Shown one piece after another: positions 1 to 64,000 of a stretch of DNA of 64,000 bases. Source of the stretch: Lactobacillus sp. ESL0684 (GTDB lineage: Bacteria > Bacillota > Bacilli > Lactobacillales > Lactobacillaceae); NCBI RefSeq assembly GCF_029392675.1, contig NZ_CP113941.1:1228001-1292000 (forward strand), read 5' to 3'. The number at the start of each line of letters is the position of its first letter. The stretch's first letter is position 1. The notes beneath the pieces are model-generated. The model made no database searches, was not told the origin of the DNA, and saw only the letters and a program-made list of their open reading frames with translations. A program made the translations under genes and the position numbers.

Positions 1-154
1 TATTGACCTCAACAAAAAAGTTTCAGCAATACTAGCCACAGAGAGCCTTTACCTATAGGTAATTTTACTAAACTAGTCAAATTATCTAAAATAATTTCTT
101 TCAAAAGACTAGTAATTACAACTTATTAATTCATACCAAGTCCATTAGGCATAT

Positions 155-178
155 AAAAAAGACCCTTTAACAGGGTCT
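155..178 (-). terminator. Rho-independent terminator after tpiA
   Basis: On the minus strand AGACCCT and AGGGTCT pair around a short loop and are followed by a run of T. It lies 18 bases beyond the tpiA stop and ends the glycolytic operon. Confidence 0.85.
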
Positions 179-195
179 CTTTCAAAATATTAAAA

Positions 196-951
196 TTAAT
201 CTTGATAATTAACTAATGCCAAGAATGAGTCAGGCTTCAAGCTTGCCCCACCAACTAAACCACCATCGATGTTTGGCTTAGCCATTAATTCTTTAACGTT
301 ACTTGGGTTAACTGAACCACCGTATTGAATACGAACATTTTCAGCAGTTTCTTCATTATATAAGTCTTTAACCGTTTCACGAATTGTCTTACACATTTCT
401 TCAGCTTGATCAGAACTGGCGGTTTTACCAGTACCAATTGCCCAGATTGGTTCATAGGCAATAACTAATTGGGAAACTTGTTCAGCAGATAAATCTTTTA
501 AGGCAGCCTTGATCTGACCAACAACCCATTCAGCTTGTTGATTAGCTTCCCGCTTTTTAAGAGATTCACCACAACACAGAATTGGCGTAATGTGGTTAGC
601 AAATAACGCTTTAGCTTTTTTGTTAATATCTGCATCAGTTTCATGGAAGTATTCACGACGTTCTGAGTGACCGATCACACAGTAATCCATGCCCATTTCA
701 GCTAAAACTTTTGGTGAAGTTTCACCAGTAAAAGCACCTTCATCTTCAAAGTAGGCATTTTCAGCACCGACTTTCAAGTTTGAGCCTTTAGCAGCACTTG
801 CCAAAGCGTCAAGGTCAACAGCTGGAGCACAGATCAATGCTTCAACTTTGTTTGAATCTGGTAATTGATCTTTAACTCCTGCTACAAATTCAGTTGTTTG
901 GGCTGGATTCATGTGCAATTTCCAGTTACCAGCAATAATTGGTGTACGCAT
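196..951 (-). CDS. tpiA: Triosephosphate isomerase
   Basis: Interconverts dihydroxyacetone phosphate and glyceraldehyde-3-phosphate in cytosolic glycolysis. The 251-residue length is normal for the family. Visible active-site residues are Asn9 and Lys11 (GNWKLHMN), His95 (GHSERR) and catalytic Glu167 ([12 protein letters not shown]). The phosphate-binding glycines near the C-terminus ([16 protein letters not shown]) are also present. It is the last gene of the cggR-gap-pgk-tpiA cluster, 21 bases after the pgk stop, with AAAGGA before the ATG. No separate promoter is evident, so it is probably cotranscribed with pgk. Confidence 0.98.
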
Positions 952-972
952 ATAATTTAGATCCTTTCTTAA

Positions 973-2184
973 TTACTTTTCTGAAATGCAGACAATTCCT
1001 GGCAAGTCCTTACCTTCAAGGTATTGTAAGGAAGCACCACCACCAGTTGAAATGTGGGAAATCTTCGGTGCAATACCTAATTGCTTAGCAGCAGCAGTCG
1101 AGTCACCACCACCAATAATGGTAGTAGCATTTTCTAGATCTGCTAATGACTTACCAACTTCTAAAGTTCCTTTAGCAAAGTTAGGCATCTCAAAAGCACC
1201 CATCGGTCCGTTCCAAACAACTGTCTTAGCAGATTTCAAAATTTCCTTGAACTTTTCAACGGTCTTTGGACCAATATCTAAGCCCATCATGTTGTCAGGA
1301 ATGTCATCGCCAACAACTTCACGAGAAGCATCATTTGAAAATTCAGTCGCAGCCAAGTTGTCAACTGGCAAAACGATTTTACCATCAGCATCTTTTAAGA
1401 GTTGCTTAGCTAGCTCAACTTTGTCTGGTTCAAATAATGATTTACCAATATCATGACCTTGAGCAGCTAAGAATGTATATGCCATTCCCCCACCAATTAA
1501 GATGTGGTCTGATTTAGGAATCAAGTTAGTGATAACATCAATCTTGTCAGAAACCTTGGCACCACCCAAAATGGTTACAAATGGGTGTTCTGGATTAGCA
1601 ACAGCGTCACCTAGGAACTTAATTTCTTTTTCCATTAAGTAACCAGCTGCAGCAGGCTTGCCAGCCTTCTTCATTGCTTCAGCAATACCAACGTTAGAAG
1701 CATGGCTTCTGTGCGCAGTCCCAAAGGCATCGTTAACATAAATATCACCAAGACTAGCCCAGTATTCACCTAAAGTTGGGTCATTCTTACTTTCACGTTT
1801 ACCAAAATCATTATCAATATCTTGGAAACGAGTATTTTCAAGAACAATTATATCACCGTCATGCATCTCATTGATAGCACTTTCAACTGATTTGCCTTCA
1901 TTAGAAGCTACAAAAGTTACCGGTCTATCCAAGAGTTCACTTAAACGAGCAGCAACTGGTTTAAGTGACAATTCTTTTTTATCATCATCCGACTTGATAC
2001 GACCCAAGTGGCTAAGCAAAATCGCCTTGCCGCCATTTTCAATAATGTATTTAATAGTTGGTAATGCAGCAACGATCCGGTTATCGTCACCAATCACACC
2101 ATCTTTAATTGGCACATTGAAGTCAACCCGAACCAAAACTTTTTTATCTTTTACATCGAGATCTGAAATAGTTAATTTAGCCAT
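973..2184 (-). CDS. pgk: Phosphoglycerate kinase
   Basis: Transfers the acyl phosphate of 1,3-bisphosphoglycerate to ADP, the first ATP-yielding step of lower glycolysis. The 403-residue protein shows the N-domain signature RVDFNVP near residue 19 and the substrate-binding HRSHASNVG region. The nucleotide-binding C-domain has [17 protein letters not shown] and the late GGGDSTAA loop. It sits between gap and tpiA. A strong hairpin lies in the gap-pgk spacer, so only part of the cggR-gap transcription may reach it, or it may have its own weak promoter. An SD-like GGAGG lies just before the ATG. Confidence 0.98.
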
Positions 2185-2220
2185 CTATAATCCTCCGATA
2201 ACTCAATTATTTTTGCTTTC

Positions 2221-2255
2221 AAAAAAAGGCGGAAGGAAGAATTTCCCTCCGCCTT
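2221..2255 (-). terminator. Hairpin terminator between gap and pgk
   Basis: On the minus strand AAGGCGGA and TCCGCCTT form a long near-perfect stem followed by seven T residues. It lies just downstream of the gap stop and upstream of the pgk ribosome site. It should uncouple the level of cggR-gap mRNA from pgk-tpiA by partial termination or 3'-end protection. Confidence 0.85.
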
Positions 2256-2288
2256 CTCTTTTACTACTTAAGTTTAATCAACTAATGA

Positions 2289-3305
2289 TTAAAGAGTAGC
2301 AAATTTCAACAAAGTACGAACCATTTGGCAAGTGAATGAGTATTCATTGTCATACCAAGCAACAGTCTTAACTAATTGGTTGTCACCAGCAGTAGTTACC
2401 ATTGTTTGAGTTGGGTCATAGATTGAACCAGCAGTCATGCCAACAACATCGCTTGAAACGATTTCGTCATCGTTGTAAGCAAATGAAGGACTTTCATACT
2501 TCTTAACTGCTGAGTTAACTTCATCAGCAGTAACTTTCTTGTCAAGAATTGAAACTAATTCAGTCAATGAACCATCAGTAACTGGAACACGTTGTGCGTG
2601 ACCGTTAACCTTACCATTCAATTCTGGAACAACAAGACCAATAGCCTTAGCAGCACCAGTTGAGTGAGGAATGATGTTAGCAGCTGCGGCACGAGCGGCA
2701 CGCTTGTTACCACCACGAACTGGACCATCTAGCAACATTTGAGTTGAAGTATAAGCATGGATAGTAGTCATAGTAGCTACCTTAATGCCAAATTCTTTTT
2801 GCAAAGCATCAACCATTGGAGCTAATGAGTTAGTTGTACATGAACCAGCTGAAACAATCTTGTCGCTTGAGTCTAAAGTATCATCATTTACTGAGTAAAC
2901 AATAGTCTTCAAGTCGTTACCAGCAGGAGCTGAAATCAAGACTCTCTTGGCACCAGCGTCAAGGTGAGCTTGTGACTTAGCCTTGCTAGTGTAGAAACCA
3001 GTACATTCAAGAACGAAATCAACACCATCGTTCTTAACCCATGGAATGTTTTGAGCTTGAGGTTCTGCGTAAACACGGTATTTCTTACCGTCAACAACGA
3101 TTGAATCTTCAGTAGCTGAAACTTCGTGGTTGAAAGTACCATGAGTTGAGTCATATTTTAATAAGTGTGCTAAAAGAGCTGGAGTAGTCAAGTCGTTAAT
3201 AGCAACAACTTCGATATCCTTTGACTTTTCGCCTAAATCCATGATCCGACGAAATGCTAAACGACCAATACGGCCGAAACCGTTAATACCAATTTTAACT
3301 GTCAT
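2289..3305 (-). CDS. gap: Glyceraldehyde-3-phosphate dehydrogenase (NAD, glycolytic)
   Basis: Oxidatively phosphorylates glyceraldehyde-3-phosphate to 1,3-bisphosphoglycerate with NAD. The 338-residue protein begins with the Rossmann motif [10 protein letters not shown] (residues 7-16). Nucleophile Cys156 is in [12 protein letters not shown], followed by the THAYT histidine motif. A strong AAGGAGG precedes the ATG, as expected for one of the most highly expressed genes. It follows cggR by about 60 bases and is followed by a terminator. The family also moonlights on the surface of lactobacilli, but nothing in this sequence addresses that. Confidence 0.98.
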
Positions 3306-3366
3306 ATTCTAAAGTCCTCCTTAAGAACTATATAAGAAATATAAATTAATTTATTTTAAATGAGAA

Positions 3367-4398
3367 TTATTTCTCCTTTAAAATCTTATCTGAGGCTCCT
3401 TCATCAGTAATTAACCAGGTTTGATGAGGAGCATTGGGCATATAAGCCTTGATTGCGTTAGCCTTGCGACCTCCACAAGCAAAAGCGAATATGTGAGGTA
3501 TTTTATTGAGATTCTCGAACTGCAAGCCAACCTGTTGCACGCGATCGACAATCTTACCATTGCCATCGAAGAAACACCCAAAACATTCGGTGACCACCTT
3601 TTTCTCGCGTAACTCGGATAAGCGAATTGAATCGTATCCGCGCCGTCTTGCCATATCATGAGCAAGACCAATTCCATGAATTACTACATCACTTTGCGAA
3701 ATGTCTTCTAAGACATCTGCAACTGTTGCTTCACGAATTAGCGATTTATAGGCTTCTTTAGAAACTTGTTCCGGCAAATATAATGTTTTATATTCACCGC
3801 CAGTCTTAGCAGCCATTGCTTGAACGATCGTGTTGCTTTGAATCGCGACATTCTCGCCCAAGGCACCACGACCTGGAACAAACACTAACTGTCGATTATT
3901 TCCCAGACTCTTAGATAAATAACCAGCTGCCTTTGACAAAGCAACTCCACCTAAAACGGTGATAATTGATTGCCCTAATGGCAATAACAAGTCTAAGGCT
4001 GAGCTAAGTTCTGTACCCATCCGTTCATAAACGCGCTCTTGCAAGTCACTATCGCCAGGAACAATAATTGTTCGCTCAATCCCAAGTTTACGTGCCAGTT
4101 CAATTTCACTCTTGCGAGCATTAACTAGCCGATCAATCAGAGGAGCCGCATCTTGCAAGGTTTCTTGTCCTTTTTCAGTCATGAACATTCCAAAACTCTT
4201 AACCTCAATCAGACCTAACTTGCTGAGATAATCAGTTTCGGTTCGAACATTTCTCTCTGATAACCCCAGCGCTTGAGCCACACTTCTGCGGCCAACTGGT
4301 GCGTTCAGTGAAATCTGTTCGAGAATTGAAATCCTTTGACGAAAAACCTTTAAGATATCGGGAACGAGAGCCTCGAGCACTGGAAATTCCGAGTACAT
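3367..4398 (-). CDS. cggR: Central glycolytic genes regulator CggR (SorC/DeoR family)
   Basis: Repressor of the gap operon that is released by fructose-1,6-bisphosphate in Bacillus. An N-terminal winged helix-turn-helix (RRSVAQALGLSERNVRTE) is followed by the SorC-type sugar-phosphate-binding domain. I place the start at MYSEFPVLEAL because AAGGAGAGAAGGT lies directly before it. The longer reading from 4440 begins inside the operator and adds a basic, non-conserved 14-residue tail. From this start the protein is 343 residues, close to B. subtilis CggR. It is the first gene of the operon and probably autoregulates through the operator just upstream. Confidence 0.95.
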   Translation of the reverse strand: MYSEFPVLEALVPDILKVFRQRISILEQISLNAPVGRRSVAQALGLSERNVRTETDYLSKLGLIEVKSFGMFMTEKGQETLQDAAPLIDRLVNARKSEIELARKLGIERTIIVPGDSDLQERVYERMGTELSSALDLLLPLGQSIITVLGGVALSKAAGYLSKSLGNNRQLVFVPGRGALGENVAIQSNTIVQAMAAKTGGEYKTLYLPEQVSKEAYKSLIREATVADVLEDISQSDVVIHGIGLAHDMARRRGYDSIRLSELREKKVVTECFGCFFDGNGKIVDRVQQVGLQFENLNKIPHIFAFACGGRKANAIKAYMPNAPHQTWLITDEGASDKILKEK

Positions 4399-4418
4399 AC
4401 CTTCTCTCCTTTTTATCT

Positions 4419-4458
4419 TGGGACAATTATGACCCATCATTTGTCACTTATTGTCCCA
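4419..4458 (-). promoter_or_regulatory. CggR-type operator
   Basis: The 40-base block holds two inverted half-sites. On the plus strand one reads TGGGACAATTATGACCCA and the other ends CACTTATTGTCCCA. The GGGAC/GTCCC cores resemble the GGGAC-N6-TGTC units bound by CggR in B. subtilis. It lies between the predicted promoter and cggR, so a bound tetramer would block elongation, as it does in Bacillus. Confidence 0.75.
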
Positions 4459-4531
4459 GAATGCCCAAAAATATAAGAGTCATGCTGATTTACAAATATC
4501 TTAAATCATACATTCCTCCATCGACATTTAT

Positions 4532-4560
4532 AGTATAGCAGTGCTTTTGTGAAAATTCAA
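4532..4560 (-). promoter_or_regulatory. SigA promoter of the cggR-gap operon
   Basis: On the minus strand TTGAAT and TATACT are separated by exactly 17 bases. The predicted start is near 4525, giving a leader of about 125 bases that contains the CggR operator. A strong GGAGG follows the start within the leader. Confidence 0.7.
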
Positions 4561-4613
4561 GCAAAAACATCCATTTATACTATTGGTAAAACTCATACAG
4601 TATTATTAGCTTG

Positions 4614-5948
4614 CTAAGGCTTAAATCCAACATTGATCTTGCTATTTTTGAGAAGAGATTCGGGAAGGCTAATATAATGAAATTGATAAGTTGGAGCAGG
4701 CATATTCTTAACAGTAGTTAGCCTGAAACTGAAATATGAATAGTCATCATCTTGGTTGTCGGAAGTAATATTCAAGAAAAAACTAGGATACTGACTTGCA
4801 AAATTATAGTTATTCTCATCATTAGCTTGCAAAGCGAAATCAACTGGTCGCCAAGCAAGCCCTAGATTACCATATTTAATTCCACCCTCGGTCGACATGT
4901 CAGTAGCTTGAAAGCCAAATATGTCAGCTTTTATCTGCTCATAAATTATTTTCTTTAAAGTCGTCATTGAGATTTGATCCATACCAGTTGCACCACGTCC
5001 AAGTAAGGCATCAACCGACCCATCAGTTAAATTAAGACCGTTAGCCTTACCTGCTTCGATAATAAAATCCGGATCGTCATCATATAAGTCTTTGTTGCCT
5101 GCATTATATCTAGCAGCAATATCATCAGCCAACTTTTCAGTCCCCATACTTGTAAGCCATGGTTTCAATTTCAGTTGACTTCTAGCGTCATTAATCAATC
5201 TTAAGACATATTCATTCAGTATTGTCTGCTCCTTAACAGTTAGTTTTCCCGGGTTAACGATTAACTTCTCATCAGCTGGACTTTCAGCTGCAATAGTTCT
5301 GTTAAAATCATTTTCTTTCACACCCTTTTTCAAAGCCTGAAAAAATTCAGCGTTAAACTTACCATCATTACGCATAGCCTCCCGGATGTTCTCAGTAGTA
5401 TAGCCTTTAGGTAAAGTTATCGTTGCTAGTTCATAATGTGTTTTCGTATATTGCTTGGCTAATTTTTTGCTTTTAAAGTAGTTCTGAGTAAAATCAGCAT
5501 TATTTAAATTTGTAACCAGTAATACAGGATGACCTTCATACTTATCAGCGCGATAAGCATTTCTCTGTTTTTTACCTTCTTTGGTAGCAATATACTTATT
5601 TTCAGTTTCTTCATAAACTGCATCTTCTATCTTTTCGTTAGTAGCGCTAATGAAGTGATGCTTACCCTGTGACTTTTTAACTTTTTTATTTAAAGTAAAG
5701 TAAGTACCATTCTTCAACGAAACCTTATTTTTAGTTATCGCAATTTTATCTAATTTATCATCAACATAGCTATACCAACTACCACGCATTTTTTTAGGAA
5801 AAGCTGTTAGTTTTTTTGACCTAACTTTTTTAACAGTAACGTTGGGCTTACTATTTGCTTTAGCATAGATTGATACGCATGAATTTATTCCTACAATACT
5901 AGCAACGATTGTTCCCAATAGTAGCAGTTTTCTAAATTTGTTTTTCAT
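4614..5948 (-). CDS. Secreted SEC10/PgrA-like (CAP-related) surface protein
   Basis: A 444-residue protein with an N-terminal signal peptide: KNKFRK, a hydrophobic stretch, then cleavage near SIYAKA. The basic, Tyr/Lys-rich first half resembles cell-surface domains of lactobacilli. The second half starts at LTVKEQTILNEYVLRLINDARSQ, which matches the surface-exclusion SEC10/PgrA domain, a CAP/SCP relative. There is no LPxTG motif, so it is secreted or bound non-covalently. It is a single gene with its own ribosome site (AAGAGGTGAATT). Function unknown; the domain name comes from conjugation surface-exclusion proteins, but nothing conjugative lies nearby. Confidence 0.65.
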   Translation of the reverse strand: MKNKFRKLLLLGTIVASIVGINSCVSIYAKANSKPNVTVKKVRSKKLTAFPKKMRGSWYSYVDDKLDKIAITKNKVSLKNGTYFTLNKKVKKSQGKHHFISATNEKIEDAVYEETENKYIATKEGKKQRNAYRADKYEGHPVLLVTNLNNADFTQNYFKSKKLAKQYTKTHYELATITLPKGYTTENIREAMRNDGKFNAEFFQALKKGVKENDFNRTIAAESPADEKLIVNPGKLTVKEQTILNEYVLRLINDARSQLKLKPWLTSMGTEKLADDIAARYNAGNKDLYDDDPDFIIEAGKANGLNLTDGSVDALLGRGATGMDQISMTTLKKIIYEQIKADIFGFQATDMSTEGGIKYGNLGLAWRPVDFALQANDENNYNFASQYPSFFLNITSDNQDDDYSYFSFRLTTVKNMPAPTYQFHYISLPESLLKNSKINVGFKP

Positions 5949-6074
5949 AATTCACCTCTTAATAAATTCTTTTTGATATAATCAAACTATCGTTATCGCT
6001 AATTATATAAACTTTAAGTAACAAATTGCTTAAAATCTGCTAAGCTTTAATATATATTAAATGTTAGGAGTAAT

Positions 6075-6215
6075 ATGGATAATCTTAAGTCAATAACTAC
6101 AATTAATGAGACCATGTATTTAGAAAATACAGGGGTATTAAAAACAGTGCGTAGACGGCAAAACGATAATACCGGTTTTACCAACGTAGATGATATTAAT
6201 TGGGATAGTTTATAG
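6075..6215 (+). pseudogene. Truncated MerR-family regulator remnant
   Basis: A 46-codon frame after TTAGGAG. Its middle reads YLENTGVLKTVRRR and its end NVDDINWDSL. This resembles the second half of a MerR winged helix (typically RYYEKIGLL..R..NGYR.Y...DI.W). The first helix-turn-helix is shortened and the frame stops exactly where the domain's last helix should begin, so it is probably a decayed gene fragment. It lies in the 508-base stretch between the SEC10/PgrA-like gene and the next surface protein. Apart from this frame, the tRNA and its signals I see nothing else there. It could also be a small expressed protein. Confidence 0.5.
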
Positions 6216-6296
6216 GTAAGCATAATAAAAATTCAATCAGCCGAAAATCCATTTTGCTTAACTAGCATGACTTCACCCAAAATTACCATAAAAAAT

Positions 6297-6324
6297 TTTA
6301 CTTTCGCTAAATTTCTGTTATACT
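6297..6324 (+). promoter_or_regulatory. Promoter of tRNA-Arg(CCG)
   Basis: TTTACT and TATACT are separated by 16 bases. The predicted transcription start lies about ten bases before the tRNA. Confidence 0.55.
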
Positions 6325-6340
6325 TATTAATGTTCTAATT

Positions 6341-6412
6341 GGGTCCTTAGTGTAATGGATCGCACGTAAGATTCCGGTTCTTAAAATCTGAGTTCGACTC
6401 TCAGGGGACCCA
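6341..6412 (+). tRNA. tRNA-Arg (anticodon CCG)
   Basis: The cloverleaf folds cleanly. Acceptor GGGTCCT pairs with GGGACCC (one G-T pair), and the D-arm is GTG/CAC. The anticodon stem TAAGA/TCTTA holds the loop TTCCGGT, giving anticodon CCG. The T-arm is CTGAG/CTCAG around TTCGACT. The 3' CCA is not encoded. It is a solitary tRNA gene with its own promoter and terminator and reads the rare CGG arginine codon. Confidence 0.92.
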
Positions 6413-6420
6413 TAATAACT

Positions 6421-6454
6421 AAAAAAGCAACTTCAGGCTTGAAGCTGCTTTTTT
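6421..6454. terminator. Bidirectional terminator (tRNA-Arg and surface protein gene)
   Basis: AGCAACTTCA and TGAAGCTGCT pair around GGCT. A run of A lies on one side and a run of T on the other, so it can end both the plus-strand tRNA and the minus-strand gene that stops at 6457. Confidence 0.85.
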
Positions 6455-6456
6455 GA

Positions 6457-7977
6457 TTATTTAGTTTTACCGACTGTTAATTCGCCGCGTTGTGCAAATT
6501 CAACGTAAAGTTTACTGCCAGATACTGACAAGCCCTCAATTTCACGCTTAGTCTTTAAATGATGTTTACCTTGGTAAGTACCATCTGTTTTAACCCTGAA
6601 CAGATAATCATTAAATCCAATATAAAATTGCTGATGCTGAGGATCATAAGTAAAGCCCTGAACAGGTGAACCATTACTGATAAAGTCACTTTGCGTTGCA
6701 CCAATTTCTTCTGGTGTCCACGTATCTCCGCTGCGTGTCACTTTCCAATATTCATAGCGATGATTGCTGCCATTATGGAATAGACAATACATCGTGTTGT
6801 CACCGGAAAAGGTCGCGTTATGAATATAACGCGGCGAACTGCCATTAGCAATCTTAAATGACCAAATCTGATTAATCTGCATATCAGATTTCCGAATTTG
6901 CAAGATTTCTTCAGCCTTATCCGAATTTTTAGCACTATTATCATTAGCTAACACATAGAAGTACTTGCTAGACGAACTTAATGATTGACCATGTCCGAGC
7001 TTAATGTATGGGCTAACCTTGATATGTGATGCATATTTCCTAAAAGTTGACCACTTAAGTCCCGGCAAATCCTGTGCTTTGTACTTATTAAGCTTGCTTA
7101 AATCATAAGACACCAAATGGCCGTATTGATCACTGCTCTTATTGAAGAGTGCCACTGTGAAATCGTGACCGCGAACGGTAATCCCTTCAGGAATCACCCC
7201 AACTTGCCCCATCTTGTCTCCTGCCTTGTGGTAATCAAGACTAACAAACCGTGGCTGGAAAAATTTGGTCTTGAGCGTTAAACCATTGGCCTTAAAGGTA
7301 TTTGATTTATTCTCAATGGTATAATTATGCTTAGCATTCCAATTTCTAGATGAAGACTTTGAACTGCCTTTCCAAGTTGACACCGCCTTAGGACCATTCT
7401 TAGGGATTTGGGATGCGCTAGCTACACCCTCTTTTGGATCAGAGCGAACTGTAACTTTAACACTAGCTTTGGCTTTGCCATAACTATAATTGACCGTAGT
7501 TGTACCTGGCTTGTTTGAGCTAATCTTAGTAACCGACGTTTTGACCTTACTGGTATCAACCGCTGTTCCCTTGCTATCAGCTACATAGCTAATCGCGTCT
7601 TTAGGATTGAAACTAAAATTGCCATTATTGACCAGGCTAACCTTCTTAGCAACGGAAATTTTATTACGTGTAAAAAAGTTTTGCTTAACCCAACCAACGT
7701 TGCGACCATCAACAATGATTTGCCAATAAGTACCTTTGTTAGTTTTCACCGACTTTTTGGATTGAATTTGTGCATGCTTAAAATACTTAGTTGAAGTAAA
7801 TTTGCCTGACGGCCCCTTCTTAGTCGCGTGATGGTAAATGGCGTAATTCTTATTGCCAGCTACCTTGGTAATTGCCTTACTATACGTCTTAGCGCTAGCT
7901 TGCTGACTTTGTCCGCCAACGCCAAGGATCACCATTAAAGTAGCAATTGCTACTTTAGTTTTAATTGCTTTGTTCAT
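6457..7977 (-). CDS. Secreted SH3/GW-like surface protein, paralogue 1
   Basis: A 506-residue exported protein. A signal peptide (cut near QQASA) is followed by a GW/SH3-like wall-binding module at about residues 36-105 (KNYAIYHHAT ... WQIIVDGRNVGWV). A short Ig-like module follows (about 110-180, ending YSYGKAKASVKVTV), then a large C-terminal domain of about 270 residues. The repeated beta-rich pattern of that domain (LQIRKSDMQINQIWSFK, PVQGFTYDPQHQQFYIGF) suggests a beta-propeller. The whole architecture recurs in the gene at 10163-11821. No LPxTG anchor. Function unknown; wall attachment through the GW-like module is inferred. Confidence 0.6.
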   Translation of the reverse strand: MNKAIKTKVAIATLMVILGVGGQSQQASAKTYSKAITKVAGNKNYAIYHHATKKGPSGKFTSTKYFKHAQIQSKKSVKTNKGTYWQIIVDGRNVGWVKQNFFTRNKISVAKKVSLVNNGNFSFNPKDAISYVADSKGTAVDTSKVKTSVTKISSNKPGTTTVNYSYGKAKASVKVTVRSDPKEGVASASQIPKNGPKAVSTWKGSSKSSSRNWNAKHNYTIENKSNTFKANGLTLKTKFFQPRFVSLDYHKAGDKMGQVGVIPEGITVRGHDFTVALFNKSSDQYGHLVSYDLSKLNKYKAQDLPGLKWSTFRKYASHIKVSPYIKLGHGQSLSSSSKYFYVLANDNSAKNSDKAEEILQIRKSDMQINQIWSFKIANGSSPRYIHNATFSGDNTMYCLFHNGSNHRYEYWKVTRSGDTWTPEEIGATQSDFISNGSPVQGFTYDPQHQQFYIGFNDYLFRVKTDGTYQGKHHLKTKREIEGLSVSGSKLYVEFAQRGELTVGKTK

Positions 7978-8155
7978 ATTCTCCCACTTTCTAAAAAATA
8001 TAAATATAGTTTTACATAATTATCAGCAATAAGCAATAGTTGCTACTGTTATATAATCTGGTTAAAAAATCCGATTTTTTTGCTTTTCATTTTTTGATTT
8101 CGCTAGTGTACAATAATCATGTTGTTATTATTATTTTGAAGGGAATTTTGATTTT

Positions 8156-9583
8156 ATGATTGAATCACAACAAAAGTCCAAAAAAATGATGTGGACTACC
8201 TTGGCAATGATGTCCTTCTCCACTGTTTGGAGTTTTGGTAATGTTGTCAATGGTTTTGTTTATTTTGATGGCACTAAAGTCATCTTCAGTTGGCTTATCG
8301 TCTTTTTACTATTCTTCGTACCTTATGCGCTAATGGTTGGCGAACTAGGTTCTGTTTTTAAGGATTCTGAAGGTGGCGTTTCCTCTTGGGTCAATGCGAC
8401 TATGGGACCCAAATGGGCATATTATACCGGTTGGACTTTCTGGGCTGTGCGAGTTGTTTATATCTCAAGTAAAGGTACCACGGGTCTTCGCGGCATGTCA
8501 TGGGGAATTTTCGGCAATACCACTTGGTATGACAGCTTGCCAACTGCCTGGACTCAACTAGCTACCTTAGCCGTCTTTTTGTTTTTCTGTTGGCTGGCAA
8601 GCCGCGGCGTTTCTGTGATTAAGACTTTTTCAACTATTGCAGGTGCCGCAATGTTTGCGATGTCCATCTTATTCATTATTATGATGTTTGCGGCGCCATT
8701 AATTAATCCACATGCCAATTATTTAAATATTAGTTGGAATTGGAAAAACTTTCTACCAACTTTTAATGTTAAGTACTTTTCTTCTTTATCAATTTTGATT
8801 TTTGCGGTTGGCGGTGCAGAAAATATTTCACCTTATGTCAACAAATTAAAAAATCCATCATCCAATTTTCCTAAAGCAATGATCAGTCTAGCCATTATGG
8901 TAATGGTTTCTGCCATTTTAGGAACAATTGCAATGGCCATGATGTTTGACCCTAAAGTCGTAAATGCTCATTTAAACGAATATATTTCAAATGGGCCCTA
9001 CATGGCATTTGACAAGCTGGGTAAATATTATGGCGTTGGTGGATTATTCATGTACATTTACGCTTGGTGTAATGTTATCGGTCAATTCTCAACCCTAGTT
9101 ATCAGTATTGATGCACCGCTACGCATGCTTTTAGGAAGCAAGGAAGCTAAAGACTACATCCCTAAGAAACTCCTCAAGCTTAACAAGCACGGTGCCTACA
9201 TCAATGGTATTTGGCTAATCGTTGCCTTATCTGGTGGCCTAATTTTAGTACAAGCGTTAATGCCTGATGCCCAAGCAATTATGGCGCAATTGATCAAATT
9301 AAATTCAATTATTATGCCGATGCGTTATCTATGGATTTTCGTCGCCTACATCGCTTTACGTAAGCAAGCTAAAAAGTTCAAAACTAACGAAAGCTATCAA
9401 ATGACTAAGCATCAAGGCTTGGCCTACACTGCTGGAGTTTGGTGCTTTATCGTGACCGCGGCTTGTTGTTTATTAGGAGTTTATTCGAATGATCCTGCCA
9501 CTTTGGCACTAAATATTGCTACACCAGTTGTTTTATTCTTGCTAGGAATGATCTTACCAACCATTCGAAAACATCAAAAATAA
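8156..9583 (+). CDS. APC-superfamily amino-acid permease
   Basis: A 475-residue, very hydrophobic protein with about twelve membrane segments. It resembles the glutamate/GABA-antiporter branch of the amino acid-polyamine-organocation family. The first segments contain FSTVWSFGNVVNGF, and MVGELGSVFKDSEGGVSSWV has the conserved small-residue and Glu motif of TM2. The substrate cannot be told from sequence. It is monocistronic, with AAGGG before the ATG and a terminator at 9609. It is divergent from one surface-protein gene and upstream of the PerR-type gene. Confidence 0.85.
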   Translation: MIESQQKSKKMMWTTLAMMSFSTVWSFGNVVNGFVYFDGTKVIFSWLIVFLLFFVPYALMVGELGSVFKDSEGGVSSWVNATMGPKWAYYTGWTFWAVRVVYISSKGTTGLRGMSWGIFGNTTWYDSLPTAWTQLATLAVFLFFCWLASRGVSVIKTFSTIAGAAMFAMSILFIIMMFAAPLINPHANYLNISWNWKNFLPTFNVKYFSSLSILIFAVGGAENISPYVNKLKNPSSNFPKAMISLAIMVMVSAILGTIAMAMMFDPKVVNAHLNEYISNGPYMAFDKLGKYYGVGGLFMYIYAWCNVIGQFSTLVISIDAPLRMLLGSKEAKDYIPKKLLKLNKHGAYINGIWLIVALSGGLILVQALMPDAQAIMAQLIKLNSIIMPMRYLWIFVAYIALRKQAKKFKTNESYQMTKHQGLAYTAGVWCFIVTAACCLLGVYSNDPATLALNIATPVVLFLLGMILPTIRKHQK

Positions 9584-9608
9584 TTTAATAGCTATAATTA
9601 AAGATTAA

Positions 9609-9638
9609 AAAAGCCGCTTGCAAAAGGCGGTTTTTTTC
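9609..9638 (+). terminator. Terminator after the APC permease gene
   Basis: CCGCTT and AGGCGG pair around a short A-rich loop and are followed by seven T residues. Confidence 0.8.
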
Positions 9639-9688
9639 TGCTAAATAATGCTAAAATAAACTAAAATGCGCAAAAGGAGCTGATAATT

Positions 9689-10144
9689 TTGCAAGCAGAC
9701 TATGAAGCGCAAGCACACAATTTATTACGCAAACATCATTTAAAAGTAACCAAGCCACGCTGTAAAATCCTAGTTTATTTGATGACCCATCATAATCATC
9801 CCACAGCAGCTACGATTTATCAGGCAATCGGCAATGGTCATTCAACTTATCGAGCAACCGTTTATAATACCCTCAAAAAATTGGTTGACGCCGGAATTAT
9901 TATTGAGGTCAAAAATGGTGATAATTCTTCTCATTATGATTATTTTGTCAAACCACATTTTCATATCATTTGTATGCAATGTGGCAAGATTGCCGATGTG
10001 GTTTATCCTAATTTTGCCCAAATTGAGAACGAAATGCGCCAAGAAGCTGAACAACAAACTGGCTTTGTTACGTCAACTAGTCATCTAGAAATCTTCGGTC
10101 TGTGTACTGACTGCCAACAAAAAGTGCAAAAAAATAAGAGCTAA
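9689..10144 (+). CDS. perR: PerR-type Fur-family metalloregulator
   Basis: A 151-residue Fur-family repressor with an N-terminal winged helix (YRATVYNTLKKLVDAG). The structural zinc site has Cys95xxCys98 and Cys139xxCys142. The regulatory ligands line up with B. subtilis PerR: His37, Asp84, His90, His92 and Asp103, where PerR has Asp104 and Fur usually Glu. That favours a peroxide sensor over an iron or zinc sensor. The start is TTG, nine bases after AAGGAG; the only upstream ATG runs into a stop. The last codons lie inside the downstream terminator stem. Targets are not shown by the window. Confidence 0.75.
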   Translation: MQADYEAQAHNLLRKHHLKVTKPRCKILVYLMTHHNHPTAATIYQAIGNGHSTYRATVYNTLKKLVDAGIIIEVKNGDNSSHYDYFVKPHFHIICMQCGKIADVVYPNFAQIENEMRQEAEQQTGFVTSTSHLEIFGLCTDCQQKVQKNKS

Positions 10145-10158
10145 TCAGCTCTTATTTT
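10131..10158. terminator. Bidirectional terminator between perR and the paralogue-2 gene
   Basis: AATAAGAGCT and AGCTCTTATT pair around AATC, with A and T runs outside. The perR stop codon lies inside the hairpin. Confidence 0.8.
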
Positions 10159-10162
10159 TATT

Positions 10163-11821
10163 CTAATCAATATCCATACTTACTAACAATTCTGCTCGTT
10201 GAGCTAAATTGACATATAAGCGATTATTAGCTACTGACATTCCTTCAATTTCACGACCAGTATTAAATTGGTAAGCCTGTTTCATTTGGCCGCTACGTCC
10301 AATCTTAAAAATCAGATCATTAAAGGCCAAGTAATAATTCTTGTGGCCTGGGTCATAAGTAAATCCTTGTACTGGCGCTCCGTTATTGACAAAGTTGCCA
10401 TCCGTTTTACCAACTAATTCTGGATACCAGTTGTCACCGGTACGTTTAAATTCCCAATATTCGTAGCAGTTGTTAGCTTCGTCATGGTAAACCATGTACA
10501 TATCTTTATCTGAAACAACTACCCCATTTTGGAAATAGCGTGGCTTAGAATCATCGCCAACCCAAGCCTTGAACGTCCAAATTTTATTAATTTGCATATC
10601 ACTCTTGCGAATTTGAATTAGCTCGTTGGCATCAGTACTTTCTTTTTGATCATGATCATTATTGATAATGTAAATATATTTTTTACTATTACCCATTGCT
10701 TGACCGTGACCAATTGGAATATACGGACTAACTTTAACATGCTTAACATAATTATTGAATTTCTTTTGTGACATATCAAGTAAATGCTGCGCATTATACG
10801 GATTGGTCAACTTTTGCAAATCATAGCCAACAATATGACCAGACATTAAATTAGTATGACTTAATAAACTGGTATAAGTCCAACCATCATCGGCAACTGT
10901 AACTCCTTCAGGAATATGACCAACGCGGTTAATGTTATCATCACTAGGATCCTTAACACTTAGCAATACGGGTTGATAAAACCGGGTTTTTAGTGTTAAA
11001 TCACCGCTAGTCAGCGTCCGTTTTTCGGTTTCAGGCGTATATTCTGTAGGACTGACATAATTAACTGATGAACCATAATGTGTCTTCCAGGCTTGGTAGT
11101 CATTAGTCCCCTTTTGTGCCTTTACACTATCAAAGTCGCTTTCATCAACCATACCTTCTTTAGTACTCTTTCTGACTGTTACTTTGGTGGTTGCTTTAGC
11201 TTTACCATAAGAGTAGTTAACCTTATAAGTTTTCGGTTCATCACAAAAAATCCCAGTCTTAGAAATTTCTACCTGACTATTATCAACTACCGTTCCAGTA
11301 TCATCAGTTGCATAAGAAATAGCATCGACAGTTGAAAATTCATAATGCTCGTTGCGAACTAAGCTAATCGTCTTTGGCACAGAGATTTTATTTTTGGCAA
11401 AATAGTTTTCATTAACATAGCCAACCTGACGACCGTCAACATAAATCCGCCAATAATTATACTTCTTAGTCTTCACTAATTGGTCTGACTGAATATGGTT
11501 ATAGCGATAATCAATTCCATCAGCTACCTTTTTATGAACCTTACCATTCGACACACTCTGCCAAACCTTATAGTTCTTGTCCCCAGCAACTTTGGTCATC
11601 ATTGCGTAACCAGTAGTTGTTTGCTTAGGCTGCTTAGTTGTAGTTGTTTGGCTTGAGTTATCCGAACTAGCCCCAGATCCAGCTTCATTTGAACTATCTG
11701 AAGCCGGCGACTGCGTAGTGGTCGAATCTGCCATAACTAACGCAGGCCCATAGCCACTTGCGACTACTAGACTTACCATGATGGTCGTGATAATCGTTGC
11801 GATTTTTCTAAATTGCTTCAA
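10163..11821 (-). CDS. Secreted SH3/GW-like surface protein, paralogue 2
   Basis: A 552-residue paralogue of the protein encoded at 6457-7977. The signal peptide (cut near VMADS) is followed by a Ser/Thr/Gln-rich linker of about 40 residues that paralogue 1 lacks. The same modules then follow: GW/SH3-like (KNYKVWQS ... WRIYVDGRQVGYV), Ig-like (YSYGKAKATTKVTV) and the large C-terminal domain (LIQIRKSDMQINKIWTFK, PVQGFTYDPGHKNYYLAF, GREIEGMSV). No sortase motif. The extra linker could span the cell wall. Function unknown; the conserved C-terminal domain is probably a beta-propeller, which is inference. Confidence 0.6.
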   Translation of the reverse strand: MKQFRKIATIITTIMVSLVVASGYGPALVMADSTTTQSPASDSSNEAGSGASSDNSSQTTTTKQPKQTTTGYAMMTKVAGDKNYKVWQSVSNGKVHKKVADGIDYRYNHIQSDQLVKTKKYNYWRIYVDGRQVGYVNENYFAKNKISVPKTISLVRNEHYEFSTVDAISYATDDTGTVVDNSQVEISKTGIFCDEPKTYKVNYSYGKAKATTKVTVRKSTKEGMVDESDFDSVKAQKGTNDYQAWKTHYGSSVNYVSPTEYTPETEKRTLTSGDLTLKTRFYQPVLLSVKDPSDDNINRVGHIPEGVTVADDGWTYTSLLSHTNLMSGHIVGYDLQKLTNPYNAQHLLDMSQKKFNNYVKHVKVSPYIPIGHGQAMGNSKKYIYIINNDHDQKESTDANELIQIRKSDMQINKIWTFKAWVGDDSKPRYFQNGVVVSDKDMYMVYHDEANNCYEYWEFKRTGDNWYPELVGKTDGNFVNNGAPVQGFTYDPGHKNYYLAFNDLIFKIGRSGQMKQAYQFNTGREIEGMSVANNRLYVNLAQRAELLVSMDID

Positions 11822-11906
11822 AACTATTCCTCCGATAATTAATCTTCTCTATTACATTGTAATATAAGAAGCGTGTTACAAAAAATACAAAATTGATACA
11901 CTTTCA

Positions 11907-11935
11907 TTGACAGTATTTAACGGAAGTGATTTAAT
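11907..11935 (+). promoter_or_regulatory. clpP promoter
   Basis: TTGACA and TTTAAT are separated by 17 bases. The CIRCE element begins at the last base of the -10 hexamer, so the predicted start falls inside the operator. Confidence 0.7.
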
Positions 11936-11961
11936 TAGCACTGTACTTATTAGAGTGCTAA
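11935..11961 (+). promoter_or_regulatory. CIRCE operator (HrcA site)
   Basis: TTAGCACTG, nine bases, then GAGTGCTAA. This matches the CIRCE consensus TTAGCACTC-N9-GAGTGCTAA with one mismatch and correct spacing. It overlaps the predicted start of clpP, a normal position for HrcA repression. Confidence 0.9.
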
Positions 11962-11995
11962 TTATTTTTGAACTTAAATTTTAGGAGGCAAAAAA

Positions 11996-12580
11996 ATGCT
12001 AGTACCTACTGTTGTTGAACAAACAGCTCAAGGAGAACGTGCATACGATATTTATTCACGTTTACTAAAAGACCGGATTATTATGTTGAGTGGCGAAGTT
12101 AATGATGACATGGCAAACTCAATTATTGCGCAATTACTATTCCTGGATGCACAAGATAATACAAAAGACATTTCGCTTTACATTAATTCTCCTGGTGGTG
12201 TTGTAACCTCAGGATTAGCAATCATGGATACGATGAACTTTATCAAGTCAGATGTTTCCACGATTGCGACTGGAATGGCCGCTTCAATGGCTTCACTACT
12301 ATTGACTAGTGGTACAAAGGGCAAACGTTTTGCATTGCCAAACGCTACCGTTTTAATTCACCAGCCTTCTGGTGGTGCCCAAGGTCAACAGACTGAAATC
12401 CAGATTGCCGCTACGGAAATCTTGAAGACTAGAGAAAAGATTAACCAAATCTTACATGAAACGACTGGTCAACCATTGGAAAAGATCCAACAAGATACTG
12501 AACGCGATAATTACTTAAGCGCACAAGAAGCTAAAGATTACGGTTTAATTGACGAAATCATGGTTAACAAGAAAAAATAA
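11996..12580 (+). CDS. clpP: ATP-dependent Clp protease proteolytic subunit
   Basis: Serine peptidase that forms the double-heptamer chamber used by ClpX, ClpC and ClpE unfoldases. At 194 residues it is full length. The catalytic triad is Ser97 (GMAASMAS), His122 (IHQPSGG) and Asp171. A strong TTAGGAGG precedes the ATG. It is monocistronic, with a promoter and CIRCE operator upstream and a terminator downstream. Within the window it connects with the adaptors MecA and SpxH and the substrate Spx. I see no CtsR site (GGTCAAA repeats), so HrcA appears to be the visible heat-shock control. Confidence 0.98.
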
Positions 12581-12593
12581 TTAATTAGATACT

Positions 12594-12626
12594 AAAAAGG
12601 ACTCATTTCAAAGTGAGTCCTTTTTA
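12594..12626. terminator. Terminator between clpP and whiA
   Basis: AAAAGGACTCA and TGAGTCCTTTT pair around TTTCAAAG. The symmetric A and T flanks suit either direction. Confidence 0.85.
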
Positions 12627-12655
12627 TCTGCCCTGCTACCATCTTAAAAACCACA

Positions 12656-13591
12656 TTATTGTCGTAAATTTTCAGCAATTTCATGAATTTTTTTAAAACG
12701 ATGATTAACCCCAGATTTAGAAATTGGTCCATCTGCAACTTGCTCGGCCACTTCTTTGAGTGATAATTCTGGATTATCTAGGCGCAAACGCGCCAGATCT
12801 TGCAGTTTTTCTGGTAATTCAGTTAAGCCCATTTTTTGCTTAATTAATTCAATATCTTCAACCTGCTTAGCAGCCGCCGTTGCCGTTTTTTTCAAATTAG
12901 CAGTATCGCAATTAACTAGCCGATTAACAGAATTACGCATATCCCGCATAATTCGCAAATCTTCAAACGCCAGCATCGCATTTAAGGCTCCGACAATATG
13001 CAAAAAATCACCAATTTTTTCAGCTTCCTTGAGATAAACAATGTAACCATTACGTCTGGGAGTCGTCTTGGCATTCAAATTAAAATAATGATTCATTAGT
13101 TCAAGCAAATCATTGTTGTGATCTTGATAAGCTGAATAAATTTCCAAATGATATCTGCTAGTTTCCGGATTATTGACACTACCACTAGCCAAAAAGGCTC
13201 CTCGCAAATATGACATTGAGCCTTCCCTAGACGAAGTAATCCGCTCAGGAATTCTAGTAACTAATTCTGCTTGCGGTGTTAAGATTTCTAAGTTTGATAG
13301 GATTTCACGCACGTGATTTTGCAAGCGAACCAAATACTGATTATTCTTTTTTAATTTCATCTTCCGCGAAACAATTAGCAGGGGTTCTACTCGATAAGCA
13401 GTCTTAATCAATGAAAAAATATGACGGGCGATCGCCGGGTTTTCAGTAGTAATGTCTAAACTAAACTGGTGGTCGTGAAAGTTTAGCACACCATTCATTC
13501 GCAAAAATGCAGCTAATTCTGCCTTCGCATGTTCAGGATTAATCTTAAGCGACGTCAATTCTTTCTTAACTTCACTTGCATAACTTGCCAT
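12656..13591 (-). CDS. whiA: DNA-binding protein WhiA
   Basis: A 311-residue WhiA/YvcL protein. The N-terminal part has the degenerate LAGLIDADG homing-endonuclease fold (YLRGAFLASGSVNNPETSRYHLEI). The C-terminal helix-turn-helix is near residues 270-305 (LSLKEVAEQVADGPISKSGVNHRF). In Bacillus WhiA affects cell division and chromosome segregation; in Streptomyces it is a sporulation activator. It is the last gene of the conserved rapZ-yvcK-whiA operon, and its start is adjacent to the yvcK stop, so the two are probably translationally coupled. Confidence 0.95.
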   Translation of the reverse strand: MASYASEVKKELTSLKINPEHAKAELAAFLRMNGVLNFHDHQFSLDITTENPAIARHIFSLIKTAYRVEPLLIVSRKMKLKKNNQYLVRLQNHVREILSNLEILTPQAELVTRIPERITSSREGSMSYLRGAFLASGSVNNPETSRYHLEIYSAYQDHNNDLLELMNHYFNLNAKTTPRRNGYIVYLKEAEKIGDFLHIVGALNAMLAFEDLRIMRDMRNSVNRLVNCDTANLKKTATAAAKQVEDIELIKQKMGLTELPEKLQDLARLRLDNPELSLKEVAEQVADGPISKSGVNHRFKKIHEIAENLRQ

Positions 13592-14628
13592 TATTTGTTA
13601 GTTCTCTTTCTACGTGACATCGCCTCAAAAGCCAGTGCAATAATTTCTTTAGCCACTTTTTGCCCATCATGAAAGACCAGACCGCTGCGTTGATCAATGA
13701 AGTCAGCAGTGATTACTCGACTGCCTTGATCACGCAAACCGGCAAAGTCATTTTTAACTGGTTCAAGATAGGCATCATAATCGTCTGGATTAAACTGCGA
13801 CATGTCAATTGGCGCACCATTGATCAGAGTAGTATCAATGAAGTGCCCACCCAAATGGTGATTAATCACCTTTACATGTTCACTATCAGAAAAATGATCG
13901 GTTTCTCCAAGCTGAGTCATAATATTACAAATATAAATTACTTCACCCTTGGTCTGGCGTACGGCTTCACCTAAGTTAGGAATCATTAAATTAGGCAAAA
14001 TTGACGTAAATAAACTTCCAGGCCCCAAGACAACAGCATCTGCCTGCATAATGGCTGCCAGAACTGGTAAAACAGCCTGTGGTGTCTCATCCGAGTTACT
14101 ATTCGTAACCCAAACTCGCTTAATTCGCTTATCCTTGTCGGTAATTTCTTTTTCTCCAGCCTGTACACTACCATCAACAAACTCAGCATTGAGGGTTAAT
14201 GGCTCGTTAGAGGCCGGAAAAACATTACCATCAATCTTCATCATCTTGGATAAAGATTGCACTGCCTCAAAAATATTTCCATGCATTTCATTTAAAGCCG
14301 CAATGATTAAATTACCAATCGCGTGCCCAGAAAAAAAGGAATCTGAAGAATCGAAGCGATATTGAAAAATATCTTTTTCTTCTTGTGGCAAATCACTCAA
14401 AGAGACTAAAACGTTACGAATGTCACCTGGCGGCACTACATTGATAAAATTCCGAATCGAGCCAGAAGAACCACCATCATCTGAAACAGTCACAATGGCA
14501 GTAATTTCAGCATTTTGATCTTTTAATGCATTTAAAATAACCGGCAAGCCAGTACCACCACCAATTACGACCACTTTGGGACGTCTACCCTTAATGACGC
14601 GAATTATTTTTTCTTCGCCATAAGTCAT
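13591..14628 (-). CDS. yvcK: Gluconeogenesis/morphogenesis factor YvcK (CofD-like)
   Basis: A 345-residue protein of the CofD/YvcK family. The nucleotide-sugar binding start is [14 protein letters not shown] (about residues 20-33), followed by [13 protein letters not shown]. YvcK binds UDP-sugars and supports cell shape and growth on gluconeogenic carbon in Bacillus and Listeria. It is the middle gene of rapZ-yvcK-whiA, with eight bases between the rapZ stop and its ATG. Confidence 0.95.
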
Positions 14629-14636
14629 ATTTTCAC

Positions 14637-15512
14637 CTATTTTCTTGTATAACGGCTAATTTCCTTGTGGGTAACATTAACTGGATAATCTTTAGCTAAA
14701 TCACGCGCTAATTGCTGTGCAATCGCGACGCTGCGATGTTGGCCACCAGTACACCCAATTGCAATCGTTAATTGTTGCTTACCTTCCTTGATGTAGCCAG
14801 GCAATACTGTCTGCAAAAGATCCAAGAATTTTTGATAAAATTCTTTGGTTTCAGGTTTGTCCATAACATAGTTAGCAACCCGTTGATCAAGTCCGGTAAA
14901 TGGCCGCAACTCTGGCAAATAAAATGGATTGGGCAAAAATCTGACATCCATCACAATATCTGCATCAATTGGTACACCATATTTAAAACCAAATGACATT
15001 ACTTCAATTGAAAAAGGCTGCTGTTGCTGCTCGCTAAAAGTAGCAATTAATTTTTGCTTCAATTGACTGGCTGATAACTGTGAAGTATCAATAATTTTAT
15101 TAGCTCGATTTTTAATTGGCGTTAAGATTTGCCGTTCAGCCACTATTCCGTCAAGTAATCCACCCCTACTAACAAGTGGTGGCAAGCGACGTGTTTCCTT
15201 ATATCGGGCAACCAAGGCGTCGTTAGCAGCATCTAAGAAAAGCGTGGTTACTTGAACTGACGCATTATCTTCCAATGAATTGACGGCATTAATCAAGTCC
15301 TTGTAAAAACTCTTCATGCGCAAATCGATTACCACAGCTACTTTAGTAAAATCGTTGGAATTAACCATTAAGTCCCAAAAGCTACTTAGTAAAGTTGGCG
15401 GCAAATTATCAACCACAAAATAGCCCATATCTTCTAACGCATGTGAGGCAACAGTTTTACCTGCGCCACTCATGCCTGTAACAATTAATAACTGCTTTTT
15501 CTTTTCAGACAT
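14637..15512 (-). CDS. rapZ: RNase adaptor/nucleotide-binding protein RapZ (YvcJ)
   Basis: P-loop protein with Walker A GMSGAGKT near its N-terminus and the C-terminal signature [14 protein letters not shown]. In E. coli RapZ controls glmS mRNA through small RNAs; in Bacillus YvcJ binds nucleotides and affects competence. I choose the start [11 protein letters not shown] because AAGGAGAGAGCG lies nine bases before it. The alternative ATG at 15530 would place the ribosome site inside its own coding sequence. The resulting length is 291 residues. It is the first gene of the rapZ-yvcK-whiA operon. Confidence 0.94.
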
Positions 15513-15579
15513 TTGCGCTCTCTCCTTCATTTAGATTATAACATACCGGGTGTTTCGTCGTGTCTTTTACAAACAAAAT

Positions 15580-15606
15580 AAAAAAGATCCTGCTTGGGAT
15601 CTTTTC
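15580..15606 (-). terminator. Terminator after the DUF308 gene
   Basis: On the minus strand AGATCC and GGATCT pair around a short loop and are followed by a T run. It lies ten bases past the stop of the DUF308 gene. Confidence 0.75.
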
Positions 15607-15616
15607 TAAAATTAAT

Positions 15617-16159
15617 TTACCGATGAGCAAACGCAACCACAATTTCATTAATACCAAACATAAACAACCAGAAAGAAATTAACCAAATTAAGGTTAATGC
15701 CGATAAAGCCGGATTAAACATCAAGCCGATCGCCAAAAACAAACCTAAAATATTCAAAATCAAACTGATCCAGAAATAAAAGTTCGACTTATTACGCAAA
15801 TGACTGGCAAAAACGATTCCTGAAATAGAATCAAACAAAAACCAAATTGCAAACAGGTAAGCAAGTGTTAACCCACCAGCATCATATGAACGCAAGAACA
15901 AAATCCCGATTACTATATCTAAAATACCGGAGACAATCGCAACCCAGCCAAAAGAGATAAAGTTATGGAAACGGCTATAAAAGACTAGCCAGACAAAACC
16001 TTGTACAATTGACAAGATGGCAAATAATAACACGAATGCCTTAAGGGCTTTACCTGGATGACCAATTAGAAACATCCCAGCGATGATCATCAACACTCCA
16101 GCAACCAGTGCTCCCCAATCAAAGCCACGTGGCTGATCATAATTAGAATAATTATTCAT
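15617..16159 (-). CDS. HdeD/DUF308-family membrane protein
   Basis: A 180-residue protein with about six membrane helices in a repeated pattern typical of the HdeD/DUF308 family (GVLMIIAGMFLIGHPGKAL; SGILDIVIGILFLR). In E. coli HdeD is linked to acid resistance, but no mechanism is known and the inference to lactobacilli is weak. It is monocistronic with a strong AAGGAGG and its own terminator, between rapZ and uvrA. There are no catalytic motifs. Confidence 0.75.
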   Translation of the reverse strand: MNNYSNYDQPRGFDWGALVAGVLMIIAGMFLIGHPGKALKAFVLLFAILSIVQGFVWLVFYSRFHNFISFGWVAIVSGILDIVIGILFLRSYDAGGLTLAYLFAIWFLFDSISGIVFASHLRNKSNFYFWISLILNILGLFLAIGLMFNPALSALTLIWLISFWLFMFGINEIVVAFAHR

Positions 16160-16214
16160 TTTAATTTAGACCTCCTTGTTGCTAATTGTACACTCTTTAG
16201 TAATAAACTTATGC

Positions 16215-19061
16215 TTATTTGTTTTGCTTAGCCTTTTTGGTTAATGCCGTATCACGTTCTAAAACTGGTTTCAGATATTGTCCAGTAAAACTTTGCTTAT
16301 TTTCAACTAACTGCTCAGGCGTCCCAGTAGCAACAACTTCGCCACCACCTTCTCCGCCCTCTGGACCAAGATCGATTAGCCAATCAGCGTTCTTAATTAC
16401 ATCGAGATTATGTTCAATAATCAAAACAGTATTCCCCTGATCGACTAAACGCTGCAAAACTTCCAACAGTCGCTTAATATCATCGGTATGCAAGCCGGTT
16501 GTTGGCTCATCTAAGATATAAAAGTTTTTCCCAGTTGAAATTTTTTGCAACTCGGCTGCTAATTTCATCCTTTGGGCCTCTCCACCAGAAAGGGTCGTTG
16601 CAGATTGTCCCAATTTAACGTAGCCTAAGCCAACATCAACAATTGTCTGCAACTTTCGCGCAATCTTCGGAATTTTATCAAAGAACTCACAAGCTTCACT
16701 AATTGTCATATCAAGCACTTGGGCAATATTATGCTTACGGTACGTAACCTCTAAAGTTTCTGAATTATAGCGACTACCATGGCATACTTCACAGGGTACA
16801 TACACATCCGGCAAAAAATTCATCTCAATCTTGATAATTCCATCACCGTGACATGCTTCGCAGCGACCGCCTTTAACATTAAAAGAAAACCGTGCTTTAG
16901 TATAACCGCGCAATTTTGCCTCATTAGTTTGTGCAAAAAGTGCTCGAATATCATCAAACACACTAGTATAAGTAGCTGGGTTACTGCGTGGCGTACGACC
17001 AATCGGGCTCTGATCAATATCAATAATCTTTTCGATATTTTTATAGCCACTAATGCTACCGTACTTACCAGGTTTAGTCTGATTTCGGTTTAACTTTTGA
17101 GCAAGCACTCGTTTTAAAATAGTATTAACCAAAGTAGACTTACCAGAACCTGACACACCAGTTACCACCACTAATTTACCTAAGGGAAATGCTACCTTAA
17201 TATTCTTTAGATTATTTTCCTTAGCTCCAGTTATGGTGATATTTTTACCGTTGCCACTGCGACGCTTAAGCGGCACCGGTACAAACTTTTTACCAGCTAA
17301 ATACTGACCTGTCAACGATTTGGGGTTATGTTCCACCTCTTGCGGTGTACCAGCAGCCATTACTTTGCCGCCATAACTCCCTGCTCCAGGGCCCATGTCA
17401 ATTAGATAATCTGCTTGGCGCATAGTCTCATCATCATGCTCCACTACAATTAGCGAATTGCCTAAATCACGCATCTTTTTAAGCGCCGCGATCAGACGAT
17501 CATTATCACGCTGATGCAAGCCAATTGATGGTTCATCAAGAACATACATGACTCCTGACAAGTTAGAGCCGATCTGAGTTGCCAAACGAATTCTTTGTGC
17601 CTCACCACCAGATAAGGTATTAGCCGACCGCGATAAAGTTAAATAGTCAAGCCCCACGCTACTTAAAAAAGCTAACCGATCACAGACTTCTTTCAGAATC
17701 GGCTTAGCAATCGCGCTTTCTTGCTTATCTAGTTTAACTTCTTTAAAAAAGTCTAACGCATAATTAATCGCTAATTCAGAAGCTTCCGCAATATCCTTGC
17801 CCATCACCTTAACAGCAAGTGCCTTAGAATTCAGCCGCTTCCCATGACAAGTTGTACAAGTTAGCTCGGTCATATACTTGCCCATGACATCGCGCATAAA
17901 CTTAGACATTGGATGATGATAACGACGCTCAACATTATCCATTACTCCCTCAAAAGCAGCAGTAGTGTCATTAACGCCAAAGTCGCCAGTTACATGGAAC
18001 TTGATTTTTTTGTCTGAGCCATACAAAATAGTTTCTTTTTGTTTTTTAGTTAACTTTTTAAACGGTTTATCAAGCGGAATTTTCAGCGCTGCACAAGCTT
18101 GTTCAAGCATTTGCGTATAATACTTAGAATTTTTCCAAGGTGCTAATGCTCCTTCAGCTAAGGTTTTACCATCGTCAGGAATTACCAAATCTTGATCAAC
18201 GGAAAGCTTTACTCCTAAACCATCACAGTCTGGACAAGCTCCAAATGGTGCATTAAAAGAAAATAACCGCGGTTCCATTTCACCAACAGTAAAACCACAT
18301 TTTGGACAAGCATAATCTTCAGAAAAATTAAGGGTCTCACCGCCAATAATATCGACATTCATATAGCCATCTGACAGTCTCAGCGCCGCTTCAACAGAAT
18401 CAAATAATCGTGAACGAATTCCTTCCTTAACCACTAACCGATCAACTACAATATCGATTGTATGTCGCTTGTTCTTAGCCAAAGTAAACTCTTCGTCTAT
18501 TTCATGCATTTCACCATCGACAATTACTCGCACATAGCCAGACCGCTGCACCCGCTTAAAAACGTCTTTATGTTCGCCCCTCTTAGCACGTACCACTGGC
18601 GCCAAAAGTTGAATACGGGTCCGTTCAGGCAAAGCAAGAATTCGATCCACCATTTGCTCTACTGATTGACGTTCAATTAGTGTTCCATCATTAGGACAAA
18701 CTGGGTGCCCAACTCTAGCCCAAAGCAGACGCAAATAATCATTGATTTCTGTCACTGTACCAACTGTTGAGCGCGGATTATGAGAAGTCGTTTTTTGATC
18801 AATTGAAATTGCAGGATTTAGCCCATCAATCGCATCAACATCCGGTTTGTCCATCTGGCCTAAGAATTGCCGTGCGTAGCTTGACAATGATTGTACATAG
18901 CGTCTGCGTCCTTCAGCGTATAAGGTATCAAAAGCTAGCGAACTTTTACCAGAACCAGACAGTCCTGTAATAACTACCAATTTATCCTTTGGAATTGTCA
19001 AACTAATGTCTTGTAAATTATGCTCACGCGCTCCGCGAACAACAATTTTATCGTTTACCAT
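16215..19061 (-). CDS. uvrA: Excinuclease ABC subunit A
   Basis: DNA-damage sensor of nucleotide excision repair. The 948-residue protein has two ABC ATPase modules with Walker A motifs GLSGSGKSS (near residue 33) and GVSGSGKST (near 640), and two LSGGEAQR signatures. Zinc-finger cysteines are present (CPKCGF ... CPDCDG and CEACHG ... CEVCHG). Its start overlaps the uvrB end by 14 bases, so the two are translationally coupled. The C-terminus ends in a Lys-rich tail. Probably transcribed from the LexA-like-boxed promoter region before uvrB. Confidence 0.98.
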
Positions 19062-21093
19062 TTAATGTTTTTCCCTTTTTCTTAATCGGCTTTCTACTCG
19101 AAGATTCCAATTCCATGATCGCATCCCGTAAATTAGCGGCTCCTTCAAAGTCAAGCTTCTTAGCAGCCTCCTGCATTTGCTTACGCAAATCTTTAATCAT
19201 AGTCTGCTTTTGCTTAGCAGTTAACTCATCAAAGTTTAAATCAGCAAAACTATCACCAGAAGCAGCATCATCACTTACCTTAGTTGCCGAAATCATTTCT
19301 CTAATCGGCTTAACAATCGTCTTAGGTTGCATATGGTGCTCTTCATTAAAAGCTTCTTGTCGTTTACGCCGACTTTGGGTCGCGTCAATTGCTTCACGCA
19401 TCGAATCAGTAATCGTATCTGCATACATAATTACTTCGCCATTAGCATTTCGCGAAGCTCGTCCCATAATCTGCACCAAAGGACGGTATGCTCTTAAAAA
19501 GCCCTCTTTATCGGCATCCAGAATTGCAACTAGTGACACCTCAGGAACGTCGATCCCTTCACGCAACAAGTTAATACCAATTAAAACATCATATTTACCC
19601 AAACGTAAATCACGCAAAATTTGGGTTCTTTCTAACGTCTTAACGTCCGAATGCAAATATTGAACTTTAATCCCTAAATCTTTGAGATAATCAGTTAGAT
19701 CTTCCGCCATCTTTTTAGTTAAGGTGGTCACAAAGACCCGTTCATTACGTTCAATTCGCTTATTAATCTCGCCAACAAGGTCATCAATTTGGCCATCAAT
19801 CGGTCTAACCTCAATCTTGGGATCAAGCAGACCTGTTGGCCTAATAATTTGTTCAACCTTATGATCTGTACGCTCCAATTCATACTCTCCTGGAGTAGCT
19901 GAAACATATAAAATTTGCTTAACAAATTTTTCAAATTCCGCTAATTTCAATGGGCGATTATCTAACGCTGATGGTAAGCGAAAACCATAATCAATTAGAG
20001 TCTGTTTACGATTGCGGTCGCCATTATACATTGCTCGAATTTCCGGCATAGTCGCATGAGACTCATCTATTAAAATCAAAAAGTCATCAGGAAAGAAATC
20101 CAGTAAGGTATATGGTGGCTCACCTTCTTTACGGCCTTCCATATGTCGAGAATAGTTCTCGATTCCACTAGTAAAGCCAACCTCGTCCATCATCTCCATA
20201 TCATAGGTAGTACGTTGTTTAATCCGTTCAGCCTCTAATAACTTACCTTGACCTTCAAATTCTTTTACCTGGACATTCATTTCCTCAGAGATTAGCTTTA
20301 AAGCTCGCTGCATCTGTTCATCATTGGTCATAAAGTGGGTTGCCGGAAATAGCGAAATACTTTCCCGCTCACCCATGATTTCACCGGTTAAAGAATCAAT
20401 TTCAACAATTCGATCAATTTCATCGCCAAAAAATTCAATGCGATATGCTCGACTTGAGTTACCTGCTGGGAAAATTTCTACGACATCGCCGCGCACCCGG
20501 AAACGTCCTCTTTGAAAATCGATATCATTGCGATCATATTGCAAATTAACTAAATCACGCAACAAGGTATTACGATCATATTCTTCACCTTCATGAACAG
20601 TGATCACACTTGCCGCATATTCATGAGGATCACCCAAGCCGTAAATACAAGATACGGAAGCCACAACAATTACATCATTGCGTTCCATCAGATCACTAGT
20701 AGCTTGATGACGAAGCTGGTCAATTTCATCATTAATTGCTGAATCTTTTTCAATATAAGTGTCAGATTGTGGCACATAAGCTTCAGGTTGATAGTAATCA
20801 TAGTAAGAAACAAAATAATCAACAGCATTATTGGGGAAAAATTCTTTGAACTCTCCATATAGTTGCCCTACCAGCGTTTTGTTATGAGTAATTACTAGGG
20901 TCGGCTTGTTTAATTTAGCAATAATATTAGCCATCGTAAAAGTTTTTCCAGTTCCAGTAGCTCCTTCAAGAATTTGTTCATGATAACCCTTTTTAAAGCC
21001 AGCGGTTAACTGATCAATCGCCTGTTGCTGATCTCCTGCTGGTTTAAACTTGGATACTAAATCAAATTTACGTTTTTCTTGTCGTTTTATCAT
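19048..21093 (-). CDS. uvrB: Excinuclease ABC subunit B
   Basis: A 681-residue helicase-like subunit that receives damaged DNA from UvrA and recruits UvrC. Visible parts are Walker A GATGTGKT, the beta-hairpin [21 protein letters not shown], the DESH box, helicase motif QIMGRASRN and the C-terminal UVR motif ([22 protein letters not shown]). GAGGAG precedes the ATG. It is the first gene of uvrBA, with a LexA-like box about 70 bases upstream and a hairpin in between. Confidence 0.98.
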
Positions 21094-21108
21094 TGAAAGA
21101 CTCCTCGT

Positions 21109-21132
21109 AAAAAAGTTGGACCAAAGTCCAAC
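21109..21132 (-). terminator. Hairpin between pgm and uvrB
   Basis: On the minus strand GTTGGAC and GTCCAAC pair around TTTG and are followed by six T residues. It is a typical terminator for the upstream phosphoglucomutase gene. It ends only 16 bases before the uvrB start and downstream of the LexA-like box. Confidence 0.8.
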
Positions 21133-21162
21133 CCTTATTTGATGTTTACTATTTTACTCTTT

Positions 21163-21176
21163 CGAACATTTTTTCG
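21163..21176 (-). promoter_or_regulatory. Putative LexA box upstream of uvrBA
   Basis: CGAACATTTTTTCG on the plus strand matches the Gram-positive LexA consensus CGAAC-N4-GTTCG with one mismatch. On the minus strand a TAAAAT follows at a spacing that would put the box inside a promoter spacer, although the -35 is poor. Confidence 0.6.
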
Positions 21177-21189
21177 CACGCTCTTTAAC

Positions 21190-22932
21190 TTATTTTAACA
21201 GGTCTGCTAGAGCAGTTTGGTATTTAGTCGCCACAGTTTGGGCAGTTGCAATGTCTGGCTGATTCACACCAACATATGCTTTAATTACTGGTTCAGTACC
21301 TGATGGTCGCAATGCTAGCCAAGTTTCATCTGCTAGGAAATATTTAAGAACATTTGCCTTAGGTAAATCGTTCATGGCCGCTTTTCCAGTTGTAGTCGTT
21401 TCTTCCTGTAACCAGAAATCTTGTGTCTTAATAACTTTAACTCCATTTATTTCAGTTAAACCCTCGCCACGTAATTTGGTCATTAGGTCAGCCATTTTCT
21501 GTTGCCCACCAATCCCCGGCATTTCGATTGCTCTAGTAATTTCGTAAGAAGTACCGTACTTTTGCCAAATTTCTTGTAAACCGTCTAACACGCTCATGTC
21601 ACGTGAAGCATAATATGAAGCAACTTCCGCAAACATCAAGGCTCCCTGCATAGCATCCTTATCACGCGCAAATGGCTTAAACAAATAACCATAACTTTCT
21701 TCAAAGCCCATTAAAAATTTGCCATCGTTAGCTTTGTTCATACGATCGATTTCTTCACCAATAAATTTAAAACCAGTTAACACTGCCTTGGTTTGAATCC
21801 CAAAATCTTGTGCAATTTTAAGTGGCATCTGACTAGATACAATTGAAGTAATCAACTCATAATCAGCTGTTAGCTGACCATTCTGCTTAAGGTTATTTAA
21901 CAAATAATAGACCATTAACGTGGCAATTTGGTTACCAGTTAAAACCTGAAAATCGCCATTTTGGGTCCTGACACAAGCACCCATCCGATCTGCATCAGGA
22001 TCAGTCGCAATGATTAAATCAGCATTTTTTTCATTAGCTAAAGCTACGCCAGGTTCAAAAACATCGCGATATTCTGGATTCGGTTTTTTAGTAGTTGGAA
22101 ACTCGGGGTCAATAATTGATTGGCTTACTACAGGAATCACATTTGTGAAACCATTTTGTCTAAATGCTCGCTCATAAAGCATCTTACCGGTACCGTGTAG
22201 TGGTGTATAAACAATGGTTAATTTGTCCGCATTAGCAGCAATTAACTTGGGATTGACATTAACCTGCTTTAACTGGGCTAGGTATGCTGCATCAAGATCT
22301 TCGCCGATTATTTGCAGCAAGCCATTGGCACGTAATTCTTCAACTGGAGCAGCCGTAATTTGAAAAATATCTTTAACTGCTTGGGCATGGGCAAAAACTC
22401 GTGCAGCATTTTCTGGTCCCATTTGTGCACCATCTGCACCATATACTTTGTACCCATTATATTGCTTGGCATTATGTGAAGCCGTAATATTAATACCAGC
22501 AAAAGTTTTTAAATAACGCACGGCATACGACAATTCTGGAGTTGGTCGCAAGTCATCAAACAAATAAACCTGAATTCCATGAGCACCTAAAATTTGAGCA
22601 GCTAACTGCGCAAACTCACGAGAATGATAACGAGAATCAAAAGAAATTGCGACTCCACGCCGTTGTGCTGCCTGACCATTTTCATCAATCAAACGAGCCA
22701 GCCCTTCAGTTACTCGTCCAATAGTAAACAAGTTGATTCGATTAGTGCCAGGTTCAAGCTTGCCGCGCATCCCAGCAGTCCCAAAGTCAATATCTTGGCC
22801 AAAAGCATCTTCGACCCAACTTTCATCTTGACCTAACTCAGTTAATTGCATCCGCAAATAATCTGGCAAGTTTGGCGTCTGTTGCCATTGCTTAAAGCTT
22901 TCTTTAGCATTCATCTTCACCATTAACCTCAA
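21190..22932 (-). CDS. pgcA: Alpha-phosphoglucomutase / phosphomannomutase family
   Basis: Interconverts glucose-6-phosphate and glucose-1-phosphate, feeding UDP-glucose, wall polysaccharide and exopolysaccharide synthesis. The 580-residue length fits the PgcA branch. The catalytic serine loop is TASHNAKQYNGYK, the metal-binding loop ATDPDADRMG, the sugar loop GFEESYGYL and the phosphate loop RPSGTEPVIK. The start is uncertain: the longest reading uses TTG at 22932. In-frame ATGs at 22923 and 22914 (MNAKESFKQW) are better starts by family length, but none has a clear ribosome site. Single gene between trxB and uvrB. Confidence 0.93.
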   Translation of the reverse strand: MRLMVKMNAKESFKQWQQTPNLPDYLRMQLTELGQDESWVEDAFGQDIDFGTAGMRGKLEPGTNRINLFTIGRVTEGLARLIDENGQAAQRRGVAISFDSRYHSREFAQLAAQILGAHGIQVYLFDDLRPTPELSYAVRYLKTFAGINITASHNAKQYNGYKVYGADGAQMGPENAARVFAHAQAVKDIFQITAAPVEELRANGLLQIIGEDLDAAYLAQLKQVNVNPKLIAANADKLTIVYTPLHGTGKMLYERAFRQNGFTNVIPVVSQSIIDPEFPTTKKPNPEYRDVFEPGVALANEKNADLIIATDPDADRMGACVRTQNGDFQVLTGNQIATLMVYYLLNNLKQNGQLTADYELITSIVSSQMPLKIAQDFGIQTKAVLTGFKFIGEEIDRMNKANDGKFLMGFEESYGYLFKPFARDKDAMQGALMFAEVASYYASRDMSVLDGLQEIWQKYGTSYEITRAIEMPGIGGQQKMADLMTKLRGEGLTEINGVKVIKTQDFWLQEETTTTGKAAMNDLPKANVLKYFLADETWLALRPSGTEPVIKAYVGVNQPDIATAQTVATKYQTALADLLK

Positions 22933-23001
22933 TTTCTAAAACTTAAATCCTTCTTATTATTCTTATTTTAACATTTATCTTAGTCGCTATCCGCAATAAA
23001 C

Positions 23002-23032
23002 AAAAAGAATTCAGCTTCTGACTGAATTCTTT
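23002..23032 (-). terminator. Terminator after trxB
   Basis: AAAGAATTCAG and CTGAATTCTTT pair around CTTCTGA. On the minus strand a T run follows. It overlaps nothing and lies next to the trxB stop. Confidence 0.75.
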
Positions 23033-23037
23033 AATTT

Positions 23038-23967
23038 TTATTTATCATTTAAAGTTTGTAAATAGTTATAGGCTTCTTGACCAGCAATACTGCCATCACC
23101 AACCGCATTAGCTATTTGACGTAAATCTTTAGCACGGACATCACCTAGCGCGAATATCCCATCAACCTTGGTCCGCATATGTTCATCAGTTGGAATCCAA
23201 CCCTTGTCATCTGTTACACCGAGTTCTTTAAAAGGTGCAGTTTGTGGAATAACTCCCACATAAATGAAAACGCCGCGAACAGCTAGCTGTTTTTCTTCGC
23301 CAGTAGCTTTGTCCTTGTAAGTTACACTAGTAACCTTTTGCTCATCACCGTCAATTGACTCAGTCTGGGCATTCCAGATAAAATTCATCTTTTCATTGGC
23401 AAAAGCCCGTTTTTGTAAAGTAGGCTGCGCCCGTAATTGATCACGGCGATGAATCACAGTTACCGACTTAGCAGATTGAGCCAAATAAATGCCCTCTTCT
23501 ATTGCCGAATCACCGCCGCCAACGACAGCGATATCTTCATCCTTAAAAAAGGCCGCATCACAAACCGCACAGTAAGAAACACCTTTACCAGAATATTCAT
23601 CCTCACCAGGTACATTCAAATGGCGGTGATCAGCACCTGTGGCAATAATTAATGCAGGAGCTTCATATTCACCAGTATCAGTTTTGACAAGCTTATTGTC
23701 ACCATCTAGAGCAACCGATTGAACATCACCATACGCAAATTCAGCGCCAAATTTCATTACTGAATTATACATTTTTTCGCCAAGCTCTGGTCCCTTAATT
23801 TCGCTAAAACCTGGATAATTATCAATTGCATCAGTATTGTTCATCTGACCACCATATAATCCGCGGTCAAGCAATAGTACCGACAAGTTAGCCCGTGACG
23901 CATATAAAGCAGCAGTTAGTCCGCCAGGTCCAGCGCCAATAATGATTACATCGTATTTTTTGGTCAT
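23038..23967 (-). CDS. trxB: Thioredoxin-disulfide reductase
   Basis: NADPH-dependent flavoenzyme that reduces thioredoxin and is the main thiol defence in lactobacilli without glutathione reductase. The 309-residue protein has the FAD motif GAGPGGLTAAL (residues 12-22), redox pair CAVC near residue 136, the NADPH motif GGGDSAIEEG and the C-terminal GDVRAKDLRQI. It is the last gene of hprK-lgt-gpsA-trxB. Functionally it links to Spx, the thiol-stress regulator encoded near the other end of the window. Confidence 0.97.
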   Translation of the reverse strand: MTKKYDVIIIGAGPGGLTAALYASRANLSVLLLDRGLYGGQMNNTDAIDNYPGFSEIKGPELGEKMYNSVMKFGAEFAYGDVQSVALDGDNKLVKTDTGEYEAPALIIATGADHRHLNVPGEDEYSGKGVSYCAVCDAAFFKDEDIAVVGGGDSAIEEGIYLAQSAKSVTVIHRRDQLRAQPTLQKRAFANEKMNFIWNAQTESIDGDEQKVTSVTYKDKATGEEKQLAVRGVFIYVGVIPQTAPFKELGVTDDKGWIPTDEHMRTKVDGIFALGDVRAKDLRQIANAVGDGSIAGQEAYNYLQTLNDK

Positions 23968-24024
23968 ACTTTCACCTCAAGTAGTTTCTTATTTTTAGTA
24001 AGTAAATAGTACAACACAAAATAG

Positions 24025-25044
24025 TTAAAGTCTAATTTCCTGTTTGGGACTTCTACCCATCATTTGCTCAATTTCGTCATCAACGCTGGTATTTTCGTAT
24101 AAAACTCGGTAAACTGCCTCACTAATTGGCATATCAATTTGTTTGTCAGTACACAATTCATGCACAGCTTTAACAGTAGTGGCACCTTCAATTACTTGTC
24201 CCATATTGTTAACAATATCATTAAAGCTCTTGCCTTCACCAAGCTGCTTGCCACATCGCCAGTTACGTGAATTGACCGACGTACAGGTCACAATTAAGTC
24301 ACCAATACCAGCTAGCCCGCTAAAAGTTAGCGGCTTAGCACCAAAATAATTAACACCTAAACGGGTTATTTCGGCTAATCCACGGGTCATCAAGGCTGCC
24401 TTAGCATCATCACCATAATTCTTCCCAGCTAAAATTCCAGCAGCAATTGCAATGACATTCTTAACGGCACCAGCCACCTCGACCCCAACTAAATCATTAT
24501 TGGTGTAAAAGCGGACATAATCATTAGAAAGTAGCTCTTGCACTGTTTGCGCATTTTTCATACTAGTTGATGCACAGGCAATAGCGGTCAAGTCTTTTTG
24601 AGCAACATTTTCTGCATGACTAGGTCCTGAAATTGCCACGATTTGATCGGGATTGTCTGGGTAAACTTCCTCAGTTAAAATCTCCGAAATCAATTTTTTA
24701 GTTTGTGGCTCAATTCCTTTGGTAGCAGTAATTAAAATCGGCTTTTGACCCGTTTGCTCTAAAATTGTACGGACATTTTTAGCAACATTGCGAATGGCAC
24801 TAGTCGGTAAAACAAACAACACATATTGGGCGCTTTCCAGTGCTACCGCCAAATCGCTAGTTGCTTTAGCTGTTGCATTTACCTGCCAGTTCTTCATATA
24901 GTGTTCATTGGTATGTCGCTCGTTAATCTCTTGGTTTACCCGCTCATCAATTCCATATAACACAACCTGATTACCCTTATCAGCTAGCATCGACCCTAAG
25001 ACTGTTCCCCAAGAACCTGCTCCTAAAACTGCAATTTTTGTCAT
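24025..25044 (-). CDS. gpsA: Glycerol-3-phosphate dehydrogenase [NAD(P)+]
   Basis: Reduces dihydroxyacetone phosphate to sn-glycerol-3-phosphate for phospholipids and teichoic acids. The 339-residue protein has the Rossmann start GAGSWGTVLG, catalytic lysine region GAVKNVIAIAAGI, and the substrate motif near TRGLAEITRLG. It lies in the hprK-lgt-gpsA-trxB order, with about 30 bases to lgt. Its product supplies pgsA, also in this window. Confidence 0.97.
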   Translation of the reverse strand: MTKIAVLGAGSWGTVLGSMLADKGNQVVLYGIDERVNQEINERHTNEHYMKNWQVNATAKATSDLAVALESAQYVLFVLPTSAIRNVAKNVRTILEQTGQKPILITATKGIEPQTKKLISEILTEEVYPDNPDQIVAISGPSHAENVAQKDLTAIACASTSMKNAQTVQELLSNDYVRFYTNNDLVGVEVAGAVKNVIAIAAGILAGKNYGDDAKAALMTRGLAEITRLGVNYFGAKPLTFSGLAGIGDLIVTCTSVNSRNWRCGKQLGEGKSFNDIVNNMGQVIEGATTVKAVHELCTDKQIDMPISEAVYRVLYENTSVDDEIEQMMGRSPKQEIRL

Positions 25045-25074
25045 TTTCTTCCTGACTTTCTCTAAATACCTTAC

Positions 25075-25911
25075 TTAATCTCTAGTATACGGATATTTCA
25101 ATCCACTACCATCAAGATACCACTTAGGCTTAACCTTCATTCTACGATAAATAAACATCCCTAAAGCAGCAACCAACATAATGACACTTACTAATTGTGA
25201 AACCCGAATTGTTCCAGCTAAATATAAACTGTCGGTTCTAAGTCCTTCAACGAAGAACCGGACAATTGCATACCAGGCTACGTAAAGCATGAAGACTTCA
25301 CCTTGCTTAAACAGGTGATGACGATGCCGTAAAACTAAGATCAAGATTAATCCGATCAAATTAAAAAATGATTCGTACAAAAAAGTGGGCTGATAATAAG
25401 TACCACCAATCTTCATCTGTCCAATAATAAATTGTGGCAAATGCAAACTTTGCAAAAAGTGTAGCGTAGTTGGCCCACCATGCGCCTCTTGATTAATAAA
25501 GTTTCCCCAACGGCCAACTATTTGTGCAGCCATTACCCCTGGAGTAATCACGTCTAGCATTAAGAATGGTGGCAATAGCCGTCGATAGCAAAAAATTAGT
25601 AACACTATCAAGCCGACAATTAACCCACCATAAATGGCAATTCCACCATTCCAAATAGCAATAATTTGATCCGGATGCTTAGCATAATACGGCCATTCAA
25701 AAATCACATAATAGATACGTGCACCAACATAACCTAACGGAACTGCCCAAAGCAATAGATCGACAAAATCATCACTGGCAATCTGCCTTTTTTGGCCTTC
25801 AATAATTGCCATTGACACAGCCAAAACAATTGCCACAGCCATGATAATTCCGTACCATCTGACACTTAGGCCACCAAGATTAAAAGCAACCGGATTAATT
25901 GTTAAACTCAT
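25075..25911 (-). CDS. lgt: Prolipoprotein diacylglyceryl transferase
   Basis: Integral membrane enzyme that moves diacylglycerol from phosphatidylglycerol to the lipobox cysteine of prelipoproteins. The 278-residue protein has about seven membrane segments and the signature [14 protein letters not shown] near residue 140. Its ATG overlaps the hprK stop (four bases), so translation is coupled. The OpuC-type binding lipoprotein in this window is one of its expected substrates. Confidence 0.97.
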
Positions 25912-26870
25912 TTATCTTCATCCTTTATTGTGTCCTGCCTGGAATTATCAGCAATTAAAGCTGTTAAATTATCATCAAATGTCTGTGTGGCATCATAACC
26001 CATTTTTTTTGCTCTAAAATTCATTGTGGCAATTTCAATAATATCTTCCATATTGCGTCCAACCTTAACTGGAATCGTAATTTGTGGCACTTCAACATTG
26101 CAGATATTACGTTTACTTTCCTCAAATCCTAAACGATCGTAGTTAACCTTGTTGTCCCAATTAACTAGCTTAATTACCAATCGAATATTTGAGCGATTTT
26201 TAACTGCACCGACACCAAACAAGTCCATCACGTTAATTATCCCAATTCCGCGAATTTCCATTAAATGTTTTAAAATTAGCGGTGCTTCACCCATCACAGT
26301 TTCAACATCTTTCTGGTAAACATCAACCCGATCATCAGCAATTAGCCGATGTCCGCGATGAATCAGTCCTAAAGCAGTTTCAGATTTACCAACACCAGAA
26401 TCACCAGTTAGCAAGACACCTAACCCCTTAACTTCAATTAGCACTCCATGAATAGTATCACGAACTGCCAAACGTTCACGCAAATATTCGGTTAAAATAC
26501 TTGAAACATAAGTTGTTGACTCAGATGACGTTAAAATAGGAATTTGCGCTTGCTCGGCTGCTACTTTTAATTCCGACGGAATTGGTAATGATCGAGAAAT
26601 CACAAAGCACGGAGTTTCGGGTGTACATAACTTAGTGAATACATGTGTTAAACTTTCATGATCTAAGCGTGCAGCATAGGAGATTTCCGTGCGGCCTAAC
26701 AACTGTATGCGTTGTTTAGGATAAAAATCAAAATAACCAGTTAATTCTAGACCTGGACGATAAATGTCAGATACTACCAATGTTTTGTTTGCTATATTTT
26801 CAATACCTTGAGCAACTTGGATAATTTTATTATCGCGTAGCAAATTTTTTAATTTAATTGCTTTAGTCAT
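25908..26870 (-). CDS. hprK: HPr kinase/phosphorylase
   Basis: Phosphorylates HPr on Ser46 in response to fructose-1,6-bisphosphate and dephosphorylates it with phosphate, setting CcpA-mediated catabolite repression. The 320-residue protein has an N-terminal regulatory domain, Walker A GDSGVGKS at 156-163, and the HPrK signature ([15 protein letters not shown]). It heads the hprK-lgt-gpsA-trxB run after a small membrane protein gene. The PTS partner enzyme I is at the right edge of the window. Confidence 0.97.
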
Positions 26871-26889
26871 CTCGACTCGCCCTTCTTAA

Positions 26890-27159
26890 TTAATCATCAA
26901 CATCTTTAGTTTTAACATTACGAGCCTGCTTGCGTTTAGTACGTGTACTTCGCTTCTCTTGCCAAGTAGTATAAGCTGAGCTACGTGGCCGAGCAGTACT
27001 TGGACGATTCTTTTTACTAAAATGTCTAATTAACCAAATGATTAACGCGATAATTAATAAAATTGGTAAAAACATAAAAAAGATATGAAAGACCATGGAA
27101 AGTAGCCCCATAACTAATACAGCTAATACTATCAAACCAATTATTCCCCAAAAACTCAT
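26890..27159 (-). CDS. Small membrane protein with basic tail (unknown)
   Basis: An 89-residue protein. Residues 4-45 form two closely spaced hydrophobic helices with a short turn. The tail is Lys/Arg-rich (KKNRPSTARPRSS ... KRKQARNVKTK) and cytoplasmic by the positive-inside rule. It lies nine bases past the prfB stop and 19 bases before hprK, so it is probably cotranscribed with both. I do not recognise a family; some genomes have phage-shock-like PspC genes next to hprK, but the PspC motif is not visible. The short spacing and dedicated ribosome site support a real gene. Confidence 0.65.
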   Translation of the reverse strand: MSFWGIIGLIVLAVLVMGLLSMVFHIFFMFLPILLIIALIIWLIRHFSKKNRPSTARPRSSAYTTWQEKRSTRTKRKQARNVKTKDVDD

Positions 27160-27167
27160 TTTTCCAC

Positions 27168-28284
27168 CTATTCTGGATTTTCTTTGCTAAGCAACCATTG
27201 CAAATATGCATAAACAAAATTTTGTAACTTTCCATCCATTACACCACTTGTATCTGCAGTTTCATAGCCTGTTCGCAAATCTTTAACTAAATTATAAGGA
27301 TGAAATACATAAGAACGGATTTGTGAACCCCAGCCGTTTTCCATTTGGTCACCCTTAAGTTCTTGTTTGTGTTGCCGTTTTTTTTCTTCTTCTAAATGAA
27401 ATAATTTGGCACGTAATTCATTTAGTGCCGTTTCACGATTTTGAATCTGCGAGCGTTGCGCTTGCGAAGTTGCCACAATTTTGGTTGGCAAGTGGGTAAT
27501 GCGGACAGCACTCGAAGTTTTATTAATGTGCTGACCACCGGCACCACTAGAACGATAGACATCGATTCTTAAATCTTTAGGATCAAGATCAATTTTAATA
27601 CTATCATCAATTTCAGGAATTACCTCAACTGAAGCAAAAGAAGTGTGCCTCCTTTTAGCAGAATCGAACGGAGAAATCCGTACCAACCGGTGCACACCAT
27701 TTTCCGATTTAAGCATACCATAAGCATTTTTACCGACAATCCGAGCACTCAGACTTTTTAGTCCAGCTTCTTCACCAGGCTCATAATTATTAATAATAAA
27801 TTTAAAGCCCTGCATTTCAGCATACCGCTGATACATTCTCAGTAGCATCTGCCCCCAATCCATTGCCTCGGTCCCGCCGGCACCAGGGTGAATTTCTAAC
27901 AAGGCATTATGATCATCATATTGCGCAGACAATAAAAGTGCCATTTCATAATCGTGAAACTTGGCTTGCAAATCAGCGAGGTCATATTCAACCTCTGACT
28001 GCAAATCTGCATCAGGCTCTTCACGTAGCAGTTCTAAAGCAGTTGCCTCATCTTCATAAGCCTTGTCCAATGCTAAAAATGAGTCACGCTTTTCCTTTAA
28101 ACGATTATTTTCAGAAATTAACTTTTGGGCTTTAGATTGATCTTGCCAAAAATCAGGTTCCTGCATTTGGGCTTCATTGAGTGCAATACTTTCAGTAATT
28201 GATTCTAGGTCAAAGAGACCCCCTAAAGTGCGCCAAACGGTCAGCCAGTTTAGCTAATGCACTTTGTATTTCACTAATTTCCAT
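27168..28284 (-). CDS. prfB: Peptide chain release factor 2 (programmed +1 frameshift)
   Basis: RF2 terminates translation at UGA and UAA. The gene begins at 28284 after a GGAG-like site. It runs 24 codons to an in-frame TGA at 28210-28212, then continues in the +1 frame from GAC to the stop at 27168. The frameshift cassette is visible: AGGGGG, three bases, CTTTGAC. The main frame shows the SPF codon-reading tripeptide (RISPFDSAKRR) and the GGQ loop (SSGAGGQHINKTSSAV). It lies between the small membrane protein gene and secA, and is not broken. Confidence 0.97.
28208..28228 (-). promoter_or_regulatory. prfB recoding site
   Basis: On the minus strand AGGGGG (internal Shine-Dalgarno), then TCT, then CTTTGAC. 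The spacing and slippery CTT-TGA are the canonical RF2 autoregulatory +1 frameshift signal. Confidence 0.95.
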
Positions 28285-28311
28285 TAATATTTTCTCCTAA
28301 ATTTTATTAAT

Positions 28312-28337
28312 AAAAAAGAGAAAGCATGCAGCTTTCT
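28312..28337 (-). terminator. Terminator between secA and prfB
   Basis: On the minus strand GAGAAAGC and GCTTTCTC pair around TGCAT and are followed by six T residues. It separates secA from prfB. Confidence 0.85.
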
Positions 28338-28351
28338 CCTTCCATCTTAAC

Positions 28352-30754
28352 TTATTCACGACTAAGATTTCGTCTGATTTCAGCTTTCATGAATAGGCGA
28401 GTTACGTCGAACTCAATATTTGAAATCATTTCTTCAAACATATTATAACCAGAATCTTGATATTCAACTAATGGGTTAAGTTGACCGTAACCACGCAAAC
28501 CAATTGATTGACGCAATTGATCCATTGCATCAATATGATCAGTCCAACGATCATCAACTACTCGCAAAATAACTACTTTTTCAAATTCTAGCATATCAGC
28601 TGGATCAGCCAAAACACTTTCCTTATCTTTAAAGTTATCGGCAACTACCTCGTACAGCTTTTCTTTTAATTCAGGAACAGTAATTGTCTTGAAATCAATT
28701 GAATCTGCAGTTTCTTCTGTGGCAATACTCGAAACAATGAAATCGCGCAGTGAATCAAGCCGCCACTTACTACGATCGCCTTGCGTAAACATATCAACTT
28801 GACTGTTAATCGTACGCTTAATCATTGCTACCAAAATATCTTTAAGCGATTCTTGCTCGCCAATAACTTGCATCCGCTCGCCATAAATAATTTCACGTTG
28901 CATCCGCATAACGTCATCGTATTGCAAAGTCTGCTTACGCGTATCATAATTATTACCTTCAACCCGCTTTTGAGCAGATTCAACTTGACGAGTAATCAGC
29001 CTGCTTTCAATTACCTTATCATCATCATTATCTGAAAGCCGATCCAAGAAGTCTTTAACTCGATCTCCTCCAAAACGCTTCATCAAATCATCTTCCAGAG
29101 ACAAATAGAACCGAGTAACACCAGGATCTCCTTGTCTACCAGAACGACCACGCAATTGATTATCAATTCGCCGAGATTCATGACGTTCAGTTCCGATAAC
29201 GGCTAAACCGCCAATTTCTTTAACCCCAGGCCCTAGCTTAATATCAGTACCACGACCTGCCATGTTAGTAGCAATCGTAACAGCACCACGTTGTCCAGCA
29301 TTCATAATAATTTGTGCTTCTTTAGCGTGGTTTTTAGCATTTAAGACAGCATGGGGAATATGCTCCTGATCAAGCAGTTTACTTAATCTTTCCGAACTTT
29401 CAACCGCCACTGTACCAACTAAAACTGGCTGTCCCTTAGAGTGACGTTCTTTAATTTCTTCTACCACGGCAGCAAATTTTGAGTCCAAAGTCGGATACAA
29501 AATATCTGAGCGATCATTTCTTGCTAATGGACGATTAGTCGGAATCGTAATTACTTGCATATTGTAAATTTCACGAAATTCCTCTTCTTCAGTCTTGGCA
29601 GTTCCTGTCATCCCAGACAATTTATTGTACATTCTAAAGAAGTTCTGATAAGTAATCGTTGCCTGAGTCTTAGATTCCTCTTGAATCTTAACTCCCTCTT
29701 TGGCTTCAATAGCTTGGTGCAAACCATCTGAATAGCGACGTCCCTTCATTACTCGACCAGTAAATGAGTCAACAATCAAAACTTCGTTGTCTTGCACAAC
29801 ATAATCAATATCTTTAAGCATGATAAAGTTGGCTCTGAGTGCCTGATCGATATGGTGGACTAATTTTTGATTTTCAACGTCATACAAATTCTTTAAACCA
29901 AAATGCTCACAAGCTTTTTGAATTCCCGTTCTTGTCAATGAGATTGTCTTAGTTGGCCAATCTATCTTGTAATCGCCATAATCCTTATCGTCATCGACGT
30001 CATCGTCACTTTTATCTTCTTTAAGAGTTTTAACAAAACGATCTGCACGCACATAGTCACCCGTTGCTTGTTCTGACTCACCAGAAATAATCAACGGCGT
30101 TCTTGCCTCATCAATTAAAATTGAGTCAACTTCATCAATAATTGCATAATTGAGCGAACGCTGAACCATTTGTTCTTTATAGACCACCATGTTGTCACGC
30201 AAGTAGTCAAAACCTAATTCTGAGTTAGTCGAATAAGTAACATCACATTCATAGGCTTCACGCTTTTCATCTGGTGACATTGCATTGAGATTCAAACCCA
30301 CTGTTAGACCAAGCCATTTATACAACTGACCCATTTCTTCTTCATCACGGCTTGATAAGTATTCATTAACGGTAACAACGTGCACGCCCTTACTAGTCAG
30401 CGCATTTAAATAAACTGGCATGGTAGCTGTCAAAGTCTTACCCTCACCAGTCATCATCTCAGAGATGTTACCAAAATGTAGTGCAATTCCACCTAAAATT
30501 TGGACATGAAATGGATATAGACCTAACACTCGCTTAGCACCTTCTCGTGCTACCGCGAATGCTTCAGGAAGCAGACTATCTAAGTCTGCACCTTTTTGCA
30601 AGCGATCACGAAATTCAGGCGTTTTAGCCTGCAATTGTTCATCGGAAAGCTTACCGTATTCATCAGCATAACTTTCAACTTTTGCTGCTGTTTTTTCGAA
30701 CTTTTTAAGTTCTCGTTTATCGTTATTATATAGTTTCTTTAAAACGTTTACCAT
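28352..30754 (-). CDS. secA: Preprotein translocase ATPase SecA
   Basis: Motor of the Sec export channel. The 800-residue protein shows Walker [11 protein letters not shown], the [16 protein letters not shown] Walker B region, the second RecA-fold motifs GTVAVESSE and [11 protein letters not shown], and [10 protein letters not shown]. It ends at [12 protein letters not shown] and lacks the C-terminal zinc-binding SEC-C tail (CxCxSGKxxxxCH). That absence is common in lactobacilli and streptococci. It follows hpf after a terminator and precedes prfB after another terminator. Confidence 0.98.
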
Positions 30755-30837
30755 TTAATCGATCCTTAATTATATGTAGTCAAGTATAAAAACACATAAC
30801 AATTTTACCATGATTAGCGCTAAATTAAAATAAAACA

Positions 30838-30873
30838 AAACAAAGACCTCACAATAATTGTGGGGTCTTTGCT
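30838..30873 (-). terminator. Terminator between hpf and secA
   Basis: CAAAGACCTCACAA and TTGTGGGGTCTTTG form a long stem with a three-base loop (one G-T pair). On the minus strand a T-rich tail follows. Confidence 0.85.
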
Positions 30874-30887
30874 TAAAAGCGCTAATT

Positions 30888-31427
30888 TTAATTAGTTTCA
30901 ATCAGACCATAGCGACCATCATTTCGGCGATAGACAACACTTGTGCCATTAGTTTCAGCATCCTGAAAGACAAAGAAGTCATGCTCCAACATATTCATTT
31001 GTAAAATGGCTTCTTCTGGACTCATTGGTTTTAACCCAATTTGTTTATTACGGACAATGTCGAATTCGCTAGGAGCTTTTTCTTCTTGAGGTGCTTCAGC
31101 AAAAAATTCACTAATCCCTTTTTCCCGACTCTTGCGATTAATCCGCGTCTTATATTTCCTAATCTGTCTTTCCAACTTTTCAGAAACAAAATCGATACTC
31201 CGATACATATCATCGGTAGTATCCTCGGCTCTCAATACTAAGTATGGTAGTGGAATCGTTACTTCAACTTTAGCTGTATGATCACGATAGATTTTTAGAT
31301 TTACGTGAGCAACCATTTCTTGGTTCATATCAAAATATTTTTCCAATTTCTTCAAGCGTTTTTCAACATAACTCCTTAAAGCATCAGTTACCTCGATATT
31401 CTCACCACGAACATTATACTTTAACAT
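30888..31427 (-). CDS. hpf: Ribosome hibernation promoting factor, long form
   Basis: A 179-residue HPF. The N-terminal domain of about 100 residues (MLKYNVRGENIEVTDALRSYVEKRLKKLEKYF) binds the 30S decoding region. The C-terminal domain (IVRNKQIGLKPMSPEEAILQMNMLEHDFFVFQD) dimerises 70S ribosomes into 100S particles. The presence of both makes it the long form. AAAGGAGAG precedes the ATG. It lies between comFC and secA, as in Bacillus, and is expected to be stationary-phase controlled. Confidence 0.96.
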   Translation of the reverse strand: MLKYNVRGENIEVTDALRSYVEKRLKKLEKYFDMNQEMVAHVNLKIYRDHTAKVEVTIPLPYLVLRAEDTTDDMYRSIDFVSEKLERQIRKYKTRINRKSREKGISEFFAEAPQEEKAPSEFDIVRNKQIGLKPMSPEEAILQMNMLEHDFFVFQDAETNGTSVVYRRNDGRYGLIETN

Positions 31428-31546
31428 ATGAGACTCTCCTTTCAGACTAGATTAGTCTTTTACTATCTTTATTATAACAAAAAGAGAAAGCGCTCTACAA
31501 GTATAATACAGTTAATACCTAAAATATTTTTACTTTGTATTTAAAA

Positions 31547-32236
31547 TTAGCGACAAATTGTAAAGCTTTCAATTTTTGCTTGAGGAAAAACTGCCAAAAT
31601 TGCATCACGTGCATGATATAGTGTTCTACCAGTAGTATATATATCGTCTAATAATAATACCTTATGGTGATTAAGATCAACCTTAGCTTGATCAACTACA
31701 GAGAAACTCTGTGGTCTTGCTAAACGTTCTTGACGATTTTTTTCACCTTGCGCCCCAAACCCGCCAGTAGTTACTAATAATGATGTTAATGGCACAACAT
31801 CTTGATAAATTCCCATAACAGTATCAAATTGCCGTTTTTGTAAATGTTCTGGGGATGTAGGCAAAGGAACATAAAAATCCGCCTTAATTTTAGCTAGCGG
31901 CAATGCACACAGCTGTGCCAATGCGAGTCTTAAAACAAAATCACCATACCGCTTATAATTGACCATTAAGTCATGAAAAGACTGATTATATCGATATAGC
32001 GCATAATTACGCAATAATTGATTACCATAGCTTTTTTGCCAAGTTAGACAATCCGTGCAAATCTTAGTACTGGACAATTCAGCAGAGCAAATCGGACAAG
32101 TAGGTTCGGCTAGTAATCGAAATTTGTTCAAACAATTTGGACAAATACATTGCTTGTTTTGCTGACGCCATGAAAAAACCTGTAGCAAAGAAATCGCTGG
32201 AATAAAATCTTGCCCACACAATAAACATTGCTTCAT
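31547..32236 (-). CDS. comFC: ComF-family phosphoribosyltransferase-like competence protein
   Basis: A 229-residue ComFC/GntX protein. An N-terminal treble-clef zinc site has MKQCLLCGQD, CICPNCLNKF, CPIC and CTDC. The C-terminal phosphoribosyltransferase loop is VLLLDDIYTTGRTL. It acts in DNA uptake together with ComFA in Bacillus and streptococci; the PRPP ligand is uncertain. Its start overlaps the comFA stop by four bases, so it is coupled and shares the putative competence promoter before comFA. Confidence 0.94.
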   Translation of the reverse strand: MKQCLLCGQDFIPAISLLQVFSWRQQNKQCICPNCLNKFRLLAEPTCPICSAELSSTKICTDCLTWQKSYGNQLLRNYALYRYNQSFHDLMVNYKRYGDFVLRLALAQLCALPLAKIKADFYVPLPTSPEHLQKRQFDTVMGIYQDVVPLTSLLVTTGGFGAQGEKNRQERLARPQSFSVVDQAKVDLNHHKVLLLDDIYTTGRTLYHARDAILAVFPQAKIESFTICR

Positions 32237-33513
32237 TGATTCATCGCCTTAATCTGTTGCATTGCACTTTTTAGATTTGCGGTATACTTGTGGTAACAAA
32301 ATAAAACTAGACCTGTTGGATCTGCTTGAGCACGTCCAACTCTACCAGCAATTTGTACCAAGCTAGAAGCCGTATAGATTTGATCGTCAGCTTCAACCAC
32401 AATTACCCATACGTGATTGAAGGTCACGCCACGCTCTAAAATCGTAGTGGTTACCAACAACTGTAATTCACCGGCCCGAAACTGTGATACCTTATCAATC
32501 CGATTAGCATCTGCTGCATGTACTCCTGCCATAGCAACCTGTTTTAATGCTTGCTCTTGTTTTAAAGCTGCTAAATAAAGTGGTATTTGCTCAATTCGTG
32601 GCACAAACAATAGCAATGGATGTCCTGCTTTGATGACGTTGATAATTCTTCGCATTAACTTAGGATTAATCCGATTTTTTTGTAAAAAAGGCTGCAAAAA
32701 TAAGTATTCTTCAGGTACAGGTAAGAGTCCTCCATGAAAGCGACGTTTTAAAGCTAATTTTTTTAATTTCCCCTGTTTAACTTCTGTTAATAAATCAGGC
32801 GTTGGCGTTGCAGTCAAATAGACTCGTAGCCCAGTATTTTTCACTGCATTTTTGGCTGCAAAATGTAACTGTGGATCATTAGCATAAGGAAACGAATCTA
32901 CCTCATCAATTATTAATAAATCAAATGCTCCATAAAATTTAAGTAATTGGTGTGTTGTACAAATCGTTAATTGCTCTAGCCTTGGCTGCTTAAATTCTCG
33001 GCCATGATACTTACCAATTGCTATTTCTGCAAATGCTGCCTGAAATCTTGGATATAATTCATTAACCACGTCAATTCGTGGTGTCGCAATGCCTGCTCTC
33101 TTACCCTGCTTAATGCACTCAGCAACTATGGCAAATAGCATTTCTGTTTTACCTGCACCAGTAACTGCATGAACTAAGGTATCTTGACCTTTTCCAAAAT
33201 TTTCAACTAAATTAGCCGAGATTTTTGCCTGTGCTGCAGTCAACTTACCCTGCCAAGTTAAAACTTGATTTCTTTGCGGAAAAATTGCAGTATTCAAATT
33301 GCGCATTAGCCAATCGCCCTCAACTATTCGCCCAATACCAAGACATGCTCGACAATATTTTTTACCATTAGGTAATTGCGCATTTACAAATGCCCCACAG
33401 CGATTGCAACGGCTATTTTCAATTGCTGGAATTTTCTTCAAATTAATTATTGTGCTAAAATCCTCTTGATTACCAATCCATTGGCGACCAGCAAGGAATG
33501 CTAAATCCTCCAT
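32233..33513 (-). CDS. comFA: ComFA DNA-uptake helicase
   Basis: A DEAD-type ATPase that drives internalisation of single-stranded DNA in natural competence. The 426-residue protein has an N-terminal four-Cys zinc finger (CNRCGAFVN ... CRACLG), Walker A VTGAGKTE, Walker B DEVD, the TAT motif (LTATPTPD) and helicase motif VI (QIAGRVGRAQ). GGAGG precedes the ATG. The gene looks intact, although competence is not generally shown in this clade. The 15-base TTTTTTGCGTATTTA motif is 17 bases upstream. Confidence 0.95.
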   Translation of the reverse strand: MEDLAFLAGRQWIGNQEDFSTIINLKKIPAIENSRCNRCGAFVNAQLPNGKKYCRACLGIGRIVEGDWLMRNLNTAIFPQRNQVLTWQGKLTAAQAKISANLVENFGKGQDTLVHAVTGAGKTEMLFAIVAECIKQGKRAGIATPRIDVVNELYPRFQAAFAEIAIGKYHGREFKQPRLEQLTICTTHQLLKFYGAFDLLIIDEVDSFPYANDPQLHFAAKNAVKNTGLRVYLTATPTPDLLTEVKQGKLKKLALKRRFHGGLLPVPEEYLFLQPFLQKNRINPKLMRRIINVIKAGHPLLLFVPRIEQIPLYLAALKQEQALKQVAMAGVHAADANRIDKVSQFRAGELQLLVTTTILERGVTFNHVWVIVVEADDQIYTASSLVQIAGRVGRAQADPTGLVLFCYHKYTANLKSAMQQIKAMNQ

Positions 33514-33530
33514 CTCTTTGCCTCCACTCT

Positions 33531-33545
33531 TAAATACGCAAAAAA
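33531..33545 (-). promoter_or_regulatory. Putative late-competence (CIN-like) box of comFA-comFC
   Basis: On the minus strand TTTTTTGCGTATTTA, identical to the element before coiA and matching 13 bases before recA. A T tract followed by a YnCGnATA-like core resembles the streptococcal ComX/SigX CIN-box (TACGAATA). It lies 17 bases before the comFA ATG. Confidence 0.6.
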
Positions 33546-33559
33546 GAAGGTTATTTTTT

Positions 33560-34216
33560 ATGAAAGAAGATTATTTAACAATTAAACAAACCGGCAATCA
33601 TGAGCTAATCATTAAAAAAAGTCGATTTATTGCGACAATTGCCCGGACTAAATCTGTTAATCAGGCAGAGCAATTTATAACAGCTACTAGCCATAAATAT
33701 CATGATGCAACACATAACACCTATGCATACACACTTGGCCTAGATGATCGCCAAGTTAAAGCTAGTGATAACGGCGAGCCATCTGGAACAGCCGGTGTAC
33801 CCGAATTAAAGGCGTTACAATTGATGAAGCTAAAAAATGTAACAGTAGTAGTTACTCGGTATTTCGGTGGTATTAAGCTTGGCGCTGGCGGTTTAATTCG
33901 CGCATATTCTAACAGCGTCACTGAAGCAGTCAGCAACATTGGGGTTGTTAGACGAGTACTACAACAAGAATTAATTTTTCAAATTCCTTATAATCGTCTA
34001 GATGAAGTCAAACATTTTTTACAACAAAAAAATATTTACATTGCTAATATCAACTATGGTATCAACGTTGAAATACACCTTTTTACCGACATACCCGAGC
34101 AAGAAGCAGTAAAAAGCTTGCTAACTAACTTGCTGGCAGGTAAAATAAGCTTTACTCAAGGACAGAGTCGCTACAATGAAATTGATATCAATGAACATGA
34201 TTACCATAACCAATAA
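33560..34216 (+). CDS. yigZ: YigZ/IMPACT-family protein (UPF0029)
   Basis: A 218-residue protein of the YigZ/IMPACT family. The N-terminal domain has DDGEPSGTAG-like motif ASDNGEPSGTAGVP and VVVTRYFGGIKLGAGGLIRAYS. The C-terminal domain has the EF-G domain-V-like fold. In eukaryotes IMPACT modulates translation; the bacterial role is not settled. I choose MKEDYLTIK as the start because AAGAAGG lies before it; the upstream ATG at 33518 lacks a site. It is divergent from comFA, as in many Firmicutes. Confidence 0.9.
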   Translation: MKEDYLTIKQTGNHELIIKKSRFIATIARTKSVNQAEQFITATSHKYHDATHNTYAYTLGLDDRQVKASDNGEPSGTAGVPELKALQLMKLKNVTVVVTRYFGGIKLGAGGLIRAYSNSVTEAVSNIGVVRRVLQQELIFQIPYNRLDEVKHFLQQKNIYIANINYGINVEIHLFTDIPEQEAVKSLLTNLLAGKISFTQGQSRYNEIDINEHDYHNQ

Positions 34217-34251
34217 AAAAGATTAGGAATATTCCTAATCTTTTTTTTCAT
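34217..34251. terminator. Bidirectional terminator between yigZ and tagO
   Basis: AAAGATTAGGAAT and ATTCCTAATCTTT pair with almost no loop, flanked by A and T runs. The last codons of the minus-strand tagO lie in its T-run side. Confidence 0.8.
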
Positions 34252-35395
34252 GCTTGTTTTTTAATTGTTCTGGTTTTTCTTGTCCAAGGTGCCAAACTTC
34301 AACTGTCGGATCATTTTTATTACGCGAATTAATTATTCTTTGAATTAACCGCAAAAGCGGTTTATATTTTTCTCCCAGTAACCCAATCGATTCAACAAAG
34401 AGTTCAAGTGCCAGCAATAATCCAAGAATCAAAACTAAGGTACCCCATAACGGTGAAAGCAGGAACAACAATGAGATAAATGAAAAACTTAGTGAAATTG
34501 CATAAATCGATAAGACGGTCTGACGATGAGTCAACCCCATTTTCATCAACTGATGGTGCAAATGGTGTTTATCAGCTTGTGAAACTGGTCGATTATTCAA
34601 CTTTCGCCGAATCATCGCATAGATCGTATCAGTGATTGGTACACCAAGAATCGTAATCGGCACTAATAAAGAAATAAAAGTGACATTTTTTAATCCTTTA
34701 AGCGACAATATGGCAATCATGAATCCGATATACAATGCACCAGTATCCCCCAGAAACATTTTAGCTGGATGAAAGTTGTACGGTAAAAATCCTAGTAAAC
34801 AGGCAGCCAACATAAAACAGGCAATTGGGATATACAACTGGCGTGTATGTAAGAAAAAGTAACCGACAATTCCCATTGTAACTAAAGAAATCATTGAAAC
34901 CCCGTCAGCTAACCCATCTAAACCATCAATTAAATCGACAGCATTGGTTAACGCCAAAATCCAAAAAATCGTGATCGGCAAACTCCACCAGCCTAGATCA
35001 ATCTGCTTGTTAATAAACGGTAAATTAACGACATTCATCTTAATACCGCCTAAAAAGTAAATAACCAGAGCGCCAACAAAAATGCCAAACATTTTCTGAC
35101 GCGGCTTTAATTCCATAATATCATCAATAATGCCAGTTAAAACGATCACACTTGAACCTAGCAGCACGCTAAAAGCTTCATGAGTAGGAAATTGATCTCG
35201 CAATAAAACAAAGACGCCAATATTAAAAGTTACAAAAATTCCTAATCCACCTAAAGTAGGCATTGGCTTCTTATTAATTCGCCTAGCATTAGGGTTATCA
35301 ACCGCACCTAAAACGAAGGCTAGCCGCCTAATAAATGGAGTGATTGCTACTTGGATAATTACTAAAAAGAACAGTTCGACAATAATTTTAAACAT
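34235..35395 (-). CDS. tagO: Undecaprenyl-phosphate GlcNAc-1-phosphate transferase (TagO/WecA)
   Basis: First enzyme of wall teichoic acid or wall polysaccharide synthesis: it transfers GlcNAc-1-phosphate to undecaprenyl phosphate. The 386-residue polytopic protein has the MraY/WecA motifs DNPNARRINKKPMPTLGG (near 38-55), NAVDLIDGLDGLADG (near 150) and FLGDTGALYIGF, plus the catalytic HHLHH-type loop DKHHLHHQLM. About ten membrane helices precede a charged C-terminal tail. It is a single gene with its own terminator, between yigZ and rny. Confidence 0.93.
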   Translation of the reverse strand: MFKIIVELFFLVIIQVAITPFIRRLAFVLGAVDNPNARRINKKPMPTLGGLGIFVTFNIGVFVLLRDQFPTHEAFSVLLGSSVIVLTGIIDDIMELKPRQKMFGIFVGALVIYFLGGIKMNVVNLPFINKQIDLGWWSLPITIFWILALTNAVDLIDGLDGLADGVSMISLVTMGIVGYFFLHTRQLYIPIACFMLAACLLGFLPYNFHPAKMFLGDTGALYIGFMIAILSLKGLKNVTFISLLVPITILGVPITDTIYAMIRRKLNNRPVSQADKHHLHHQLMKMGLTHRQTVLSIYAISLSFSFISLLFLLSPLWGTLVLILGLLLALELFVESIGLLGEKYKPLLRLIQRIINSRNKNDPTVEVWHLGQEKPEQLKNKHEKKD

Positions 35396-35518
35396 AATTG
35401 GCTACTTTCATAATTTAATTGCTTTAATTATACAGGTTAGCGTCTTTTTGTACAAATTAGTCTAATTATAGCAATTATTTAGATATTTTGTCTGCTTACA
35501 GTCTAAATTTTAAATAAT

Positions 35519-35552
35519 AAAAAAGCTGGACTTTCAAGGTCCAGTTTTTTTA
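35519..35552 (-). terminator. Terminator after rny
   Basis: On the minus strand CTGGAC and GTCCAG pair and are followed by a T run. It starts at the rny stop. Confidence 0.8.
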
Positions 35553-37181
35553 TTTTGCAACTGCAACAACTCGTTTTTCACGAATCACGGTAATTTTAAT
35601 ATTTCCCGGGTAATCAAGTTCTTTTTCAACTTGATTACGAATATCATGTGCTAAAACAGTAATCCGATCATCCGAAACCTTTTCAGGTTCAACCATTACT
35701 CGAATTTCACGGCCTGCCTGAATGGCATATGCTTGTTTCACACCATGATATCTCTTAGCAATTTGCTCAAGTTCAGTTAACCTTCTAATATAGTTTTCTA
35801 AACTTTCACTTCTTGCTCCTGGTCTCGCTGAAGACAGCGTATCAGCCGCTACAACAAGTTCCGCAATAAATGATAATTTGGGTACATCACCATGATGTGC
35901 CGCAATTGCATTAACAATTACATCAGATTCGTGATACTTACGGGCTAACTCTACGCCAATTTCAACGTGTGAGCCCTCTATATCATGATCGATGGCTTTT
36001 CCAATATCGTGTAATAATCCCGCGCGGACTGCTAATTTTTCATTCAAACCAAGCTCAGCTGCCATAGTGCCAGCTAGCCTTGCTACTTCAATTGAATGCC
36101 CTAAAACATTCTGACCATACGACGTCCGATATTTTAATCGACCTAAAATTTTAACTAATTCTGGATCCATTTTATGAATGCTGAGCTCCATTAAGGCGCT
36201 TTCTCCAGCTTCATAAATATCATCGTTAACTTCTTTACGTGCTCGATCAACCGTCTCTTCAATGCGAGCTGGATGAATTCGACCATCCTTAACTAACTTT
36301 TCCATCGCTCTCTTAGCAATTTCGCGCCTAATCGCATCAAAACCACTTAAAGTAACAACTTTGGGTGTATCATCAATAATTAAATCCACACCAGTTAAAG
36401 CCTCAAAAGAACGAATATTACGCCCCTCACGGCCAATAATTCGCCCTTTCATTTCTTCATTAGGTAAATCAACCACAGATACTGTTGTCTCAGCAACTGT
36501 ATCTGCAGAACTACTTTGAATTGCATCAATAATTACTTGACGAGCATAATGATCAGCTTTAGCCTGGACTTCCTCATTGCTATCCTTAATCATTTCTGCT
36601 TGCTCTTTAACCAACTTATCAGATAGATGGCTTAACACCAGCTTCTTAGCTTGTTCTTCATCTAAATTGGCTACTTCATACAACTTTTGCTGTCTCTTTT
36701 GAATTAATTCATCTGCTGCCTGAGCCTGTTGTTTCAGTTGCTCAGATTGTTTAGTTAGTTGCTTTGCCTGTTGATTGAGCTCATTTTCTTGCTCTTTCAA
36801 CAAAGAATTTTTGTGGTTGAAGGTATCTTCACGCTGTTTCAGACGGTTACGGTCACGCGCCACAGCATCCCGTTTAACATTTAACTCGTCTTCAACTTTT
36901 TGTCGATAATCCTGAATTTGTTCTTGAGCTTCAAGAATTTTTTCTTTTTTAGTATTTTGAGCACTTTGCTTGAGAGCATCTGCTGCCTGCTTTTGCGCAT
37001 TAACTTCTGCTTTGGCAGTAGCTACTTGCGCCTTTGCATCGCTTAAAATATGGTTTGCATCTTGTTGAGCATTTTGAGTTTGCTTTTCCCACCAATTCTT
37101 CCGAATTGCGTAGCCAATGCCATAACCAACTAAAATTGAAATAATTGCAACCGCGACGGGAATCAAAATTGTGTTTGTCAT
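35550..37181 (-). CDS. rny: Ribonuclease Y
   Basis: Membrane-anchored endoribonuclease that starts mRNA decay and processes glycolytic cggR-gapA mRNA in Bacillus. The 543-residue protein has one N-terminal membrane helix (about 5-25) and a long Gln/Lys/Glu coiled coil (about 30-200). A KH domain ([28 protein letters not shown]) and an HD domain ([12 protein letters not shown]) follow. It lies upstream of tagO and downstream of recA, with terminators on both sides. Confidence 0.97.
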
Positions 37182-37258
37182 GATTACTATCGCCTTTTTT
37201 CAGATTATTCACACAATATTAATAATAAAGAACCAAATTGCAACTGTCAATCAACAAG

Positions 37259-37290
37259 AAAAAAACCTTGACCTAAATTCCTAAGTCAAG
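37259..37290 (-). terminator. Terminator after recA
   Basis: On the minus strand CTTGAC and GTCAAG pair, with further TTA/TAG pairing inside, and are followed by seven T residues. It lies just past the recA stop. Confidence 0.75.
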
Positions 37291-37306
37291 ATCAATTTCT
37301 TCTATT

Positions 37307-38416
37307 TTATTTGCTTTTTTTGGTGGTTTCTTCTGACTTAGCAGCCTCCTTGACAGAAGTCTCATCTTTGGCAGTTTTGGCTTTTACCTTTTCAGGATCT
37401 TCACGTTCTGCAATTGAGTCTTCATCAATTCCATAGGCTTGCCTTACTTTTTGTTCAACTTCAGTATAGACATCAGTATGCTCTTCTAAATACTTCTTAG
37501 CATTTTCACGTCCCTGACCTATTCGATCATTATTGTAAGAATACCATGAACCAGCTTTAGCAATAATATCCTTTTCAGCTGCCATATCAAGTAACTCCCC
37601 ACTTTGAGAAATCCCTTGACCATACATCATGTCAACTTCAGCAACTTTAAACGGCGGAGCAACCTTGTTCTTAACCACTTTAATTTTAACGCGATTACCA
37701 GTAATATCGCCGCCTGTTTGCTTAATCTTTTCTGCTCGTCTAATTTCTAACCTAATAGTAGCATAGAATTTTAATGCACGACCACCTGGTGTGGTTTCAG
37801 GATTACCAAACATAATACCAACTTTTTCACGAATTTGGTTAATAAAGATAGCAATAGTCTTAGTCTTGTTAATATTACCAGAAAGTTTACGTAAGGCCTG
37901 ACTCATTAGTCGAGCTTGCAAACCAACATGGCTATCGCCCATTTCTCCATCGATTTCGGCTTGCGGAACTAGTGCTGCAACTGAGTCGACAACTAAGATG
38001 TCAATTGCCCCACTAGCAATTAAAGTATCAGCAATTTGGAGTCCTTCTTCACCAGTATTAGGCTGTGATAAAATCAAGGAATCAACATCCACCCCTAAAG
38101 CTTCAGCATAAGCTGGATCCATGGCATTTTCAGCATCAATATAAGCTGCAGTACCCCCGCGCTTTTGAACTTCAGCAACTGCATGTAAAGCTACTGTTGT
38201 CTTACCTGAAGACTCAGGACCATATGCTTCAATTATCCTTCCGCGTGGATAACCTCCAACACCAAGAGCTGCATCAAGAGCTAACGAACCAGTTGGGATA
38301 GTCGAAATCTTGGTATTCGCCTTATCACCCATCCGCATTACGGCACCTTTACCAAAATTTTTTTCAATCTTTTTGAGTGCATTATCCAATGCAGTCTGTT
38401 TTTCATCTTTGGCCAA
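37307..38416 (-). CDS. recA: Recombinase RecA
   Basis: Catalyses homologous strand exchange and activates LexA self-cleavage. The 369-residue protein has Walker [10 protein letters not shown] (near residue 65), the DSVAALVP Walker B, loop L2 region [22 protein letters not shown], and an acidic/Lys-rich C-terminal tail. GGAGG precedes the ATG. In Bacillus it follows cinA; here its upstream neighbour is an OpuC-type permease gene. Both a LexA-like box and a CIN-like box lie in its leader, so it may respond to damage and to competence. Confidence 0.99.
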
Positions 38417-38484
38417 GCAGTTTTCCTCCTCTATTAATACTCATTAATTATACGTTGATTTATGTTAATTTTGCAAGAAAAAAC

Positions 38485-38498
38485 CGAACGAACGTTTA
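38485..38498 (-). promoter_or_regulatory. Putative LexA box upstream of recA
   Basis: CGAACGAACGTTTA on the plus strand matches CGAAC-N4-GTTYG in all but the last base. It lies about 70 bases before the recA ATG, the same distance as the box before uvrB. Confidence 0.65.
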
Positions 38499-38515
38499 AC
38501 GTCTTTACTCATTCT

Positions 38516-38528
38516 TAAATACGCAAAA
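38516..38528 (-). promoter_or_regulatory. Putative late-competence (CIN-like) box of recA
   Basis: On the minus strand TTTTGCGTATTTA, 13 bases shared with the elements before comFA and coiA. It lies in the recA leader, 100 bases before the ATG and upstream of the LexA-like box, just after the stop of the permease gene. Confidence 0.5.
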
Positions 38529-38536
38529 GCCGCAAC

Positions 38537-39196
38537 TTATTTTTTCGTTGTTTTTCTTTCCAAAAATTTTTGTAAGAAATTCAAAATAGTATCAGAGATA
38601 ATCGCCATTAATGCAGTCGGAATCGCACCTGCTAAAATAATTGCACTACCATTAGTTGCATTAGTTCCGCGAATAATAATATCACCTAAACCTCCAGCTC
38701 CAACAAAGGCACCAATCGCAGTAATTCCGATTGCTAAAACTAATGCATTTCGAATACCAGCCAAAATAATCGATAGAGACAATGGCAGTTTGACCATATA
38801 CAAAATTTGCCAATTAGTCATACCCATGCCGCGTCCAGAATCAATGATATTACGATCAACATTTCGCATGCCAGTATATGTATTTTTAATAATTGGTAAT
38901 AGCGAATACAAGAATACTGTGACAATCACCGTATTAACTCCCAAGCCCATGCCAATCATAATGATTGAAAGTAGCGCCAATGACGGAATAGTTTGAATAA
39001 CGTTAGCAACACTAATGACAAAATTGCCTAACTTATGATTGCGTGCAATAAAAATACCAATTGGTATTCCCACAATTGCCGCAAACAAAACCCCATAAAT
39101 TGACACTAAAAAGTGCCGGGTAAATTGTTCTAAAACATACATTCCATTGTGATTATAATAATACAGCAATTGCTGAAAAGTATTTAAATGTGACAT
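38537..39196 (-). CDS. opuCD: OpuC-type osmoprotectant ABC permease (second)
   Basis: A 219-residue membrane protein with about six helices and the permease EAA motif DSGRGMGMTNWQILYMVKLPLSLSIILAGIR near residue 117. It is the last gene of an ATPase-permease-binding protein-permease cluster typical of OpuC, which imports glycine betaine, carnitine or choline. It starts one base from the binding-protein stop and is clearly coupled. The partner permease at 40147 carries the same motif. Confidence 0.9.
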   Translation of the reverse strand: MSHLNTFQQLLYYYNHNGMYVLEQFTRHFLVSIYGVLFAAIVGIPIGIFIARNHKLGNFVISVANVIQTIPSLALLSIIMIGMGLGVNTVIVTVFLYSLLPIIKNTYTGMRNVDRNIIDSGRGMGMTNWQILYMVKLPLSLSIILAGIRNALVLAIGITAIGAFVGAGGLGDIIIRGTNATNGSAIILAGAIPTALMAIISDTILNFLQKFLERKTTKK

Positions 39197-40132
39197 TTAT
39201 TTATCACCTCGGAAATAATTATTTTTCTTTAAGAACTTCTGGGCAACAACTTTGGGCTCCAGCAGCTGATCATCAACCTGATAATTCAAACTCCGCATTG
39301 TATGTACATCAATCTTGCCATCAAGTCGGTGCAACAATGGCTTTAATTCAGGATGCTTACGCAAAAGCGAATTATTAACAATCATTGAAGCTTCATATGG
39401 TGGGAAAAAGTGCCGATTATCTTTTAATTGCTTCAAGTGATAACTGTCAACACGACCATCAGTTGAATAACCTAAGACAACATTCATTTTTCCACTAGCT
39501 AAGGCCGAATACACTAACCCAATCTGCATCGGATATGCTTGTGCAAAGCTCATATGATAATATTGCTGGAAAGCCTGATAGCCATCACCTTTACGATTAA
39601 TCCAATTACTATCTACCCCAAACTTAAACTTATCCGCAACTTTGCTAAGATCAGAGACTGTTTCTAACTTATATTTTTTAGCATCCTTTTGGGTTACCAT
39701 AAAAGCAAACAGGTTTTCATAGCCATATGAGGGAAAGTCTGTCTGATCATAACGCTGCTTAACTTCTCGCCTGACAGTTTGAGTAGCTTTCTTAGCGTTT
39801 TTAGTTGGTGGCAAATTCAAATTAGTTGTCAACTCTGTACCAGTATAAGAGGCAGCCTGAATATCCGCATCATTGCGCACCAGTGCCTGATGCATTAATG
39901 GTGCAGAACCTAAATTATCAACAATTTCTGTTTGGTAATTGGTTTCATGTTTAACTAATTCCGAAATGATGTTGGCCAATACCTGTGACTCAGTAGTATT
40001 CAAAGAAGCTATGCGAACGCTGTCTGCTCCACCCTGTGCCGAGCCCAGGCCAGGTAAACTACAACCACTACTAAATACAGTAACCAGCATTATTCCTAAT
40101 AAAGTTAGCCAACGAATTATTTTTTTCTTCAT
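39197..40132 (-). CDS. opuCC: OpuC-type osmoprotectant-binding lipoprotein
   Basis: A 311-residue extracellular solute-binding protein. A lipoprotein signal peptide with lipobox FSSGC at residues 20-24 anchors it to the membrane through Lgt. The mature part belongs to the QAT betaine/carnitine/choline family (SQVLANIISELVKHETNYQTEIVDNLGSAPL; YTGTELT; GYSTDGRVDSYHLKQL). The ligand is probably glycine betaine or carnitine. It lies between the two permease genes of the operon. Confidence 0.9.
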   Translation of the reverse strand: MKKKIIRWLTLLGIMLVTVFSSGCSLPGLGSAQGGADSVRIASLNTTESQVLANIISELVKHETNYQTEIVDNLGSAPLMHQALVRNDADIQAASYTGTELTTNLNLPPTKNAKKATQTVRREVKQRYDQTDFPSYGYENLFAFMVTQKDAKKYKLETVSDLSKVADKFKFGVDSNWINRKGDGYQAFQQYYHMSFAQAYPMQIGLVYSALASGKMNVVLGYSTDGRVDSYHLKQLKDNRHFFPPYEASMIVNNSLLRKHPELKPLLHRLDGKIDVHTMRSLNYQVDDQLLEPKVVAQKFLKKNNYFRGDK

Positions 40133-40146
40133 GTCGTTTGCCTCCT

Positions 40147-40779
40147 TTAGTTACTCTTCTGGGTTGCTGGGGTTAATTTAGCCTCAACCTTTCCAAGCAA
40201 ATAATCTGTCAAAATTGCCAGTAAGATTACTGGAACAGTCCCACCAATGATTAAATCGGGCTGGAACAGATTCAAGCCATTAAAGATTAAGTCTCCTAGT
40301 CCGCCTGCACCAATATAGGATGCTAACGTTGACCACGCAATTACATAAATTGCTGACAACCTAATTCCTGACATGATTACAGGCATTGCCAATGGAACTT
40401 CAACTTTCATAATCGATTGAAAGTTGGTCATTCCCAATCCCTTTGCTGAATCGATCACATTAGCATCAACGCCTTTCATACCAATATATGTATTACGCAA
40501 GATGGGCATCAAACTATAAATGAACAAAGCGACAATCGATGGCAGCTTCCCAATTCCAAAAATCGGTAACATCAAAGCAAGCAAAGCCAATGCAGGAATC
40601 GTTTGTAGCATACTAGCAATATTCATCACGACATTAGCAGTTTTTGGAAAACGGGAAAGGATTACTCCCAAAGGAACAGCTACTAGGACACCCAAGCCTA
40701 GTGAAATAGCTGAAAGATAAATTTGTTCCCAGGTCTTTTCAATTAATTCAGAACCATGTTGTGCCAAAAATGCTTCCAT
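40147..40779 (-). CDS. opuCB: OpuC-type osmoprotectant ABC permease (first)
   Basis: A 210-residue permease with about five or six helices. The EAA motif is DSAKGLGMTNFQSIMKVEVPLAMPVIMSGIR, parallel to that of the second permease. Its ATG is directly adjacent to the ATPase stop. The pair of permeases forms the heterodimeric membrane channel served by the CBS-bearing ATPase. Confidence 0.9.
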   Translation of the reverse strand: MEAFLAQHGSELIEKTWEQIYLSAISLGLGVLVAVPLGVILSRFPKTANVVMNIASMLQTIPALALLALMLPIFGIGKLPSIVALFIYSLMPILRNTYIGMKGVDANVIDSAKGLGMTNFQSIMKVEVPLAMPVIMSGIRLSAIYVIAWSTLASYIGAGGLGDLIFNGLNLFQPDLIIGGTVPVILLAILTDYLLGKVEAKLTPATQKSN

Positions 40780-41987
40780 TATTCACTCGCCTTCTTTATA
40801 GAATCAGTATCACTTTCCGGTTGATCCTGCGATTGCGTTAATGGCGAGGTATCACCCCAAATAGTTTGATATACAGCATCAACTAAACTAGACCGAGTTA
40901 CAATTCCAACTAACTTTCCTTGATCATCAACTACTGGAATGTAGTGCACGTTTCGTCCCATAATTCGGCTGAAATTATCACGCAAATATTCATCAGGTCC
41001 AATGGTATGAATTTGCCTATTGACAATATCACTAACACTGGAGCTAATTCGATACTGTTGCTGCAATTTTTCAATTGGGACAATTCCCTTATAATGATCG
41101 GAATCATCAACAACTAGTAATGTATCAACGTGTTTTTGCTTCATTACTTTCAAGGCTTCACGCAAGCTAGCACCAATATTGATCTTAACTGGATCTGGCT
41201 TCATAACATCTTTAACTTGCACCGTATCATATTGAGCTTCTGCTAGTCGTTCTTCACCGATTAAATTCCTAACAAAATCATTAGCAGGGTTTTGCAAGAT
41301 TTCATCTGGTGTACCCTCTTGAACCATCTGTCCATTATCCATTACTACAATTTTAGTGGCCAATTTCAAGGCTTCATCCATATCATGGGTTACAAATACA
41401 ATAGTTTTACCAAACTTAGTCTGCAATTTTTGGACTAAATCTTGTAAATTCTCTCGAGTAATTGGATCTAAAGCACCGAATGGCTCATCCATCAAAATCA
41501 AGTCTTGATTAGCCGCAAGTGCCCGGACAACCCCGATTCTTTGTTGTTGACCACCTGATAATTCAGTAGGATATCTATCCAAATATGATTCTGGTAGTTC
41601 GGTCAATTTGATTAATCGCTCCGCTTCAGAATCCAACTTTTCTTTAGGCCACTTTAATAATTTCGGTACCAAAACAATGTTGTCTCGAATTGTCATATGT
41701 GGCATTAATCCGTTATTTTGAATCACGTAACCAATATGGCGACGTAAATCAACCGGATTAAAACTGTTCACATCTTTACCTTTAACTAGAATTTTTCCCT
41801 TGGTTACTGTATTCATACGGTTAATCATCCGCATTAACGTAGTTTTTCCAGAACCAGAGGTACCAATTAAGCAGCAAAAATCGCCTTTTTTAATTTTAAA
41901 ATTAACGTTTTCAACAGCTGGTTTTTTAGTTTTAGGATATAACTTTGTTACATCCTTAAACTCAACCATCGGAATTTCTTCTGTCAT
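40779..41987 (-). CDS. opuCA: OpuC-type osmoprotectant ABC ATPase with tandem CBS domains
   Basis: ATP-binding subunit of the compatible-solute importer. Walker A GTSGSGKT, signature LSGGQQQRIG and Walker B LILMDEPFGALDP lie in the first 240 residues. Two CBS domains follow (about 265-375), which in OpuA/OpuC sense ionic strength or cyclic-di-AMP. I choose MTEEIPMVEFKD as the start because AAAGAGGAG precedes it; the longer reading has no site. It is the first gene of the operon, 403 residues from this start. Confidence 0.93.
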   Translation of the reverse strand: MTEEIPMVEFKDVTKLYPKTKKPAVENVNFKIKKGDFCCLIGTSGSGKTTLMRMINRMNTVTKGKILVKGKDVNSFNPVDLRRHIGYVIQNNGLMPHMTIRDNIVLVPKLLKWPKEKLDSEAERLIKLTELPESYLDRYPTELSGGQQQRIGVVRALAANQDLILMDEPFGALDPITRENLQDLVQKLQTKFGKTIVFVTHDMDEALKLATKIVVMDNGQMVQEGTPDEILQNPANDFVRNLIGEERLAEAQYDTVQVKDVMKPDPVKINIGASLREALKVMKQKHVDTLLVVDDSDHYKGIVPIEKLQQQYRISSSVSDIVNRQIHTIGPDEYLRDNFSRIMGRNVHYIPVVDDQGKLVGIVTRSSLVDAVYQTIWGDTSPLTQSQDQPESDTDSIKKASE

Positions 41988-42079
41988 AATGTCTCCTCTT
42001 TTAAAAAAGTCTATTACTTTAATGTTAACAAAAGCATTGCCAGTAAGCAAAAATATCGATTATGTAAAATAACTGAACC

Positions 42080-42110
42080 AAAAAAGCACTAACCCAGTTA
42101 GTGCTTTTTA
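42080..42110 (-). terminator. Terminator after pgsA
   Basis: AAAAAGCACTAAC and GTTAGTGCTTTTT pair around CCA. On the minus strand a T run follows, ten bases past the pgsA stop. Confidence 0.85.
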
Positions 42111-42119
42111 AATGTAATC

Positions 42120-42680
42120 TTACATTGAACCTTTAAATACACTCCATGAACTATGGAAATAATCCCAACCTGAATAAATAGTGAAGATTAATGCAATGTA
42201 TAACAAAATTGTACCAATATAATAAAAGTTACCGATTAATAGAAAAATAACTGATAACATTTGACAAGTAGTCTTAATTTTACCTGGCATCGCCGCTGCC
42301 ATTACTTGACCCTTATTCTCTGCTAGTATTAAACGCAAACCTGTAACCGCAAGTTCACGACAAACTATAATCACTACTACCCATGCCGGAGCCAATTTTA
42401 GATCAACTAGCATAATGAAAGCAGTCATCGTCAACATCTTATCAGCTAACGGATCCGCAAACTTGCCAAAATTAGTAACCAAATTACGTGAACGAGCAAT
42501 ATGACCATCAAACCAGTCAGTTGCTGAAGCAACGGCAAAAATTATCGCGGCAATGACTAATCTCCAGTAAACCGTTGCATTGCCAACTTGAACGCTCGCA
42601 TCTCCACCAAACATTACTACCAGCACAAAGACTGGAATCAAAATTATTCTAAATACCGTTAATTTATTAGGCAAATTCAT
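42120..42680 (-). CDS. pgsA: CDP-diacylglycerol-glycerol-3-phosphate 3-phosphatidyltransferase
   Basis: Makes phosphatidylglycerol phosphate from CDP-diacylglycerol and glycerol-3-phosphate. The 186-residue membrane protein carries the CDP-alcohol phosphotransferase motif D-G-x2-A-R-x8-G-x3-D-x3-D (WFDGHIARSRNLVTNFGKFADPLAD). It follows rodZ by 24 bases, as in Bacillus (ymfM-pgsA). In Bacillus cinA and recA come next; here a terminator and the opuC cluster intervene. Confidence 0.96.
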   Translation of the reverse strand: MNLPNKLTVFRIILIPVFVLVVMFGGDASVQVGNATVYWRLVIAAIIFAVASATDWFDGHIARSRNLVTNFGKFADPLADKMLTMTAFIMLVDLKLAPAWVVVIIVCRELAVTGLRLILAENKGQVMAAAMPGKIKTTCQMLSVIFLLIGNFYYIGTILLYIALIFTIYSGWDYFHSSWSVFKGSM

Positions 42681-42704
42681 TTTTCGCTTGCTTCTCCTAT
42701 ATTA

Positions 42705-43796
42705 CTAGTTATTTCCGTTGTCATTATTAGTAGTAGATGAATTATTCGTACCATTCGTGCCACTATTTTGATTGCTATGCTCAGTATTATTTGATTGGTT
42801 GTTATTCTGTTGACCAGTCTGACCTTGTTGATTATTGTTAGACTGATTATTATTATGAGCAGGTTGATTTTGGCTTTGAGTTTGATTCTGTTGCCTATTA
42901 TTGCGATTAGTCTGATGTTGGTTAGAATCAGTTGTATTATTATGCTGATAATTATTATTTGTATCATTAGACTGACTTGGTTTAGACTGTCTAGCTTTAC
43001 CTAAGATGAACGTCAATGACATACTACCTTCTTGTTTGGTAAACGGAACTTTTTTACCTCCAATTGTAATTGTCGCATCGGCAGCATTGCTTAAAGTAAC
43101 TACTACATTATTGGCACTTGGGGATAATTCTAGTGTTCGCTTTTGATCAGCAACTAACGTTTGCGAACCTTGATTAGCACCGTCAATCGTAATAGTCACA
43201 GTAACACTTTGCTGACCAGCACGAACAACCAAGTTACGATTCTTCTTTAAACCAGTAACTTGAAATTGATTAGTAGCAATTTCTTTAATCTTAACTGAAT
43301 TTCGCTTAGCCCGTTTCTTTTTCTTAGGCTTAGCATTATTAGTTGAAGATACCGCCACATCATTGTCAGTGGTGTCAGTTTGCTTATTTGAAGAAAAGTG
43401 TGCATACACTACGTAACAAACTAATATCACTACTACAATTCCTAAACCAATAATGATTCGTGGTAAATAATCCTGCCAAATTTTCTTCTTATTATCAGTT
43501 GTTTTACGAACTTCTTCACTTTTATTATCAATTGAATCTTCAACGTACTCATCAGGTTCCGCTTTAGGTATGTCTTGATGGTATTCGCTTAATAATTCTT
43601 TACCATCTAGGCCTACAACTTGAGCGTATTGCCTAATAAAGGCCCGAACATAAAAATCACCGGGCAATTTATCAAACTCATCTTGCTCAATTGCCGTCAG
43701 ATATCTACTCTGAATCTTCGTTGCCTTTTCAATATCTGCAATTGAAAGTCCTTTTGCTTCTCTGGCGCTGCGTAATTTCTCTCCGATATCTGCCAT
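42705..43796 (-). CDS. rodZ: RodZ-like helix-turn-helix membrane protein (YmfM)
   Basis: A 363-residue cell-shape protein. A cytoplasmic Xre-type helix-turn-helix covers residues 1-70 (IGEKLRSAREAKGLSIADIEKAT). A membrane helix covers 113-133, then a basic linker (KPKKKKRAKR) and an extracellular beta-domain of the DUF4115 type (about 165-265). The last 95 residues are almost entirely Asn, Gln, Ser, Thr and His. In other bacteria RodZ links MreB to the elongation machinery. It is upstream of pgsA, as in Bacillus. Confidence 0.88.
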   Translation of the reverse strand: MADIGEKLRSAREAKGLSIADIEKATKIQSRYLTAIEQDEFDKLPGDFYVRAFIRQYAQVVGLDGKELLSEYHQDIPKAEPDEYVEDSIDNKSEEVRKTTDNKKKIWQDYLPRIIIGLGIVVVILVCYVVYAHFSSNKQTDTTDNDVAVSSTNNAKPKKKKRAKRNSVKIKEIATNQFQVTGLKKNRNLVVRAGQQSVTVTITIDGANQGSQTLVADQKRTLELSPSANNVVVTLSNAADATITIGGKKVPFTKQEGSMSLTFILGKARQSKPSQSNDTNNNYQHNNTTDSNQHQTNRNNRQQNQTQSQNQPAHNNNQSNNNQQGQTGQQNNNQSNNTEHSNQNSGTNGTNNSSTTNNDNGNN

Positions 43797-43843
43797 AATT
43801 ACCTCTTTATTAATACTTCAAGTTGGTTTTTAGTTAATCTTGA

Positions 43844-44572
43844 TTAAACTAACCAGCCACCACTGACATAAATTGTCTGCCCAGTTAGATAATCAGAACG
43901 CTCATCAAGTAGATTAGTTACCCAAAAGGCAATATCATCACCTGTAGCTAAACGTCCAGCAGGAATCTCTGCTTGCACTTCATCCATTGTAGCTGGATCA
44001 AACATTGCATTCATTGGTGTATCTACTGCTCCTGGTGCAATTACATTAACGGTTAATTGAGCCGAAGCGACTTCACGCGCATATGCTTGAGCAAAGCCAC
44101 TTAACCCAGCCTTAGTAGCACTGTATACTGCTTCAAGAGCACTGCCTTGCTTGCCATATACTGATCCCAGATAAACTATTCGACTATAATCCTGTTTAAC
44201 CAAAATTGGTTCAAACAAAGCTGTCAACTTGATAGGCAGTTGTAAATTAAGTTGCATTAACTTATCAATAGTTGCTAGCTTTTGCTTGCCAACAAATTGA
44301 TAATCAGTTATTCCCTGTGCAAAAACAAGTGCATTGACTGGCAATAACTGCTTTACAAAAGCCGACAAGTTTTCATTATTAGTTAAAAAGTCAAACTTAA
44401 TCGGAATAAAATCTTGCGAAGAGTAATGCTGCGTCAAGTTTTCACATAATTCACACGCCAACTGCCACTGGTCATTACAATGAACATATAATGACCAACC
44501 AGCAGCTGCCAAGTCCCGACAAATTGCTTGTCCAATTCCGCCAGTACCACCGAATACAATTGCTCGCTGCAT
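43844..44572 (-). CDS. ymfI: Short-chain dehydrogenase YmfI-like
   Basis: A 242-residue SDR reductase. The dinucleotide motif is GGTGGIGQ at residues 8-15, the catalytic Ser is in YLGSVYG and the Tyr-x-x-x-Lys is YSATK. By position (ftsK - ymfI - ymfM/rodZ - pgsA) it is the YmfI orthologue. In B. subtilis YmfI reduces the 5-aminopentanone modification on EF-P. A FabG-like oxoacyl reductase is the alternative. The ymfF and ymfH peptidase genes that normally precede it in Bacillus are absent. Confidence 0.8.
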   Translation of the reverse strand: MQRAIVFGGTGGIGQAICRDLAAAGWSLYVHCNDQWQLACELCENLTQHYSSQDFIPIKFDFLTNNENLSAFVKQLLPVNALVFAQGITDYQFVGKQKLATIDKLMQLNLQLPIKLTALFEPILVKQDYSRIVYLGSVYGKQGSALEAVYSATKAGLSGFAQAYAREVASAQLTVNVIAPGAVDTPMNAMFDPATMDEVQAEIPAGRLATGDDIAFWVTNLLDERSDYLTGQTIYVSGGWLV

Positions 44573-44743
44573 TTAAAACTTCCTTTTTATTTGTTCACAT
44601 AAATAAGCAATACAATACCTCAAATTGTATAATACTCACCAGCGTATTTCCAGTTTTTCCCGAGCACAATGTTCAAATTTATTTTAACATTTTTTACAAT
44701 AAAAAAAGTACAAAAACATAACATGCTAAACTTTCTTAAAATT

Positions 44744-47185
44744 TTAATCAGCTGCCTCGTCGTCAGAAGCCGGCAGCAAAACTTGTCTAGGTTTAGAACC
44801 TTCAGACGGACCCACTATTCCTTTGGCTTCCATTTCATCAACAATTCGGGCTGCGCGATTATAACCAATTCGAAAACGACGCTGCAATAATGAAACACTC
44901 GCCGTTTGCTGGTGTCTAACTAATTCAACAGACTGCTCATAAAGTTCATCTTCTGGCTCATCATCAGTACTGGCTGCTGCATTATCACTTGCTTGAGGAA
45001 TAAGACTTTGATCATATTCTGGCTTTTGCTGATCCTTAACCCAGGTAATTACTTGCTCAACCTCACTTGAGGAAACGTAGGCGCCTTGAATTCTCTCAGG
45101 CTTTGACGCCCCAACAGGCATGTAAAGCATATCACCACGTCCCAACAATTTTTCAGCACCGGTTTGATCTAAAATTGTTCTGGAATCAACTCCACTCGAA
45201 ACAGCAAAGGAAATCCGTGACGGGACATTAGCCTTAATCAAACCAGTAATAACATCAACACTTGGTCGTTGAGTGGCTAAGATCATATGAATTCCAGCTG
45301 CCCGAGCCATTTGTCCCAAACGAACAATTGCACCTTCAACGTCATGACCACCAACCATCATTAAGTCACTAAGTTCATCAACTATTACCAAAATATATGG
45401 TAAAGGTTGCATTACTGACTTTTCCTTATCCTGATTATTGAGTTGCACTTTTTGATTGTACTCAGCCATATTTCGTGCACCGCTAGCTGCAAATAGTTGG
45501 TACCGTCGCTCCATTTCTTTGACTACCTTATTCAAAGCGTTAGCTGCCAATTTGGCATCAGTAACTACGGGAATTAGCAAATGTGGCACACCACCATAAA
45601 CTGATAATTCCACCATCTTGGGATCAATTAAGACCAATTTTACTTCATCAGGTTTAGCTTTCATTAAGACACTGGTTAAAATCGTATTAATTGCTACCGA
45701 CTTTCCCGATCCCGTGGAACCAGCAATCAGTAAATGCGGCATTTTGGCTAAATTAGCTGAAATTGTTTGCCCAGTTACATCTTTACCTAATGGAACCTCC
45801 ATTGGATCTTTATGAGCCTTTTCAGACTGATTTTGCATTACATCTTTAAAAGAAACCACCGAATTAGTTCGATTCGGTACCTCAATACCGATAAATGGTT
45901 TACCAGGAATTGGCGCCTCGATTCGAATATCCTTGGCAGCCAATGCCAAAGCTAAATCATCCGCCAAATTAACAATGCGACTTACTTTGACCCCAACAGC
46001 TGGTTGCACCTCATAGCGCGTAATTGTTGGCCCCAAAATTGCCTTTTTAATGATAACGTTAACGCCAAAACTTTTAAAAGTAGACTGCAATACTTGAGTA
46101 TTTTTTCTAATTAAGGACTCATCCGTACTTTGATCAACTTCTTTAACGGCATTGAGTAACGATAATGGCGGACGCTGATATGTCGAATCAGTCCGCTGAT
46201 TCTGCTTTAATTCACCATGGTCAATGGCTCCCAACTTTTGTTCAAGTTGCTGATCTTCTTGATCGGCTAAATGTGATTTTGGAAGCGAGTCAGACTCCGA
46301 ATTACTTTTAATTGCCTGCTTTTGAGGATGATTATGACTTGAAATTTGAATTTGTGGCTCGTCTTGTTTTACTGATTGATTTGATGTCGTTGACGTAGCC
46401 GCATCTTTTTGACCATCTGCTTTAGAAGCAACTTTACCAACTTGCGTATTAGCAATTTTAAAGTCGTCAACATTAGGAAATTCAGTTGAACGATCAACCG
46501 CTTCTGGTAAAGGTTCGACAGGTGTTTTTTGCTGTTGTTGATGCTGCTGACGAATTTTACCATACTTGTTTTTTAGCTTAAGTCCAGCTTGTTGATTCTG
46601 CCTAACAAATAATTGTCCTGCGGCTTGAATCACGTTGATCAAGGTTCTAAACTTGACATCACAAAACATCAATATTCCACTGGGAATCAATAAAATTGCT
46701 AAAATTCGCAACCCGATATGACCAAGTAACGGATAAAAACATTGGTAGCCAAGTGCACCAATCATGCCACCTCCAAGTGGCAAAGTTACTCCTGCTCGCA
46801 CAAACTCAGCTTTCATTTCATGCCAAAAAGCATTCATAAAAGCATTGTTGACTAATTCATGTTCAAAATAGATACTACTTTGAATCAACAATAATCCTAA
46901 AAATGCCAAAAATAACCCGCAACTTCGCTTAAACTTGAAATGCAATGGCTGATTATAAATCAACATTACTAACCCAAATAAAATGCATAAGCCGGCTGCT
47001 AATAAATAGGAATCTCCGCAAAAGAGTCGGTAAGCATTGGCAATTTGTTTACCTAACCAGCCAAATTTAGCAAACGCAAATAGTGCAATTACTATCTGAA
47101 CCAGACCAGTCACTGCCCAGGTTATTCCAGTCTTTTGCACCTTTTTACGTGGCTTAGCTGTCTTCCTTTTTTTCTTCTTAGGCAT
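44744..47185 (-). CDS. ftsK: DNA translocase FtsK/SpoIIIE
   Basis: Septal DNA pump that clears chromosomes and supports dimer resolution. The 813-residue protein starts with a Lys-rich segment, then four or five membrane helices (about 20-190). A variable Gln-rich linker (about 200-330) follows. The motor domain has Walker A AGSTGSGKS (near 475) and Walker B ILVIVDELSDLM. The C-terminal gamma winged helix (SLLQRRFRIGYNRAARIVDEME) reads KOPS/SRS sites. AGGAA precedes the ATG. Confidence 0.96.
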   Translation of the reverse strand: MPKKKKRKTAKPRKKVQKTGITWAVTGLVQIVIALFAFAKFGWLGKQIANAYRLFCGDSYLLAAGLCILFGLVMLIYNQPLHFKFKRSCGLFLAFLGLLLIQSSIYFEHELVNNAFMNAFWHEMKAEFVRAGVTLPLGGGMIGALGYQCFYPLLGHIGLRILAILLIPSGILMFCDVKFRTLINVIQAAGQLFVRQNQQAGLKLKNKYGKIRQQHQQQQKTPVEPLPEAVDRSTEFPNVDDFKIANTQVGKVASKADGQKDAATSTTSNQSVKQDEPQIQISSHNHPQKQAIKSNSESDSLPKSHLADQEDQQLEQKLGAIDHGELKQNQRTDSTYQRPPLSLLNAVKEVDQSTDESLIRKNTQVLQSTFKSFGVNVIIKKAILGPTITRYEVQPAVGVKVSRIVNLADDLALALAAKDIRIEAPIPGKPFIGIEVPNRTNSVVSFKDVMQNQSEKAHKDPMEVPLGKDVTGQTISANLAKMPHLLIAGSTGSGKSVAINTILTSVLMKAKPDEVKLVLIDPKMVELSVYGGVPHLLIPVVTDAKLAANALNKVVKEMERRYQLFAASGARNMAEYNQKVQLNNQDKEKSVMQPLPYILVIVDELSDLMMVGGHDVEGAIVRLGQMARAAGIHMILATQRPSVDVITGLIKANVPSRISFAVSSGVDSRTILDQTGAEKLLGRGDMLYMPVGASKPERIQGAYVSSSEVEQVITWVKDQQKPEYDQSLIPQASDNAAASTDDEPEDELYEQSVELVRHQQTASVSLLQRRFRIGYNRAARIVDEMEAKGIVGPSEGSKPRQVLLPASDDEAAD

Positions 47186-47204
47186 AACTATTCCTATTCA
47201 ACTA

Positions 47205-47597
47205 CTAAAAATTAGCTTGAAAATTCAAATTGACTGGCTGATCCAAAGTAATTCGGGTAACTTCATAAGTTAAAGTTTCAATATATTCCACTAAGGGCCG
47301 ACTAAGCAATTTATAGTCGGTCTTATCTAAATCACTACCATCACCAAAATAATCCTTAATCTGAACAATTTGACTAATCATCCCACTAACTGAAAAGTCT
47401 CCTGGCATGGGTGCGACATCAAACACGACGTTAATTTCAAAGTAATTGCCGTCTTGCCCTTCATCTCTAGTACCATCTTCATTTTGTTTTTCAACTTTTT
47501 TTAAGCCAAACTCAACTTGATCCTTAGTCTCTGGCTCAGCGTTAATATCGTAATGAAAGTTTTTCACCATAACTGGCGTTTCTTTTGAAAAGTCCAT
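47205..47597 (-). CDS. DUF1149-family protein (unknown)
   Basis: A 130-residue soluble acidic protein of the DUF1149 family (SecB-like fold by family assignment), common in lactobacilli and streptococci. It begins MDFSKETPVMVKNFHYD and has a central VVFDVAPMPGDFSVSGMISQIVQI. No catalytic motifs. GGAGATAATTAAGC precedes the ATG, two bases after the trmL stop, so it is probably cotranscribed with trmL. Function unknown. Confidence 0.75.
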   Translation of the reverse strand: MDFSKETPVMVKNFHYDINAEPETKDQVEFGLKKVEKQNEDGTRDEGQDGNYFEINVVFDVAPMPGDFSVSGMISQIVQIKDYFGDGSDLDKTDYKLLSRPLVEYIETLTYEVTRITLDQPVNLNFQANF

Positions 47598-47599
47598 GC

Positions 47600-48157
47600 T
47601 TAATTATCTCCTAAATTCCGTTCATATCGCTGCGGGCGATTATAATTATCTTTTAATTTATCATTTTCATAATGATGACTAGTTTCTAAATTAGGAAAAC
47701 CCTGTTGACGTAATGCTTCCAACAGCACCATTGCAACTGAATTTGACAAGTTGTAACACCGAATATTATCCGACATCGGGATTCTAAGATTACGATCATA
47801 ATATTCCCGCATAAAAGTTTCGGGCAATCCAGTTGTTTCTTTACCAAAGATAAAATAATAGTTCTTATTTTTATCAGTATAATCAACTTCGGCATAATTC
47901 TTGGTTGAAAATTTAGAAATCAAATACAGTTCATCATTAGCTGTTAGAGTTGCCAAAAAAGCAGCTAAATCATCATGACGATGGACTTCAACTTTATCCC
48001 AATAATCCAAACCCGCACGTTTCATTTTTTTATTATCAATTTGAAATCCTAATGGTTCAATTAAGTCTAGCACAGTGTTAGTCCCCGCGCATGTTCGGGC
48101 AATGTTACCAGTATTAGCCGGCATCAGTGGCTCATATAATACTACATGATTAGTCAT
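47600..48157 (-). CDS. trmL: tRNA (cytidine/uridine-34-2'-O)-methyltransferase
   Basis: SPOUT methyltransferase that modifies the wobble base of tRNA-Leu. Motifs are NTGNIARTCAGTN, FGKETTGLP and NLSNSVAMVLLEALRQQG, which form the trefoil knot. I choose MTNHVVLYEPL (185 residues) because AAGGAG lies six bases upstream. The reading from 48202 would begin inside the terminator of the upstream gene. It is followed at once by the DUF1149 gene. Confidence 0.93.
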   Translation of the reverse strand: MTNHVVLYEPLMPANTGNIARTCAGTNTVLDLIEPLGFQIDNKKMKRAGLDYWDKVEVHRHDDLAAFLATLTANDELYLISKFSTKNYAEVDYTDKNKNYYFIFGKETTGLPETFMREYYDRNLRIPMSDNIRCYNLSNSVAMVLLEALRQQGFPNLETSHHYENDKLKDNYNRPQRYERNLGDN

Positions 48158-48173
48158 CATTTTCTCCTTAATT

Positions 48174-48203
48174 AAAAAGATGAGGGTTCTCTTAGCCCAC
48201 ATC
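48174..48203 (-). terminator. Terminator after the AI-2E-type permease gene
   Basis: On the minus strand GATGTGGG and CCCTCATC pair with one mismatch and are followed by TTTTTAATT. This also argues against a trmL start at 48202. Confidence 0.7.
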
Positions 48204-48209
48204 CCTTTG

Positions 48210-49421
48210 TTAATCCTTTACTATATCTTTTGTATCTTTAACTTGGTCGGCTGTCTTGACCTGATCTTTGTCAGTCTGATCCTCTGCAAAGACTTGTGAA
48301 ACCTTACGGTAATAATTATACACACGCATAGTAATGATCTTTAAGACTGCATAAATTGGAATCCCAAAGATCACTCCCCAAAGTCCCCAAACTGAACTAG
48401 CACCGATTAACAATAAAATCGTAGTTACCGGATGCATTTCCATCTTATTACCCATAACCAAAGGACTAATTATTCGTGATTCGATAGTTTGTTCAATCGC
48501 AAATACAATTAAAACCTTGATTAGCATTGGAAAAGAAACCATCATGGCAATCACTAATGCAGGAATAATAGAAATAAAAGTGCCAAAGTATGGAATTAAA
48601 TTCAAAACACCACTTAAAACTGCCAAAGCAACTGCATAGGGCTCACCAATAACAGTGTACCCAATTCCAAACATTATGCCAACCCACAGGGCAACTGTAA
48701 TTTGTCCTCGAATATATGAGGCTAGAGCGGTATTAATATCATATAGCAACTGACTAAAACTAGCTTGCCAACGCTTAGGAGCAAACCCCGTCAAATATGG
48801 CCGCAATTGATGACCATCTTTCAACATAAAAAATAAAATAAAGGGTGCTGTAAACAAAGTCATAAAGATCATTGTAACCACGCTAATTGCCGACGAAATA
48901 TTGGTAATTGCTGTATTAAAGGCAGTTTTCCCGGATTTAAATAATAGGTTTTGTGCCTGACTAAGTGCGCTATTGAGACTATTTTTAACACTATGGAGCT
49001 GTGGATCCTGCAACGCATTTTGTACTGCACTTACCGCATCCTCCCAAATATGTGGCCAATTCTTAATCAATGAATTAATTTGACTTTGCACAATTGGCAA
49101 CAGCGTATTGATTGCCCAAATTAACAAAACCGCTACTATTACAAGTAAGCCAACAATGGTTATTACTCTAGGAACCTTAAACTTGCGTTCAAGTAAATCA
49201 ACCAGCGGATTCATAATATAGTACTGAATTACTGCCAATATTAATGGCGGCAACACTGCACTCATAAACAACTTGGCTGGATTTAACACAAAAGAAACTT
49301 TGTTAAATAGCCAAATAACTAGAAAAAACAGTAATAAATTAACCAATACTACACTAAAGCGATTATTTAAAAACCATTTTTGAAATACAGTAGTTTGCTT
49401 ATCTTTTCGTTCGTAATTCAT
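48210..49421 (-). CDS. AI-2E-family transporter (PerM/YtvI type)
   Basis: A 403-residue membrane protein with about eight helices and the family signature: PYFGTFISIIPALVIAMM, then ESRIISPLVMGNKMEMHPVTTILLLIGASSVWGLWG. The family includes the reported AI-2 exporter TqsA and Na+/H+ antiporters of the UPF0118 group, so the substrate is open. It ends in a charged Asp/Lys tail of about 45 residues. It is downstream of the GutA-like gene, with 13 bases between. Confidence 0.85.
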   Translation of the reverse strand: MNYERKDKQTTVFQKWFLNNRFSVVLVNLLLFFLVIWLFNKVSFVLNPAKLFMSAVLPPLILAVIQYYIMNPLVDLLERKFKVPRVITIVGLLVIVAVLLIWAINTLLPIVQSQINSLIKNWPHIWEDAVSAVQNALQDPQLHSVKNSLNSALSQAQNLLFKSGKTAFNTAITNISSAISVVTMIFMTLFTAPFILFFMLKDGHQLRPYLTGFAPKRWQASFSQLLYDINTALASYIRGQITVALWVGIMFGIGYTVIGEPYAVALAVLSGVLNLIPYFGTFISIIPALVIAMMVSFPMLIKVLIVFAIEQTIESRIISPLVMGNKMEMHPVTTILLLIGASSVWGLWGVIFGIPIYAVLKIITMRVYNYYRKVSQVFAEDQTDKDQVKTADQVKDTKDIVKD

Positions 49422-49434
49422 TAAAATATCCTAA

Positions 49435-49815
49435 TCAAATATGTTCATAAATAATTTCAGCACCAATTTCAAATTGCGGCTGAGTTTGTTTTGCTGTTAG
49501 ACTCAGATAAATAGCATTGGCAAGCGGATTCTTAGGAATCTTTTGACCAATAAACAGAGTAGAATGTCCCAAAGCACGCATATTGCTTTCGACCATTGGT
49601 CCAACATAATCAGCCAAATATGTTTGACCATCAATAGTAACGGTGTCACCTTTTTTCAAAACAAAATTATTTACGAGGCTATCCCGGTCAAACTTTTGTA
49701 TCACAGACACATCTACCAATTCTGGACTCACATTTTCACCAAATAAAATTACCATTTGCTGATCAGCTACAAAGGCTTGCTGACCAATTTGCTTAATTGT
49801 TGAAATCCACTTCAT
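49435..49815 (-). CDS. GutA/SrlB-like protein lacking the phosphorylatable His
   Basis: A 126-residue stand-alone protein matching PTS glucitol/sorbitol IIA (IKQIGQQAFVADQQMVILFGE; SNMRALGHSTLFIGQ). Aligned to E. coli SrlB, the segment around phospho-His43 (ADLEEYCFIH) corresponds to PELVDVSVIQ, so position 40 is Gln. It is probably not a phosphocarrier. AAGGAG precedes the chosen MKWIST start; the longer reading at 49848 overlaps the site. No IIB, IIC or sorbitol dehydrogenase gene is near. It is probably cotranscribed with the AI-2E-type permease gene. A regulatory or ligand-binding role is speculation. Confidence 0.75.
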   Translation of the reverse strand: MKWISTIKQIGQQAFVADQQMVILFGENVSPELVDVSVIQKFDRDSLVNNFVLKKGDTVTIDGQTYLADYVGPMVESNMRALGHSTLFIGQKIPKNPLANAIYLSLTAKQTQPQFEIGAEIIYEHI

Positions 49816-49851
49816 TTTACTATTCTCCTTAGAACTTAATTCTAGCATACC

Positions 49852-49889
49852 AAAAACCGCTTAACTAATATCTAAGCGGTTTTATTTTT
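49852..49889. terminator. Bidirectional terminator at the P-type ATPase gene end
   Basis: AAAACCGCTTA and TAAGCGGTTTT pair around a short loop, with T-rich DNA on both outer sides. It ends the ATPase gene on the minus strand. Confidence 0.8.
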
Positions 49890-52643
49890 TTATTTTTTAT
49901 GGTAGAACAACCATTTTCGAGCTTCATCAATTAATACAAGTGGAATTGGTAGACAAGCTAGAAATAACCAATCGGTTGGTAATAATTGGTTAGTATTGAA
50001 TATTTGTTGCAATCCTGGAGTTATTGTCAAAATTAAAAACAAAATGATTTCAAAAATAATTCCATACCAGATATTATGGTTACTGAACAACCCTTTTTGA
50101 AAAATTGAGATTTTATTTGTACGACAATTTAAAACATTAGCAATTTGGGTAAAAATAATCGTTCCTAAAACCATAGTAGTTGCACGTGCATATACTGGAC
50201 CGTTAGCAGCCAAAGCTACATTAGGCCAACCATTTTGCAAATTAACCAGCAAATATGCACCAACTGAAATAAGGCTGGCAATCAAACCATACCAGAAAAA
50301 TGCCCGTCTAATTACTTGCCGATTTAACAAATGTTCACTACGTTTACGTGGTGCTTGCTGCATAATATCAGGATCCACTGATTCACTTCCAAGACCTAAA
50401 GCAGGTAACATATCAGTTCCTAAGTCAACTGTTAGAATCTGCATAACCGTCATTGGTAATGGAATTAGACCACCTGAAAACAGGAATAAAATTGATGGAA
50501 AAGCCTCAGGCACATTCGAGGTCAAAATATAGGTCAAAAACTTACGAATATTACTATAAACGGCACGCCCCTCTTCAATAGCAGCTACAATCGAGGCAAA
50601 ATTATCATCAGTCAAAATAATATTAGCTGCATCTTTAGCAACATCTGTTCCAGTTAAACCCATTGCAATCCCAATATCCGCCTGCTTTAAAGCTGGCGCA
50701 TCATTAACACCGTCGCCTGTTGAGGCCACAATCTCACCATTTGCTTGCAGCGTTTTGACTACCCGATATTTTTGTTCAGGAGCTACTCTAGCAAAAATAA
50801 CTTCTCCTCGCAGTGCTGCCCGCAAATCAGTATCGCTCATCGAACTTAGTTCACTACCAGTAATTACACGTGCTTTATCTGAAGTTAACCCGATATGGAC
50901 GGCCACTGATTTAGCAGTTAATTCTGAATCACCAGTAACCATGATGATTTTTATTTTAGCCTCATGACAGCGACGAATTGCAGCATAAATTTCTGGTCGT
51001 GGTGGATCACTCATTGTAGTTAAGCCGACAAAGACCAATTGTTGTTCTGCATCAGCAATTGTTAGCTGATTGACATCATTATTTGCTGCAATTACGCGGT
51101 AGGCTAGTGCCATGCTACGCAAGCCTTGGGCAGCATAGTTGGCATTGACTTTAGCAATCTGCTTGCGGTCGTCTTCAGATAGCGGTCGAACCTTGCCTCC
51201 AGCTTGAATTCGGTCACACTGTTTAATCGTGTCACTAAAAGATCCCTTAGTAAAAACAATATTCTCTGTCTCAGTTAAATGATGAATCGTTGACATCCGT
51301 TTACGCTCAGAATCAAATGGTAATTCTCTTAAACGCGGATACTTTGCTTGCTCTGTTTGTAAGTCAAATCCTGCTTTTTGCGCCATAATTACCAAAGCCG
51401 CTTCAGTTGGCGTACCAAGAATCTTTGGTTTGCCATTCTTTGTTTTACTAGGCTGAACATTAGTATCATTGTCTAACGCGGCAATTTGTACAGCCCTTGC
51501 TAAATCCGGATTAGCTGAATAAGTTAATTTTTGCCCTTTAAGTTCAACTTGACCATTATTTACATAACCATTACCAGTTACAGTATATTCATTTTCAGGT
51601 GTCCATAGATAGTGGACGGTCATTTGGTTTTGAGTCAGAGTGCCAGTCTTATCGGAACAAATAACCGTAGTTTCGCCCAAAGTTTCAACAGAATTTAACT
51701 CTTTAACCAAAGCGTGCTTTTTAGCCATTCTACGAACACCCTGTGCCAAACTCAAGGTAACTGTCGGCAATAGCCCTTCTGGGATAAAGGCCACAATCAT
51801 CCCAAGTGCAAAAATAAAGGCTTTGGCAAATGGATATTTAACGATAAAGATTGCTGCCAACAAGAACAATACCCCTATTGAAACAGCAATAATCGATAAT
51901 TGCTTAGTTAGCCGGTTAAGTTCTTCAGTTAAAGGACTAGTTACTTGTTCCTGTTTTTGAGTCAATTGTGCAATCTTACCAAATTCAGTATTCATTCCTG
52001 TGTTAAATGCAATCGCTTTAGCACTCCCAGCACTAACGGTAGTTCCAGAGTATACCAAATTAGTTTCTGCATAACTACCTTCCCCTGGCGCATATTTAGT
52101 TGATTTAGCAGTTGGAACAGATTCACCAGTCAAGGCACTTTGATCAACTTGCAGCGAATTGGTACTGATTAGCCGTGCATCTGCAGGAATCGAATCACCA
52201 GCCTGCAAAATAAAAACATCCCCAGGAACCAATTGCTTAGCATCAATTTGCAGCCGTTTACCAGCTCGAATAACATCGACATAAGTTGGCAGTAAGTTGT
52301 TAAGTGCAGCTGTTGCTTTCTTAGCAGCCCGCTCTTGCCAAAAACTAAATAAACCATTAATGATATTCACTAGCCAAATTGCAATTCCAAGACCAACAGT
52401 GCCACTAATAATCGCAATTGCACCTGAGATCCATAATAAAATTGCCATGGTACTCAGGAAGTTCTTTAAAAAAGCCTTCCATTGTGCTTGTTGTTCGGGC
52501 TTTTTAATTTCATTAACACCATACTTTTGCAAACGCTGCTCAGCTTCATTGTCGCTTAATCCACTATCAGTCGAATGCAAATTAGCATAAACTGCCGTAA
52601 GCTCATCTTCAGCATAAAGTTTACGAATTGTATTTTGATCCAT
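49890..52643 (-). CDS. P-type ATPase of the Na,K-ATPase-like (IIC) branch
   Basis: A 917-residue cation pump. It has the TGES actuator motif (ALTGESVP), phosphorylated Asp331 in CSDKTGTLTQN, nucleotide-domain KGSFSDTI, and hinge TGDGVNDAPALK. Membrane ligands match the alpha subunit of animal Na,K-ATPase rather than SERCA: PEGLLPTVT with Glu289, YILTSNVPE with Tyr705, Ser709, Asn710 and Glu713, and DLGTDMLPA with Asp740 and Asp744. No beta-subunit gene is nearby. Annotation as a Ca pump would be less precise. It is a single gene with AGAGG before the ATG. Confidence 0.85.
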   Translation of the reverse strand: MDQNTIRKLYAEDELTAVYANLHSTDSGLSDNEAEQRLQKYGVNEIKKPEQQAQWKAFLKNFLSTMAILLWISGAIAIISGTVGLGIAIWLVNIINGLFSFWQERAAKKATAALNNLLPTYVDVIRAGKRLQIDAKQLVPGDVFILQAGDSIPADARLISTNSLQVDQSALTGESVPTAKSTKYAPGEGSYAETNLVYSGTTVSAGSAKAIAFNTGMNTEFGKIAQLTQKQEQVTSPLTEELNRLTKQLSIIAVSIGVLFLLAAIFIVKYPFAKAFIFALGMIVAFIPEGLLPTVTLSLAQGVRRMAKKHALVKELNSVETLGETTVICSDKTGTLTQNQMTVHYLWTPENEYTVTGNGYVNNGQVELKGQKLTYSANPDLARAVQIAALDNDTNVQPSKTKNGKPKILGTPTEAALVIMAQKAGFDLQTEQAKYPRLRELPFDSERKRMSTIHHLTETENIVFTKGSFSDTIKQCDRIQAGGKVRPLSEDDRKQIAKVNANYAAQGLRSMALAYRVIAANNDVNQLTIADAEQQLVFVGLTTMSDPPRPEIYAAIRRCHEAKIKIIMVTGDSELTAKSVAVHIGLTSDKARVITGSELSSMSDTDLRAALRGEVIFARVAPEQKYRVVKTLQANGEIVASTGDGVNDAPALKQADIGIAMGLTGTDVAKDAANIILTDDNFASIVAAIEEGRAVYSNIRKFLTYILTSNVPEAFPSILFLFSGGLIPLPMTVMQILTVDLGTDMLPALGLGSESVDPDIMQQAPRKRSEHLLNRQVIRRAFFWYGLIASLISVGAYLLVNLQNGWPNVALAANGPVYARATTMVLGTIIFTQIANVLNCRTNKISIFQKGLFSNHNIWYGIIFEIILFLILTITPGLQQIFNTNQLLPTDWLFLACLPIPLVLIDEARKWLFYHKK

Positions 52644-52792
52644 TAGAGTCGCCTCTCAGACTTTCCGCCCTGAAGTAATATCAAGGTCACAAAATAACAT
52701 TTCTTAAGAAAAACACGAAATTCTTTATCCTTGCTTGTCGTGTTATACTTATTAAATTAAGTATATTACAATGTTCAGATGGAGGCATGAAT

Positions 52793-53821
52793 ATGAAACT
52801 ATTAATTGGTGGCTACACTAAAAATAAGGCTACTGGTATCTATGAATTACCCGTTACTGAGGGGCAACCAATCAAAGTGGGACAAGCTCAAGAAATAATT
52901 AAAATTGGTGGGCCAACCTATTTTGTTAAAGATGAGCAACTGCTCTTTACTATTAATAATGCTGGTGACAAGGGCGGTATCAGTGCATTTAAATTAACTG
53001 AGCAACATTATCAAGAAACCGACTCCGCATTGAGTACTGGTTCTTCTCCAGCCTATATTGGCATTAATCGACCGCACAAGTTGCTCTATACAGCTAATTA
53101 TCATACAGCAAAATTAGCCGTATATTCCTATACTACTGCTGGAAAATTAACCTTACTTGATTCAGTAACACACAAGGCAGACAATTTAGGACCAAGACCT
53201 GAACAAATAGATGGTGCACATCCTCACTTCTTCGATCAAACACCACAAGGCAACTTAGTTAGTTGTGATTTAGGCAATGATCGGGTCGATTTCTACCAAT
53301 TTAAGAATCAAAAGCTCCAACACGTCGCTGAATATCAAAATGAGGCGGGTTTTGGTAGTCGGCACCTAGTCTTTAGTCCAGATGGGAACTATTTTTATGT
53401 CGTAGGTGAATTATCAAGCAAGATTAATTTAGTCAAATTTAATGAAGAAACTTGGCAATTTGATAACTTGGCAACTTATTCGACAATACCAGCAAATTAC
53501 ACTGCACATAACGGAGCAGCCGCTATTAGAATGAGCAGTGATGGAAAATTCATTTACGTTTCTAATCGTGGACATAATTCAATTACCGTCTTTAAAGTTA
53601 AAGACGACCATACTTTAGAAATTAGTCAACGCATCTCCACCTTTGGCGAATTTCCACGTGATTTCAATTGGGATCAGGCTGAAAAATACGTCGTGGTTGC
53701 TAACCAAAATACCAATAATGCTACTTTATATGAGCGTGATGCTGATAACGGGGCGTTAACTCCGCTTCAAAAAAATATTCAAGTACCAGAAGGAACTTGT
53801 GTAGTATTTGAAAATGAGTAA
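52793..53821 (+). CDS. pgl: Lactonase-family beta-propeller (6-phosphogluconolactonase type)
   Basis: A 342-residue seven-bladed propeller of the YbhE/Pgl lactonase family (GYTKNKATGIYELPV; GAHPHFFDQTP; GSRHLVFSPDGNYFYVVGE; HNGAAAIRMSSDGKFIYVSNRGHNSI). Hydrolysis of 6-phosphogluconolactone is the family activity, though some members act on other lactones. The start is MKLLIGG with GGAGG seven bases upstream; the ATG at 52787 is too close to the site. An extended -10 (TGTTATACT) is upstream. The IS1182 element begins 14 bases after the stop. Confidence 0.85.
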   Translation: MKLLIGGYTKNKATGIYELPVTEGQPIKVGQAQEIIKIGGPTYFVKDEQLLFTINNAGDKGGISAFKLTEQHYQETDSALSTGSSPAYIGINRPHKLLYTANYHTAKLAVYSYTTAGKLTLLDSVTHKADNLGPRPEQIDGAHPHFFDQTPQGNLVSCDLGNDRVDFYQFKNQKLQHVAEYQNEAGFGSRHLVFSPDGNYFYVVGELSSKINLVKFNEETWQFDNLATYSTIPANYTAHNGAAAIRMSSDGKFIYVSNRGHNSITVFKVKDDHTLEISQRISTFGEFPRDFNWDQAEKYVVVANQNTNNATLYERDADNGALTPLQKNIQVPEGTCVVFENE

Positions 53822-53834
53822 TTGCTGTTAATCC

Positions 53835-53856
53835 AATCAAAAGTGTCTGGGAAAAA
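53835..53856. repeat. IS1182 left inverted repeat
   Basis: 22 bases starting AATCAAAAGTGTCTGGG, the exact reverse complement of the right end. It lies 13 bases after the lactonase stop. Confidence 0.92.
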
Positions 53857-53875
53857 ACTAGACCCTTAAAAGCAA

Positions 53876-53912
53876 AAAATCCGTTAGAATCTTTGCGTTC
53901 TAGCGGATTTTT
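53876..53912. terminator. Terminator-like hairpin inside the IS left end
   Basis: AAAATCCGTTAGAA and TTCTAGCGGATTTT form a 14-bp stem with one G-T pair, followed by T residues on both strands. It can stop read-through from the lactonase gene into the transposase gene and shield the IS from impinging transcription. Confidence 0.8.
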
Positions 53913-53979
53913 CATATACATTCTAGCCTAACCTTGTTATTATTAAATTACTACAAAAAACAAAAAAGGTGGGCTTTTC

Positions 53980-55644
53980 ATGTATCAAAATTATATCACA
54001 GGTCAAACTGCTTTAACACTCAACTTTGACTTTTCTATTCCTAAAAATCATCTTGCTCAGGTTATCAGTGATTTTGTCGACTCGATTCCTGCCGATGTGT
54101 TGCTGGAAGACAATTCAAATACTGGTCGGCCTGCCTATCACCCAGCAATGATGCTCAAAATACTACTCTTTGCCTATTCTAGACGCGTTTTCTCTGGTAG
54201 AAAAATTGAGCGGATGCTCACAGAAAACCTCCCGATGATGGTCATAGCTGGTGGTAAACATATTTCATATCATACGATCAATAACTTTAGAGCTAGTAGC
54301 CATACCAATCAGCTGATTAAACAAGCTTTTGTCTATTTTACTAATCTTTTGCAAGCAGAAGGGTTGCTTAGAGAAGATGCTATCTTTATTGATGGGACTA
54401 AAATTGAAGCTGATGCTAACAAGTATACTTTCGTTTGGAAAAGAGCTGTCGAAAAGTTTCATACTAAGTTAAAGGCTAATGCAGTTGAGCTTTATGATGA
54501 ATTAATTCAAAAAGAAGTAATCCAAGCGATTACTGAAGAAGAAGCACAAACTAGTCAGGGTCTGGCAATCATGGCAGAACAAACAGAAACTGTCATCAAG
54601 CAACTAGATGAAGCAATCGCGGCTGAGCCGAAAGTAATTCCTGGAGGTTCAACTAAAAAACGCCAAAGGCGAGGCCTTAAAAGAGTCTTGCATAAGTTGC
54701 GTCAGGATTTTATCCCCAGAGCAGAAAAGTATGAACAGGCGCAAGCAACTTTTGGTGAGCGTAATAGCTACTCAAAGACCGATCATGATGCCACTTTTAT
54801 GCATATGAAAGAAGATCATATGAGGAATGGTCAGCTTAAACCCGGATATAATATTCAAGTGGCAACTACCAACCAATATGTAGTAGATTATGCACTTTAC
54901 CCTAATCCAACAGACTTCAAGACTTTAGAACCTTTCTTAAAGCAAATGACAAATTTAGACAAGTTCCAGAACATCGTTGCCGATGCCGGCTATGGCAGCG
55001 AATATAATTATTCTATGCTTGAAAATGAGTATGAAGATAAACAATATTTTATTCCTTACAGCCTTTACGATAAGGAGCAGACTAGAAAGTATCAAAATGA
55101 TCCCACCAAGCTGGCGAATTGGACTTATAATGAGCAAGAAGATTATTACCTTGACTGGCAAGGTGTGCGTTTTAATTTCAAACGGTATGGTAAGCGGAGG
55201 AATAAGAGTACGGGGTTAATCTCTGATCTAAAAATATATGAAGCAGATGAGTTTCAGTTAACAGCTGAATTAACTGAGCTAGCCAAAACTAAAAGCGGAC
55301 GCCAAAGGCAGGTGCAATACAACCCCAATTGGCAATATTTAAAGGCAAAAGCTAAACAAACTCTTCAAAGTAGCGAAGGCAAACTGATCTATAGCTATAG
55401 AAAAACGGACGTAGAGCCAGTCTTTGGACATATGAAGAACGTTTTTGGTGTGCGCAGAACACACTTGCGAGGGAAGAAAAAGGTCGAAACCGATGTAGGC
55501 TTGATGTTCATGATGATGAATTTGAGCAAATATTGGAGTAGAAGAGGTGGCGGAAAACTTCTTTTACAGGAAATAAGCAATAAAAAACAGATCAAGATTT
55601 TCTTATTACGAAAACTTGGTCTGTTTTTAAGTCTGAAGAGTTAA
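53980..55644 (+). CDS. IS1182-family transposase
   Basis: A 554-residue DDE transposase, uninterrupted. The N-terminal domain (about 35-110) contains GRPAYHPAMMLKILLFAYSRRVFSGRKIERM. The catalytic core shows Asp in IFIDGTKIEADANKYTF, Asp in VADAGYGSEY and the C-terminal YRKTDVEPVFGHMKNVFGVRRTHLRG block. AAAGGTGGG precedes the ATG. The frame ends at the start of the right inverted repeat. The intact gene and perfect ends suggest recent activity. Confidence 0.95.
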   Translation: MYQNYITGQTALTLNFDFSIPKNHLAQVISDFVDSIPADVLLEDNSNTGRPAYHPAMMLKILLFAYSRRVFSGRKIERMLTENLPMMVIAGGKHISYHTINNFRASSHTNQLIKQAFVYFTNLLQAEGLLREDAIFIDGTKIEADANKYTFVWKRAVEKFHTKLKANAVELYDELIQKEVIQAITEEEAQTSQGLAIMAEQTETVIKQLDEAIAAEPKVIPGGSTKKRQRRGLKRVLHKLRQDFIPRAEKYEQAQATFGERNSYSKTDHDATFMHMKEDHMRNGQLKPGYNIQVATTNQYVVDYALYPNPTDFKTLEPFLKQMTNLDKFQNIVADAGYGSEYNYSMLENEYEDKQYFIPYSLYDKEQTRKYQNDPTKLANWTYNEQEDYYLDWQGVRFNFKRYGKRRNKSTGLISDLKIYEADEFQLTAELTELAKTKSGRQRQVQYNPNWQYLKAKAKQTLQSSEGKLIYSYRKTDVEPVFGHMKNVFGVRRTHLRGKKKVETDVGLMFMMMNLSKYWSRRGGGKLLLQEISNKKQIKIFLLRKLGLFLSLKS

Positions 55645-55666
55645 TTTTTCCCAGACACTTTTGATT
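55645..55666. repeat. IS1182 right inverted repeat
   Basis: 22 bases, the exact reverse complement of the left end, beginning at the base after the transposase stop codon. Confidence 0.92.
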
Positions 55667-55681
55667 TTCTTGCTTAAAAGA

Positions 55682-56479
55682 TTAGCTGTTTTTTTCTAAT
55701 AAGCGCATTTGCTCCCAAGATTCAATTGCTAGATGCCACTGGTGACCGCTAACGATTTCGTCTGGCGCGGCTTTAGGTACAAAAATTGCTCCCTTAATTT
55801 TAATGCCATCAGGTAAAGGCTTAAATTGATGGAATGGAATATTATTAATCTCGCTACCATCAGATGCCAAAACTGGATTACCAACTGAAAGAATTGGGTA
55901 GTCAGGTTCACGTTTAATTGGTAAATTGATATTCAAGTCACCTTCCTTAACTACATTAACAAACATATTAGTCGGTTCACCGTACATGCCGAAAGTTTCC
56001 ATAACATGCAAGCCATTATCACCGTGACCTGTCATAATAAAGTGCTCTGGATTAGTTTCATATTCAGTCTCGGCATTTCCATTTGCTGCGGCATCTGGGC
56101 TTAAACCTTGAGCTAAGACTTGTGGATCAACACCATGAACCTCAAATTCCGTCACACCCGCTTTCATCGGATCGCCCATCTTAAAGTCTTTGTTGATATC
56201 CTTCCACATTTGATCACTCAAAGCAATTTTATCATGGTAAAGATTTTCTAATTCACTAGCTGAGTATTGACTCCGAGTAGCAACATTAACTCGTCTAGCA
56301 TCAGTTTGGGATAATGCATCAATTTCCGAGTCGGATAAATCTTGACCATTATTTTTTACCGAAGCACCTAAAGCCTTCATTTCATGAAGAACATGTTTAT
56401 TTCTTTCATATTCAATTGATTCAACTTGATCATAAAAAATTTCATGCCCATTCATGTAAACCTTAATATCTAACTTCAT
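55682..56479 (-). CDS. Uncharacterised cytosolic protein, divergent from a TetR gene
   Basis: A 265-residue soluble acidic protein with no signal peptide and no membrane segment. I recognise no family. The N-terminal part has predicted helices (SDSEIDALSQTDARR; SASELENLYHDKI). The C-terminal half is Gly/Pro/Asp-rich and beta-like (HFIMTGHGDNGLHVMETFGMYGEPTNMF; GIKIKGAIFVPKAAPDE). AGGAGG precedes the ATG. It is divergent from the TetR-family gene, and a long inverted repeat lies between them, so it is the likely target. An intracellular metabolic role is a guess. Confidence 0.6.
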   Translation of the reverse strand: MKLDIKVYMNGHEIFYDQVESIEYERNKHVLHEMKALGASVKNNGQDLSDSEIDALSQTDARRVNVATRSQYSASELENLYHDKIALSDQMWKDINKDFKMGDPMKAGVTEFEVHGVDPQVLAQGLSPDAAANGNAETEYETNPEHFIMTGHGDNGLHVMETFGMYGEPTNMFVNVVKEGDLNINLPIKREPDYPILSVGNPVLASDGSEINNIPFHQFKPLPDGIKIKGAIFVPKAAPDEIVSGHQWHLAIESWEQMRLLEKNS

Positions 56480-56540
56480 CGTTTTGCCTCCTAATTTTGT
56501 CGTTAAAAATAGTATTTAACTAAAATTTATTGAAACATTT

Positions 56541-56604
56541 TGTAACACCAATTGCAAAAAAAGCCTCTTATATTTATTGGTACAAATTTGCAAGAAGTGT
56601 TACA
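56541..56604. promoter_or_regulatory. Inverted repeat between the uncharacterised and TetR-family genes
   Basis: The left arm TGTAACACCAATTGCAAA (56541-56558) and right arm TTTGCAAGAAGTGTTACA (56587-56604) are 28 bases apart. They match in 15 of 18 positions, with three mismatches in the middle. Both arms share the palindromic halves TGTAACAC and TTGCAAA, as expected for TetR-type operators. Confidence 0.6.
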
Positions 56605-56643
56605 TTAAGCTGATTAGTATTTAATTACTTATAGAGGAGTTAT

Positions 56644-57186
56644 ATGTATCAAGGAACTAAACGTAATTATGCAGCAAAAAAAGCAATTGTTGATGCCTTT
56701 TTCCGATTATTAAGAAAAAAGCATTTTTCAGATATTAAGGTTACCGAAATTGTTAACGAAGCCAATGTTGCACGCGTTACCTATTATCGTAATTTCTATT
56801 ATAAAGAAGACATAGTTAAAGGGTATGTTGAAAATCTCCACCAGGAATTGATACAATTTACCGAAGCATCTCCAAACTTTGCAAATATTTTGCTACCAAA
56901 AAATTTTAACTGGGTTTTGGTAAATGCCTTTACTTTAGCCAAGAAAAATAAAACTAATTTTTTATTATTATATGATAATGGTTTTAGCAACTTATTATTA
57001 GACTTATTTAACGAATATGCCGAAAAAGTCCTAGCTAGTTACCACAATTTAGACAAATACCGAGTACTAATTATTTCAGGGTCTATTTTTAACATCACTA
57101 TTCAATGGTTAAAAAATGATACCCCTGAATCTGTAAATGAGCTTGCAGCTAACTTAGTAAAATTGCTATCGATTGATGATACTTAA
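56644..57186 (+). CDS. TetR/AcrR-family transcriptional regulator
   Basis: A 180-residue one-component regulator. The N-terminal helix-turn-helix (about residues 10-60) reads KKAIVDAFFRLLRKKHFSDIKVTEIVNEANVARVTYYRNF. The C-terminal ligand domain is of the short TetR_C type. GAGGAG precedes the ATG. It is divergent from the uncharacterised gene, with the inverted repeat between, so it probably controls that gene and itself. Ligand unknown. It converges with rluD, sharing a terminator. Confidence 0.85.
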   Translation: MYQGTKRNYAAKKAIVDAFFRLLRKKHFSDIKVTEIVNEANVARVTYYRNFYYKEDIVKGYVENLHQELIQFTEASPNFANILLPKNFNWVLVNAFTLAKKNKTNFLLLYDNGFSNLLLDLFNEYAEKVLASYHNLDKYRVLIISGSIFNITIQWLKNDTPESVNELAANLVKLLSIDDT

Positions 57187-57187
57187 T

Positions 57188-57229
57188 AAAAAATAGTGCT
57201 AGTTTCCTTTAACTAGCACTATTTTTTAT
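57188..57229. terminator. Bidirectional terminator between the TetR-family gene and rluD
   Basis: TAGTGCTAGTT and AACTAGCACTA pair around TCCTTT, with A and T runs outside. Confidence 0.85.
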
Positions 57230-58111
57230 CTTTCCCCATAAATTAGTCATATCAAGTGGATCATTAATTTTTAGCTCTATTTTTTGCTGTTGCATGAATG
57301 GATCAGGAAAAGCTAAGTAGTAGCAATTCAATGCTTGTCTCTGAAATCCATCAGCTATCCCATAAAGTTGGTCACCAAATAAAGGATGACCCAAAAACTG
57401 CATATGAACTCTAATTTGATGTGTCCGACCAGTTAATAAACGCAGTTCTACTAGACTTGCACCATCAACTTGTTCAAGTACCTGGTATTGCGTTTGAGCT
57501 TTTTTACCACTTGTAGTAACACTACGCTCTATAGCCTCACTTGATCGTCCAATTGGTGCATCAATCAGGCCTACTGCTTCGTCAGACGCAAAATTACCGT
57601 GTACAATTGCATGATATTTTTTAACAAAATCAGTCTTAGAAATTTTACTAAAACGCGAGTGTGCAATCGGATTTTTGCCAACTAATACCAATCCTGATGT
57701 ATCTTTGTCAAGACGAGTTACAACGTGTGGCTTGAGATCTGGCTGATTTTTTCGCGCAAAATAGCCTAACACTCGATTAACCACTGCACTATCATCCTCA
57801 AACCTAGAAGGAATCGATAATACGCCAGCCGGCTTATTTATTACCAAATAATTAGTAGTTTCTTTAACTATTGCTAACGGTAAGTTTGAGGTATGTAGCC
57901 ATACATTACGCTTTTCTTGGCCTGGAACAAAAATAATCTCATCACCCAAATGCAACTGATAACTGGTATAGCGGCGCTTATGGTTAACCAAAATTAATCC
58001 TTGGTTATGTTTAGCATTATTAATTGCCTGCTTAGAAAAGCCGTGCTTAAGTAAAAATGCCCCTAATTTTGGGGGCATCTTTTGTTGTACAACTAACTTA
58101 AACAGCGTCAT
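57209..58111 (-). CDS. rluD: RluA/RluD-family pseudouridine synthase
   Basis: Isomerises uridine to pseudouridine in rRNA or tRNA. An N-terminal S4-like part (PPKLGAFLLKHGFSKQAINNAKHNQGLILVN) is followed by the catalytic motif VVTRLDKDTSGLVLVG with Asp in RLDKDTSG. The C-terminal motif LLTGRTHQIRVHMQFLGHPLFGDQLYG is complete. I choose MTLFKLVVQQKM because GGAG lies seven bases before it; this overlaps the nadK end by 14 bases. The reading from 58246 lies mostly inside nadK. B. subtilis counterpart: yjbO. Confidence 0.92.
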   Translation of the reverse strand: MTLFKLVVQQKMPPKLGAFLLKHGFSKQAINNAKHNQGLILVNHKRRYTSYQLHLGDEIIFVPGQEKRNVWLHTSNLPLAIVKETTNYLVINKPAGVLSIPSRFEDDSAVVNRVLGYFARKNQPDLKPHVVTRLDKDTSGLVLVGKNPIAHSRFSKISKTDFVKKYHAIVHGNFASDEAVGLIDAPIGRSSEAIERSVTTSGKKAQTQYQVLEQVDGASLVELRLLTGRTHQIRVHMQFLGHPLFGDQLYGIADGFQRQALNCYYLAFPDPFMQQQKIELKINDPLDMTNLWGKIKNSAS

Positions 58112-58904
58112 GATTATCTCCAATAAAGGCACTCTGCACTCGTGACCAAAAATGGGTATGACCGAAACGATCAAAACGGATTTCCTTATGCGAAATTCGA
58201 TAGATAATTTTTTTAGCATTGTGTACATCAATTCTGCTGCCATCAACCGTCATCACAAAATGAGTTGCATTTGGCACAATCGTTATCCATTGCTCAGGAG
58301 CAATCACAATTGGTGATGACAAAGTTCTGAAAACCCGATTATTAATTGAAGCAATCTCTGCCATTTGTAGTGCCCGCAGCTGCGGGTGAATCACTGCGCC
58401 ACCAAGTGACTTATTATAGCCAGTCGAGCCAGTTGGTGTTGAAATACATAAGCCATCGCCGCGAAAGTTCTCAAACAACTGGTCATTAATATAAACATCA
58501 GCCTCTAAAGTATGCGATACCCGCTTAACAGCTGATTCATTTAATGCCAAAAAACGCTTTTTCTCATTTGCTTCCGTAACCAATTCCACTTCAAGTAATG
58601 GATACTTCGCAGACTCAGCTTTATGTAAGAGTAAGGCTTCAACCATTTTATCAATATCAGAGCTGTGCCAATCAGTATAAAAACCCAGATGTCCCGTATG
58701 GATACCAATAAAACGAATAGAGCTAATTTGCTTTTCATAACGATGAAAGGCGTTAATCAGGGTGCCATCTCCACCCACTGTAATTACTACATCAGGATAT
58801 TTAGCGTCAAATACGATTTCTTTCTTCTGTTCCAGCAAGTCCTTTAGACGAGTTACGACACGCAAAGTTTCTTGATTAGTATTATGCGCAATCGTTACTT
58901 TCAT
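58098..58904 (-). CDS. nadK: NAD kinase
   Basis: Phosphorylates NAD to NADP. The 268-residue protein has the GGDGTLINAFH motif (near residue 45) and the TPTGSTGYN motif with the ribose-binding residues. Its ATG overlaps the relQ stop (ATGA), and its end overlaps the rluD start, giving a tightly coupled relQ-nadK-rluD operon as in Bacillus yjbM-yjbN-yjbO. Confidence 0.97.
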   Translation of the reverse strand: MKVTIAHNTNQETLRVVTRLKDLLEQKKEIVFDAKYPDVVITVGGDGTLINAFHRYEKQISSIRFIGIHTGHLGFYTDWHSSDIDKMVEALLLHKAESAKYPLLEVELVTEANEKKRFLALNESAVKRVSHTLEADVYINDQLFENFRGDGLCISTPTGSTGYNKSLGGAVIHPQLRALQMAEIASINNRVFRTLSSPIVIAPEQWITIVPNATHFVMTVDGSRIDVHNAKKIIYRISHKEIRFDRFGHTHFWSRVQSAFIGDNHDAV

Positions 58905-59533
58905 GATTTTTCCTTGCCCTTATTTTTTGTAAAAACCTTCTGTGCTTCTTGGACTTCATCTTTTATAAGCGACATTTCTTCATCAAGTTTATATGCCGTC
59001 TCTGCAGTCGACTTTAAGCGTTGTGAAATATCATCGGGATATACTCCCTGATATTTATAATTCAATGTATGCTCAACAGTGGCCCAAAAATTCATTGCTA
59101 GAGTTCTAATTTGAATTTCAGCCAAAATTTTTTTGGCACCTTCAGGCTGATAAACCACATAAGAAATTACCATGTGATATGATCGATATCCAGATGATTT
59201 AGCATTTTGCACATAATCGCGCTCTTCCATAACATCCATATCATCACGTGCATGAATCAAGTCAACCACTTTATAGATATCATCGACAAATTGGCAAACA
59301 ATGCGAATCCCAGCAATATCTTGCATATCAGTTTCAATTACTTCCGGACTAATCACACGTCGCTGCATCTTTTCTTTAATTGAATCGACACTTTTGACTC
59401 TGCCAACTACAAATTCAATTGGCGAATGTTCACCTTTAGTTAAAAAACCTTGACGCAGGCAGCGAAATTTAACTTTTAACTCATTAACCGCTTCGCCATA
59501 TGGCCACAAAAAGTTGTCCCAATCTATCTTCAT
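58901..59533 (-). CDS. relQ: Small alarmone synthetase RelQ (GTP pyrophosphokinase)
   Basis: A single-domain (p)ppGpp synthetase without a hydrolase domain. The 210-residue protein, from MKIDWDNFLWPYG, has the RelA_SpoT synthetase core (VGRVKSVDSIKEKMQRR; MQDIAGIRIVCQFVDDIY; EIQIRTLAMNFWATVEH). The start at 59533 follows AGAAAGGAA; the longer reading has no ribosome site. It coordinates stringent-type responses together with nadK and rluD in one operon. It is divergent from the CYTH gene, as in Bacillus. Confidence 0.94.
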   Translation of the reverse strand: MKIDWDNFLWPYGEAVNELKVKFRCLRQGFLTKGEHSPIEFVVGRVKSVDSIKEKMQRRVISPEVIETDMQDIAGIRIVCQFVDDIYKVVDLIHARDDMDVMEERDYVQNAKSSGYRSYHMVISYVVYQPEGAKKILAEIQIRTLAMNFWATVEHTLNYKYQGVYPDDISQRLKSTAETAYKLDEEMSLIKDEVQEAQKVFTKNKGKEKS

Positions 59534-59607
59534 AGAAATAATTCCTTTCTCAAGCAATATTCTTATTTTACCATATAATAGAGATAAACAGATTGGAGTA
59601 AACAGAT

Positions 59608-60225
59608 ATGTCACAAAATAATGAAATTGAAGCTAAAACGCTTTTACCAAAAACTATTTATCAAAAAATTTGTGCTGATTTTCCAGTTAAAGCAAACTTT
59701 AATCAGGCAAATTACTATTTTGATACTCAAGATGAATTGCTAAAAAAGCAACAAATTAGTTGTCGGATTCGTATATTTGCCGATCATGCCGAACAAACAT
59801 TAAAAATTCCTGGTTCCCTAACAGCAAGTCATACATTTCATGAAGCAATTGAAATTAATGATGAGCTTACACATATAAAGGCACAGTCACTAGTGCAGCA
59901 GGCACAAAACCAGCATAGCTTAATCTTTAATGGTAGTGTTGGAAAATATTTGCAAAAAAAGTTTCCCAATAATTGTAATTTATGGTTACAAACTTTTAGT
60001 AAAACTCACCGTATTTTATTAATCGGTCCCAAAGATTGTGAATTAACTCTTGATGCCACCAAATATCCAGATCTTTATGAAGACTATGAATTAGAAATAG
60101 AAAATTCTAATCCAGATTTAATCAATACTATCCTTACTAAACTTGAGCGAAACTATTCATTTACACAAAATTCAACTAACACAAATCAAGCAAAAATTGG
60201 CCGCGCACTTTTGCATAAAAATTAA
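59608..60225 (+). CDS. CYTH-domain protein (YjbK type)
   Basis: A 205-residue triphosphate-tunnel protein. It begins with the CYTH signature E-x-E-x-K (NEIEAK) near residue 6. Further conserved charges follow (SCRIRIF, TLKIPG, ELTLDATKYPDLYEDYELEIE). Family members hydrolyse inorganic triphosphate or bind phosphates; the exact substrate is unknown. GGAG precedes the ATG. It is divergent from relQ and upstream of spxH, equivalent to Bacillus yjbK. Confidence 0.88.
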   Translation: MSQNNEIEAKTLLPKTIYQKICADFPVKANFNQANYYFDTQDELLKKQQISCRIRIFADHAEQTLKIPGSLTASHTFHEAIEINDELTHIKAQSLVQQAQNQHSLIFNGSVGKYLQKKFPNNCNLWLQTFSKTHRILLIGPKDCELTLDATKYPDLYEDYELEIENSNPDLINTILTKLERNYSFTQNSTNTNQAKIGRALLHKN

Positions 60226-60310
60226 ATGTGATTGTATGAGCTTTTCTTTTGTTTTAATGTCAGATATTTGGTAGAGTTACTAATGACTAAAACTGATGAG
60301 GTGTTATGCC

Positions 60311-60934
60311 ATGTTTGAGATATTTCTCTTTGTTAATCCAATTGGTGTTCATTGTTACAATACTGAAGTTGCTTTAAAAGAAGCTCTTAGTGAACTTAAT
60401 ATTGATATTTGTTTTCATTTTATTCCCATTAATAGTGCTGAAATCATTAAGGGAGACCTTATTAGACGCAAGAAAATGGGCCAAAAAATTAATGATATAC
60501 CTCAATTTACGATGGTATCTTATCAAGCTTTAAGGGCTTTTCACGCAATTAGATTTACGTATGGCCAAAAGAAAGCACGCACGTATCTGTTTAATTTACA
60601 AAAAGCAATCAGTGCTGATTTTAATGACTATTCTGAAAATTTACCACAAGAAATTGCGGAAAAGTTAAATATGAATTTCGCTAAAATTCGAGATGCAAAA
60701 GTCAGTCATTATATTGACGATTCAATTAAGCGAGATCAAGATTTAGCAGAAAAGCTAAATGTTCATAATATTCCTACTACGATTATTTATAATCAAAGTG
60801 GTAATTATAATGGTATCTTACTTGAAGGAATTGTCGCCCATGATAAACTGATTGATATTTTTAAGAATAGCGCTAATCAACCACAGCCAAAACAAGCTAA
60901 GTATTTTGCATCTAGTCATTTACGATTGATTTAA
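60311..60934 (+). CDS. spxH: SpxH/YjbH-like thioredoxin-fold adaptor
   Basis: A 207-residue DsbA-like protein. The N-terminal MFEIFLFVNPIGVHCYN matches YjbH (FVDPLCPECW in Bacillus), but the first redox Cys is Gly, leaving GxxC. A cis-Pro segment NIPTTIIYNQ lies near residue 155. YjbH binds Spx and delivers it to ClpXP; here the position, next to coiA, mecA and spx, supports the call. The start is the ATG at 60311, nine bases after GAGG. Its end overlaps the convergent coiA end by 23 bases. Confidence 0.8.
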   Translation: MFEIFLFVNPIGVHCYNTEVALKEALSELNIDICFHFIPINSAEIIKGDLIRRKKMGQKINDIPQFTMVSYQALRAFHAIRFTYGQKKARTYLFNLQKAISADFNDYSENLPQEIAEKLNMNFAKIRDAKVSHYIDDSIKRDQDLAEKLNVHNIPTTIIYNQSGNYNGILLEGIVAHDKLIDIFKNSANQPQPKQAKYFASSHLRLI

Positions 60935-61772
60935 GGTATTTGGTAATATTGTTATCTGCTGTAACCTGACGAAAATCATGAAAAACCCAGGTGGGTAAAT
61001 CTGCTACTGTTAATCTTTGTTGATATAACTGAGTTGCAATTTCTAATCCTACTTTGGTTTTTTGGTTTAGCTGATTTTGTAGATAATTTTTTTGCCTTAC
61101 TTGGTCAACCTTATAATGCTTAAGCTCTGGAGAAAATTGCCATAATGCTTGTAATCCCTGTGCAGTCAATCTAAATTCTTGAGTTTGATAATGTAATTCA
61201 TTAACTAGCGGTTCAAGCAGAATATTATATTTTAACCTTAAAATTTCCTGACTTGGATCTACTTCTAAATAATAATCGTGCCACAATTGATTTTTACGAA
61301 AATAAATTAATTGTGACTTTTTTATTTTGTGCTTCAAGAAATGCCTTTTGCCAACTATCCAAACATCACAGATCTTTATCTGCTGATATAGCGCATGTCG
61401 ATGTGCAAATTCCCTGCTACTGAGCGGTGCACACTGCACCTCAAAGGCTAGTTGTGAATTTGCTAAAACATCTGCTCGCAAGCGCCCTTGTGCTAAACTA
61501 ATTTCCTGACTAGCTGTTTTAAAGCCCGCAGCGACCAGCCCGCATTGCAATAATCGTTTACTCTGAGCATGCTCTGCTTTTTCACCTAGCGACTTATTAT
61601 TTTGGGCAAAATGCTTAAAATAGGGTTGATTAACTTTAGTCACCAATTGTACTTCTTGGTAACATTTAGGACAAAAATACTGTGGTTGCGGTATTTTTTT
61701 AGCATGTTGCTTAATTAATTGGGCTTCGGCTACCGCTAATACTAACTTATCATTTAAAAGTGCTGCATACAA
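60912..61772 (-). CDS. coiA: Competence protein CoiA
   Basis: Late-competence protein that aids recombination of incoming DNA. The N-terminal zinc ribbon is near residues 20-55 (CPKCYQEVQLV). The PD-(D/E)xK nuclease core is QGRLRADVLA ... LAFEVQCAPLS. I choose the TTG at 61772 (product starting MYAALLNDKL): AGGTGA lies five or six bases before it, whereas the GTG at 61781 overlaps the site. Length is 286 residues. The CIN-like box lies 16 bases upstream. It follows mecA after a terminator. Confidence 0.85.
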   Translation of the reverse strand: MYAALLNDKLVLAVAEAQLIKQHAKKIPQPQYFCPKCYQEVQLVTKVNQPYFKHFAQNNKSLGEKAEHAQSKRLLQCGLVAAGFKTASQEISLAQGRLRADVLANSQLAFEVQCAPLSSREFAHRHALYQQIKICDVWIVGKRHFLKHKIKKSQLIYFRKNQLWHDYYLEVDPSQEILRLKYNILLEPLVNELHYQTQEFRLTAQGLQALWQFSPELKHYKVDQVRQKNYLQNQLNQKTKVGLEIATQLYQQRLTVADLPTWVFHDFRQVTADNNITKYLKSIVND

Positions 61773-61788
61773 AATTATCACCTAATAA

Positions 61789-61803
61789 TAAATACGCAAA
61801 AAA
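61789..61803 (-). promoter_or_regulatory. Putative late-competence (CIN-like) box of coiA
   Basis: On the minus strand TTTTTTGCGTATTTA, identical over 15 bases to the element before comFA. Its T tract is also the T tail of the mecA terminator. It ends 16 bases before the coiA start. Confidence 0.65.
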
Positions 61804-61827
61804 GACAAGTGTTACCTTGTCTTTTTT
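61798..61827 (-). terminator. Terminator between mecA and coiA
   Basis: On the minus strand AAAAAGACAAG and CTTGTCTTTTT pair around a short loop and are followed by T residues shared with the CIN-like box. Confidence 0.85.
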
Positions 61828-61848
61828 ATTTATTATTCGAAAAATCAA

Positions 61849-62625
61849 TCAATGTGCAAAGCAACCCCGTAATTGCTCTAATGCAGCAGTTTTAATTAAG
61901 CATTTACCAACAGTTCTAACCCTGGCCATTTCTTCAGACTTAACTTGAACGCCATACTCATTGGCAATTGCCCATGCATCAGCCGGCTTAAGTTCAGCAT
62001 AATTTTCATCGTTAAAGGATAACTCTAAGTAAAATCGGTCATGCTCATAGTACAGTGCCGAGTTTAAATCACTAACCTGCAGGCTATTAGCTAGTTCTCC
62101 TAGCACACCAAAATCTTTAAAGCTATATGCCTGTTTTTTTTGAAATTTCCAGAAATTCTTACTAACCTTAGGTTGCGAAGCATTTCTTTGTTCAGCTTTG
62201 CGCCTATTAAGATCTTTAAGTTCCTGATTTACATAATTTTCATAATACTCAGCATCTTTTTCATCATCAAATATTTCATCTAAATCATCATCAGCATCTA
62301 AGTCTAAAAATGAATGCCGCGGATCATCATCCAATGGTTGATTAACGTCATCAAGAAAACTTGATAGTTCGTCATTCTTATTTTCCCTATTTACCTTGCT
62401 AATTAATAAATCTAGACCTCCATCATTTGGCATAACCTGAAAAGTGACCGGATTATCTTCGCTAAATGAATGATCAGTATCAACTTCTTCTAAAATTGAA
62501 TAAAAGAATTGTTGAATTTTATTTTTATCACCTAATAAATCTAATACTTTAAGTCCACGCTTAGCTAATTCACTTTTATTAATTCTAACACGAATAGTGT
62601 TTGCATCAATATGCTCAACTTGCAC
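61849..62625 (-). CDS. mecA: Adaptor protein MecA
   Basis: Adaptor that brings substrates such as ComK or ComX/SigX to ClpC-ClpP. The 258-residue protein has the N-terminal substrate-binding part (MQVEHIDANTIRVRINKSELAKRGLKVLDLLGDKNKIQQFFYSIL). An acidic linker (about 95-145, SFLDLDADDDLDEIFDDEKD) and the C-terminal ClpC-binding domain follow. It lies between spx and coiA, as in Bacillus (yjbD-mecA-yjbF), and is the likely negative regulator of competence here. Confidence 0.95.
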   Translation of the reverse strand: MQVEHIDANTIRVRINKSELAKRGLKVLDLLGDKNKIQQFFYSILEEVDTDHSFSEDNPVTFQVMPNDGGLDLLISKVNRENKNDELSSFLDDVNQPLDDDPRHSFLDLDADDDLDEIFDDEKDAEYYENYVNQELKDLNRRKAEQRNASQPKVSKNFWKFQKKQAYSFKDFGVLGELANSLQVSDLNSALYYEHDRFYLELSFNDENYAELKPADAWAIANEYGVQVKSEEMARVRTVGKCLIKTAALEQLRGCFAH

Positions 62626-62682
62626 GAAGCATCGCCTCCCTCAACTTCTTCTCTTTATTGTAGCCTATTTTGGAAATAAAAT

Positions 62683-62715
62683 AAAAGCGTTAGCTAAAAA
62701 ACTAACGCTTTTTTA
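62683..62715 (-). terminator. Terminator after spx
   Basis: AAAAGCGTTAG and CTAACGCTTTT pair around CTAAAAAA and a T run follows on the minus strand. It lies just past the spx stop. Confidence 0.85.
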
Positions 62716-62731
62716 TTAATAAACTTGAACA

Positions 62732-63130
62732 TTACAGATCTGCAATCTTTTGCATTTCTTCTAGTTCAAGGCGACGAACCTTTCTTGGTAAGAACCGACG
62801 AATTTCATCTTCATTATAACCAACTTGCAAGCGACGGTCATCCATAATAATTGGACGCCGTAATAAACTTGGATTCTTCTCTACCAAGTCAAGTAATTGG
62901 TCAATAGATAAGTCATCGAGATTAACTTTTAGCTGTTGAAAAGCTCTTGAACGCGTAGAAATAATTTCCTCGGTGCCGTTTTCCGTCATCCGTAGAATCT
63001 GAATCAATTCGTCTTTAGTAAGGGGTTCTGAGAAGATATTTCTTTCTTCGAAAGGAATATCATGCTTCCTTAACCAAGCCTTAGCCTTGCGACACGAGGT
63101 ACAACTCGGAGATATATATAAATTTACCAT
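62732..63130 (-). CDS. spx: Thiol-stress regulator Spx
   Basis: RNA polymerase alpha-subunit-binding regulator of the ArsC family, activated by disulfide formation. From the ATG at 63130 it has the usual 132 residues and the redox switch CTSC at residues 10-13. The alpha-contact region near residues 50-60 ([11 protein letters not shown]) is present. The GTG at 63139 is one base after AAGGAG and is rejected. It is degraded by ClpXP with SpxH in Bacillus; both clpP and spxH lie in this window, and trxB is a classic target. Confidence 0.96.
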
Positions 63131-63287
63131 ATATTTCACGCTCCTTTGAATATTGCTACATTTACCTTAATTTCATTATAGCATATTACTTGTCTTTTGT
63201 AAGTAATGACCGTTATTTTTCGATTTATATATCATAATAAGTGTAAAGATTGAATTATCTATGAACTTTTTACCAAAAAAGGTTAAA

Positions 63288-63317
63288 GAAAAAAGACACA
63301 TTATGTAATGTGTCTTT
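63288..63317 (-). terminator. Terminator after ptsI
   Basis: On the minus strand AAAGACACATTA and TAATGTGTCTTT pair with almost no loop and a T-rich tail follows. Confidence 0.85.
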
Positions 63318-63325
63318 GATCAACG

Positions 63326-64000
63326 TTATTGATTGATTTTTTTCATCAAGTCATCAACTAGTTTTTCATTTTCTGCAGCAGTTTGGGAAACGTTGCAGAC
63401 TTGATCAGCCAGATCCTTAATATCTTCAGTATTGATTTTCTTCATCAAACTTCTAATCCGTAAAATTGAAGTTGCACTCATCGAATATTCATCAAGTCCC
63501 ATTGATAACAAAATCGGGAACATAATACTGTCACCAGCAGCTTCACCACACATACCACACCAAATACCATTTTCATGGGCTGCGTCGATTGTGTGCTTAA
63601 TTAAGCGTAAAACAGCTGGATTGGCTGGTTGATATAGATATGAAACATTATCATTACCACGATCAGCTGCCATTGTATATTGAATGAGGTCATTAGTTCC
63701 GATTGAGAAGAAATCGACTTCTTTAGCAAATTGATCAGCAAGAACAGCAGCAGCAGGAACTTCAATCATCATTCCTACTTGTAAGTCTTCGCCTACCTTG
63801 ACACCTTGCTTAACCAACTTGTCCTTTTCTTCGGCCAAAATTGCTTTTGCTTGGTGTAATTCATCTAAAGTACCGATCATTGGGAACATAATCCCTAACT
63901 TACCATATGCAGATGCTCGCAAGAGTGCCCGCAATTGGGTCCGGAAGATGTCCTTATTCATCAATGATAATCTAACTGCCCGAACACCCAAAAATGGGTT
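63326..64000 (-). CDS. ptsI: PTS enzyme I, C-terminal part (cut by window edge)
   Basis: The frame is open to the window edge, where it reads [13 protein letters not shown], so the true start lies beyond 64000. The visible 224 residues are the PEP-binding TIM-barrel end of enzyme I. They include the [16 protein letters not shown] motif, conserved Cys in GMCGEAAGD and MLSMG-type loop [12 protein letters not shown]. Enzyme I passes phosphate from PEP to HPr. ptsH is expected just upstream, outside the window. The partial frame has no internal defect. Confidence 0.95.

Follow-up and report, generated by a model that had tools for sequence, protein, structure and literature searches.

A stand-alone GutA-like protein of Lactobacillus with Gln in the column of SrlB His43 and a conserved LGH histidine as candidate phosphorylation site

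His43 of Escherichia coli SrlB is, as we presume in common with an earlier note on the DNA described here, the annotated phosphorylation site of this sorbitol IIA component of the phosphotransferase system (PTS). Within the GutA-type family, a passage of the ECOD paper of 2014 proposed the invariant C-terminal His of the solved structure 2f9h as the likely phosphosite (PMC4256011). Pediococcus parvulus 2.6 is described as a sorbitol fermenter, and 2.6NR, which is devoid of the sorbitol cluster, as leaving sorbitol untouched (PMC5723342). In the PTS inventory of Lactobacillus gasseri ATCC 33323, ORF 1348 (PTS 13A), named "Glucitol/sorbitol PTS, EIIA", appears among the incomplete PTSs, with IIA as its only component (PMC2848229). 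Among the publications searched, which were judged by title and the start of the abstract and left most subscription journals outside, none determined experimentally where a GutA-type IIA is phosphorylated, and phosphorylation data for stand-alone GutA-like members were not found.

The window, that is, the whole 64,000-nucleotide stretch of Lactobacillus sp. ESL0684 DNA analysed here, contains an ORF running from 49815 to 49435 that encodes a 126-aa GutA-like protein. The ORF is a real gene located on the minus strand, which the earlier note had left unstated. ATG 49815 is the likelier start on sequence grounds, since an AAGGAG ends 9 nt upstream and the MKW beginning is shared by relatives, being found at this point in 29 of the 30 rows of a named set composed of the window and 29 further loci (one from Lacticaseibacillus, the others from Lactobacillus); a possible alternative is the ATG at 49848, further upstream. 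The protein passed the cut-off of PF03829 (PTSIIA_gutA; 85.8 bits vs 25) and covered profile positions 2-113 of 113, the full model, while scoring below the cut-off of the NCBIfam model TIGR00849 gutA (41.7 bits vs 189.55). Both blocks quoted earlier as fold-defining for PTS glucitol IIA, MVILFGE and ALGHSTLFIG, are present. The predicted structure (pLDDT 93.2) superimposed on solved 2f9h with Z 21.4 and an rmsd of 1.3 Å over 118 aligned residues at 32% identity, and Foldseek returned the same entry with an E value of 9.5e-14, so that the model supports a GutA-like double-repeat barrel fold. After 2f9h, the structural matches drop to Z 5.3 or less, DUF371 proteins among them.

The gene stands alone not only in its neighbourhood, where the absence of IIB and IIC genes had already been noticed, but in the whole genome. 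This genome carries a single PF03829 copy, and profile searches with PF03608 (sorbitol IIC) and PF07663 (IIBC) gave no match for either throughout it, with a positive E. coli control. Considering that the protein falls below the TIGR00849 cut-off and that its cognate partners are absent, it is not to be called a sorbitol IIA. The same genome does encode the enzyme I domain PF05524. A PF03829 protein occurs in 121 Lactobacillaceae genomes, 120 of which also have PF05524, as seen when the genome lists (301 genomes per search) were compared by eye; the 38 genomes lacking PF05524 include just one with a PF03829 protein, G040, whose copy bears both the Gln and the His discussed below; G040 is 87% complete and gave no enzyme I match. 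This co-distribution is confounded by ancestry, and much of the match could come from shared descent.

Residue classes were counted in an alignment of 134 rows, comprising 55 Lactobacillaceae proteins (window included), 40 from a draw over the phylum, 38 from a draw over the order, and E. coli SrlB. These rows were chosen from match lists for spread over genera and are no full census; L001, another copy of the window gene, was dropped before counting, the short loci L002-L031, L090-L119 and L160-L169 were excluded, and links to srlA or srlE were sought among the six called genes on each flank, with some loci ending sooner. Alignment and spacing bore out the earlier placement of Gln40 (codon 49696..49698, minus strand) in the column of E. 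coli K-12 SrlB His43. The residue in this column lies exactly 15 positions after an invariant Phe in all 62 proteins with Gln, all 30 PTS-linked proteins with His and all 26 PTS-linked proteins with Ile, Leu or Val, and in all aligned rows except two, a constancy indicating that the column is no alignment accident. The 30 His proteins, E. coli SrlB included, are linked to srlA or srlE and the 26 Ile/Leu/Val proteins to both, whereas the 62 Gln proteins and a further 16 with His are unlinked; the window protein, with Gln40, belongs to the unlinked Gln class. By eye, the 30 excluded rows L002-L031 read I, V or L in this column and none reads H. Six Bacillota loci outside Lactobacillales (L136, L139, L149, L151, L152 and L156) keep both His43 and the later His, show neither srlA nor srlE up to six called genes away, and possibly represent other orphan branches.

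The Ile/Leu/Val class bears most directly on the role of His43. All 26 loci carry genes for IIC, IIBC and GutM plus one more gene common to them (cluster c9), and 25 of the 26 also a dehydrogenase gene; apart from L120, from another part of the phylum, all belong to Lactobacillales, and in the tree they form a group of their own with support of 99/94. Based on this conserved sorbitol operon context, they are most simply the sorbitol IIAs of these bacteria. As all 26 lack it, His43 does not define sorbitol IIA function, and annotation relying on it would call working sorbitol IIAs dead. The P. parvulus 2.6 plasmid record NZ_MF766019.1, which holds the sorbitol cluster, provides a case with a phenotype: its GutA has Ile in column 43 and one His in total, within LGH. 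This single-His protein points to the LGH His, on the understanding that the phenotype belongs to the whole cluster and not to GutA alone. The claim that Gln40 replaces a phosphorylated His is not supported, in view of the 26 operon IIAs of Lactobacillales type and of the P. parvulus protein from a cluster linked to sorbitol fermentation. Gln40 is most likely, judging from the alignment, a marker of its clade and not the loss of a phosphorylated residue. A correction follows for the residue cited as the sorbitol IIA phosphosite, which in the Lactobacillales sorbitol operons is not even a His.

The residue conserved throughout is the His of the LGH motif, His84 in the window protein (codon 49564..49566, minus strand; E. 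coli His83), which is the candidate phosphorylation site. It is His in 133 of the 134 family members, window included, across PTS-linked and stand-alone proteins alike: 30/30 of the PTS-linked His class, 26/26 of the PTS-linked Ile/Leu/Val class, 61/62 of the unlinked Gln class and 16/16 of the unlinked His class. Moreover, it is the sole His in 7 of the 26 operon IIAs, one of which, L196, lacks Cys40 too, and in 12 of the 62 stand-alone Gln proteins. The only exception is L039 of genome G257, the sister of the window protein in the tree, with Gln in place of His84. At L039:5995-6375 the motif reads LEQ, and this genome, of the same genus, contains a complete sorbitol operon as well, with Leu in column 43 of its IIA (L075). 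The alternative that the earlier note had set against its own proposal, another conserved His as the phosphorylation site, is now the better-supported reading, and the window protein retains that His. The proposal of the LGH His is already in print in ECOD, and the evidence from operons and single-His proteins is the addition of the present analysis. Loss of phosphorylation should accordingly not be assumed for the window gene.

The stand-alone proteins form a clade of their own. In a tree built from 128 columns, for which the bootstrap had not fully settled, 66 of them (62 with Gln and four with His in column 43) are set apart by a branch supported at 100/96. The four His members are scattered over separate parts of the clade, from which Gln and His were probably exchanged more than once in this column. 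The earlier suggestion to survey Gln40 in relatives thus yields Gln in 62 of 66 clade members, and Gln40 and His84 are each present in 30/30 of the named set; His84 is kept in 65 of the 66. The dN/dS ratio was 0.03 to 0.21 in 11 of 13 close pairs, those in which it could be computed. The clade is spread over Lactobacillales and is under purifying selection. The viral contigs searched contained no relative. GutA-like matches also appear in six phage records, OR848169.1, OR846767.1, OR846590.1, PQ520338.1, OR848513.1 and one more; the five named are unannotated, show 31-39% identity, and may be bacterial fragments.

The gene occupies a conserved location. An AI-2E-family transporter gene (48210..49421, minus strand; PF01594, 229.8 bits) begins 13 nt downstream, and in the window lineage a P-type cation ATPase gene (cluster c27; 49890..52643, minus strand; PF00122 and PF00689) lies between the GutA-like gene and a divergent gene for a seven-bladed propeller lactonase (52787..53821, plus strand; PF10282, 371.3 bits). 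Of the 62 Gln-class loci, 52 have the AI-2E-family permease gene following directly on the same strand, mostly at a distance of 1 to 30 nt, 56 have the divergent lactonase gene no more than two genes upstream, and none has srlA or srlE nearby. Of the cotranscription with the permease assumed earlier, the shared strand, the 13-nt spacing and the adjacency in 52 of 62 loci were borne out, and cotranscription itself is plausible. A perfect 11-bp inverted repeat with 9 nt between its arms (49853..49883) is a probable terminator after the ATPase gene; the consensus terminator scan, which allows loops of 3-8 only, flagged none, this repeat included. The promoter scan gave three promoter-like sites, no more than in shuffles, and none on the strand of the GutA-like gene. 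On the far side of the lactonase gene lies a transposase gene of DDE_Tnp_1/DUF772 type (53980-55644), followed by an ORF of 265 aa (55682-56479) with no Pfam match at E 0.001.

An obligate pair of GutA-like protein and AI-2E permease was considered and rejected, as the permease occurs without GutA in two congeners, and GutA without a clear permease orthologue in five genomes. The congeners G226 and G286 (L255 and L256) have a permease 58-60% identical to that of the window and no GutA-like gene; their lactonase and permease ORFs stand head to head, 155 and 172 nt apart, and tblastn for a GutA remnant returned nothing meaningful. Cleanly lost in two congeners, the GutA-like gene is dispensable. 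Ten Gln-class loci have no adjacent intact permease ORF: five of these genomes gave only 23-33% permease matches, another four gave one of 39-44% at a different place, and in G732 the adjacent copy contains one internal stop. The lactonase was likewise dismissed as a functional partner, for it is found in 43 of the 44 genomes tested whether GutA is present or absent; co-occurrence therefore says nothing, and only the location is conserved. As some genomes lack the AI-2E orthologue, and the lactonase is found with or without GutA, the protein has no fixed partner. Published work on Lactobacillus AI-2E proteins includes a study of LBA_RS00210 (PMC9134010), which is probably another paralogue and not the equivalent of the window neighbour, the start given by the primer being different.

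The reading that fits the conservation best, to which we give about an even chance from the sequence comparisons, is an orphan IIA-like protein that would be phosphorylated by HPr at His84 and would act as a regulator through its phosphorylation state. On this proposal, a protein of the GutA fold left sugar transport, with no cognate IIB or IIC, and keeps the invariant block with His84; phospho-HPr would most likely phosphorylate His84, and the protein would then work as a phosphorylation-state-dependent regulator of a putative partner. Against this proposal count the Gln at the place of His84 in L039, the GutA-like protein of G040 in a genome with no enzyme I match, the clean loss in two congeners and the want of a fixed partner. 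A bolder and decidedly tentative version takes the Gln40 clade as a so far unrecognised branch of PTS regulation that spans the order, in which the phosphate received from HPr at His84 would be kept owing to Gln40, at a place where most transport IIAs have His, and would report the supply of PEP to a cytosolic or membrane target, for example the AI-2E permease. A glucose IIA mutant reportedly behaves in a comparable way, accepting phosphate without passing it on. The operon IIAs with Ile in column 43 evidently function with no His there. If the regulatory reading is true, an orphan PTS regulator would be added in bacteria whose metabolism depends in large part on the PTS. The mode of action concerns a gene found in much of the order.

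Other explanations can be set against an HPr-dependent regulator. The protein may no longer be a phosphocarrier, its barrel binding a ligand or a protein with His84 serving that site. The fold is common to DUF371 proteins (Z 5.2), for which homology is argued in a passage of ECOD (PMC4256011), the genome holds no partner PTS, and L039 has lost His84; yet all other clade members keep this residue, the family distribution follows enzyme I, and the similarity to DUF371 proteins is weak, at a level that the comparison tool calls common. We regard this explanation as doubtful. Unlikely, too, is a cross-feeding IIA that would be phosphorylated at His84 and donate the phosphate, within the same cell, to the IIB of a different PTS lacking its own IIA. 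It agrees with the retained His84 block, with the enzyme I domain in the genome and with incomplete PTSs being described as common in lactobacilli (PMC2848229), but the genome encodes no GutB-type IIB (PF07663). The GutA fold is not known to pair with any IIB other than the GutB type.

The earlier reading itself, a sensor made non-phosphorylatable by Gln40 in place of the phosphorylated His, draws on the His found in column 43 of every protein of the PTS-linked His class, SrlB among them, and on the retention of Gln40 in nearly the whole stand-alone clade. It has become quite improbable in view of the 26 sorbitol-operon IIAs without this His, the single-His GutA from a cluster linked to sorbitol fermentation, and the four stand-alone His members, which lie apart from one another in the tree. 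That the gene is the decaying remnant of a sorbitol operon since lost, a view which would suit the missing IIB and IIC and the loss in two congeners, is largely refuted and barely credible given the low dN/dS ratios in 11 pairs, the well-supported separation from the operon IIAs, both kinds of protein in several genomes, and the location conserved across the order.

An orphan regulator responding to phosphorylation at His84, as preferred here, can be compared with the known members of the family. E. coli SrlB (PF03829; NC_000913 b2704) resembles the window protein in family and in the invariant Gly, Phe, Gly and LGH His, but it has its own His43, is encoded with srlA and srlE, and is 24% identical. 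The Enterococcus faecalis protein 2f9h ("PTS system, IIA component") has the same fold, likewise with Gln in the His43 column and the later His retained; its sequence reads VIQ at the place of Gln40 and AHS at that of His84, with IAH instead of the LGH of the window protein. The operon GutA proteins of P. parvulus pPP1 and L. salivarius pMP118 are of the same family and, like the window protein, keep the LGH His and lack His43; they differ in having Ile in column 43, in belonging to a separate tree group, and in being encoded with IIC, IIB, GutM, a regulator and a dehydrogenase, unlike the window gene. With orthology to the window protein taken from annotation and genus, ORF 1348 of L. gasseri places an orphan IIA of the window kind already in print (PMC2848229).
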